Assembly (NCBI GenBank): GCA_019052695.1
Contig: JAHQRI010000004.1
Span: 2,169 to 38,627 of the forward strand
Direction: 5' to 3'
DNA length: 36,459 nucleotides
Source: Candidatus Omnitrophota bacterium
GTDB taxonomy: Bacteria; Omnitrophota; Omnitrophia; Omnitrophales; Aquincolibacteriaceae
Shown piece by piece: positions 1 to 36,459 of this stretch. Every line of letters begins with the position of its first letter. Position 1 is the first letter of the stretch. Made by a program: the position numbers and the translations under genes. The notes under the pieces were generated by a model. That model saw nothing but the letters and a program-made list of their open reading frames with translations, was not told the DNA's origin and ran no database searches.

Positions 1-456
1 CGTAATATCGTAATTATCGCTCGTCAGACCTTCAGGTGTGATCGTGTAACTACCCACGTTCTTTGCTCCTTGCGAATCCCCGCTGTAGCCCAACGTCCCG
101 CCCAGCACGCTTTCGTCTTCGCCCGTCGCAAAGCCACTATACGCAACTCCGTTTCCACCAGAATACGCGACCGCATCATAGGTCTTCGAATCAGCATTCG
201 CCGTAATCGTCAAACCCTTCTGCCCAATCGTCAGCGTACCATCGACGAACGTAATATCGTAATTATCGCTCGTCAGACCTTCAGGTGTGATCGTGTAACT
301 ACCCACGTTCTTTGCTCCTTGCGAATCCCCGCTGTAGCCCAACGTCCCGCCCAGCACGCTTTCGTCTTCGCCCGTCACAAAGCCACTATACGCAACTCCG
401 TTTCCACCAGAATACGCGACCGCATCATAGGTCTTCGAATCAGCATTCGCTGTAAT
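1..456. repeat. 249-bp tandem repeat encoding near-identical MBG modules
   Basis: The sequence from position 1 recurs from position 250, a period of 249 bp (83 codons). About 200 bp of each copy are nearly identical. I see only a couple of differences, for example GTCGCAAAG against GTCACAAAG near 127 and 376, which changes Ala to Val. Each copy encodes one MBG module of the adhesin. Such identity implies a recent duplication or ongoing homogenisation. The period is a multiple of three, so copy number could vary without breaking the frame. Confidence 0.93.
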
Positions 457-2376
457 CTTCAAAGCCTTCGGATTTACCGTCAAATCACCGTCCACATAAG
501 CGAGCTCGTACTTGCTAGTGTCCACGGTTCCGGAAGGATACGCCGTAATGGTCCATGGCGTTCCGGGAGCGTTTACATTGTAGTTCCCGGAAGTGCTCAA
601 CGTGGCATTCGTCGTGAGTGCAACGTCGCTGACCGTATCCCCCGGCTCAAGCGGGGTCACGGTGAACTTCGTACCATCAAGCGCAGTGCCATAAGTCAAT
701 GTTTGATCTTGCGCGGTAATGGTTACGATCTTCTTTATCGTAAAATCAACCGGAGTTTCCGTAGTCCCAACGTTGCCTGCATAATCCGCCACTTCAAATG
801 TCACGGAATGATTTCCAAGCGCCGTCACCGTCAGAGGATTGGTCGGATCCCATGTCGTACCATTAACCTCAGACGTTGCATTAACCCCGGCCCCTGGAAT
901 ATCGGTCGCGTCAGCAGTCACCTCCACGGGAGTAACATACCAAGTGGCGCCCAGTTGTGAACTCAGGGTACCCTTAGTAATAGCTGCCGTAACATCCGGT
1001 GCTACGGTATCGATATAAAATGCGCCTCCGTCGGGAAACGCGGCACTATCACTGGAATGAGCGACAAGATGTGTAGGAAGTGCCAAACCCTGTGTCGTCG
1101 CTACGTGAAAATAGTTATCGGTTCCATCCGGCACCGTGGAGATTGCCGAAAAAATCCAATCCCCGCCTGTATACACCGGCGTCCCAATATAAGATGTCGT
1201 CGGCTCATTAGATGTAGGGTTCTTGGTCCAATAGTACTTAAAACCCGTAGTCGGTGCGTGAAAAACACTCGCCCCAAGACCTAACAGAGCGCTGTTAAAA
1301 CTATGTCCGGTAATGCTCGCACCACCAAGCGCCGCCAAAATCGAGCTCGTCGCCGTTACCTGGACATTCCCATTGCTTGCATTAATGGTCGCTAAAGTTG
1401 CACTGCCTCCATTCGCCGTGATGGTCACATCCCCGCCGTTCGTATTGATCTCGGCACCGGGAGCCATAGTATAAGCACCAGCTGCCGTCGCAACATAGTC
1501 GGCCAAAGTCGTGTCGTTCGGGGAGAGCTTCCAATCCATGCGCACGGAATTATCGTTTGACGCGCCGTCAATGCTTTGGGTCGCATTTCCGGCCACCCAA
1601 TCATCCGCCGTGTGCGAAGAACCCGTGATGATCGGCTTATTCGCGAGCGAATTATCGATTTGGTGAATCGTAACATCCCCGTTCGTACTCTGAGAAATAT
1701 TGCCGGTCCCAATCGTCGTTAAGCTGATGTTCCCGCCATTGGTTTCAATAGGCGCATCAACGGAAATGTTTCCAGCCTTATTATCGAGCGTAATCTGTCC
1801 CAAGGGAGCCGTGTTGATCAAGCCGCCAAACCCGGCAAGACTCGCAACAGCAAGGTTCCCGTCGTTTTGGATCCAGATATTTCCGCTTGTCTTATTCTTC
1901 GCGGAAAGATTACTGACGTCTGTCGCCAAATTACCAGCGGAACCCAAGCCCGTCGCCGATTGCAGCACGGCATTATTGGCGATGATATTCAAATTGCCCG
2001 CGGTATTATTGTTGACGATGGCTCCGCCCGTAGACGTAACGTTGACATTCCCCAGCGTTTTCGTCAAACCATCCGTTACAAACGTCACATCATTTTTCGC
2101 TGTCAAATTAATGTTCCCATTCTTATCTCCAAGAACAGTGGGAGTGACCGTAGGGACTTTGGAATCTGTGACAGTTGTAACCGTAGCATTAAAAGTCAGA
2201 TATGGGTCGTGTGTATCTCCCTTATTATAAGCTTGCACGGGACTAGACGGGTTGACAAAATGCCAATCGGCATCGCCATTTATCAAATATGGGCAAAACG
2301 TAACACCTAAACCTATTTTTTGCAAGTTTATGGCTCTAGGGGGGATAGGACCCTCGTAGTGGCCACGGAGGATCAT
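1..2376 (-). CDS. Large repeat-rich adhesin (haemagglutinin/MBG type), C-terminal end outside window
   Basis: One minus-strand frame is open from 2382 to the left edge, about 790 codons, and continues beyond the window. The order of modules is: a Gly/Asn-rich beta-helix-like stretch (about 2300-1100) with phrases such as NGGNISLTTIGTGNIS and NGGDVTITANGG, as in filamentous-haemagglutinin passengers; an Ig-like segment (about 1020-740) containing VADYAGNVG; then three MBG-type modules (about 730-470, 455-215 and 206-1) with TYGTALDGT, KTYDAVAYSGG, YTITPEGLTSDNYDIT and VDGTLTI. Such proteins are exported adhesins. The odd point is the 5' end. An in-frame TAG lies at 2383-2385, and the only early ATG (2376) gives an N-terminus with no signal peptide and no two-partner-secretion domain. 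The gene is therefore probably 5'-truncated or frameshifted, or translation starts in an unrecognised way. Codons look normal across the frame. Confidence 0.8.
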   Translation of the reverse strand, partial: MILRGHYEGPIPPRAINLQKIGLGVTFCPYLINGDADWHFVNPSSPVQAYNKGDTHDPYLTFNATVTTVTDSKVPTVTPTVLGDKNGNINLTAKNDVTFVTDGLTKTLGNVNVTSTGGAIVNNNTAGNLNIIANNAVLQSATGLGSAGNLATDVSNLSAKNKTSGNIWIQNDGNLAVASLAGFGGLINTAPLGQITLDNKAGNISVDAPIETNGGNISLTTIGTGNISQSTNGDVTIHQIDNSLANKPIITGSSHTADDWVAGNATQSIDGASNDNSVRMDWKLSPNDTTLADYVATAAGAYTMAPGAEINTNGGDVTITANGGSATLATINASNGNVQVTATSSILAALGGASITGHSFNSALLGLGASVFHAPTTGFKYYWTKNPTSNEPTTSYIGTPVYTGGDWIFSAISTVPDGTDNYFHVATTQGLALPTHLVAHSSDSAAFPDGGAFYIDTVAPDVTAAITKGTLSSQLGATWYVTPVEVTADATDIPGAGVNATSEVNGTTWDPTNPLTVTALGNHSVTFEVADYAGNVGTTETPVDFTIKKIVTITAQDQTLTYGTALDGTKFTVTPLEPGDTVSDVALTTNATLSTSGNYNVNAPGTPWTITAYPSGTVDTSKYELAYVDGDLTVNPKALKITANADSKTYDAVAYSGGNGVAYSGFVTGEDESVLGGTLGYSGDSQGAKNVGSYTITPEGLTSDNYDITFVDGTLTIGQKGLTITANADSKTYDAVAYSGGNGVAYSGFATGEDESVLGGTLGYSGDSQGAKNVGSYTITPEGLTSDNYDIT

Positions 2377-2444
2377 TCCGACCTACATGCCCTTTTTTAA
2401 AGCTGATACATTCTGATCATTTTTGCTCTTTGACCAACTCCCCG

Positions 2445-2482
2445 AAAAAAAAAGAGCCCCCGGCGACATCGCCGATGGCCCT
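2445..2482 (-). terminator. Rho-independent terminator after the small secreted protein gene
   Basis: On the minus strand, AGGGCC-AT-CGGCGA-TG-TCGCCG-GG-GGCTCT forms a two-step GC-rich stem, immediately followed by a run of eight T. It sits 23 bp after the stop codon of the gene ending at 2506 and separates that gene from the adhesin fragment. Confidence 0.9.
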
Positions 2483-2505
2483 TTTCCCAAATGGCTTAAG
2501 ACGAA

Positions 2506-2796
2506 CTAGATCTTCCCGTCCCAGCGGCCGCCCTGACGATCGATCAACCCGTCCCAGCCCGACCAGAGACGGAAAATGCCGGTCAGTCCCAGAAGCGCGT
2601 GGGTCAAGTTCTTCTTGGTCTCCTGATCGTTCAGGTATTGCCCAATCCCCGGCCAAATGATCAGGGAGGCCAGGCCATAGCAAAGGCTTTTCCCCGTCAT
2701 CTTGCCGTGCGTCGCCGTGTTGACGGCGAACGCCGGCGCCGGCATTACCGAAAAAACCAACATCACAACAACGAGGATCGCGGCTATCTTTTTCAT
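2506..2796 (-). CDS. Small secreted hypothetical protein, 96 residues
   Basis: No family was recognised. The ATG at 2796 was chosen over upstream in-frame codons because GAAAGGAC lies 5-12 nt before it and the protein then begins with a clean signal peptide: MKKIAAILVVV, a hydrophobic core, and a likely cleavage after AFA. The mature part has two moderately hydrophobic stretches, SLCYGLASLIIWPGIGQYL and THALLGLTGIFRLWSGW, joined by a charged NDQETKK loop. It may therefore be a small membrane-associated protein rather than a soluble periplasmic one. It lies 121 bp downstream of the giant surface protein gene on the same strand and is followed by a strong terminator. A TATAAT-like box at 2864-2869 could give it its own promoter. 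Confidence 0.8.
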   Translation of the reverse strand: MKKIAAILVVVMLVFSVMPAPAFAVNTATHGKMTGKSLCYGLASLIIWPGIGQYLNDQETKKNLTHALLGLTGIFRLWSGWDGLIDRQGGRWDGKI

Positions 2797-2863
2797 CGTT
2801 TTGTCCTTTCGTTCAGGTTCTGGGGTTTCCAATAAAAAATCCTTCCCTCCCGCTTCCGGTCGG

Positions 2864-2869
2864 ATTATA
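2864..2869 (-). promoter_or_regulatory. Candidate -10 element for the small secreted protein gene
   Basis: TATAAT on the minus strand, about 67 nt upstream of the ATG at 2796. No convincing -35 hexamer is seen at 16-18 bp, so the call is weak. Confidence 0.3.
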
Positions 2870-2917
2870 ACTCGGGACGATCAAAAAAGAGAATCCTAAT
2901 TAAAAGCGGTCCCGTGA

Positions 2918-5900
2918 TCAAACGGCAGTCGCATTTTGTGCCCCTGAAATAGTCAGGGTCTTTGTCCCACTCTCCTGCACATTACCCGCCGCCTGGACCT
3001 TGAACTGGACGGTTACGGGCCCCGTCCCCGGGATCTGGCTGACGGCGAGCGGCACGGAGACTTTTAACTCTCCCGGCCCGCGATTGCCTAAATTCTGGGA
3101 ATAAAGTTCCTTGGCTCCGGTCGTCACTTTCAGCACGGCGCCGGTGACGGCATGGTTGATCCGGATTGTGGCGGAAACATTCACGGTCTCATGGGTCCCC
3201 CGCTTTGCGGTCCCCGGGTCGCATTTCAGGTCCCGGATCTCGACGTCCTTCAACCGCGGCGTTTGAAAGCTCACGTTCTTCGTCGCCGTTTTAAGAACGC
3301 TCCCGGAGGTCACGCCGGACAGGAGGGCGCTGGTGAGGTCGGCTGTATAATTGTGTCCGTCGGTCAAGTGGTTCAGGTCCACGGAGACGGGGGACACGAG
3401 CAGGCCGAGGTCCCGGTCCATGGAAATCGTGTTCGCCGTCGTATCCCGGAGGATGAGCCGGTGCTTCAGCGTTTTAAAGGACGAGGTGACATTCAGTTTC
3501 GCGCCGTGGGCCGTGATGTTCGTCACGGTCGCGCCGAGCCCGATATCGGTCGCGGCCGTCACGGCCGGGGCGGTGTTGAAAAAATCCTCCAGGGAAGCGG
3601 CCGCGTTCCCGGAACCGTCCGTCAGCACCGCCTTCAATTGATAGGAGGTCCCCGACACAAGACCGACCAGATCGAACGAAAAGGAAGTCTTGTTCGTTTG
3701 GGTGGGCGTTTGATAAGCGTACGAGGCGGCCGCCCGGGGCTTCAACTGGACGAACGCGGAGCAGGCCCTCGTGGAAGCGAAAAAAACCCTCGCCGTGCTT
3801 GCCGTCACCGGGCCTACATCGACCCCGTCAGCACTGAAAGCGGGCAAAATAGCCGGCAGTTTGATCTCAATGTTCTGCATCTTCGCCCCGGGAGCCAAAC
3901 TGAGGGGAGCCGAGGTGTACGTCGTGTAACCAGATTTCGAAACGGTCATGGTAAGCTGCGTGGAACTTCCTGAAGTTCCGAGAACGATCGTGAAGGTGCC
4001 CGGAGCGCCGGTCTGAACGCCGATATTGGACGGGGATCTCACCAAGGTCACCGTGGCGCCGGAAAGGGCCGCCTGGGTCGCCGCGTCCTTGACAACGCCG
4101 GAAATAAAGACGCGTCCGTCGGCAAGCGTGAAATCTAGCGGAAGGACCTGGCCGGCCGACAGGCTCGGGGTCGTCGCGGAAGCAGTGATGTGATTTTCTT
4201 TTTTCACACTCAGGGTCCATGCGCCGGGGTTGACCTCGAGCGTGTACCGTCCCGTCGCGTCGGTCATCGCGGCCGGCGTCGTCGCGGAACCGATGTGGAT
4301 CCCGGCCGCCGGAACGGCATTGCCCTGCGCGTCCTTGACAAGTCCCCCGATGATCGCGGTCGAAGGCTGCGTGACGACCATGAAGGGGCCCTTCTTCGCG
4401 GCGTTGGTGGTCCCCGCCGAACCCATAGCGTGGACCGCGTAGACGATGTAGTAATACGCGGTCCCGGGATTAAGGCCCGAAACGGTAATGCTGTGGCTCG
4501 TGGTTTCGGGATAATTATCGCCGGTGTGAATAGACGCCACGCTCGTCGTGGCATTCTGTCCGGTGAGATTGACCGTGGGCGTGGCACTGTAGAAAATGAT
4601 CGTCCGCGAATTGAACGACGTATTCCACGTGATCGTGATACTGTTCAGGGTGGAGGTCGCCGCGATATTCGTCACCTCGGGGGCCGAATAATCCAGAACG
4701 GGCGCGGGCGCGGGATTACTGCTTCCGATCAGACCCGAAATGCTCCGCGTCGCCGATCTCCATCGCGAAGAAATGCCGCTCGCCGCCGCGGAGGCGCCGC
4801 TTGAGACCGCCGATCCGACGGAGCTTGCGGCGCCGGAGGCCGCGTTATAAGCGGACGTGGCGTAACCATCCAGGGTGTTCAGGATACTGCTCACCTTCGA
4901 AGAGATCGCCTGAGCGCCGCTTTGAATATCGGAAAAACTGACCGGCGATCCCGTGGCAAAACTCGAAGGAGATACCGGCGGCAAATGACTGATCACGGTG
5001 TTGACGGTGCTTTCCGCCTGCCTTTCGGCGGCCGCCGCGACCTGGGTCGCCGTCTGGTACGCTTGCGATGCGGCTTGATCGGCCGCGGCTGCGGCCTGGG
5101 CGGCGGCCTCGGTCGCGGTCTGATAACCGGCCTGAGCCGTATCCACCGCCGCGTCCACCGCTTGGGATCCCGTGTCCTGGACGAATTCGATCGTCGCGGC
5201 CGCGGCCTCGTGGACGGCTTGTGAAGCGTCCGCCGCCGCACCCGACACCGCAACGGCCGCGTCGCCCACAAGATCCGTCGCTTTGACAAGCCCTTTCCCG
5301 GCGGTCCCGAGCGCGGTGTCCAGCGCGTCCCCCGCGGCACCGACCCCCTCAAGGAATTTTTGATAGACCGCCCCGCCGATCCGGCTGGTGAGGTCCCTTA
5401 ATTCCTTCACCGCGTCCTCAAACGGCTGGATGACGGGATCGAGCGTTTTCTTAGCTAATTTGAGCCCTTCGATCCCTTGGGCAATGACCGCGTCCCTTTC
5501 CTTGGCGACCTTTTCCTGGTCGGACTTGATCTTTTCGAGGACCGGTTTCGTATACGGCGCCACGAGATCGCCGATCTTGTCCTTGTATTTCGTGACCACG
5601 CTGTTGCATTTTTTCTTTAACACTTCGGATTTTTGTTTCGCGATGTCGTAATGCCGCTTGGCCTCGTCCCCGGCGGCGCTTGTCGCCAGATCGATCTCCT
5701 CGCCTATTTCCGTCAAGAGGAGGTCCACCTCCTCGATCACGGGGTCCAGTTCTTTCTTGATCCCGGCCGCGATCTTGTTCGCCTCCTCCGTGACCCCGTC
5801 GATCGCGCCCTGGTAAATAGCCGTGATCGTCCCCGTGAGGTCATAAAGCGAAGCCTTGCTCGCGTCCCGGAAGATCACGACCTTGGCCTTGACGGCATTG

Positions 5901-8900
5901 CCCTTTTCGATGACTTTGTTCTTGATCGCGTTGTAGGCGCTGACGTGGTCGGCCGGGATGCTGGATTCGATCTGACTGAAGATCGCCTTGACCCCGTCCA
6001 CCATCGCGATGATCCCGTTACAGACCGCATCAACGGCCGCGGCAATGGCCTTCTTGGCAAAAAGGACCGCTGCGTCCGCCGCGTCCTTCAGAGCGTTCAG
6101 GACCGTCTTGGCCTTCTCTTTCACTTCGTCGACCACGGCCTTCTCAATGGTCGCGTAAATACCTTTCACGACGCGGACCACGGCCACGACCTCCTTGACC
6201 CACGGTTCGGTCAACCGGGAAAGATTGTCGAGCGTCTTCTCGGCGTCCTCCCCCACCACTTTTGCTTCTTCCTTGGCGATGTCCCCGGCCGTCTCCGCGA
6301 GCTGGTCGGCAATGCGCATGCCCTCGGCGATCAATTCCCCCGCCGGACCTTTGAGCTTCATCACGCCGTTCTCGACCGTGATCGAAACCTCCTTTTCCTG
6401 GCCCGCCGCGGTGATCGTCCCCGAGCCCGTGATCCCGTCCCGGTCGATCCGTAACGTCACCCGATCCACCCCGATGCCGCACAGATTCACGGAGTCGCGG
6501 TAGGTCAGAAGGACCGTTTCACCGTCAAAGGAGAACGCGCCCCGGAGCGCGGTCCCGATCCCGAGGATCCCGGTAAAGCTCGCGGTCGCGTGGCCCCGGA
6601 TGGAAGAGGGCTCGACATCCAGGTCCGTCAACGCGAGGGAACAACGCGCCGCACCGCCCAAGTCCGCCCCGAACGCGGCCTTGCTGGCATGAAGTCTTTC
6701 TTTGGACACATCGAATTGGGCCAAGGTATCAACCGTGAGAAAAGCAAGCCGCGTCATCCCGGAAAGATCGACCTTCCCTGTCTTGAAGACCGTGCCGCTG
6801 ATCCTCTGACCCGAGAGGCCGGGGATCCCGACCTTCCCGGCGAAGCGGATCCCCTCGGTTTCTTTAGCGGGAAGCGTGAATTCCCCTTCCGCGACCGTGA
6901 ACGGACCGATCCCCAGGTCCCCGTTGACCGTCGTCTGAGAACTCGTTTGCGTGAAAACAAGGTCTCCAAGCGGGACCGTGATCACGTTCGCAATGCCGAT
7001 CTCGCCTTTCAGGTGCACACCATCGTTCTTGACGATGATCGTGGGCCCTGTGATCGGAAAGTGTTTGATCGCGAGACCCGCAACGTCCCCGCCGAGATCA
7101 CCCAGGATCTTCGCGGACTTGAGGTCGATCTTCACCGGAAGACTGATCTTTTCAAGATCAAGAAGCTGCTTGAGGCCGGGGGGCAGATAAAAATCACCGC
7201 TCCCGGTCAGGACCGAACCCGTGATCTTCCCTTTGAAGCCGCCGAGGGTCCAGACCGAAATGGCCAATTCCCCGTTCAATTCTATGTCCGGAGAGCGGGA
7301 ATCATACCGGTCGACCTTGATCAGAAAATTCTGGATGCCCGCCGAGATCTCGTCGGGGCCGATGGCCGAACCGGTCAACGGGACCTTCGCTTTGCCGGAA
7401 ACGCTCAGCACCTTGGCCTTGCCGTCGATCAACAGATCGCCTTTGACGGAGCCCGGGATCGTGACGAGGTCCAGGATCTTGATGCTCTGTTTCAGACCGG
7501 CGGAGAGCCGTCTTTGGGGAAGATCGATGGTGAACTTCGTATCGGCAAGACTGGCTTCGAAACCGTAGTCGGACAGGAACGCGCCGACCTTCGCGCTGAG
7601 CGTCATGATCCCGTTATACTGGATTTCGAAATCACCGTTGCCGACCTCCAGAACCGAGAAAAGGGTCGCGCTCCCCTTCCCGGAAAGGGATTTTTTCGTG
7701 ATCTCCGCCGCACCTTCCAATTCCACCTCGAGGGGCGGCTCGAACGGGATCGTCACGGTTCCGGAGCCGGAGACCGAAATGCCTTCCGGCGGGATCGCGG
7801 TCGCAAAACCGCCCCCTCCGGAAACGATCTCAAAGCTCACGGCGCCCACTTTCGGGACGCTGACGTCGATGATGATCCCGCCCTCGGCCTGGCAGGCAAA
7901 ACGCGTGGTCGCCACTTCAAAATCCGCCACTCCCTTGGCAAGCGAAACATCCGCGCGCACGACCGGGATCGTGACCTTCTCTTCAAATTTCCCCTTGAAC
8001 TTGACCTGGGTCTTGGAAAGGATGAGGTCAGTGATCTGCACGATCTTGCCGTAACCGATCACGCTGATGTACATCTCGCCTTCGATCCGGTCCTTATTCT
8101 TGTCCACTTTGATCTGCCCGGCAGCCGCGCCCAACGATATCTTGAATCCGTCGAACTTGATCTCCCCCTGCGCCAAATAGATCCCGGGGGTCTGCTGGAT
8201 GAACTTGCCCTTGATCTTGATCCCCGCAACGGTCAGCTCTTTGATCTCTTTGCCTGTTACGTTAATATCACTCGTGTCCTTGTCCTCCTCATCCCCGCCC
8301 ACCAGTCCAAAGTCGGGCCCGCCATCCTCATCCTCTTTCCCGCCGTTCTCTTGCACGTCTGAGGGTCCTTCTGTCTCGCTCTGGGTCCCGCCCGATTTGG
8401 TTGTCGCGGATTTTTTCGTTGTGGATTTGGATGTCGCGGCCTTGGTTGTCGCGGATTTCGTTGTCGTGGATTGGGCAGCTTTCGAAGAGGTCTGCGTCGC
8501 GGCAGCCGTCCCTTCGGATGTCACGGGATCGCCCGTTGTTTTTTTCTTTCCACCGACGCGGAAACTCTTGGTGGATTTATCTTTTAATTTCGCGCCCGCG
8601 TCCGCGATCTCCACCGAGACGGAATACGGTCCCTCTTCGGTTTTGTCGGCAAGGGCCCATTGGAACGCATTCCGCCCCTTGGTCAGTTTTTCGATCGTTT
8701 CGCTGAACTTCCGGGATGCTTTAGCCTTCTTCAGTTCCAAGGCCACGGCAAAAGGGCCGGCAACATCTTCCGAAGTTCGAACATCGACGAGGATCGTCAA
8801 GGGGACGCCGGAAGGGACGATGCCTTTTTGTTCGGACCCCAAAAGGATCCTTTCGATGTTGATCCTGGCCTTGCCGGGCTTCGCGGTTTGGGGGGATGTG

Positions 8901-9361
8901 CCGGTCTCCGTCTTTTCAGGCGGGAATGGTCTGGAAACCGTCTTCTTGTTCTCGCCCACACGGACGCTTTTTGTGGATCGGTCTTTGATTTTAAGTTCGC
9001 CGCCCGCGATCTCGACCGTCAAAAGATATAAGCCGTCCTCCGGTTTCCCGGCGAGATCCCATTTGAAAGAATTCGGTCCTTTATTTAATTTTTCAATCCC
9101 TTCTTTAAAGCTTTGTTTGTCCTTGCCTTTTTTGAGCGTCAAGAGAACTTCAAAAGGCCCTGCCACGTCCTCCGTCGCGTGTACCTCGACGAGCGCCGTC
9201 AGCGGGGTCCCTGAGGGAACGGTCCCCTTCGCCTCCGCTCCGAAACTGATCTTTTTGATATCGATCCTGGGCTTGGCGGGTTTTGTGACCGCCCCCACGT
9301 CGGGCCCGTGCACAAAAACGAGGGCTGTCAGCATGCAAAGAACAAAACGGACTTTTTTCAT
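2918..9361 (-). CDS. Giant secreted multidomain protein, 2147 residues
   Basis: The start ATG has GGAGG about 6 nt upstream, followed by a signal peptide (MKKVRFVLCMLTALVFVHG). Modules by residue: two homologous Ig-like repeats (about 31-137 and 164-273, sharing VPSG.PLT.LV and DVAGPF); a Thr/Ser/Lys linker turning acidic (280-365); a long beta-rich region of repeating Gly/Val/Ile strands (366-1010); a long helical, probably coiled-coil region rich in Lys, Glu and Ala (1010-1340); an Ala/Gln-rich helical tract (about 1357-1470); a Ser/Ala/Gly segment; a fibronectin-III-like domain (about 1555-1655); two CarboxypepD_reg-like beta-sandwiches (about 1663-1743 and 1747-1834); another FN3-like domain (about 1837-1937); and a CARDB-like C-terminus. 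There is no sorting signal or C-terminal membrane helix. It shares an operon with the secreted protein 34 bp upstream. The function is unknown; an extracellular scaffold or surface-layer role is inference. Confidence 0.9.
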   Translation of the reverse strand: MKKVRFVLCMLTALVFVHGPDVGAVTKPAKPRIDIKKISFGAEAKGTVPSGTPLTALVEVHATEDVAGPFEVLLTLKKGKDKQSFKEGIEKLNKGPNSFKWDLAGKPEDGLYLLTVEIAGGELKIKDRSTKSVRVGENKKTVSRPFPPEKTETGTSPQTAKPGKARINIERILLGSEQKGIVPSGVPLTILVDVRTSEDVAGPFAVALELKKAKASRKFSETIEKLTKGRNAFQWALADKTEEGPYSVSVEIADAGAKLKDKSTKSFRVGGKKKTTGDPVTSEGTAAATQTSSKAAQSTTTKSATTKAATSKSTTKKSATTKSGGTQSETEGPSDVQENGGKEDEDGGPDFGLVGGDEEDKDTSDINVTGKEIKELTVAGIKIKGKFIQQTPGIYLAQGEIKFDGFKISLGAAAGQIKVDKNKDRIEGEMYISVIGYGKIVQITDLILSKTQVKFKGKFEEKVTIPVVRADVSLAKGVADFEVATTRFACQAEGGIIIDVSVPKVGAVSFEIVSGGGGFATAIPPEGISVSGSGTVTIPFEPPLEVELEGAAEITKKSLSGKGSATLFSVLEVGNGDFEIQYNGIMTLSAKVGAFLSDYGFEASLADTKFTIDLPQRRLSAGLKQSIKILDLVTIPGSVKGDLLIDGKAKVLSVSGKAKVPLTGSAIGPDEISAGIQNFLIKVDRYDSRSPDIELNGELAISVWTLGGFKGKITGSVLTGSGDFYLPPGLKQLLDLEKISLPVKIDLKSAKILGDLGGDVAGLAIKHFPITGPTIIVKNDGVHLKGEIGIANVITVPLGDLVFTQTSSQTTVNGDLGIGPFTVAEGEFTLPAKETEGIRFAGKVGIPGLSGQRISGTVFKTGKVDLSGMTRLAFLTVDTLAQFDVSKERLHASKAAFGADLGGAARCSLALTDLDVEPSSIRGHATASFTGILGIGTALRGAFSFDGETVLLTYRDSVNLCGIGVDRVTLRIDRDGITGSGTITAAGQEKEVSITVENGVMKLKGPAGELIAEGMRIADQLAETAGDIAKEEAKVVGEDAEKTLDNLSRLTEPWVKEVVAVVRVVKGIYATIEKAVVDEVKEKAKTVLNALKDAADAAVLFAKKAIAAAVDAVCNGIIAMVDGVKAIFSQIESSIPADHVSAYNAIKNKVIEKGNAVKAKVVIFRDASKASLYDLTGTITAIYQGAIDGVTEEANKIAAGIKKELDPVIEEVDLLLTEIGEEIDLATSAAGDEAKRHYDIAKQKSEVLKKKCNSVVTKYKDKIGDLVAPYTKPVLEKIKSDQEKVAKERDAVIAQGIEGLKLAKKTLDPVIQPFEDAVKELRDLTSRIGGAVYQKFLEGVGAAGDALDTALGTAGKGLVKATDLVGDAAVAVSGAAADASQAVHEAAAATIEFVQDTGSQAVDAAVDTAQAGYQTATEAAAQAAAAADQAASQAYQTATQVAAAAERQAESTVNTVISHLPPVSPSSFATGSPVSFSDIQSGAQAISSKVSSILNTLDGYATSAYNAASGAASSVGSAVSSGASAAASGISSRWRSATRSISGLIGSSNPAPAPVLDYSAPEVTNIAATSTLNSITITWNTSFNSRTIIFYSATPTVNLTGQNATTSVASIHTGDNYPETTSHSITVSGLNPGTAYYYIVYAVHAMGSAGTTNAAKKGPFMVVTQPSTAIIGGLVKDAQGNAVPAAGIHIGSATTPAAMTDATGRYTLEVNPGAWTLSVKKENHITASATTPSLSAGQVLPLDFTLADGRVFISGVVKDAATQAALSGATVTLVRSPSNIGVQTGAPGTFTIVLGTSGSSTQLTMTVSKSGYTTYTSAPLSLAPGAKMQNIEIKLPAILPAFSADGVDVGPVTASTARVFFASTRACSAFVQLKPRAAASYAYQTPTQTNKTSFSFDLVGLVSGTSYQLKAVLTDGSGNAAASLEDFFNTAPAVTAATDIGLGATVTNITAHGAKLNVTSSFKTLKHRLILRDTTANTISMDRDLGLLVSPVSVDLNHLTDGHNYTADLTSALLSGVTSGSVLKTATKNVSFQTPRLKDVEIRDLKCDPGTAKRGTHETVNVSATIRINHAVTGAVLKVTTGAKELYSQNLGNRGPGELKVSVPLAVSQIPGTGPVTVQFKVQAAGNVQESGTKTLTISGAQNATAV

Positions 9362-9395
9362 GGGAGCCCTCCCGGGAAGAGATCTTTGTTCTGGT

Positions 9396-10052
9396 TTACA
9401 TCAACCGGTCGTATTTGGAACCGAGCCGGTAGGAAATGACGGCGATCTGTTGTGTTTCATAGTTAACGCTGATCACGAGAGAATAGCCCCGGAGTCTTGT
9501 CGATTTAAAAAGGGACATGACGGCCTGTTTCCTGCCGTGGTTCGGTTTGGCTCCAAGGCGCGGGCTCGCGGGCCATTTCCGCTTTTGGTTGAGCTCCGTG
9601 TGGAGCTGGTCCGCCTCCGCTTCCGTCAGCAACAGGCGGACGACATAAACCAGCTTGTTCTCCTCGACTTCCCCGTCGGCCTGCGGCGGTTGTTCCCCGA
9701 TATCCTCCACCAGCTTGGCATCCTTGAAAAGTTGCTTCAACACGGGACGGATCAGCTTATCGAGGTCTTCCGGCACACCGGGCCCGGGCTCGAGGTCCTG
9801 GGCCGTGAAAAATCCGGGGTTGTCGGAGATATCGGTCATCCCCGGCTGAGCGAACATCCCCGTTCGCTTTGTCGGTTCATCGGCAAAAGACTCGACATCG
9901 GGAGACGATTTTTTGGCAGGGATTTTTGCGGCTTTGGTTTTCGCCGGCTGGGCGGCCGCGGCGTCAAGCTTCGGAGCGGCCCCCGTTAAAAAAAAAGCGA
10001 AAATGAACAGGGGAAGGATTCCTAAAAACCGGAAGGATCGATCGAAGGTCAT
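9396..10052 (-). CDS. Secreted hypothetical protein, 218 residues
   Basis: The family was not recognised. The ATG is preceded by AGGAGG at 8 nt. The N-terminus has a signal sequence (FLGILPLFIFAFFLTGAAP), followed by an Ala/Lys/Pro-rich linker to about residue 50 and then a folded part. That part includes LDKLIRPVLKQLFKDAKLVEDIG and a C-terminal segment of alternating hydrophobic residues (YSLVISVNYETQQIAVISY) suggesting beta strands. The stop lies 34 bp before the start of the giant secreted protein, so the two are almost certainly cotranscribed. A role as partner, chaperone or assembly factor for the giant protein is possible but is only inferred from position. Confidence 0.82.
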   Translation of the reverse strand: MTFDRSFRFLGILPLFIFAFFLTGAAPKLDAAAAQPAKTKAAKIPAKKSSPDVESFADEPTKRTGMFAQPGMTDISDNPGFFTAQDLEPGPGVPEDLDKLIRPVLKQLFKDAKLVEDIGEQPPQADGEVEENKLVYVVRLLLTEAEADQLHTELNQKRKWPASPRLGAKPNHGRKQAVMSLFKSTRLRGYSLVISVNYETQQIAVISYRLGSKYDRLM

Positions 10053-10102
10053 CGGGCTGCCTCCTTTGAGGGGAAAAAACGGCTTCGGGATTGGCGTTCA
10101 GG

Positions 10103-10137
10103 ATTATATACCCGAAAAAAAGTGAAGAGCTAGTCAA
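10103..10137 (-). promoter_or_regulatory. Candidate promoter of the secreted-protein operon
   Basis: The minus strand has a perfect TATAAT at 10103-10108, about 50 nt before the ATG at 10052. A TTGACT hexamer lies at 10132-10137, but the 23-bp spacer is longer than usual, so the -35 assignment is doubtful. Confidence 0.35.
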
Positions 10138-10237
10138 TATTTTTTGCATTTACGGGACAACGTTCAGAGAGAGCGGTTAGCTATTACCCCCGTTTCTCTC
10201 AAAAGACCAACGTTTTCCCGTGGACGGCCCGTAAAAT

Positions 10238-11152
10238 TTACCGTCCGCTGAAAAGTACGGTGACGTCAGCCTCCGGACAAACAGTAGCGACCTTCCCGAT
10301 AAGAGAACGCCGGGCGCCTTCGGTATGGTCAAGGGACAAGGCCCGGTCCGCCTCAAAATGCACGACCGCGAAGATCCGGCGTCCCGCCTTGCGCACCTTG
10401 ACGGACCGGACGCCGTGCAGACGGTGTTCCTCCGCGCACGCGTGCGCCAAACGGACGATCTCCTCTTTCAGTTCCGTCCGCGGGCTCGCGTCGACCAGAT
10501 CGAAGAAACTTTCCCGGATGATCCGGACCGGTTTGGCGAGCAAAAAACCCGCGAGCAGGATGCACAGGACCGGGTCGACGTAATCGGCATAACGTTCCCA
10601 ATAGGTCCGGGAGATGTATTCCGTGAGGCCGAATGCCGCGAAAACCCCGAGACTGATCACGCCCTCGATCACCCAAAGCTGGGCGTCGGCCGTCAGGATC
10701 ACCGAACGGCAGCGCTTCCCCGCCCGCTTCATGTAGGTGCCAAAACCGGCGCATACAAAAAAACTCACGAACGAGTACCCGACGGCGAGACGGAGGTTGG
10801 CCATGGGCTCGGGATGGATGAGGTCCTGGACGCTGGAAAAGACCGTGGCGGCACAAATGGCGACGATCAGGATGCCGTCCACGGCCGTCATGACCGGCTC
10901 GTATTTCGCGTAGCCGAAAGGGTATTTTTCGTCCGGCGGCAAAGAGACCTTGCGGACGACGGCGATGGCGAAAAAGGACACGAAGATATCGACGACCCCA
11001 TAGAGGCCGTCGAGCATCAGCGTCATGGAATCGCACATCACCGCGATCACGATGCCCGTGATCCCGTAGACGCCCGTGAGCACCGCGGAGAGCTTCAACA
11101 CAAAAAGCTCCTCCCGGCACCCCCCTTCAGATACGGAACGCGTCCCGGTCAT
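10238..11152 (-). CDS. Cation diffusion facilitator-like transporter with non-canonical metal site
   Basis: The start has AAGGAG 6 nt upstream. The 304-residue protein has the CDF layout: about six membrane helices, then a cytoplasmic C-terminal domain (about 215-304). CDF landmarks are recognisable: LDGLYGVVD in helix 2, the PPDEKYPFGYAKYEP loop (compare the usual PDEKHPFGHGKAE), and TADAQLWVIEGVIS in helix 5. However, the metal-binding positions differ from known transporters. The helix-2 His/Asp is Tyr51, the helix-5 His is Leu, its partner Asp is Glu, and the loop histidines are tyrosines. It is likely an inner-membrane protein. Whether it still moves Zn, Fe or Mn, or another substrate, cannot be told from sequence. 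It is the last gene of a compact run that begins near 13892. Confidence 0.87.
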   Translation of the reverse strand: MTGTRSVSEGGCREELFVLKLSAVLTGVYGITGIVIAVMCDSMTLMLDGLYGVVDIFVSFFAIAVVRKVSLPPDEKYPFGYAKYEPVMTAVDGILIVAICAATVFSSVQDLIHPEPMANLRLAVGYSFVSFFVCAGFGTYMKRAGKRCRSVILTADAQLWVIEGVISLGVFAAFGLTEYISRTYWERYADYVDPVLCILLAGFLLAKPVRIIRESFFDLVDASPRTELKEEIVRLAHACAEEHRLHGVRSVKVRKAGRRIFAVVHFEADRALSLDHTEGARRSLIGKVATVCPEADVTVLFSGR

Positions 11153-11198
11153 AAGATCTCCTTACGAACGTTGAAATATTCCTCCCCCAAGATCCTCC

Positions 11199-12479
11199 TC
11201 AGTCGTCCCGAAGGATCCGGCGGGCAATGGCTTCGGCGATCAGATCGTTCCCGTCCAGGGTGAAATGACAGCAATCATCGTAAAAAACGTGTTCCGTCCG
11301 CTCCGCGAAGATCATCGTCAAGTCCGTAAAGGACACCCCCAGCCGCTCCAATTTTTCGCCCACTTGGCGCAGGACCGGATAAGAGCGCGCGACCGCTTCG
11401 GCGACCGTTCCGTTATGATCGCTTTGGAACAGGGCCACTTCCTCGGGCGTGTACGCGTGCTTGGCATCTTCCAGATAAAGATTCGGCTGCAGGAAGTGGT
11501 AATACCGGATCCCGTTCGCGGCGCAAAGCTTGGCCATCTGCAGTGAGGATTCGGCCCAGAGTTGCATCGACTGCTCCAGAACCTCTTCCCGGTCGTACCC
11601 GCCGTACGGACCGGCCACTTCCTGGGCTGGCCTCCCGTCCTTTTCCTTCAAGGGACGTTCCAGGACGCGCTGCAGGGTGTACATCCGCCGCTGGAAATAA
11701 CGGTCCAGCAGATCCCAAACGAAAAGGGCCGTCACGCTGTACCGCCAAGGGCTCCGGAGCACCGTACCGTTTGACCAGTCCATGACCGCGCGGAGCTCGC
11801 GCATTTGCTTCAAGATGCGCCTCTTCTCGACCCGGAACTGGGCGTCGGCGAAATATCCCCAGCCGCGCGGGTAGTGGAAGGAGATCCCCTGCGGAAAACT
11901 TTCGGTGTAGGGCAGCACGACCTCGTTAAAGCCGTCCAGATTGATCACGATGTCGTATTGGGCGCCCAAGGCGATTTTTTCCTGAAGCGTGAGCAGCTGC
12001 TGCGGCTGTTTGTAACCCCGCATGGAAAGATTGACCGGCACGATCGTTTTCCCCGCATAACGCGGATCCCTCGATAAAACCTCCAGGAATCGGTCCACCG
12101 ACAGCGAGTACAGGTACCGGGTCACGGACCCCCCCGTGAAAACAATGTTCAGCCGGGAAGGGTCGCGCGTCGTGATGGGATCGGGCCCAAAATAGCCGTG
12201 CCCGTTGATCTCCTCGTTGTAACGGTTATTGACGAATCCGGCGTAAGGATGGAGGACGAACCGCGGCGCGCCCGGTCGGTTCGGGTCGTTCTCGCTCTCC
12301 GCCTGCCGCTCCGCGACGCGACGCACCAACGCCTCGCGCGAAAAAGGCTCTCCGTGGACCGCCCGGTAAAGGAACAAGGACGCCGTTTCGGCCGTAAAAC
12401 AGGCTACCGCCAGCGCAAAGACGATCAGGCCGAGGATGCGGGCCCATGATCGCAGCTTCACTTCCGGCAGAAACAGCAT
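11199..12479 (-). CDS. Membrane-anchored SGNH/GDSL hydrolase-like protein
   Basis: 426 residues; the ATG is preceded by GGAGGAAC. One N-terminal membrane helix (about 15-40, ARILGLIVFALAVACFTAETASLFLY) anchors a large extracytoplasmic domain. SGNH landmarks: block I is GGSVT at 116-120, with Ser118 the likely nucleophile; LDGFNEV near 180-187 is the Asn block; and Asp402-x-x-His405 near the C-terminus is the catalytic dyad. These proteins commonly remove or add acyl groups on polysaccharides or act as esterases at the envelope; the substrate here is unknown. The gene lies 36 bp after a small membrane-protein gene and 46 bp before the CDF-like gene, probably as one operon. Confidence 0.83.
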   Translation of the reverse strand: MLFLPEVKLRSWARILGLIVFALAVACFTAETASLFLYRAVHGEPFSREALVRRVAERQAESENDPNRPGAPRFVLHPYAGFVNNRYNEEINGHGYFGPDPITTRDPSRLNIVFTGGSVTRYLYSLSVDRFLEVLSRDPRYAGKTIVPVNLSMRGYKQPQQLLTLQEKIALGAQYDIVINLDGFNEVVLPYTESFPQGISFHYPRGWGYFADAQFRVEKRRILKQMRELRAVMDWSNGTVLRSPWRYSVTALFVWDLLDRYFQRRMYTLQRVLERPLKEKDGRPAQEVAGPYGGYDREEVLEQSMQLWAESSLQMAKLCAANGIRYYHFLQPNLYLEDAKHAYTPEEVALFQSDHNGTVAEAVARSYPVLRQVGEKLERLGVSFTDLTMIFAERTEHVFYDDCCHFTLDGNDLIAEAIARRILRDD

Positions 12480-12515
12480 GTGGTTCCTCCGTTTTCGATC
12501 ACCAGCTTCCCGGTC

Positions 12516-12824
12516 CTAGAGACCGGCCCCAAGCAGGACCAGGGCCAGCCCCCAAAGCGCGATCTTGGACGACAGAAATCCGATGAAAAATACGGGATCC
12601 TTTTTTTCCATGATCCGGATGTCTTTCCGGAAATACAGACGAAGGTTGTAGAGGTAGTACGCCAGGAGGATACCAAAGGAAAAGACACTTGCCCCGTGAT
12701 ACGGGGTCGGAACGCCCCCGAAATCCATCGCGAAGATGATCAAGACCAGATAGAACGAAAGCGCGTAAGGCCAGCAGCAATCATCCCGGTAGAACACAGC
12801 GATCTTCCTCAAAAGTGTCCTCAT
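12516..12824 (-). CDS. Small membrane protein, 102 residues, unknown family
   Basis: The ATG at 12824 was chosen because GGGGAG lies just upstream (8 nt). The frame remains open further upstream, but that part overlaps the preceding gene. There are two to three hydrophobic helices: YALSFYLVLIIFAMDFGG, ASVFSFGILLAYYLYNL and a C-terminal DPVFFIGFLSSKIALWGLAL. A DDCC motif precedes the first helix and a basic LRLYFRKDIRIMEKK loop lies between the second and third. No domain was recognised. It lies 22 bp downstream of another small membrane protein and 36 bp upstream of the SGNH protein, suggesting an envelope role. Confidence 0.75.
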   Translation of the reverse strand: MRTLLRKIAVFYRDDCCWPYALSFYLVLIIFAMDFGGVPTPYHGASVFSFGILLAYYLYNLRLYFRKDIRIMEKKDPVFFIGFLSSKIALWGLALVLLGAGL

Positions 12825-12846
12825 TTTTTTATCTCCCCTTTCGCGG

Positions 12847-13146
12847 CTACCGTCCCCGCCTCCGCGTACCCGGAGCCGAGGGCTCGTCCCCGAAAGCGCC
12901 CTCATCGTGCGGGCCTCCCCAGATCTCCACCGGAGCCTTGAACCGGTCCCAGGTCTCCCGGAGCATCGATCCCCCGGCAGTGACCCTCCCCGTCCCCTCC
13001 ACGGCAAGTTTCCGGAGATATTGGGGGGTGGTCATTTTCCCCGAGCCGACATGGACGATCCAACCCCAGCAGAAAAGGATGATCAGGATAAAAAAAACGC
13101 CCCGGACAAGCCCCCTCAAAAACCCTTCCCCCCAGAACCCTATCAC
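12847..13146 (-). CDS. Small single-helix membrane protein, 99 residues, GTG start
   Basis: The frame is open far upstream, but the best start is GTG at 13146. It overlaps the TGA of the preceding gene as GTGA and has GGGGGGACC about 7 nt before it. An ATG at 13236 lacks a ribosome site and would overlap the previous gene by 94 bp. The product has one hydrophobic helix (RGVFFILIILFCWGWIVHVG) near residues 16-35 and then a polar tail with SGKMTTPQYLRKLAVEGTG and a basic end. No family was recognised. The 4-bp overlap implies translational coupling to the PspC-like gene. Confidence 0.7.
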   Translation of the reverse strand: MIGFWGEGFLRGLVRGVFFILIILFCWGWIVHVGSGKMTTPQYLRKLAVEGTGRVTAGGSMLRETWDRFKAPVEIWGGPHDEGAFGDEPSAPGTRRRGR

Positions 13147-13892
13147 GCCGCGGTCCCCCCATGCCCCGGGGGAAGGCCGGCCCGCTCCTTCGGAACCGCC
13201 GCTTTCGTTTCGCGCGGTCCTTTTTTCAGTTTCCATAAAGAAGCCGCTTTCAAGATCGCCGCGGCAACAAAGGCCTTGATGCCCCGGACCGCCTTCGGTA
13301 CATTCTCTTTCGACCAATCCGCGGTCCTTTTCGACGAGGTCTTCACGGCCTCCCCCGTTTTTCGCACCGCCACGCTCACCGCCCCGCCCACCTCCGGGGC
13401 TTTTTCCCTAAAAAGCTCCGCCCCCCGTTTAACGCCGGCCTCCAGACCCTTGCCGGCCTTCCTCGCCAGCTCCACCGACCCTTCGACGGCCCGTCCCGCG
13501 GCGTCCACGACGGCCTTCGGAACTTCGATGGCCACGGTCCCGCCTTTCTTGAGCCCTTGACCGACGCCGGAGATCTTGTCCGACACGTATCGCCCCGCAA
13601 GCGCGATTCCCCGGATCAGGTTATAGAGCCCGATGGAAAGAAGGAGCGCCATCACCAAGCTCACGAATCGGACGCCGAACCGCATGAGCTTATAATCCTC
13701 ATGTCCCGGCGAAGGCACTAACAAAAGGCCCAATCCGTACAGGATGATCCAAAAACAAAAAAATCCCGCTAAATTCAGCAGGACCAGGACCGCGATCCGG
13801 ACGGCCCGGGGATTCCGGTTGATGCGGGCCGCCATGTCCGTCACAAAAGCCGTTACCCCCACCCAAAAAGCGCCGCGGAACAATTTCGGCAT
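13143..13892 (-). CDS. PspC-like membrane protein with long amphipathic helical tail
   Basis: 249 residues. The first 60 residues resemble a PspC domain: a short helix, then RINRNPRAVRIAVLVLLNLAG followed by a hydrophobic YGLGLLLVPS, like the PspC pattern of R followed by hydrophobics ending in LLxP. A second membrane span (FVSLVMALLLSIGLYNLI) follows. Residues from about 105 to 225 form a continuous Ala/Lys/Glu/Val helical tail with 11- to 14-residue periodicity (AVVDAAGRAVEGSVELARKAGKG and similar), like membrane-surface or LEA-type helices. PspC proteins sense or stabilise the inner membrane under stress; a related role is inferred. It is the first gene of a five-gene run that continues through the SGNH and CDF-like genes. 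Confidence 0.7.
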   Translation of the reverse strand: MPKLFRGAFWVGVTAFVTDMAARINRNPRAVRIAVLVLLNLAGFFCFWIILYGLGLLLVPSPGHEDYKLMRFGVRFVSLVMALLLSIGLYNLIRGIALAGRYVSDKISGVGQGLKKGGTVAIEVPKAVVDAAGRAVEGSVELARKAGKGLEAGVKRGAELFREKAPEVGGAVSVAVRKTGEAVKTSSKRTADWSKENVPKAVRGIKAFVAAAILKAASLWKLKKGPRETKAAVPKERAGLPPGHGGTAA

Positions 13893-14013
13893 GAAATGAC
13901 CCCTTTCGGATTTTTACAACCGTCTATGTCCGGGGCCCCCTATTCAAAAAACCCCGCGCCTCCCGGGCATCGCGCCTCGGAAGGTGACGGCATTCAAGAG
14001 TACAAAGACCGCG

Positions 14014-14406
14014 TTAACGATCCTTCAAAAATTGACGGATGATGCAGCCTGAAGCAAAAAGCATCAACACTCCCAGGAAAACATTGATCTGGAAAAGCGC
14101 CAGGTCCCCTTTACCGGTCGAGATCCCTCCCAAGGTCTCCGGGATCCTGTCGTAATAGGCATTGGCGAAGATCCCGTTCAACAGGACCAGCCAAAGCCCG
14201 ATCAGCCCGAAGATCCCCATCGACCGTTCGGGGCGGGCCCAAAGCAGCCAGAGACCGATCCCGCCGCAGAGAACCGCCGCGATCGCCGGGACCAGGATCA
14301 GCGTCCAGGAACGCAGCGAAAAACCCAAAAGGACCATCCACATCGTGGAGCCCAAAACGGTCCCGATCACCCCCAGTCCCAACCCGATCTTCTGTCCCTT
14401 GTCCAT
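14014..14406 (-). CDS. Four-helix membrane protein, unknown function
   Basis: 130 residues. The ATG at 14406 is preferred over the adjacent GTG because AAGGAG then sits at a normal 6 nt. There are four hydrophobic helices: IGLGLGVIGTVLGSTMWMVLL, LILVPAIAAVLCGGIGLWLLW, MGIFGLIGLWLVLLNGIFA and INVFLGVLMLFASGCIIRQ. The only long loop, NAYYDRIPETLGGISTGKGD, lies between the last two helices. No family was recognised. It is 121 bp upstream of the PspC-like gene and 72 bp downstream of the response regulator, all on the same strand. Confidence 0.75.
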   Translation of the reverse strand: MDKGQKIGLGLGVIGTVLGSTMWMVLLGFSLRSWTLILVPAIAAVLCGGIGLWLLWARPERSMGIFGLIGLWLVLLNGIFANAYYDRIPETLGGISTGKGDLALFQINVFLGVLMLFASGCIIRQFLKDR

Positions 14407-14478
14407 CACGTTCTCCTTGTCCGTTCGCGTCCCGGTCCCGCCCTCCGCGTCTCGGTTTTTTTGAGCCCCCGCCCCGCT

Positions 14479-15219
14479 TTACGGGGCGATCTTGAGGACG
14501 GTCCCGATCTTAGAGAGCAAATCAACGCTTTCTTCGTAATTAATGACCTGGAACCCCCTGAAGGATTTAAGGGCCTCCCCGAAGGCCTCCTCCTTACAGA
14601 AAACAAAAAGGGGAATGTTGCGCGCAAAGACGTGCTGCTGCAGTTTTCCGTTGAGGTAGACCGCGTCCACGATCTCGGTACTCTCGAGGAATTCGCACAA
14701 GATGAAGGCCGGTTTCTTTTCCACCGCCCACTGGAAGGCTTCGTCCGCTTCCGACGTCACGAGGGCTTCAAAACCGGCCCCGGAGCAAAAGCCGCCGAGC
14801 TTGTGGAGGAGGAACTCTTCGGCCGCCACGATGACGGCGAACTTTTTCTCGCGGATGTCGCTCGGGCCGATCGTCATTTCCACTTTTTCGAGGAGTTCCC
14901 GCGATTCGTACGGCTTGAGGATGAACCCGGCGAGCTGGCCTTTCTCGAAAAGGCCTTCCATGCCTTTGCGGCCCGAGAGCGCGATCACGGGCGTCTGGAT
15001 GCCGGCCTGGCGGAGCCGCATGAAGGTCTCGTAACCCGACATGCCCGCCATCAGGAGGTCAAGAATGATCAGGTCCGGATTCTCCTGTTTGACCTTTTCG
15101 AGCCCCTCGTAACCGTTGGAGGCTACGATGGCGTGGTAACGCAGGACCCGCAATTGCTCGGCCACGAGGTCCCGCACATCCTTCTCGTCATCGATGACCA
15201 GTACCTTCTTCTTGTCCAT
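14479..15219 (-). CDS. Response regulator: receiver plus degenerate receiver-like domain
   Basis: Residues 1-118 form a classical REC domain: acidic pair Asp10/Asp11, phospho-acceptor Asp54 (LIILDLL), Ser82 (VIALSGRK) and Lys102 (LKPYES). Residues about 126-246 form a second domain with alternating hydrophobic strands and helices (KKFAVIVAAEEFLLHKLGGF, KPAFILCEFLES, IPLFVFCKEEAF). It looks like a receiver fold without the acidic pocket. There is no DNA-binding or enzymatic output domain, so it probably works through protein contacts. A close architectural paralog lies divergently at 16290-17069. The ATG at 15219 is preferred over a GTG two codons upstream. The stop codon lies in a GCCCCG-TAAAG-CGGGGC hairpin with no T tract. 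Confidence 0.9.
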   Translation of the reverse strand: MDKKKVLVIDDEKDVRDLVAEQLRVLRYHAIVASNGYEGLEKVKQENPDLIILDLLMAGMSGYETFMRLRQAGIQTPVIALSGRKGMEGLFEKGQLAGFILKPYESRELLEKVEMTIGPSDIREKKFAVIVAAEEFLLHKLGGFCSGAGFEALVTSEADEAFQWAVEKKPAFILCEFLESTEIVDAVYLNGKLQQHVFARNIPLFVFCKEEAFGEALKSFRGFQVINYEESVDLLSKIGTVLKIAP

Positions 15220-15379
15220 GCTCACACTCTCGATCTCTAGAGAATGTATCGGTCATTCGAACCGATTTCTGAAAAGGTTCGGGACAGCACGATCTCGGTA
15301 GAATTCATTGCCAGTCGAAGGACTCGTCCCGCAGGGGTCCTCTCTCAGTCCAAATCTACGACTCTCTAAAAACTAAAGG

Positions 15380-15414
15380 AAAAAGGCCAGAAGGATGAAC
15401 CGCCCGGCCTTTTT
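15380..15414 (-). terminator. Terminator-like hairpin after the structured element
   Basis: AAAAAGGCC (15380-15388) pairs with GGCCTTTTT (15406-15414) around a 17-nt loop. On the minus strand it ends in five T. It would terminate a minus-strand transcript of the element at 15421-15560, upstream of the response regulator gene. Confidence 0.7.
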
Positions 15415-15420
15415 CTTAAT

Positions 15421-15560
15421 TAGTAGCGGGGGCAGCACTCATGTCTTAGGGCATCAGTATGACGCCGTGAGGGCTCGGAGCCCTCTACGGCTTCTGCCCC
15501 ATTCACCACCCTTCGGGTGGTACAGCCGGCGTACGGGACATCCAAGTTCCGACGCCGCAG
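15421..15560 (-). ncRNA. Candidate structured RNA between two terminators
   Basis: No protein is encoded here, but the segment is dense in inverted repeats. A 12-bp hairpin with one bulge lies at 15464-15491 (GCCGT-GAGGGCT, loop, AGCCCTC-T-ACGGC on the plus strand). It is enclosed by a 7-bp stem, GGGGCAG (15429-15435) with CTGCCCC (15494-15500). A perfect 7-bp hairpin ACCACCC/GGGTGGT lies at 15505-15521, followed by a GGCGT/ACGCC hairpin to about 15564. On the minus strand it follows the tRNA terminator and ends at its own terminator-like hairpin. It does not match tmRNA, RNase P RNA or SRP RNA signatures that I know. The strand is inferred from the better T tract. It could instead be an inserted repeat element. 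Confidence 0.45.
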
Positions 15561-15614
15561 TACCAAACGCAATAAAAAAGGCCAGCAGTTTTACCTGCTG
15601 GCCTTTTGTGCGTT

Positions 15615-15619
<5 letters not shown>
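15561..15619 (-). terminator. Long inverted repeat: tRNA terminator extended by 11-bp outer arms
   Basis: The core AAAAGGCCAGCAG (15576-15588) and CTGCTGGCCTTTT (15595-15607) form a 13-bp stem with a 6-nt loop, giving six T on the minus strand just after the initiator tRNA. Outer arms TACCAAACGCA (15561-15571) and TGCGTTTGGTA (15609-15619) pair perfectly and include the tRNA CCA end. In the transcript the outer arm could compete with the tRNA 3' end or mark the processing site. Confidence 0.85.
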
Positions 15620-15937
<318 letters not shown>

Positions 15938-15947
15938 AACCGAGCCG

Positions 15948-16007
15948 CCTCGTAAAACGGCCTCGGGCCGTCACGAGGCCCCGTGGCCGCCTTGCGGCTC
16001 TACGGGG
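15948..16007. repeat. Two abutting 30-bp hairpins upstream of the GIY-YIG ORF
   Basis: The first (15948-15978) pairs CCTCGT with ACGAGG outside and CGGCC with GGCCG inside. The second (15979-16007) pairs CCCCGT with ACGGGG outside and GCCGC with GCGGC inside. They touch without a spacer and share the same plan: a 6-bp outer stem, a small bulge, a 5-bp inner stem and a 3-nt loop. They lie 11 bp upstream of the GIY-YIG start. Confidence 0.85.
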
Positions 16008-16019
16008 CTCCACCCCGCG

Positions 16020-16289
16020 ACGATCGATCTTTGAATTCATGTTCGCGGGACTACCCTTGCTTCGCAGAACTGCCCCGCGATGTAAGTGACAAAGAACGAC
16101 TCCAGGAAAGGCCTCTATTCTATCAGGTAATTTCCAAGAATCAATCTTTCCCTTTTGGGTTTCCCCGTCCATCAAGACACGTTTCTTGATCGATCGGTGC
16201 AGGGCATGCCGTGTTTTCAGGGAAGATCTGCTTAGGAAAGTAAGATTATCGGCCGTAAATGGTAATAGCGTAAAAGCACCGGAGAGACC
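16020..16289. other. Gene-free stretch upstream of the second response regulator
   Basis: No coding region was supported in these 270 bp. A 7-bp inverted repeat, TCGCGGG with CCCGCGA, brackets about 16042-16080. The rest shows no clear structure. It must carry promoters for the rightward response regulator and probably for the leftward GIY-YIG/tRNA transcript, but I cannot assign -35/-10 pairs with confidence. Confidence 0.5.
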
Positions 16290-17069
16290 GTGCCTGCAAA
16301 AAAGGTCCTGATTATTGACGATGACCCGACCCTGGTCCCTATTTTAAAGGCGTTTCTGAAGACCAAGGGTTACGCGGTGGCCACGTCTACGGACGGGTTC
16401 GACGGCCTTTCGCAGATCATCATCGAGGACCCCGACCTGATCGTCCTGGACGCCCTCCTGCCGAAAATGAACGGCCTGCAATTTATGAAGCGGCTCCGGG
16501 AGAACCGGTCCATGAAGAAGATCCCCGTCATCATGATGTCCGCCCGGCCGAACATGAAGGACTTTTTTTCCGATTTTGTGATCGAAGAGTTCCTCCGCAA
16601 GCCGTTCGGCATGGAAGACATCCTCTCGAAGATCGAAAAATTGATCGGCAAGCCGTCCCACACGGAAGCCGCAAGCCCCAAGACGGCCCTCGTCGTCACC
16701 CGGGAAGCCTTCCTTAAAAAAAAGCTGGGAGAGTTCTTCAACGCGGCGGGTTGGGAGGTCCGGTTCACGGAAGCGCACCACGACGCCGCCTATGAGATGG
16801 CCGTCGCCCTCTACCCGGACGCGATCCTCTGTGAATATTGGGATGAGGCGTGGGAGGGAAGCATGCTCAACACCCGGAAGCTCGCCCAGCGGCTCGGGGA
16901 AAATCACCTTCTGGCCAAGATCCCCTTCTTCGTATTCTGCTCGGGGCTCTTGAAGATCCAAGAGGCCAAGGACCACTTTCACGAACCGGAGTTCATCCGC
17001 TACGAGAAGACGGCGGACCTCTTCGAGGCCCTCCGCAGACGTCTCGAGATCGAACCAGGAAAGAATTAA
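16290..17069 (+). CDS. Response regulator paralog: receiver plus degenerate receiver-like domain
   Basis: 259 residues; the GTG start has GGAGA 5 nt upstream. The REC domain (1-120) keeps Asp10-Asp12, phospho-acceptor Asp54 (LIVLDALLP), Ser84 (VIMMSARPN) and Lys104 (FLRKPFG). After a short linker, residues about 131-255 form a second alpha/beta domain (KTALVVTREAFLKKKLGEFF, YPDAILCEYWDE, IPFFVFCSG) that aligns by pattern with the second domain of the divergent protein at 14479-15219. No DNA-binding or catalytic output is visible. It converges with uvrB, with 47 bp between stops. The pair look like a duplicated signalling module whose partner kinase is elsewhere. Confidence 0.9.
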   Translation: MPAKKVLIIDDDPTLVPILKAFLKTKGYAVATSTDGFDGLSQIIIEDPDLIVLDALLPKMNGLQFMKRLRENRSMKKIPVIMMSARPNMKDFFSDFVIEEFLRKPFGMEDILSKIEKLIGKPSHTEAASPKTALVVTREAFLKKKLGEFFNAAGWEVRFTEAHHDAAYEMAVALYPDAILCEYWDEAWEGSMLNTRKLAQRLGENHLLAKIPFFVFCSGLLKIQEAKDHFHEPEFIRYEKTADLFEALRRRLEIEPGKN

Positions 17070-17116
17070 GCCCCGCTAGAAGACGCAAGACCCCCGTTCG
17101 ACCCTGCCGTCGCCGG

Positions 17117-19216
17117 TCAGTCCTTCTTTCTTTTCTTCCGGGGAGCGTTCAACGCGCTTTTTTTGACGCCTTTTTCCGCTTCGATCTTGCGGATCGCGTC
17201 GCGGTAGCGGGCCGCTTTGTCGAACTCAAGCGCCCGGGCTGCGGCTTCCATGCGCTGTTTCAGGAACGCGAGGTACTGCTTGGCCTCATAGGCCTCGCCG
17301 GACTCGTGGATGACCTCCCGCGTGAGGTCCTCGGCCTTCTTCCATTGTTCGATCCCCTGTTTGATCTCCTTCTTTACCGAGGCCGGACGGATCCCGTGTT
17401 GCGTGTTGTACGCGGCCTGGAGCTTGCGGCGGCGCGCGGTCTCATCGATCGCGCGTCGCATGGAATCCGTCACCTTGTCGCCGTACATGATGACCTTCCC
17501 GTTCACGTGGCGGGCGGCGCGGCCCGCGGTCTGGATCAAGGCGACCTCGTTGCGGAGGAACCCCTCCTTGTCCGCGTCGAGAACGATCACAAGCGACACC
17601 TCGGGAAGGTCCAGCCCTTCGCGCAGCAGGTTCACCCCGACCACGCAATCGTAGGTCTTCAGCCGGAGGTCCCTCAGGATCTCCACCCGTTCGAACGCGT
17701 CGAATTCAGAGTGAAGGTAATTGACCTTGATCCCGAGCTCTTTGAGGTAGCGGCTCAGGTCCTCGGCCATTTTCTTGGTCAGTGTCGTGATTAGCGTCCG
17801 TTCGCTCTTTGCAGCGCGGCGCTTGATCTCGGCGATCAGGTCGTCGATCTGGCCTTCGGTCTTTCGGACCTCGATCTCCGGGTCCATCAGGCCGGTCGGG
17901 CGGATGATCTGCTCGACCACTTCCTTCACGCGTCCTGTTTCATAAGGGCCCGGGGTGGCGGACACGTACAGGCATTGTTTGACCTTGCTTTCGAATTCCG
18001 AGAATTTGAGCGGCCGGTTATCGATGGCCGACGGCAGGCGGAACCCGTGGTCCACGAGGACCTGCTTGCGGGAAAGGTCCCCGTTGAACATCCCCCGGAC
18101 CTGCGGGATGCTTTGGTGCGATTCGTCGATGATGATCAGAAAGTCGTCGGGGAAATAATCAAGCAGCGTGTAGGGGGTCGACCCGGGGGCGCGGCCCGCC
18201 AGATGCCGCGAATAGTTCTCCACTCCGCCGCAGTAGCCGACCTCCCGGAGCATTTCCAAGTCATACTGGGTCCTCGACTCCAAACGCTTGGCCTGGAGGT
18301 CCTTGCCTTCCGCGACAAGTTTTTTGACCTGCTCTTTGAGTTCCCACTCGATGGCCTCGATCGCCTTTTCCAAACGGTCCCCCGGCGTCACGAAATGTTT
18401 TGCCGGGTAGATCGCCAGCCGCTCGATCTCGCGGACCGGCTTCAAGCTCTGCGCATCCAGCAACGTGATCCGTTCCAGACGTTCCGGACTGTCCAAACTT
18501 TTTATTTCTTTTCCAGAAGGATAGTTTGGACGGCCCCAATCTCCGCTTCGCTGCGATTGATCGGTATTGGGACCGAAATCGATCCGGTAAGGGTGGACGC
18601 CGTAGGAAGGGAAGAGATCGATCCGGCCGCCACGGACGCGGAACGTCCCCCGTTTGAGCTCGGTCTCGACCCTTTCATATTGCAGGGCGATCAATTGGGA
18701 CAGGAAAGCGTCGCGAGAGGCGGCATCGCCCCGGGCCACCGTCACGATCAGCCCCTGCCAGTCCTCGGGCGCCCCGAGGCCATAGATACAGGAAACGCTC
18801 GCGACGACGATGCAGTCCCGCCGCGACAGGAGGGAGCTCGTGGCCGCGAGGCGCAGGCGGTCGAGGTCTTCGTTGATCGAAGCGTCCTTTTCGATATAGG
18901 TATCGGTGTGCGGGATATAGGCCTCGGGCTGGTAATAATCGTAATAGGATACGAAGTATTCGACCGCATTCTGGGGGAAGAACTCCTTCAGTTCGGCGTA
19001 AAGCTGCGCCGCGAGGGTCTTGTTGTGGGAGATCACAAGGACCGGTTTGTCGAGCCGGGCGATCACGTGCGCCATAGTGAAGGTCTTGCCGGACCCGGTG
19101 ACGCCCATGAGGACCTGCTCCCGTTTCCCAGACCGGAACCCCTCGACGAGCTTGCGGATCGCCTCCGGCTGGTCGCCTTTCGGCCGCATCGAAGAAACAA
19201 GGGTGAAAAGGCTCAT
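17117..19216 (-). CDS. uvrB: UvrB, excinuclease ABC subunit B, with in-frame insert
   Basis: UvrB is the damage-verifying helicase-like subunit of nucleotide excision repair. It is loaded by UvrA and nicks DNA with UvrC. The 699 residues include Walker A GVTGSGKT (38-45), the beta-hairpin [12 protein letters not shown] (91-102), DESH (364-367), helicase motifs including [19 protein letters not shown], and a C-terminal UVR motif ([25 protein letters not shown]) that contacts UvrC. The N-terminus [17 protein letters not shown] fits the family start. There is no Shine-Dalgarno; TATAAT lies five nt before the ATG. Residues about 215-244 ([14 protein letters not shown] onward) have no counterpart in E. 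coli UvrB, and their DNA forms two adjacent inverted repeats with AT-richer codons. Catalytic motifs are intact, so it should be active. Confidence 0.97.
18491..18571. repeat. Double-hairpin insert inside uvrB
   Basis: GTCCAAACT (18491-18499) pairs perfectly with AGTTTGGAC (18523-18531). Immediately after, CCCAAT (18535-18540) pairs with ATTGGG (18566-18571). The 81 bp span equals 27 codons and coincides with the stretch absent from other UvrB proteins. Codons here (CCT, TCT, GGA, AAA, GAA, ATA, AAA, AGT) differ from the GC-ending codons on either side. Confidence 0.8.
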
Positions 19217-19221
19217 GCGGC

Positions 19222-19227
19222 ATTATA
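19222..19227 (-). promoter_or_regulatory. Extended -10 element abutting the uvrB start codon
   Basis: On the minus strand TGC-TATAAT is a perfect extended -10 element, with only GCCGC between it and the ATG. Transcription would start at or next to the A of ATG, giving a leaderless message. No Shine-Dalgarno is present, which fits. Confidence 0.6.
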
Positions 19228-19265
19228 GCATTCCGGACCCGCGGGCCGAAGGCCTCGCCCTCCGG

Positions 19266-19835
19266 TCAAGGGTGCTGGGGCAGGCCGGCGGGCTGAGCCT
19301 TTTTACGGGGAAGTTCGGGAAAGAAAAAAGACGTTTCTTTCTTATAGTGAAGATAGGCGTCCCCGAAACGTTCCGCGAGCTCTTTTTCTTCGACGGTGAT
19401 GATCTCGACGAGCAACAGGGCCATGATCAGCGAAGCGCCCGCGTAGGCCCCCGGCCGGTTGAAGATCGCGGCCCAGCCGGAAAGGTAGCAGAAAAAACCG
19501 AACATCATGGGATTGCGGCAAAAACGGTAAGGACCGTCCGGAAGGAAGATCCGGGTCGGGACCACCGGAACGGGAGTCCCCTGTCCCTTCCGCCATTGCC
19601 AGACGATCGCCCACACGAGCCACGGGATCCCGCAAATGAAGAAATCCAGACCGAGGATCCAGGCAAGATCGGAAGGGAGGACGGCCCCGCCGGGCAATTT
19701 GCCGCAGTACCCAACCAATGCCGGCCATCCGGCAAGGAACAACGTGGCGCCGCAAACGGTGGCGACGGCCCGGTAGGTCCGGGAATGCTCTTGGCCCGAA
19801 CGGAGCACCAAAAAACGGATCAGCTTTTCAAGCAT
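19266..19835 (-). CDS. Isoprenylcysteine/phospholipid methyltransferase-family membrane protein
   Basis: 189 residues; the ATG has AGGAGG upstream. About four membrane helices are followed by the hallmark of the ICMT/PEMT group: GPYRFCRNPMMFGFF (about 101-115), then near the C-terminus EEKELAERFGDAYLHYKKET, which carries the EExxL..FG..Y..Y pattern of the cofactor-binding site. Such bacterial proteins methylate small or lipid substrates using S-adenosylmethionine in the inner membrane; the substrate is not predictable. It lies 42 bp downstream of nadC and 49 bp upstream of uvrB. Confidence 0.85.
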   Translation of the reverse strand: MLEKLIRFLVLRSGQEHSRTYRAVATVCGATLFLAGWPALVGYCGKLPGGAVLPSDLAWILGLDFFICGIPWLVWAIVWQWRKGQGTPVPVVPTRIFLPDGPYRFCRNPMMFGFFCYLSGWAAIFNRPGAYAGASLIMALLLVEIITVEEKELAERFGDAYLHYKKETSFFFPELPRKKAQPAGLPQHP

Positions 19836-19877
19836 GAAAGCCTCCCTTCCCCGCCCCTCCCCGGGGCATGATCGGGT

Positions 19878-20789
19878 CTAATCGATCAGCAGCGAAAAAT
19901 CGACGGCTTTGACCGAATGGGTGAGCGAACCGACCGAGATCGTATCGACCCCCGCGGCCGCGAACTCACGGACGTTTTCGAGCGTGATACCGCCGGACGC
20001 CTCCAGAAGGATCCCCGGCGCTTCTTGGCGAACGATGGCGGCGGCCTTCTTGGCCGCCCGGGGCGTGAAGTTGTCCAGCAGGATGACCTTGGCCTTGAGC
20101 TGGATCGCCTCCCAAAGTTCGGCGAGACTGCGCACCTCGATCTCGAACTGGCCGGGATGGCGCTTGAGCTTCGCCAACTCGCCGTGGGTCCGGTGGTTCT
20201 CTTTGATGAAGATGAACTCGTCGAGCCCCTGCCGGTGGTTATGGCCCCCGCCGACCTGCACCGCGACCTTTTCAAGCTCCCGCCAGAGCGGCATGGTCTT
20301 TCGGGTGTCGAGGATGAGGGCGGGATACCGTTTGACCTTGTTCACGAACTGCCGCGTCTTGGTCGCGATCCCGGACAGATGGCCGATGAAGTTCACCATC
20401 GTCCGTTCCACCTTGAGGACCGAGCGGATATTCCCGTGCATCTTGAACACAATCTGGCCGGGCCGTACCTTTTGGCCGTTACGAACGCGGAATTCCAATC
20501 TCACACCGGGGTCCGCGATCCTGAAAAGCTCCCGGACGAGCCGCTCGCCGCAAAAGATCCCCTTCTCCTTGGCGATCACCCGGGCGGTCCCGCGCGCATG
20601 CGGGGGGATCAGCAGGTTGGACGTTACGTCCCCCCTGCCGATGTCCTCGTGCAGGGCCTGTTTTAAAAGAGAGATCGTCTGTTTGGAAACGGGGATCAGC
20701 CGGCCGTAAGCGCCGCCCCCGTGGAGCGCGGTCTCCCTATCCGAGACTCGCGAGCTGGCTCTGGTAGGATAAACAAAGTTTTTGGGCAT
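19878..20789 (-). CDS. nadC: Quinolinate phosphoribosyltransferase (NadC)
   Basis: NadC converts quinolinate and PRPP to nicotinate mononucleotide, CO2 and pyrophosphate in NAD synthesis. Family landmarks: [87 protein letters not shown] and [21 protein letters not shown]. The usual GLR of the DTRKT-PGLR motif reads LWR here. The start is uncertain. The nearest ATG (20789) overlaps the valS 3' end by 53 bp and adds an unusual N-terminus. No ATG, GTG or TTG lies between the valS stop and the conserved core, so initiation at a CTG (20699), which gives a normal-length N-terminus, is an alternative. Confidence 0.93.
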
Positions 20790-23601
20790 CTTCGAGTTTC
20801 TCTTTCTCCTTTTGCAGGATCTCATGCGGCGCTTTCTCCGCGAATGACGGGTTCTCCAATTTCTTACGCAAGGTCGCGACCCATTGTTCGGTCTCCTTCA
20901 GTTTTTTCCGGATCCTCTGGGCTTCCGCGGCAAGGTCCAGGACCCCCTCGGTCGCGATGAAAATGTCGAACTCCGGGAACGCGTTCGCGACCATGGTCTT
21001 CTCTTTCCGAAATTCCCGCGCGCATTCGAGCATTTCGAGGCGCGCGAGCGTTTTCACTTCCCGCTCGAAAGCCCTGAGGACCTCCAGGACCTCCGGATCC
21101 TTGCACGCGATCACGGCCCTGAGCTTACTCGCGGGCGGGATCTGGAAGCGGGAACGGAGGTCGCGGATCCCGCTCACCGCCCTCTGCAGCATCCCGACCG
21201 CTTTTTGGGCGTCGCGGTCCTCGAAGATCTTTTCCCCATGCGGCCAGGCCGCGAACATCACGGTCGCGGGCCAATGTTCCCGCTCCGCCAGGGGAACCTT
21301 CTCTTTAAATTTTTGCCATATCTCTTCCGTGATGAACGGCATGAAAGGATGCAGCAGCCGCAGGACCCGTTCGCAAACAAAGAACAAGACTTGCTGCGTT
21401 TGGCGTTTAAGCACGCCGTCCTGCCCCTGGATCATCGGTTTGGCCAGTTCGATGTACCAGTCGCAAAAGTCATCCCACACAAAATGGTAAAGTTCGCTGG
21501 CCGCCTGCGCCAGGCCGAACTGGCCGAGGTGTCTTTCGATCTCGGCCGTCTTTTCCTCAAGCCGCGAAAGGATCCAGCGGTTCGGCAGGGACAACGCCGC
21601 TTTCCCGAATTGCGCCGGGTCCGCGGAGGCTTCCTTGAAATCCTCCAGCTGCATCAGCACGAACCGGCAGGCGTTCCAGACCTTGTTCGTAAAGTTGCGC
21701 CCCATCTCGAACTTCTCACGGGCGAGATAAACGTCCTGCGCGCTCAGCATCACCAGGCTATAGCGCAAAGCGTCCGCCCCCATCTCGTCGATCACTTCCA
21801 GGGGGTCGATCGAGTTCCCGAGCGATTTCGACATCTTGAGCCCGGTTGCCGCGCGCACCGTCCCGTGGATATAGATCCGGCGGAAGGGGACCTCATCGCA
21901 AAATTCCAGACCCGCCATGATCATGCGCGCCACCCAGAAAAAAATGATCTCCGGCGCCGTCACGAGGTCCGAGGTCGGGTAGAATTTTTTTAAGTCGGAT
22001 TTGTTTTCCGACGTACCCGCCGACGCTTCAGTGGCGGGCCAGCCCAGCGTCGAGAACGGCCACAGCCAGGACGAGAACCAGGTGTCGAGAACGTCGGTAT
22101 CCTGTTTTAATTCCGTGCTCCCGCAGGTGGGACATTTTAAAGGTTTTTCACGGGCCACAATGATCCCTGCTTCCGTTTCACGCGCAACGGTCAACGCGCA
22201 ACGTTGCGATTCTCTGTCCTTCCTTGTGCTTTGCGCGTTGCGCGTTGCGCAGCTTTTGCAGTACCAAGCCGGAATCTGATGGCCCCACCAGATCTGGCGG
22301 GAAATGCACCAATCGCGGATCCCATGCAGCCAGTTGAGATAGACCTTCGTCCAGCGGTCCGGATAAAAAACGGTCTTTCCCTGTTCGTGCGCCTGGATCG
22401 CCTTTTCGGCGAGGGGCTTCATTTTCACGAACCATTGTTTGGAAAGGTACGGCTCGACCACGGTATCGCAGCGATAGCAGTGACCGACGGCGTGGAGATG
22501 CGAATCGCGTTTGATAAAAAGCCCGAGCGCTTCAAGGTCGTGGAGGACCTTCTTGCGGGCCTCGAACCGGTCCATGCCTTTGTAGGCGCCGCCATTCTCG
22601 TTGATCTTGCCGTCCGGCGTCATCACGTTCACCTGCACAAGTCCGTGCCGGTGCCCCATCGCAAAGTCGTTCGGGTCATGCGCCGGCGTCACTTTGACGA
22701 TACCGGTCCCGAACTCGGGGTCCACGAACGCGTCCGCGATCACGGGGATCTCGCGCTCCACGAGCGGCAGGACGATCTTTTTGCCGATCAAGTGCTTGTA
22801 GCGCGGGTCTTCCGGGTTCACCGCGACGGCCGTATCGCCCAGCATCGTTTCGGGACGGGTCGTGGCGACCACAATGTGGTCTTCCCCCATTTTTTCATAA
22901 GGACCGCTCTTGCCCGCGATCGGGTACTTGATGTGATAGAGGCCGCCCTGCACGTCCTTGTGGGCCGCCTCTTCGTCGGAGAGCGCCGTCTGGCAACGGG
23001 GGCACCAATTAATGATGTAATTGCCGCGGTAGATCAGGCCGCGTTCATAAAGCGTCACGAATGCTTCGCGCACGGCCTTCGATAAGCCTTCATCCATGGT
23101 AAAACGCTCACGCGACCAATCGCAGGACGCCCCAAGCCGGCGCAACTGTCGCGTGATCGTCGAGCCGTGCGCCTCTTTCCATTTCCAGACTTCTTGAAGA
23201 AAGGCTTCGCGTCCGAGGTCCCAGCGGGTCTTTTTTTCCTTGGCGAGCTTTTTTTCGACCACGTTTTGCGTTGCGATCCCGGCGTGATCGACCCCTGGCA
23301 CCCAGAGCGTGTCGGCACCCTTCATGCGGTTCCAACGGACCAGGATGTCCTGGATGGAATTATTGAGGGCGTGCCCCATATGGAGGATGCCCGTTACGTT
23401 CGGCGGCGGGATCACAATGACATAGACCGGAGACTTGAGACCGGAGACTTGAGACCCTTGCTTTTTGTCTCGAGCCGCTAGTCTCTGGTCTTCAGTCCCA
23501 GCGACTCCGTCGCTTTGCGGACGAAAGTAGCCGGAGGACTCCCAAAGGGAATACCACTTCGTTTCAACGTTCTTAGAATTGTATTGTTTGTCTCGTTCCA
23601 T
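20737..23601 (-). CDS. valS: Valyl-tRNA synthetase with three in-frame repeat inserts
   Basis: ValS charges tRNA-Val. The class I signatures are intact: HMGH (74-77) and KMSKS (589-593). The editing domain ([17 protein letters not shown]), the tungsten-like [18 protein letters not shown] region, the anticodon-binding domain and the C-terminal coiled coil ([18 protein letters not shown]) are also present. At 954 residues it is longer than common forms. Three stretches have no counterpart in typical ValS and coincide with inverted repeats: about residues 29-58, 452-479 and 522-536. The second splits a zinc-type cysteine cluster (CKSC...CPTC). The ATG at 23601 fits the family N-terminus ([17 protein letters not shown]) but has no Shine-Dalgarno; a repeat element ends 4 bp before it. 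The 3' end may overlap nadC. Confidence 0.96.
21994..22038. repeat. Short double-hairpin insert inside valS
   Basis: GTCGGA (21994-21999) pairs with TCCGAC (22007-22012), and CCCGCC (22016-22021) pairs with GGCGGG (22033-22038). The 45 bp encode about residues 522-536 ([15 protein letters not shown]), where typical ValS has only a few residues before DLKKFYPTS. The double-hairpin plan is like that of the uvrB insert. Confidence 0.65.
22182..22250. repeat. Heptamer-armed inverted repeat inside valS
   Basis: The left arm (22182-22203) and right arm (22231-22250) are reverse complements at 18 of 20 positions. Each arm is a run of 7-bp units of the form NNCAACG. The insert codes for residues roughly 452-479 ([20 protein letters not shown] and a few more), between CKSC and IIVAREKP, which are adjacent in ordinary ValS. 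The frame is kept. Confidence 0.85.
23425..23499. repeat. GAGACTT-type heptamer inverted repeat near the valS start
   Basis: The left arm is a perfect alternation of 7-mers GGAGACT and TGAGACC (23429-23456, four units). The right arm (23467-23499) is a decayed complement (GTCTCGA, GTCTCTG, GTCTTCA). It encodes residues about 35-59 of ValS, inserted just before [13 protein letters not shown], with the reading frame preserved. Confidence 0.8.
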
Positions 23602-23605
23602 TTTC

Positions 23606-23696
23606 GCACAACGCTCAACGCGCAAGGCACAACGACAATCACACGACGAAATCCACTTGGGTATTTACGTTGTGCGTTGACCGTTTCGCGTTGCGC
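23606..23696. repeat. Heptamer-armed inverted repeat in the valS leader
   Basis: The left arm (23606-23634) and right arm (23668-23696) are each built of four NNCAACG-like 7-mers and are largely complementary, separated by a 33-bp spacer. It is the same family as the element inside valS. It ends 4 bp upstream of the valS ATG and occupies the place of a ribosome-binding site. Confidence 0.85.
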
Positions 23697-23742
23697 AAGA
23701 TTTATCCTTTGAGCAGTTCATACTTCCATAGGTATAAGAACG

Positions 23743-24558
23743 TCACGGCTCCACCGAAGCCGTTTCCAAAGCAGCCTTCAAGGACTGCTCCCTTTCCAGA
23801 AGCGCCGCGATGGATCCCCGGTCGTTCTCCCGGGCGATCTCAAGTGCCGTCCGTCCTTGCGGGTTCGTGAGATCAAGCTTCGCGCCGTGTTCGACCAAAG
23901 ACCGCACGATCGCTTCATAGCCGTACGCGGCCGCCTCCATAAGGGGAGTCTGGCCGACCCTTGAAAGCGTGTTCACATCGTCGCCGGCATTCAGACGCCT
24001 CTCGACCTCCACCAGTTCCCCGGTCCGGACGGCCATGATCAGGTCCCGCGCGGGTCGTGAAGCGCGGACAGATTCGACCCCAAGCTCCCGGGAATACGGA
24101 AGCGGGGACCGCGACGTCTTTTCAGAGCCGGTCACGGCTTCAAAAAAGGCCGCCATTTTTTGAGCCGCGGGGCTCCGGCCGACGTCCCGGAACAGTTGCC
24201 CCGCCTTTTGGGCCCAATCCTCCCGGAGGAGGTCCGTTTTTTCAAGATCACCGAACTTCGCTTGGATCTCCTTGAGGGACCGCATCCTTTCTTCCTTCTG
24301 CCCCGGACCGCCGCTTTGCGTATAGATCAAAAGAGAGCCTGCCGTCAGCAACACGGCGCATACCCCCAACAAAAAGGGCTTCGCCGCCCGGTCCCAATGA
24401 AGAAAAAGAAAAAAGATCTGAAAAAAGGGAAGGAACAGGCAGGCAAACCCCCAACGCACGCTTGTCCTGAAAGCCGCGACGATCATCCACACCTGCGACA
24501 GCCCCAACAAAGCCACTGCCAGGGAAGACGCCACAACGAGATTGTTGAGAGGGGTCAT
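23743..24558 (-). CDS. Membrane protein with C-terminal ankyrin repeats
   Basis: 271 residues. Three hydrophobic helices lie at the N-terminus (about 5-27, 36-54 and 62-80). A cytoplasmic helical linker follows (about 90-165), then ankyrin repeats from about 170 to 255. The clearest ankyrin repeats are VGQTPLMEAAAYGYEAIVRSL and QGRTALEIARENDRGSIAALL, each with the TPLxxA/TALxxA turn. These domains bind protein partners; the target is unknown. AAGGA lies close to the ATG. The gene starts 6 bp after the cimA stop, so it is in the cimA operon. Just beyond its stop, at 23702-23724, there is a near copy of the last codons of cimA. Confidence 0.85.
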   Translation of the reverse strand: MTPLNNLVVASSLAVALLGLSQVWMIVAAFRTSVRWGFACLFLPFFQIFFLFLHWDRAAKPFLLGVCAVLLTAGSLLIYTQSGGPGQKEERMRSLKEIQAKFGDLEKTDLLREDWAQKAGQLFRDVGRSPAAQKMAAFFEAVTGSEKTSRSPLPYSRELGVESVRASRPARDLIMAVRTGELVEVERRLNAGDDVNTLSRVGQTPLMEAAAYGYEAIVRSLVEHGAKLDLTNPQGRTALEIARENDRGSIAALLEREQSLKAALETASVEP

Positions 24559-24564
24559 GGGTCC

Positions 24565-26142
24565 TTATCCCTTGAGCAGTTTATATTCGATGGCCTCGAC
24601 AAGAGCCTTCCAGCTGGCCTCGATGATGTTCTCGTGAACGCCGACCGTGGTCCAGGCACGGGCCGTCCCCTTGTCCTGGAACTCGATAAAAACACGTACC
24701 TTGGCGGCCGTTCCGGCCTCGGAGTTCACCACGCGCACTTTGTAATCCGTAAGATGGATCTTTTCGATCTCGGGATAGGAGCGGCCGAGCGCTTTCCGGA
24801 GTGCCGAATCCAGCGCGTTCACGGGCCCGTCCCCTTCGGCCGACTCGAAGTGTTCCTTGCCCTTTGCCGTCAATTTAACATCCGCAACCGACCGCGGGCT
24901 GCCGTCACCGATCTTCTCGGTGCGGACCGAGATGTCCTTGATCTTGAAGAACGGCTTAAACCGCCCCAGCAGTTTTTTCACGAGAAGCTCAAAACTAGCC
25001 TCCGCAGCTTCAAATTGATAGCCCTCATGTTCCAGACGCTGGATCTCGGTCAGGATCTTCTTGGTCTCCGGGGAGTCCTTCTGGAAATGCAGTTCCAGTT
25101 CCTTCGCCTTGATCATAATGTTCGTTTTGCCGCCGAGTTCGCTGACAAGGTAGCGGCGGTAATTCCCGACCGCCTTGGGCTCGATGTGCTCGTAGGTCTT
25201 CGCGTTCTTCACCATCGCGTTGATGTGCACGCCGCCTTTGTGCGCGAACGCCGAGCGCCCCGTGAACGGCTGGTTGTTCACGAGCGGCATATTGCAGACC
25301 TCCGCGACATAATGCGAAAGAGCGGAAAGTTCTTTCAGTTTGGCCGGCGGAAAGCATTTGAAACCCATCTTGAACTGCAGGTCCGGGATAATGCTCGTGA
25401 GGTTCGCGTTCCCGCAGCGCTCCCCGATCCCGTTGACCGTGCCCTGCACCAGCACACACCCTTCACCGGCCGCCTGGATCGAATTCGCGACGGCGAGCTC
25501 GGCATCGTTGTGGCAGTGGATCCCGAGCGGCGTTTTCACCGTACGCTTGACCCGTAGGATCGCGTGGCGGACCTCGTGAGGAAGCGTTCCTCCGTTGGTA
25601 TCGCAAAGCGTGAGGTTATCCGCGCCGGCCTTTGCAGCCTGCTGGAGCGTCTTGAGGGCGTATTCGGGGTTCGCCTTGAAGCCGTCGAAAAAATGTTCGG
25701 CGTCGTAGATCACTTCGATCTTCCGGTCCTTCAGGAACGCGACCGTTTCGTAGATCATCAGAAGGTTTTCTTTGAGCGCGGTCTTGAAAACCTCCGTCAC
25801 GTGCATGTCCCAGGATTTCCCGAAGACCGTGACGACTTTCGTCCCAGCCTCGAGCAGGGCCTTGACCTGAGTGTCCTCTTTGACCTTCATGTGGGCCCGC
25901 CGTGTGGAACCAAAGGCCGCGACCTTCGAACGGCGCAGACCGGCCTGCTTGATCATATGGAAAAACTCCATGTCCTTCGGATTGGAGCCCGGCCATCCGC
26001 CTTCGATGTAGTGAATCCCGAACTGGTCGAGCCGCTTCGCGATCAAGACTTTGTCATGAGAGGACAAACTGATCCCCTCCGCTTGAGAACCGTCTCGTAA
26101 AGTTGTGTCGTAGAATTGAATTTTTTTAGCCTTGTTTTTCAT
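24565..26142 (-). CDS. cimA: Citramalate synthase (CimA)
   Basis: CimA condenses pyruvate with acetyl-CoA to (R)-citramalate, the first step of the threonine-independent isoleucine route. 525 residues from the ATG at 26142, which has TTGGAG at 7 nt. The HMGL-like catalytic domain has FYDTTLRDGSQAEG (10-23) with the metal Asp, and HCHND (209-213) with metal His residues. The signature NGIGERCGNANL (237-248) and the C-terminal LeuA-type regulatory domain (about 390-520) follow. EGGWPGSNPKD and the length (LeuA and HcsA differ) favour the CimA/LeuA2 type. It is probably feedback-regulated by isoleucine or leucine through the C-terminal domain. Confidence 0.95.
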   Translation of the reverse strand: MKNKAKKIQFYDTTLRDGSQAEGISLSSHDKVLIAKRLDQFGIHYIEGGWPGSNPKDMEFFHMIKQAGLRRSKVAAFGSTRRAHMKVKEDTQVKALLEAGTKVVTVFGKSWDMHVTEVFKTALKENLLMIYETVAFLKDRKIEVIYDAEHFFDGFKANPEYALKTLQQAAKAGADNLTLCDTNGGTLPHEVRHAILRVKRTVKTPLGIHCHNDAELAVANSIQAAGEGCVLVQGTVNGIGERCGNANLTSIIPDLQFKMGFKCFPPAKLKELSALSHYVAEVCNMPLVNNQPFTGRSAFAHKGGVHINAMVKNAKTYEHIEPKAVGNYRRYLVSELGGKTNIMIKAKELELHFQKDSPETKKILTEIQRLEHEGYQFEAAEASFELLVKKLLGRFKPFFKIKDISVRTEKIGDGSPRSVADVKLTAKGKEHFESAEGDGPVNALDSALRKALGRSYPEIEKIHLTDYKVRVVNSEAGTAAKVRVFIEFQDKGTARAWTTVGVHENIIEASWKALVEAIEYKLLKG

Positions 26143-26209
26143 ACTTTTCTCCAATGAGCACATCCCTTATGGAGCGTGTAGCGCGACATAAGCGATCTGT
26201 GCGAATTGG

Positions 26210-26470
26210 ACCCAGCACTAATTTTATTTTAAAAGCGATCTTCGAAGCCTATTCTTTAAATGCGTTCTTGCCTGTCCATAATGCTTAAGTTTACGTTCCC
26301 TTTCTCGCCCGTCTTCTTCTGCCAAATACCCCTCACAACCAGCAATTTTCCAAGCATCCCCATGCTGCTGCAATCTCCTTCGAAGATCGCTTGTGTATCC
26401 ATAATAAACCTGCTGCGTTCGTCTGTGTTTGAGAATATAAACCCAGAACATCATAAAATTAGTGCTGGGT
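26210..26470. mobile_element. 261-bp unit with perfect 18-bp terminal inverted repeats and a GIY-YIG ORF
   Basis: ACCCAGCACTAATTTTAT occurs at 26210-26227 on the plus strand and at 26470-26453 on the minus strand: perfect 18-bp inverted ends. A weaker symmetry extends outward (AGCGAT and GAATT on both sides). The unit contains nothing but the GIY-YIG ORF, whose stop codon lies in one repeat and whose ATG lies in the other. It sits between lysC and cimA. Confidence 0.8.
26224..26454 (-). CDS. Minimal GIY-YIG nuclease inside inverted repeats
   Basis: About 76 residues beginning MMFWVYILKHRRTQQVYYGYTSDLRRRLQQH, a clear GIY-YIG motif pair (VYI and YYGYT) followed by the Arg-containing helix. EEDGRERERKLKHYGQ provides the Glu. 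ATGs at 26454 and 26451 are both possible; there is no Shine-Dalgarno, and the upstream bases are the inverted repeat. The frame remains open upstream to 26508 but without a better start. Compared with the usual 85-100 residues of this family it is short. Its tight fit to the repeat ends makes it the likely mobility function of the unit, although GIY-YIG nucleases are not known transposases. Confidence 0.82.
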   Translation of the reverse strand: MMFWVYILKHRRTQQVYYGYTSDLRRRLQQHGDAWKIAGCEGYLAEEDGRERERKLKHYGQARTHLKNRLRRSLLK

Positions 26471-26521
26471 AAATTCCGGCTTATCGCTTGCGTCTCTCTG
26501 TTCCGCAAGCGATGCCGTCAT

Positions 26522-27739
26522 TTATTTCTTTCCTAACCCAAACGCCCTATGGATCACCTGGGCCGCGAGCTTGCCTTTGCCGCCGGCCACCACGCAGGAG
26601 ATCTTGATCTCGGAGGTGGAGATCATGTCGATATTGATCTTATTCTTCGCGAGCACGGAGAACATCTTCGACGCGATCCCCGAGTGCGAACGCATCCCGA
26701 TCCCGACCACGCTGACCTTCGCGATGTTCTGATCGCTCATCACTTCGCCCACGCCGAGCTTTTTCGCGTTCGTTTTGACCACCTTGAGCGCCTTGGAAAG
26801 CTCGTTCTTGAAAACGGTGAACGAGATGTCGGTCGCGTTCGTCCGCGTCTTGTTCTGGATGATCATGTCCACGTTGACGTTCGCGTCCGCGAGCGTCTGG
26901 AACACCCGGGCCGCGACGCCGGGGCGGTCCGCGACGCGGAACAGGGTGATCTTGGCTTCGTCTTCGGCTAACGCGACACCGCTCACTACGACCTCTTCCA
27001 TGGCTTTCGTCTCCTTCGTGATAAGAGTTCCTTTGACGTCCTTATGGGAATTGCAGACCCAAATGGGCATGTTGAACTTTTTGCCGACCTCGATCGAACG
27101 CGAGTGCATGACCTTCGCACCGAGCGACGCCAACTCCAGGATCTCGTCGTAGGTGACCTGGGCCATCTTTCTCGCGTCCGGGATCACACGCGGGTCCGCA
27201 GTGTAGATCCCGTCCACGTCCGTATAGATCTCGCACTGTTTCGCCTTGAGCGCGACCGCGAGCGCCACGGCCGTCAGGTCCGAACCGCCGCGGCCGAGCG
27301 TCGTAATCTCCCCCGAAAGGGTCTGGCCCTGAAAGCCCGCCACGATCACGATCTTGCCGTCCGTCAAGGCCTTCCGGATGCGGTCCGCGCTGATCTTCTG
27401 GATGCGGGCCTTGCTATGGAACGCGTCCGTGATGATCCCGACCTGGGGCCCGGTGAAAGAGACCGCTTCATGGCCAAGTTTGTGCACCGCCATCGCGAGC
27501 AGCGCGATCGAAACTTGTTCGCCCGTCGCGAGCAGCATGTCCATCTCCCGCTCCTCCGGGGCCTTATTGATCCGGTCCGCCAGCGTGATCAGATCGTCGG
27601 TCATGTCTCCCATCGCAGAAACAACGACGACCACCCGGTTCCCCGCCTTCTTCGTCCTGACCACGCGGCGGGCGACCCGCATGATCTTCTCGGCGTTCGC
27701 GACCGAGGAACCCCCGTATTTCTGGACCACAAGCGGCAT
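26522..27739 (-). CDS. lysC: Aspartate kinase (LysC)
   Basis: LysC phosphorylates aspartate, the entry to lysine, threonine and methionine synthesis. 405 residues: VQKYGGSSV (5-13), [29 protein letters not shown] and [15 protein letters not shown] define the kinase domain. Two ACT domains follow (about 265-335 and 345-400, the second beginning [22 protein letters not shown]), so feedback control by lysine and/or threonine is expected. The ATG at 27739 matches the family N-terminus and puts AAGGA at 9 nt; an ATG two codons upstream is also possible. It lies downstream of the ApgM-like gene, separated by a repeat element. Confidence 0.96.
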
Positions 27740-27788
27740 AAGCATCGATCCTTTCAAAGTATTAGATTAAAAGCGATCCTGTTGATTC

Positions 27789-27868
27789 GGACAACGTTCC
27801 ACGCACTCCCTCTACGGAACCCGTTCGAAATTCCGGCGTTGCGCGTTGTGCGTTGTGCGTTGAGCGTT
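27789..27868. repeat. Heptamer-armed repeat between the ApgM-like gene and lysC
   Basis: The right arm (27837-27868) is a clean run of CGTTGCG/CGTTGTG/CGTTGAG 7-mers, the complement of the NNCAACG family. The left arm is decayed (GGACAACG at 27789). It lies 8 bp beyond the stop of the ApgM-like gene, in the 137 bp before lysC. Confidence 0.75.
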
Positions 27869-27876
27869 CGGCGGGT

Positions 27877-29082
27877 TTATGAAGCCTTCGAAATGAAAAA
27901 GGACATCAACTCGCCGCTTTTCGCGAAATTCAGTTCCGAAGCCTTCGCCGCGGTCTCGGAGAACTTTTCGATCTCATCCGCCATGATGTTCTTGCCCGTC
28001 ACGCTGAACGGCACGGCGTCACGGACCATCCTTTTCATTTTCCAAAGGGTCGCGTGCCCGGGCGTGATCAGCACCCGCGATTCCTTCGACCGCTCGAGGT
28101 ATTTCCGGACCTTCGAAAGGACAAAGAAGTCGATCCCCTCGATGGCCGCGATCTTTTCCTTGACCTCCCCCGTCCTGCCCGCCTCGTCGGGCGTGTGCAG
28201 GTACAGGCAGACGAAGTCCTTCTCCTCAAGGGCCTCGAGGGCCACTTTGGAGATCCGGTCGTAGAAGACCGCCGGTTCCTCGTTCTCGGCCTTGACCTCC
28301 ATCACCGTCAGGCCGGCCAAACGTCCCAAACCTTTCGCGAATTCGCGCGCCGCCACCATCGCGCCCCCGCTCAGGCCGAAGAGCTCGCGGATCGGCTTGA
28401 GGTCGGGTTTGCGCCCCTGCCCCCAAAGCCAGATCATGTTCGCGGGATTTTCTCCGAGGTCGACCCGGACCTGGTTGATCTCGTGGTCCTGCAAAAGCAG
28501 CCGGGCGTCGTACATCAGTTTGCGCATGAGCTCGTCGCCCGGCCCGCTCGGAAGACAGTCCTCGATCTTCTGCCCCACGACACTCTCCGGCGGTTGCGTC
28601 TTCGCCGAAAGCGCCTCGAACCCGTGGGCATCTTTGAGGACCGCGATGTGCCGGTGCCCGGAACCCGGGAAGAACCGGACGAAATCGCTCGCAACCTTCT
28701 TGTTCAAGAAATTCACGAGGGCCTTGGCCTCCTTGGTCGTGACGCCGCCGGCGGTCGCGTCCGCCAGCGTGCCGGCAGACTCGGTAATGAAATTCATGCA
28801 AAACGCGACTTCCTTGTCCTCGAGCGTCAGTTCCAGGTTCGCGGCTTCGAGCGGCCCCCGGCCCGTGTAAAGTTTGGAGGCGTCATAACCCAGCAGTTCG
28901 AACAGACTGAGGTCCGAGGAAAGGGTTTTCCGGTCCGTAAGAAGCTTCGCCGTTCCGACCTTCCCGTTCTTCGCGAAAAAGTTAAGGTGAGGGACCTTCG
29001 CGGCCTCGAGCGGGGTCTTTCCCCCCAGTTCCTCGGCCGGATGGTCCGCGGCACCCGCACACACGATGACGATCGATTTCAT
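27877..29082 (-). CDS. apgM: ApgM-family protein at the homoserine-kinase position, metal site eroded
   Basis: 401 residues, similar throughout to cofactor-independent phosphoglycerate mutases of the ApgM type and to the subgroup proposed to be a homoserine kinase ([56 protein letters not shown]). It overlaps thrC by 4 bp (ATGA) in a hom-thrC-apgM order with no thrB, which supports a threonine-pathway role. The putative catalytic Ser56 is kept (SSD). Metal ligands of the family are mostly missing: the DGMAD motif reads AGAAD (Asp to Ala9), PDEAGH reads PDEAGR, PDHPTP reads PGHATL, and the late GHELM reads GELM. It may be a pseudoenzyme, a regulatory subunit or an altered enzyme. Confidence 0.88.
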
Positions 29083-30152
29083 GACGCAATCACCTCCTTA
29101 ACGGCTTCCACGGTCGCTTTGACCTTGAAAATGGGATCTTCGAAACTGAGCGCAAAATCCGGGTCCTTCAATCCGGCCCCGGTCAAGGTGATCACAAGGC
29201 GCGCCCCTCCTTTAAAGAAGCCCTTCCGGGCGAGTTTGACCACGCCCGCCACGGCCGCCGCCGAAGCCGGCTCCGCGAAGACCCCGTCGCGCTCCGCGAT
29301 AAAACGGTACGCGCGGGTGATCTCCTCGTCGGTCACCGCGTCGATCAGGCCGCCGGATTCGTCTCGTGCGGCAACGGCGCTTTGCCAGCTCGCGGGATTC
29401 CCGATCCGGATCGCCGTCGCCAGCGTTTCCGGCTTCTCCACCCGCCTTCCGAGAACGATCGGCGCCGACCCCGCGGCCTGGAACCCGAGCATTTGGGGCA
29501 GCACTTCGGACTTTCCCGATTTTTTATATTCTTTGTAGCCCTTCCAGTACGCCGTGATATTGCCGGCGTTCCCGACCGGGATCGCGTGGTATTCCGGCGC
29601 TTCGCCCAGATCATCCACGATCTCGAACGCTGCGGTCTTCTGCCCTTCGATCCGGAACGGATTCAGGGAATTGACCAGCGTGATCTTGCCGTCCCGGGTC
29701 ATTTCCTTGACGATCTCGAGCGCGTCATCGAAATTCCCGTCGACCATGATCACTTTCGCCCCGTACCGGTACGCCTGCAAAAGCTTCCCTTTGGCGATCT
29801 TGCCCTCCGGGATCAACACGAAGCATTTCAACCCGCACCGGCACGCGTAGGCCGCCGCGGCCGCCGACGTGTTGCCCGTCGAGGCGCACATCACGGCTTC
29901 CGCGCCCGCTTCCACCGCCTTCGAAATGGCCATCGTCATCCCGCGGTCCTTGAACGAACCCGTGGGGTTCAGCCCTTCGAACTTGTAATAGATGCGGACA
30001 TCCTTGAGCCCGAGCTCGCGGGGCAGCGCCTCCGCCAGGACGAGCGGCGTATTCCCCTCGTTGAGGGAGATGATCGGCGTCCGCTCCGTGACCGGAAGGT
30101 ACTCTTGGTAGCGCTCTATGATCCCGACCTTTTTGACCGCGTATTTCGCCAT
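29079..30152 (-). CDS. thrC: Threonine synthase (ThrC)
   Basis: ThrC converts O-phosphohomoserine to threonine with pyridoxal phosphate. 357 residues from the ATG at 30152. The PLP lysine is Lys68 in [84 protein letters not shown] and [12 protein letters not shown] are family motifs of the short, plant/Bacillus-type ThrC. The frame is open far upstream, but that part lies over hom and is not the start. The ATG is 5 bp after the hom stop, and the 3' end overlaps the ApgM-like gene as ATGA, so the three genes are translationally linked. Confidence 0.96.
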
Positions 30153-30157
30153 AAGGG

Positions 30158-31453
30158 CTAGGCCCCTTCGATCCGGATGACCTGTGACTTGCTTCGGATG
30201 TAAGGCAGCCGGTCGATCTCGCGGATCGCGGCCCGCAGGTCTTTTTCGTGGGCATCGTGGGTCAAGAGAATGAGCGGCACGGCGCGTCCGGCGCTGCGTT
30301 CGCGCTGGATGACGTCCGAAATGCTGATCCCGTGATGGCCGAGGACCTTCGAGATCCCCGCGAGCACCCGCGGCTGGTCGATCACGTGGAAGCGCAGGTA
30401 ATAACGCGAAAGGATCGAGATGATGCTCTTCACGGGGATCACCGGCCCGAGGGCACGCATGAGGAACCTGTCTTCCGCCGGACCCTCGACCCCCGCTTTG
30501 GCAATGTCCACCAGGTCCGCGACCACCGCGCTCGCCGTCGGATGGGACCCCGCCCCCCGGCCGTAAAAAAGCACGTCCCCGGTCTCGTCGCCCCGCATCA
30601 AGATCGCGTTGAACGATCCGTTCACGCTCGCGAGAATGTGGGCGTTCGGGAGAAGTGTCGGCTGGACACGCGCCTCCATCCCGTCCCGGGTCTTTTTGGC
30701 AATGGCGAGCAGCTTGATCGTGTAGCCGAACTCTTTCGAAAAAGCGATGTCCTCGCTCGAGATCCGCGTAATACCCTCGCAATAGATGTCTTTGAACCGG
30801 ACCCTGCCGCCGAACGCGAGACGCGCAAGGATCGCCAGCTTGTGCGCCGCGTCCGTCCCCTGGATGTCGAGCGTCGGGTCAGCTTCCGCAAATCCTTTCT
30901 CTTGCGCTTCCGCGAGGGCGTCATCAAAACCGATGCCCTGGGAGGTCATGCGCGTCAGGATATAGTTCGTCGTCCCGTTGATGATGGCATGGATCGAATC
31001 GATCCGGTTCGCGACCAGCCCTTCACGGAGCGCCTTGATACACGGAATGCCCCCGCCGACGCTCGCTTCAAAGCAAAGCCAGCGGCGCTTCCGGTGAGCA
31101 AGTTCGAAGATCTCGTCCCCGTGTTCGGCGAGGAGCGCCTTATTAGCGGTCACGACGTGCTTGCCGTTCCGGAGCGCCTCCTTGATCAGTTCGCGGGCGA
31201 CGCGGGTCCCTCCGATCAGCTCCACGATCACGTCAAGCGACGGGTCGCGGACCACGGAAAACGCGTCTCGGGTCATCAAGTTTTTCGGAGGCATCACCTT
31301 GCGTTTACGGTTCGGGAATTTTTCCGCGATCCGGCGGATCTCGAGGGACACACCCAATTGGCGGGTCAAAAGCGCTCTTTTGGAGTTCAGGATCTCATAA
31401 AGCCCGCCGCCGATCTGACCGAGGCCTAAAAGACCGATACGGATCTTTTTCAT
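30158..31453 (-). CDS. hom: Homoserine dehydrogenase (Hom)
   Basis: Hom reduces aspartate semialdehyde to homoserine. 431 residues: the NAD(P) loop GLGQIG (10-15), [69 protein letters not shown] and the [19 protein letters not shown] signature. A C-terminal ACT domain (about 355-431, [28 protein letters not shown]) predicts threonine feedback. The ATG has GGGAG 5-6 nt upstream. It is the first gene of hom-thrC-apgM. The 353-bp gap to the divergent small-protein gene must hold its promoter. Confidence 0.97.
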
Positions 31454-31806
31454 TTTGCTCCCTAAAAACGTTCTAAGTTCAATCGCCGTAAAATTTTAAA
31501 ATGGTGAAGCGATCCTTACTTTTATGGAAAACGACCAAGGAAATCAAAGCGGTCCCGGTATCCCTGATTTTTCCGACGAAGGTCAGGGTAGTATAGCCCA
31601 CGCTCCGTTAAAAATCAAACGGCCTTCCGGGACCCGGCGGCATCCTTTCGCAGACAAAAAGGGGCCGACGCCGGACCCGCGCTATCACAACGCAGCCGGC
31701 GAATTTTTAAACGGATTTTACTTTCCGGAGAGATGTTGTATACTACGCTCCCGTTTGGAATCACAGATCAAGATCCCGGTAATATTTGAAACGAAAGGGC
31801 CTGCCC
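31454..31806. other. Divergent intergenic region between hom and a small exported-protein gene
   Basis: No credible gene. A plus-strand frame is open through the right half but has no ribosome site and shadows the next gene. An AT-rich block at 31485-31505 (CCGTAAAATTTTAAAATGG) lies upstream of hom and could include its promoter. The rightward promoter is listed separately. Confidence 0.5.
31717..31744 (+). promoter_or_regulatory. Candidate promoter for the small exported-protein gene
   Basis: TTTACT at 31717-31722 and TATACT at 31739-31744, with a 16-bp spacer. The start codon at 31807 lies about 55 nt beyond the expected transcription start. Confidence 0.5.
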
Positions 31807-32238
31807 ATGAACCAGCATGTCAAGTGGACCATCCTCTTTATGATCCTCGGCGCTTTCTTGAACCTCGGCGCCCGAAGCAGCGATCAATACGACCAGGAAG
31901 CCCGCCTCGAGGAAGAGGCCCAAAAGCAGTTGGAACAACAGACTCCTTACGAAGCGCCGCATCATCCTGTGAAGAACTTCGCGGCCGGGATCAAGGAGAT
32001 CACGGTCGATAATGCGAAGGACGCCCTATCCGACACCGCAGAGGGCACCGCGCACGAAAAACCCCTCGTGGGAACGTTGGACGGCGCCCAAAGGGGCGGC
32101 GCGAAAGTGGTCGATAACACCATCAAAGGGGTCAAGAAGGTCGTTTCGCTGGGCTACGCGAAAGATGACTCCTATTCGATCGAAGAGCCGGTCGACCGTT
32201 CCGGTGACGCCGCTAAGATCAAACTCTTCAAGTTCTAG
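31807..32238 (+). CDS. Small exported or membrane-anchored hypothetical protein
   Basis: 143 residues from the ATG at 31807, preceded by AAAGGGC at about 7 nt. The N-terminus MNQHVKWTILFMILGAFLNLGARSS is a signal peptide or anchor. A charged coiled segment follows (DQYDQEARLEEEAQKQLEQQ), then a region with two short related phrases, NAKDALSDTAEGTAHEKP and GAKVVDNTIKGVKKV, suggesting amphipathic helices. No family was recognised. It is transcribed alone, with its own promoter candidate and a strong terminator. Confidence 0.75.
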   Translation: MNQHVKWTILFMILGAFLNLGARSSDQYDQEARLEEEAQKQLEQQTPYEAPHHPVKNFAAGIKEITVDNAKDALSDTAEGTAHEKPLVGTLDGAQRGGAKVVDNTIKGVKKVVSLGYAKDDSYSIEEPVDRSGDAAKIKLFKF

Positions 32239-32242
32239 CGCC

Positions 32243-32316
32243 CCGAGACCAAAAACTCCACGGGCCGCCCCTGACGGCAGCTCCTCCGTCGTCAGGGGCC
32301 CACTCTCGGTTTTTTT
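32243..32316 (+). terminator. Large rho-independent terminator
   Basis: A 9-bp inner stem GCCCCTGAC/GTCAGGGGC (32267-32275 with 32291-32299) is enclosed by CCGAGA/TCTCGG (32243-32248 with 32304-32309). Seven T follow directly. It begins 5 bp after the stop at 32238. Confidence 0.85.
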
Positions 32317-32366
32317 ATCCGCGACAGGTCCCATCCGGAGGGAAAGCCACCCCGCAGATCCAGCTG

Positions 32367-32864
32367 TCAGCGTTTTTTCTTCTTGGGGGACGTTTTTTCT
32401 TTTTTCCCCTTGGCACGGGAACTTTTTGCGGGGGGAACAGGCGGTGGCGGGAGTGTCGGCGCCTTGTGAGAGGTCCCGGACGTTGTGGACGGTTTGAACG
32501 CGCCGTTCGACTTCCGCCGCGAGAAACATTCTTTGCAATAGACCGGGCGGTCTCCCGTCGGCTTGAACGGGACTTCGCATCCTTTGCGGCAGTCCGCGCA
32601 AACGGCCTGGTACAGGGGCCTTCCCTGATGCTGCGGCGCGGGTTGAGACAACGAGGACGACGTGGACACGTCCGGCCGCCGGAGGTCCTGGCAAACACGC
32701 CGCACCTCCTGGGGGAGCGAACCGGTCCGGCTGAGCAAAAGGTCCGTTTTTCTTTCCAGGGACTCAAGGCGCTCCACGAGCCTTGTCATGGCCGTCACGA
32801 GCTCCGGAAGGTCCGTCTTCGGTTTGGAGGGCGATTTCGAAGCTTTCGAAGTTGTCTTCTTCAT
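32367..32864 (-). CDS. CxxC-x17-CxxC zinc-binding protein with basic tails
   Basis: 165 residues from the ATG at 32864. The N-terminal Lys/Ser tail (KKTTSKASKSPSKPK) is followed by a coiled-coil helix (LVTAMTRLVERLESLERKTDLLL). A zinc ribbon has Cys89-x2-Cys92, 17 residues, then Cys110-x2-Cys113, with the typical EVPFKP...RPVYCKECF core. The C-terminus is Pro-rich and then strongly basic (KGKKEKTSPKKKKR). The CxxC-x17-CxxC module is common in candidate-phylum bacteria and archaea and is thought to bind nucleic acid or ribosomes; that function is not established. There is no strong ribosome site at this ATG. Confidence 0.83.
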   Translation of the reverse strand: MKKTTSKASKSPSKPKTDLPELVTAMTRLVERLESLERKTDLLLSRTGSLPQEVRRVCQDLRRPDVSTSSSLSQPAPQHQGRPLYQAVCADCRKGCEVPFKPTGDRPVYCKECFSRRKSNGAFKPSTTSGTSHKAPTLPPPPVPPAKSSRAKGKKEKTSPKKKKR

Positions 32865-32924
32865 GATCGTGAACCCGTCCTTTTTTATTGAAGGGACTTT
32901 ACCCGCAGCGCCCGCCATCCGGCG

Positions 32925-33089
32925 TTAACTCTTGGGTCCCCGGGCAATGGAAATGAGCGTGTCCAACTGGCCGGAGATCTTCTTGAGGAGCTCCAGCTGC
33001 TCCCGGGCCATCTTGTCCTGCTTCTCCTGAAGCGCCTTGGCTTCCCCGGCGATCTTAGCCATATCCCCAAGTTTATTCAGATCGAACAT
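32925..33089 (-). CDS. Short coiled-coil protein, 54 residues
   Basis: The ATG at 33089 has AAGGGGG upstream at a good distance, which selects it over an in-frame ATG at 33143. The product MFDLNKLGDMAKIAGEAKAL and onward is almost entirely one charged helix with heptad-like leucines and isoleucines (LELLKKISGQLDTLI). The first 35 residues resemble the N-terminal helix of YbaB/EbfC nucleoid proteins, but the YbaB core is absent, so no function is assigned. It lies between the zinc-ribbon gene and the DUF2934 gene on the same strand. Confidence 0.65.
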   Translation of the reverse strand: MFDLNKLGDMAKIAGEAKALQEKQDKMAREQLELLKKISGQLDTLISIARGPKS

Positions 33090-33208
33090 CGTTTCCCCCT
33101 TCGGTCTCAAGCACAAAAAAGCTGCCTTCCAGAACAGGGGCAAAGTCCCTTTGCGTACACGTCTCCCTCACGGCAAAGGGCTTGCCTAGGATGTGGCGAA
33201 GAAGAATC

Positions 33209-33394
33209 TTAGGCCTTACCGCTTTTGACCCATTTCTCGGCTTCCAGCCAATTCGCGAGGTCTCTGCCCTGAGCACGCCCGCTGCGTTCCCAAATCTCTT
33301 TGGCTTTCTTTTGAATGCGCGCGGTAAGTTCCGCATCCGAAAACTTAGGGGTCGAAGTCTTGCTGAAACCGCGAAAACCCGTCGATTTTTCCAT
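33209..33394 (-). CDS. DUF2934-type small protein, 61 residues
   Basis: The ATG at 33394 is preceded by GGAGGG. The short Lys/Ser-rich N-terminus is followed by the DUF2934 pattern: ARIQKKAKEIWERSGRAQGRDLANWLEAEKWV, with the conserved WE.SG...GRD..NWL.AE. The function of this family is unknown; it is widespread as a tiny domain in many bacterial phyla. It is preceded by a 254-bp gene-free gap to the ABC exporter. Confidence 0.82.
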   Translation of the reverse strand: MEKSTGFRGFSKTSTPKFSDAELTARIQKKAKEIWERSGRAQGRDLANWLEAEKWVKSGKA

Positions 33395-33648
33395 GCTAGG
33401 GTCCCTCCTTTGGTAGTATGCCCGGCATTGCGGCCGCGCGGAGTTCCCGGCGCACGAAGGCGAGCCGCCGTTGCTGGCTTCCCGCGGACCGAACACAGAG
33501 TAAACCCGCCCAAGTTTCTCGTCAAATCAAAAAAGCTTTTTCCGCATTCCATCGCGCGCGGGTCAGGCGGGGAAAACGATCCCGGGATATTTTTAGTTCA
33601 GCGGCCGGGGAACCTGCTTCCGTCCCCGCGACACGGACCGGGAACCGG
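33395..33648. other. Gene-free gap between the ABC exporter and the DUF2934 gene
   Basis: No credible ORF. AAAAAAGCTTTTT near 33529-33541 is a short palindrome that could act as a weak terminator for the leftward exporter transcript. Nothing else stands out. Confidence 0.4.
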
Positions 33649-35430
33649 TCAGAGATTGAATTGCAGGTCGTAGAGCTTTTTATAAATGCCGCCCTGGGCG
33701 AGCAGCGCCTCGTTCGTCCCTTCCTGGACGACCCGACCCTTGTCCATCACGAGGATCCGGTCAGCCTTTTGGACGGTGCTGAGCCGGTGAGCGATCACGA
33801 AAACCGTGCGGGCTTTCATCAGATTCTCCAACGCGCCCTGGACCTCTTTTTCGCTTTGCGTGTCAAGATGGGACGTCGCCTCATCGAGGATCAAGATCGG
33901 CGGATCCTTGAGAAGCGCGCGGGCGATGGCGATCCTTTGGCGTTCCCCGCCGGAAAGTTTCAATCCCCTTTCGCCGAGTTGAGTTTCGTATTGTTCCGGA
34001 AGCGTTTCGATGAAAGGGGACGCGTAGGCCACGGCGGCGGCCTTCTTCACTTCCTCGAGGGTCGCCCCGGGCTTTCCGTAAGCGATGTTCTCCCGGATGG
34101 TCCCGTTGAAGAGGACCGTTTCCTGCGACACGATCCCGATAAGACCGCGCAACGACCAAAGCGTCAGGTCCCGGATGTCCCGGCCGTTGATCCTGATCGC
34201 GCCTTGTTGGGGATCGTAGAACCTCAAGAGAAGGCTCATCAAGGTCGTCTTCCCGGAGCCGCTCGCCCCCACGATCGCGACGACCTCCTTATGGCCCGCA
34301 CGGATGGAAATGTCCTCGAGCACCCAGGCACCGGCCTCGTACGCGAAACCGACCCGGTCGTAATGGACCTCCCGGACCGGTTCTTTAAACTGGGTCGCAC
34401 CCGCCCGGTCCCGGACCGTCGGTTGGGAATCCAGGATCTCGAAAATACGCGTCCCGGACGCGATGGCCTGCTGGATCACGCTGTTGACCTTGCTGATCTT
34501 TTTCAACGGTTCGTAACACAGATAAAGCGAGGTCACGAACGCGGCAAATCGGTCCGGCGGCAGATGCTGGATCCCGTAATAGACCGCGACCCCGGCGCCG
34601 ATCGCCCCCATGGTCTCGATCAGAGGGCGTTGGATGATCGTGGCCTTGATGGTCTTTTTGAAGAATTCGAAGACGCTCCGGTTGATCTCTTCGAAGCGGC
34701 GGATCTCCCGTTCCTCGCTGCAGAAAGCCCGGACGATATGGATCCCCGAAAGGGTCTCGCCGATGAACGACGTGATGTCCGCCGCCCGCTCCTGCATCCG
34801 CTTGGTCATGCGGCGCAGCCGCTGCCCGAAATAGATGATCGGGACCGCCACGATCGGAAAGATGAAGAGCGCGAAGACCGCGTAAGAGCCCCCCCAATAA
34901 AAGACCAGCGGGATGTTGAAAAGAAGGATGAAGGGCTGCTCGATCAGGTCCACCACCACGTCCGTGATCGCTCCCTGGACTTGAGAAACGTCGTTCATGA
35001 TGCGGCTGAGGAAATCGCCGGTCCGACCTTTCGCGTAAAAATCGTGCGATAAATAGACGAGATGGCGGTAGAGGTCGTCGCGGACCTTGCGGACCGCGCG
35101 GATGCCGACGCTGGCCATCTGGTAATTCGAGATGTAAAGGCAGATACTGCGCAGCAGAAAGACCCCGATGATGCTCATCGGGATCCAGACCAGCGGCACG
35201 GAGAACGTCGGGATCTGGGGCAGGTGCTTCAGGACCCAGGCGGGAAGCCGGTCAAAGGATTCGGCGCCGACCTGGATCGCGCCCCTCTGGAAAAGCCCTT
35301 TGGTGGTCACGAAGATCACGACCGAGACCAGCGAATTCGCCGCGGCGTAACCCATCATGAAGGACACGGCCAGGGCGAGCCGCCAGCGGTGCGGCCAAAT
35401 GTAGACCAGCAGTCTTCTGTAGACGTCCAT
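33649..35430 (-). CDS. msbA: MsbA-like ABC exporter (fused permease-ATPase)
   Basis: 593 residues from the ATG at 35430, with AAGGGAG upstream. A six-helix exporter membrane domain (about 1-320) is followed by an ATPase domain. The ATPase has Walker A GASGSGKTT (about 387-395), the Q-loop IGIVSQETVLFNGTIRENIAYG, the signature LKLSGGERQRIAIARALL (about 489-506), Walker B ILILDEATSHLD and the H-loop VIAHRLSTV. One subunit would form a homodimer. Lipid A core flipping is the best guess from family and from the oxidoreductase downstream on the other strand, but drug or other lipid export cannot be excluded. Its leader carries a heptamer-type repeat. Confidence 0.92.
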   Translation of the reverse strand: MDVYRRLLVYIWPHRWRLALAVSFMMGYAAANSLVSVVIFVTTKGLFQRGAIQVGAESFDRLPAWVLKHLPQIPTFSVPLVWIPMSIIGVFLLRSICLYISNYQMASVGIRAVRKVRDDLYRHLVYLSHDFYAKGRTGDFLSRIMNDVSQVQGAITDVVVDLIEQPFILLFNIPLVFYWGGSYAVFALFIFPIVAVPIIYFGQRLRRMTKRMQERAADITSFIGETLSGIHIVRAFCSEEREIRRFEEINRSVFEFFKKTIKATIIQRPLIETMGAIGAGVAVYYGIQHLPPDRFAAFVTSLYLCYEPLKKISKVNSVIQQAIASGTRIFEILDSQPTVRDRAGATQFKEPVREVHYDRVGFAYEAGAWVLEDISIRAGHKEVVAIVGASGSGKTTLMSLLLRFYDPQQGAIRINGRDIRDLTLWSLRGLIGIVSQETVLFNGTIRENIAYGKPGATLEEVKKAAAVAYASPFIETLPEQYETQLGERGLKLSGGERQRIAIARALLKDPPILILDEATSHLDTQSEKEVQGALENLMKARTVFVIAHRLSTVQKADRILVMDKGRVVQEGTNEALLAQGGIYKKLYDLQFNL

Positions 35431-35448
35431 CGATCTCCCTTTTGAAAA

Positions 35449-35517
35449 GTGCAACGCGCAACGTCCGGCGCGCAACGGAAGAAACCTCGTTGGGCATTGC
35501 GCGCGCTACGTTGACCG
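35449..35517. repeat. Heptamer-armed inverted repeat upstream of the ABC exporter
   Basis: The left part has GTGCAACG and CGCAACG units (35449-35475). The right part (35488-35517) has CGTTGGG, CATTGCG and CTACGTTGACC as decayed complements. It belongs to the same family as the elements at 22182, 23606 and 27789 and starts 19 bp before the exporter ATG. Confidence 0.7.
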
Positions 35518-35725
35518 CGGCTTTGAAGAGCGGTCACTGTAACATATTCGTTGACACCGCTCAAGGTTATGATTTAGTTTTGTCTGCAACTTCAATGAAA
35601 TGAACGCTTAGCGAACACTGTCATTCCCGAATGTTTTCATCGGCACAGGCTCTCATATTAGATTTTTATTGAAAGCGAGTGCCGCACTAAACATCCTTAT
35701 TAAAATTTATATCCTGTTGTTTAGT
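35518..35725. other. AT-rich intergenic segment with hairpin upstream of a GIY-YIG ORF
   Basis: No gene. GTCATTCCCG at 35620-35629 is repeated inversely at 36050-36059, beyond the GIY-YIG ORF. GCACTAAACA and TGTTTAGTGC form a 10-bp inverted repeat at about 35683-35727 around an AT-rich loop. Base composition is clearly lower in GC than the surrounding genes. Confidence 0.55.
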
Positions 35726-36059
35726 GCGGGAATCCAAACTAATGAAGACATATTACCTTTATATTATGGCTAGCCAAAAGAGGGGAACGCTCTACATTGG
35801 CATCACAAATGATCTCTTGAAACGTGTCTTCGAACACAAAAAAGATCTTGTAGATGGTTTCACCAAGAGATACTGCGTCCATAAACTTGTTTATTACGAA
35901 AAAACCTCTGATATTATGTCTGCCATACTCCGCGAAAAAAGAATGAAGGAATGGAATAGGCAGTGGAAAATCGATCTCATTGAAAAAGAGTATCCTTACT
36001 GGCATGATCTTTATGATACATTGGCCCACTGTATGGATTCCCGCCTCCGCGGGAATGAC
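35726..36059. mobile_element. Inverted-repeat-bounded GIY-YIG unit
   Basis: GCGGGAATCCA (35726-35736) and its reverse complement TGGATTCCCGC (36034-36044) bracket the ORF, the ATG following 5 bp after the left copy. The right end is itself a hairpin, GGATTCCCGC-ctcc-GCGGGAATGAC, a form seen widely as intergenic repeats in bacteria. The layout parallels the 261-bp unit at 26210-26470, with unrelated repeat sequence. Confidence 0.65.
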
Positions 36060-36086
36060 ATGGTTAATGTTAAAGGACTTAGATGA
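35742..36086 (+). CDS. Stand-alone GIY-YIG nuclease with repeat-derived tail
   Basis: 114 residues from the ATG at 35742. MKTYYLYIMASQKRGTLYIGITNDLLKRVFEHK carries the YLYI and LYIGIT strands and the Arg helix. KRYCVHKLVYYEKT and AILREKRMKEWNRQWKIDLIEK complete a typical small GIY-YIG fold with its Glu. The expected end is near DLYDTLA. The remaining residues (CMDSRLRGNDMVNVKGLR) are translated from the right-hand repeat. The stop overlaps the next ATG as ATGA. AT-rich codons contrast with the GC-rich neighbours, which suggests acquisition. There is no Shine-Dalgarno. Confidence 0.88.
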   Translation: MKTYYLYIMASQKRGTLYIGITNDLLKRVFEHKKDLVDGFTKRYCVHKLVYYEKTSDIMSAILREKRMKEWNRQWKIDLIEKEYPYWHDLYDTLAHCMDSRLRGNDMVNVKGLR

Positions 36087-36459
36087 CGCAACCCCTTAAG
36101 GTCGGTGTCGTCGGTATCGGTCACCTCGGAAAAGAGCACGCCCGCATCTACCGGGAGCTTCCGGAAACGGACCTCGTCGGGATCTCCGACCTGGACCCCG
36201 CCAAGGCCGAGAAAGCCAAGGAACTCGGCACCGCCTACTTCCAGGATTTCCGGGACCTTCTCGGAAAGGTCCAAGCCGTCAGTATCGCGACCCCGACCTC
36301 CACCCACTACGCGGTCGCCAAGGAATTCCTCAAGGCCGGGGTCCACACATTGATCGAAAAACCGATCACGCTCCAACTCGAAGAAGCGGACGAACTGCTC
36401 GATCTCGCGCGCCAAAAACGGCTCGCCCTCCAGGTCGGCCACATCGAACGCCACAATCC
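36083..36459 (+). CDS. Gfo/Idh/MocA-family oxidoreductase, 5' part only
   Basis: The frame starts with an ATG preceded by AAAGGA at 6 nt and runs off the window after 125 codons. LKVGVVGIGHLGKEHARIYREL is the NAD(P) loop (GIGHLG), VGISDLDPAKAEKAKELG follows, and AVSIATPTSTHYAVAKEFLKAGVHTLIEKPIT carries the family EKP motif with the catalytic-region lysine. VGHIERHN is the usual end of the nucleotide domain. These enzymes oxidise or reduce sugars, often UDP-sugars for lipid A or O-antigen. A lipopolysaccharide role is suggested by the MsbA-like neighbour but not shown. Confidence 0.92.
   Translation, partial: MTQPLKVGVVGIGHLGKEHARIYRELPETDLVGISDLDPAKAEKAKELGTAYFQDFRDLLGKVQAVSIATPTSTHYAVAKEFLKAGVHTLIEKPITLQLEEADELLDLARQKRLALQVGHIERHN

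Follow-up and report, generated by a model that had tools for sequence, protein, structure and literature searches.

Tiny inverted-repeat elements with a GIY-YIG nuclease as their only gene: an Omnitrophota unit and its widespread relatives

In the literature that we searched, prokaryotic transposable elements with inverted ends all owe their movement to a transposase or a recombinase. A short unit in the genome of a Candidatus Omnitrophota bacterium raises the question of whether a GIY-YIG nuclease could take that role. The unit lies in the window, the whole 36,459-nt stretch of DNA analysed here. A sequence-only reading had described it as perfect 18-bp terminal inverted repeats (TIRs) enclosing a GIY-YIG open reading frame (ORF) that starts in one repeat and stops in the other, with no transposase inside. 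That description is accurate. The two 18-nt ends are 100% complementary, with an ungapped score of 18 against a best score of <=11 in shuffled flanks, and the ORF matches the Pfam GIY-YIG family at 8.4e-7, above the curated cut-off. The nuclease ATG (26454-26452, minus strand) shares two bases with the inner edge of the right TIR, the TAA stop (26226-26224) falls within the left TIR, and no transposase lies between the TIRs (26210-26470). The unit DNA is single-copy across its 1.88-Mb draft genome, and among named genomes the best matches all come from Candidatus Omnitrophota MAGs. It has no match in plasmid, phage and viral collections, and the window region has no Rfam match. The features are collected in Table 1.

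Table 1. Coordinates of the unit, its repeats and its neighbours in the window
Feature	Position	Strand	Basis
Left TIR, ACCCAGCACTAATTTTAT	26210..26227		16-mer also in 38/384 Omnitrophota genomes; reversed control pattern 0
Right TIR, ATAAAATTAGTGCTGGGT	26453..26470		Inverted-repeat match to left TIR
Slx1/UPF0213-like GIY-YIG nuclease, 76 aa	26224..26454	-	Pfam; conservation in 69 homologues; AlphaFold2; Foldseek/profile
Outer extragenic hairpin, left (AATGAGC..CTTATG..CATAAG..GCGAATTGG), flush with TIR	26153..26209		RNA folding; homologous units
Outer extragenic hairpin, right (AAATTCCGGC..ATCGCTTGCG..CGCAAGCGAT..GCCGTCATT), flush with unit	26471..26521		RNA folding; homologous units
Inner inverted repeat, arm 1 (AAGCGATCTTCGAAG), within ORF	26233..26247		Sequence comparison
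Inner inverted repeat, arm 2	26378..26392		Sequence comparison; synonymous-shuffle test
Downstream neighbour gene	24565..26163	-	ORF list; orthologous neighbourhood in G001 and G002
Upstream neighbour gene	26522..27757	-	ORF list; orthologous neighbourhood in G001 and G002

By eye, we take the downstream neighbour gene to be alpha-isopropylmalate/citramalate-synthase-like, with a start that is more likely at 26142, and the upstream one to be aspartate-kinase-like. An inner ORF repeat of the GGAAACGCYTCAA type also occurs in the CCCCGTTAG subfamily of homologous elements (L011, L025, L027, L129, L141), where it scores 12-16 against a synonymous-codon-shuffle maximum of 11. The inner repeat of the window element lies at equivalent codons and has a different sequence. 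Near the right end of the window (35751-35840, plus strand) there is a weak, divergent GIY-YIG match (E 0.9) with no TIRs.

Homologous ORFs were drawn from relatives, from a sample of 384 Omnitrophota genomes and from named genomes across phyla. A GIY-YIG homologue match is present in 161 of the 384 sampled genomes, and homologues are found in Omnitrophota, Patescibacteria lineages, WOR-3, Chloroflexi/Dehalococcoidia, Verrucomicrobia, Planctomycetales, Bacteroidetes and Deltaproteobacteria. In a blind scan, TIRs, called at an ungapped inverted-repeat score >=11, hug 105 of 138 distinct GIY-YIG ORFs compared with 3 of 308 random intervals from the same loci (Fisher p ~5e-68); some homologues have no TIR. 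This enrichment and the shuffled-flank scores reject a chance origin of the TIRs. Total element length is 240-340 bp, and the inverted ends are 13-24 nt long with a CCC... core, more fully (A/G/T)CCC(C/A)... At least six end types occur, among them ACCCAGCACTAATTTT, ACCCCACACCCAGC, ACCCCCACACCAATTA, ACCCCGCACCTTCTT, ACCCCGTTAGAGAY, ATCCCATCACCTGC and ACCCTTGACACT with others, and across these types and many phyla no ORF type other than the GIY-YIG nuclease is found inside. Repeat and ORF co-vary, as had been proposed for checking: TIR distance tracks protein distance in 90 elements (Mantel r 0.553 against a permutation maximum of 0.131), a correlation that arises in part from co-descent within one small unit. 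The ends are near-identical even where the proteins diverge by 30-40%. Judged by these comparisons, the window unit belongs to a family of tiny GIY-YIG-only mobile elements that is widespread and had not been recognised before.

Comparison of genomes proves insertion in one genus, where relatives retain empty sites and the element is bordered by a TGAA duplication. In this genus of 27 genomes, the element at locus L104 reads TGAA-CCCCGCACC...GGTGCGGGG-TGAA, or ATGAA-CCCCGCACCTTCTT...AAGAAGGTGCGGGG-TGAA with a wider flank. The same site is uninterrupted in G077, G141, G387 and G144, with a single TGAA, and is empty with the one-letter variant TGAG in five further congeners. At this site G283 has an ORF-less unit with both TIRs, the ends of the G134 copy are decayed, and the copy in G326 is full. 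Of twenty further copies read in the genus, one is a full element at a different locus (L305) and the other 19 are MITE-like, mostly with a length of 73 bp. An exact 4-bp target-site duplication (TSD) borders 15 of the 20, and all are TGAA (TTCA on the other strand) within ATGAA. Comparison of these copies shows that ATGAA is the preferred target and TGAA the duplication. In a broad sample of elements outside the hairpin-flanked class to which the window unit belongs, an exact 4-bp TSD is present in at least 14 of 54, compared with 4.6% when flanks are paired across elements (p 1e-7); the count is a lower bound because ACCCC and ATCCC ends were counted in one register. These TSDs include CTTG, TGGA, TTGA, TAAA and TAAT, and their variety indicates that the duplication is more than a fixed recognition sequence. 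On this evidence, we regard the mobility of the family as very highly probable.

The choice of target appears to spare the genes around it. In 16 of the 54 insertions outside the hairpin-flanked class, the left junction is the stop of an upstream long ORF and the right junction the start of a downstream one, an arrangement seen at 0.1% of random positions. At such ATGA junctions the duplicated TGA preserves the stop of the upstream gene, and the T at the element end together with the GA of the duplication is often the stop of the nuclease itself. Downstream, a new GTG or ATG start arises from TG and the terminal base of the element, which is G in the CCCC...GGGG type and A in the ATCCC...GGGAT type. 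The genes that gained a rebuilt start are, as read by eye, presumably nrdR (L104) and purN (L305). Insertion that rebuilds stop and start codons in this manner would be a way of adding genes to operons undamaged.

Some copies sit in genes for structural RNAs. At L052, L055 and L058 a single LSU_rRNA covariance-model match (23S rRNA gene) encloses the element, and the L062 element adjoins an RNase P RNA match, where we place it by eye inside the P12 helix. At the 23S rRNA and RNase P sites the ORF would be looped out of the RNA on the TIR stem. A covariance-model scan of 18 relatives found no intron family. Two Komeilibacteria units with CCAAATTTTCAGC ends (L072 1-366 and L073 790-1160) begin precisely at the CCA of a tRNA gene; beyond each unit, the 3' end of the tRNA is imperfectly repeated. 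Three loci from different Patescibacteria lineages (L044, L069, L071) have an identical 3' flank (CCACAACATTGAGC), which suggests a common target sequence. At L098, L128, L147, L028, L030 and L127, neighbours stand head to tail with only a 3-4-bp target between them (GGGG-TGAA-CCCC, GGGG-TTTA-CCCC, GGGATGATCCC), and L127 contains a 398-bp tandem repeat of 91% identity that includes a GIY-YIG ORF.

A search for the repeat with and without the ORF had also been proposed, and both forms recur. Abundant ORF-less, MITE-like derivatives of 35-140 bp carry the ends of full elements, and MITEs at different loci of one genome are 85-95% identical. Among the places listed for the 384 genomes there are 49 exact TIR pairs, 40 of them at 35-107 bp and nine at 261-272 bp, and all nine of the latter are GIY-YIG elements. 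The exact 16-mer end is found in the 38 genomes of Table 1, and one genome (G054) holds 55 TIR matches. The nuclease co-occurs with any TIR match in 14 of 38 genomes against 3 of the other 346, a comparison that is partly circular because full elements themselves carry the TIR; a MITE-only test was used instead. In that test, a cognate GIY-YIG nuclease, defined by E up to 1e-25, is present in 8 of 20 genomes with MITE pairs and in 9 of 364 others (p 2e-7).

The units of the subclass to which the window copy belongs, the ACCCAGCAC type, are bordered on both sides by hairpins that end in GCGAATTGA. Across all loci there are 51 such hairpins; 46 run directly into a ACCCAGCAC-type unit, and most of the remaining 5 have a divergent CCC hairpin next to them. 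The window copy has both outer hairpins and forms a hairpin-unit-hairpin block at 26153-26521. Since flush outer hairpins recur around homologous units, the true inserted block of this subclass is probably ~370 bp, hairpins included. The entire block is absent from relatives at three MITE loci, where the flanks are too diverged for the junctions to be read. In 61 units of the subclass, agreement between the flanks at k=5 is 8% within units and 2% across units, which does not make a convincing TSD because the anchors are defined by motif. Empty sites with target duplications, proposed earlier as the evidence to look for, are thus present in relatives, with a 4-bp TSD, and no clean one was found for the subclass of the window among these 61 units and three block-absent loci. 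In G001, of the same genus as the window genome, 18 bp separate the matches to the two neighbour genes and there is no unit, and in G002, also of this genus, the left hairpin, one decayed end and an ORF fragment remain. The window copy is probably an old insertion and does not look active, because its genome has no second copy, G001 lacks the unit and G002 keeps it in decayed form. The proposal of a 261-bp mobile unit therefore stands as regards a mobile family and needs amending as regards this copy, which looks old and to which the inserted block probably adds two hairpins.

The nuclease itself is well conserved. Residues Y6, Y17, G19, R27, H31, E53 and K57 are invariant in 69 aligned homologues, and E41 is present in 68 of the 69. 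AlphaFold2 models the window protein with a mean pLDDT of 94.7, and the nearest solved structures by profile and Foldseek are UPF0213 (1zg2) and Slx1, then I-TevI. The GIY-YIG motifs and the catalytic Y, Y, R and E are present, which fits the Slx1/UPF0213 branch of the superfamily. The median dN/dS is 0.18 over 24 pairs, with values of 0.05-0.14 in most of the clean pairs; purifying selection thus maintains a functional ORF.

We give a probability of about 0.68 to the reading that the unit is a minimal transposable element of a large family, with inverted ends around an Slx1-like nuclease gene and with the nuclease driving movement. The sequence-only reading had left two options, a nuclease that moves its own repeats or a nuclease carried as cargo of a non-autonomous element; the former is favoured, not proven. 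Genome comparison shows insertion, the 4-bp duplication, a target preference, amplification without the ORF and a maintained nuclease. From these we infer that the nuclease is probably the mobility enzyme and that it would catalyse the cleavage in element movement. It also seems likely, though we hold this a little less firmly, that a GIY-YIG protein of about 76-85 aa alone serves as the transposition enzyme of these cross-phylum TIR elements of ~260 bp, recognising the hairpin-forming ends of its element and an ATGA(A) target with a 4-bp TSD, serving MITEs in trans and leaving coupled-gene junctions unbroken.

The movement may proceed as follows. In single-stranded or supercoiled DNA, the ends, being self-complementary, would form an extruded hairpin or cruciform. 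The nuclease would recognise these hairpin-forming ends and cut at the base of the structure, and such recognition is consistent with its kinship to Slx1, a structure-specific nuclease of branched DNA. It would also cut the ATGAA target with a 4-nt stagger. GIY-YIG enzymes are known as hydrolytic nucleases and not as strand-transferases, and for this reason joining by the host must be assumed. The ends would then be joined and the gap filled by the ligase and polymerase of the host, which would produce the TSD. The nuclease could act in trans on the MITE-like derivatives. The ends appear to be fitted to the ATGA stop/start junction, such that the upstream stop would remain intact, the duplicated TGA would close the nuclease ORF and a new GTG or ATG would arise downstream. 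The window copy would be an old insertion of a subclass that travels with its two flanking hairpins.

The unit could instead be a non-autonomous MITE moved in trans by an unseen transposase, likeliest a DDE enzyme because of the 4-bp duplications, with the nuclease as a passenger for addiction, homing or defence. TIRs with a 4-bp TSD are the classic product of DDE transposition, and ORF-less copies also move. Moreover, 12 of the 20 MITE-bearing genomes have no detected cognate nuclease, which may reflect draft genomes or loss of the driver. Against this reading, none of the 49 exact TIR pairs listed for the 384 genomes is IS-sized (0.7-2.5 kb) or transposase-bearing. Two transposase families, Y1_Tnp and DDE_Tnp_1, were tested as alternative drivers, and this scope itself leaves the passenger reading some room. 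MITE presence follows the nuclease and neither of these: Y1_Tnp is present in 12 of 20 MITE genomes against 255 of 364 others, DDE_Tnp_1 in 3 of 20 against 85 of 364. Y1/RAYT and DDE_Tnp_1 were both rejected as drivers for lack of association with MITE-bearing genomes. The window genome and G054 have no match to either family at threshold. That at least six types of end, across many phyla, hold the nuclease as their sole ORF type also speaks against a passenger, and we consider this explanation unlikely.

Homing would account for the spread in another manner, by cleavage of an empty ATGAA site and copying of the element by gene conversion, with the TIRs incidental, for example as an RNA hairpin that protects the transcript of the host. 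GIY-YIG is a homing endonuclease fold, the positions occupied in 23S rRNA and RNase P genes are reminiscent of intron and IVS sites, and orthologous sites are polymorphic between species. However, homing copies into cognate sites with no target duplication, whereas here many unrelated loci carry 4-bp TSDs and ORF-less derivatives amplify, which makes homing very improbable. Least credible of all is that a Y1 transposase (RAYT) has spread the palindromic ends as REP-type repeats, one of which merely happens to hold the GIY-YIG ORF. The short inverted pairs, small spacers and outer hairpins do look REPIN-like, but Y1_Tnp shows no enrichment in MITE genomes, and neither the window genome nor G054 has a match to it at threshold. 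The family also makes TSDs, and we know of no RAYT product that does.

Movement driven by the nuclease would set the family apart from the systems that it resembles. Like DDE insertion sequences and MITEs, the family has TIRs, short TSDs, internally deleted non-autonomous derivatives and precise empty sites, but it has no transposase; its sole gene is a GIY-YIG of ~80 aa, and it targets ATGA junctions, where it restores start and stop codons. It shares with REPIN-RAYT systems short palindromic units, dispersed and extragenic, and one presumed driver gene with matching ends, although its driver would be a GIY-YIG protein instead of a Y1 HUH transposase and it has 4-bp TSDs. I-TevI-type homing endonucleases, freestanding or intron-encoded, have the same catalytic fold and selfish spread; in contrast, the family has no intron or DNA-binding tail, and has TIRs and TSDs. 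The Slx1/UPF0213 standalone proteins are closest to the family nuclease in sequence and fold, and to our knowledge they are not TIR-flanked or mobile. A 2006 analysis of the GIY-YIG superfamily includes standalone Slx1-like proteins and leaves inverted repeats unmentioned (PMC1564403). Tsy transposons are prokaryotic and encode a GIY-YIG nuclease, which is a non-essential accessory to tyrosine recombinases (PMC10293859), whereas the family element has no other gene. A number of family members are situated within 23S rRNA, as are rRNA IVS and insertion elements, including the unclassified GIY-YIG insertions of CPR bacteria (PMC11270868), but most of the members found here lie outside rRNA. In the 2024 survey of CPR rRNA insertions, the GIY-YIG ORFs all fall in insertions that resemble neither intron class, and they seemed to be outside a homing context; a text search of it returned no mention of inverted repeats (PMC11270868). 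No description of bacterial TIR-bounded GIY-YIG elements was found in the literature; few subscription papers and preprints were covered, and priority is uncertain.

The comparative data suggest that a small nuclease of ~80 aa can move DNA with no known transposase. If this is true, an element of ~260 bp would be among the smallest autonomous mobile elements known and would bring a new chemistry to mobility. It would also account for the abundance of small GIY-YIG genes in Omnitrophota and Patescibacteria, and for their presence in rRNA genes in the absence of introns.

Another small gene was considered as a possible sharer of the TIR. IVP genes (PF05635), a four-helix 23S rRNA family, are multi-copy in 38 of 58 relatives. 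The idea was rejected, since the 30 IVP loci have no CCC-type ends and have other inverted repeats instead. These loci (L185-L214) are mostly bordered by inverted arrays of 6-8-nt tandem repeats, such as AGTCGTGAGTCGTGAG / CTCACGACTCACGACT, and they look like a second, distinct sort of small element.
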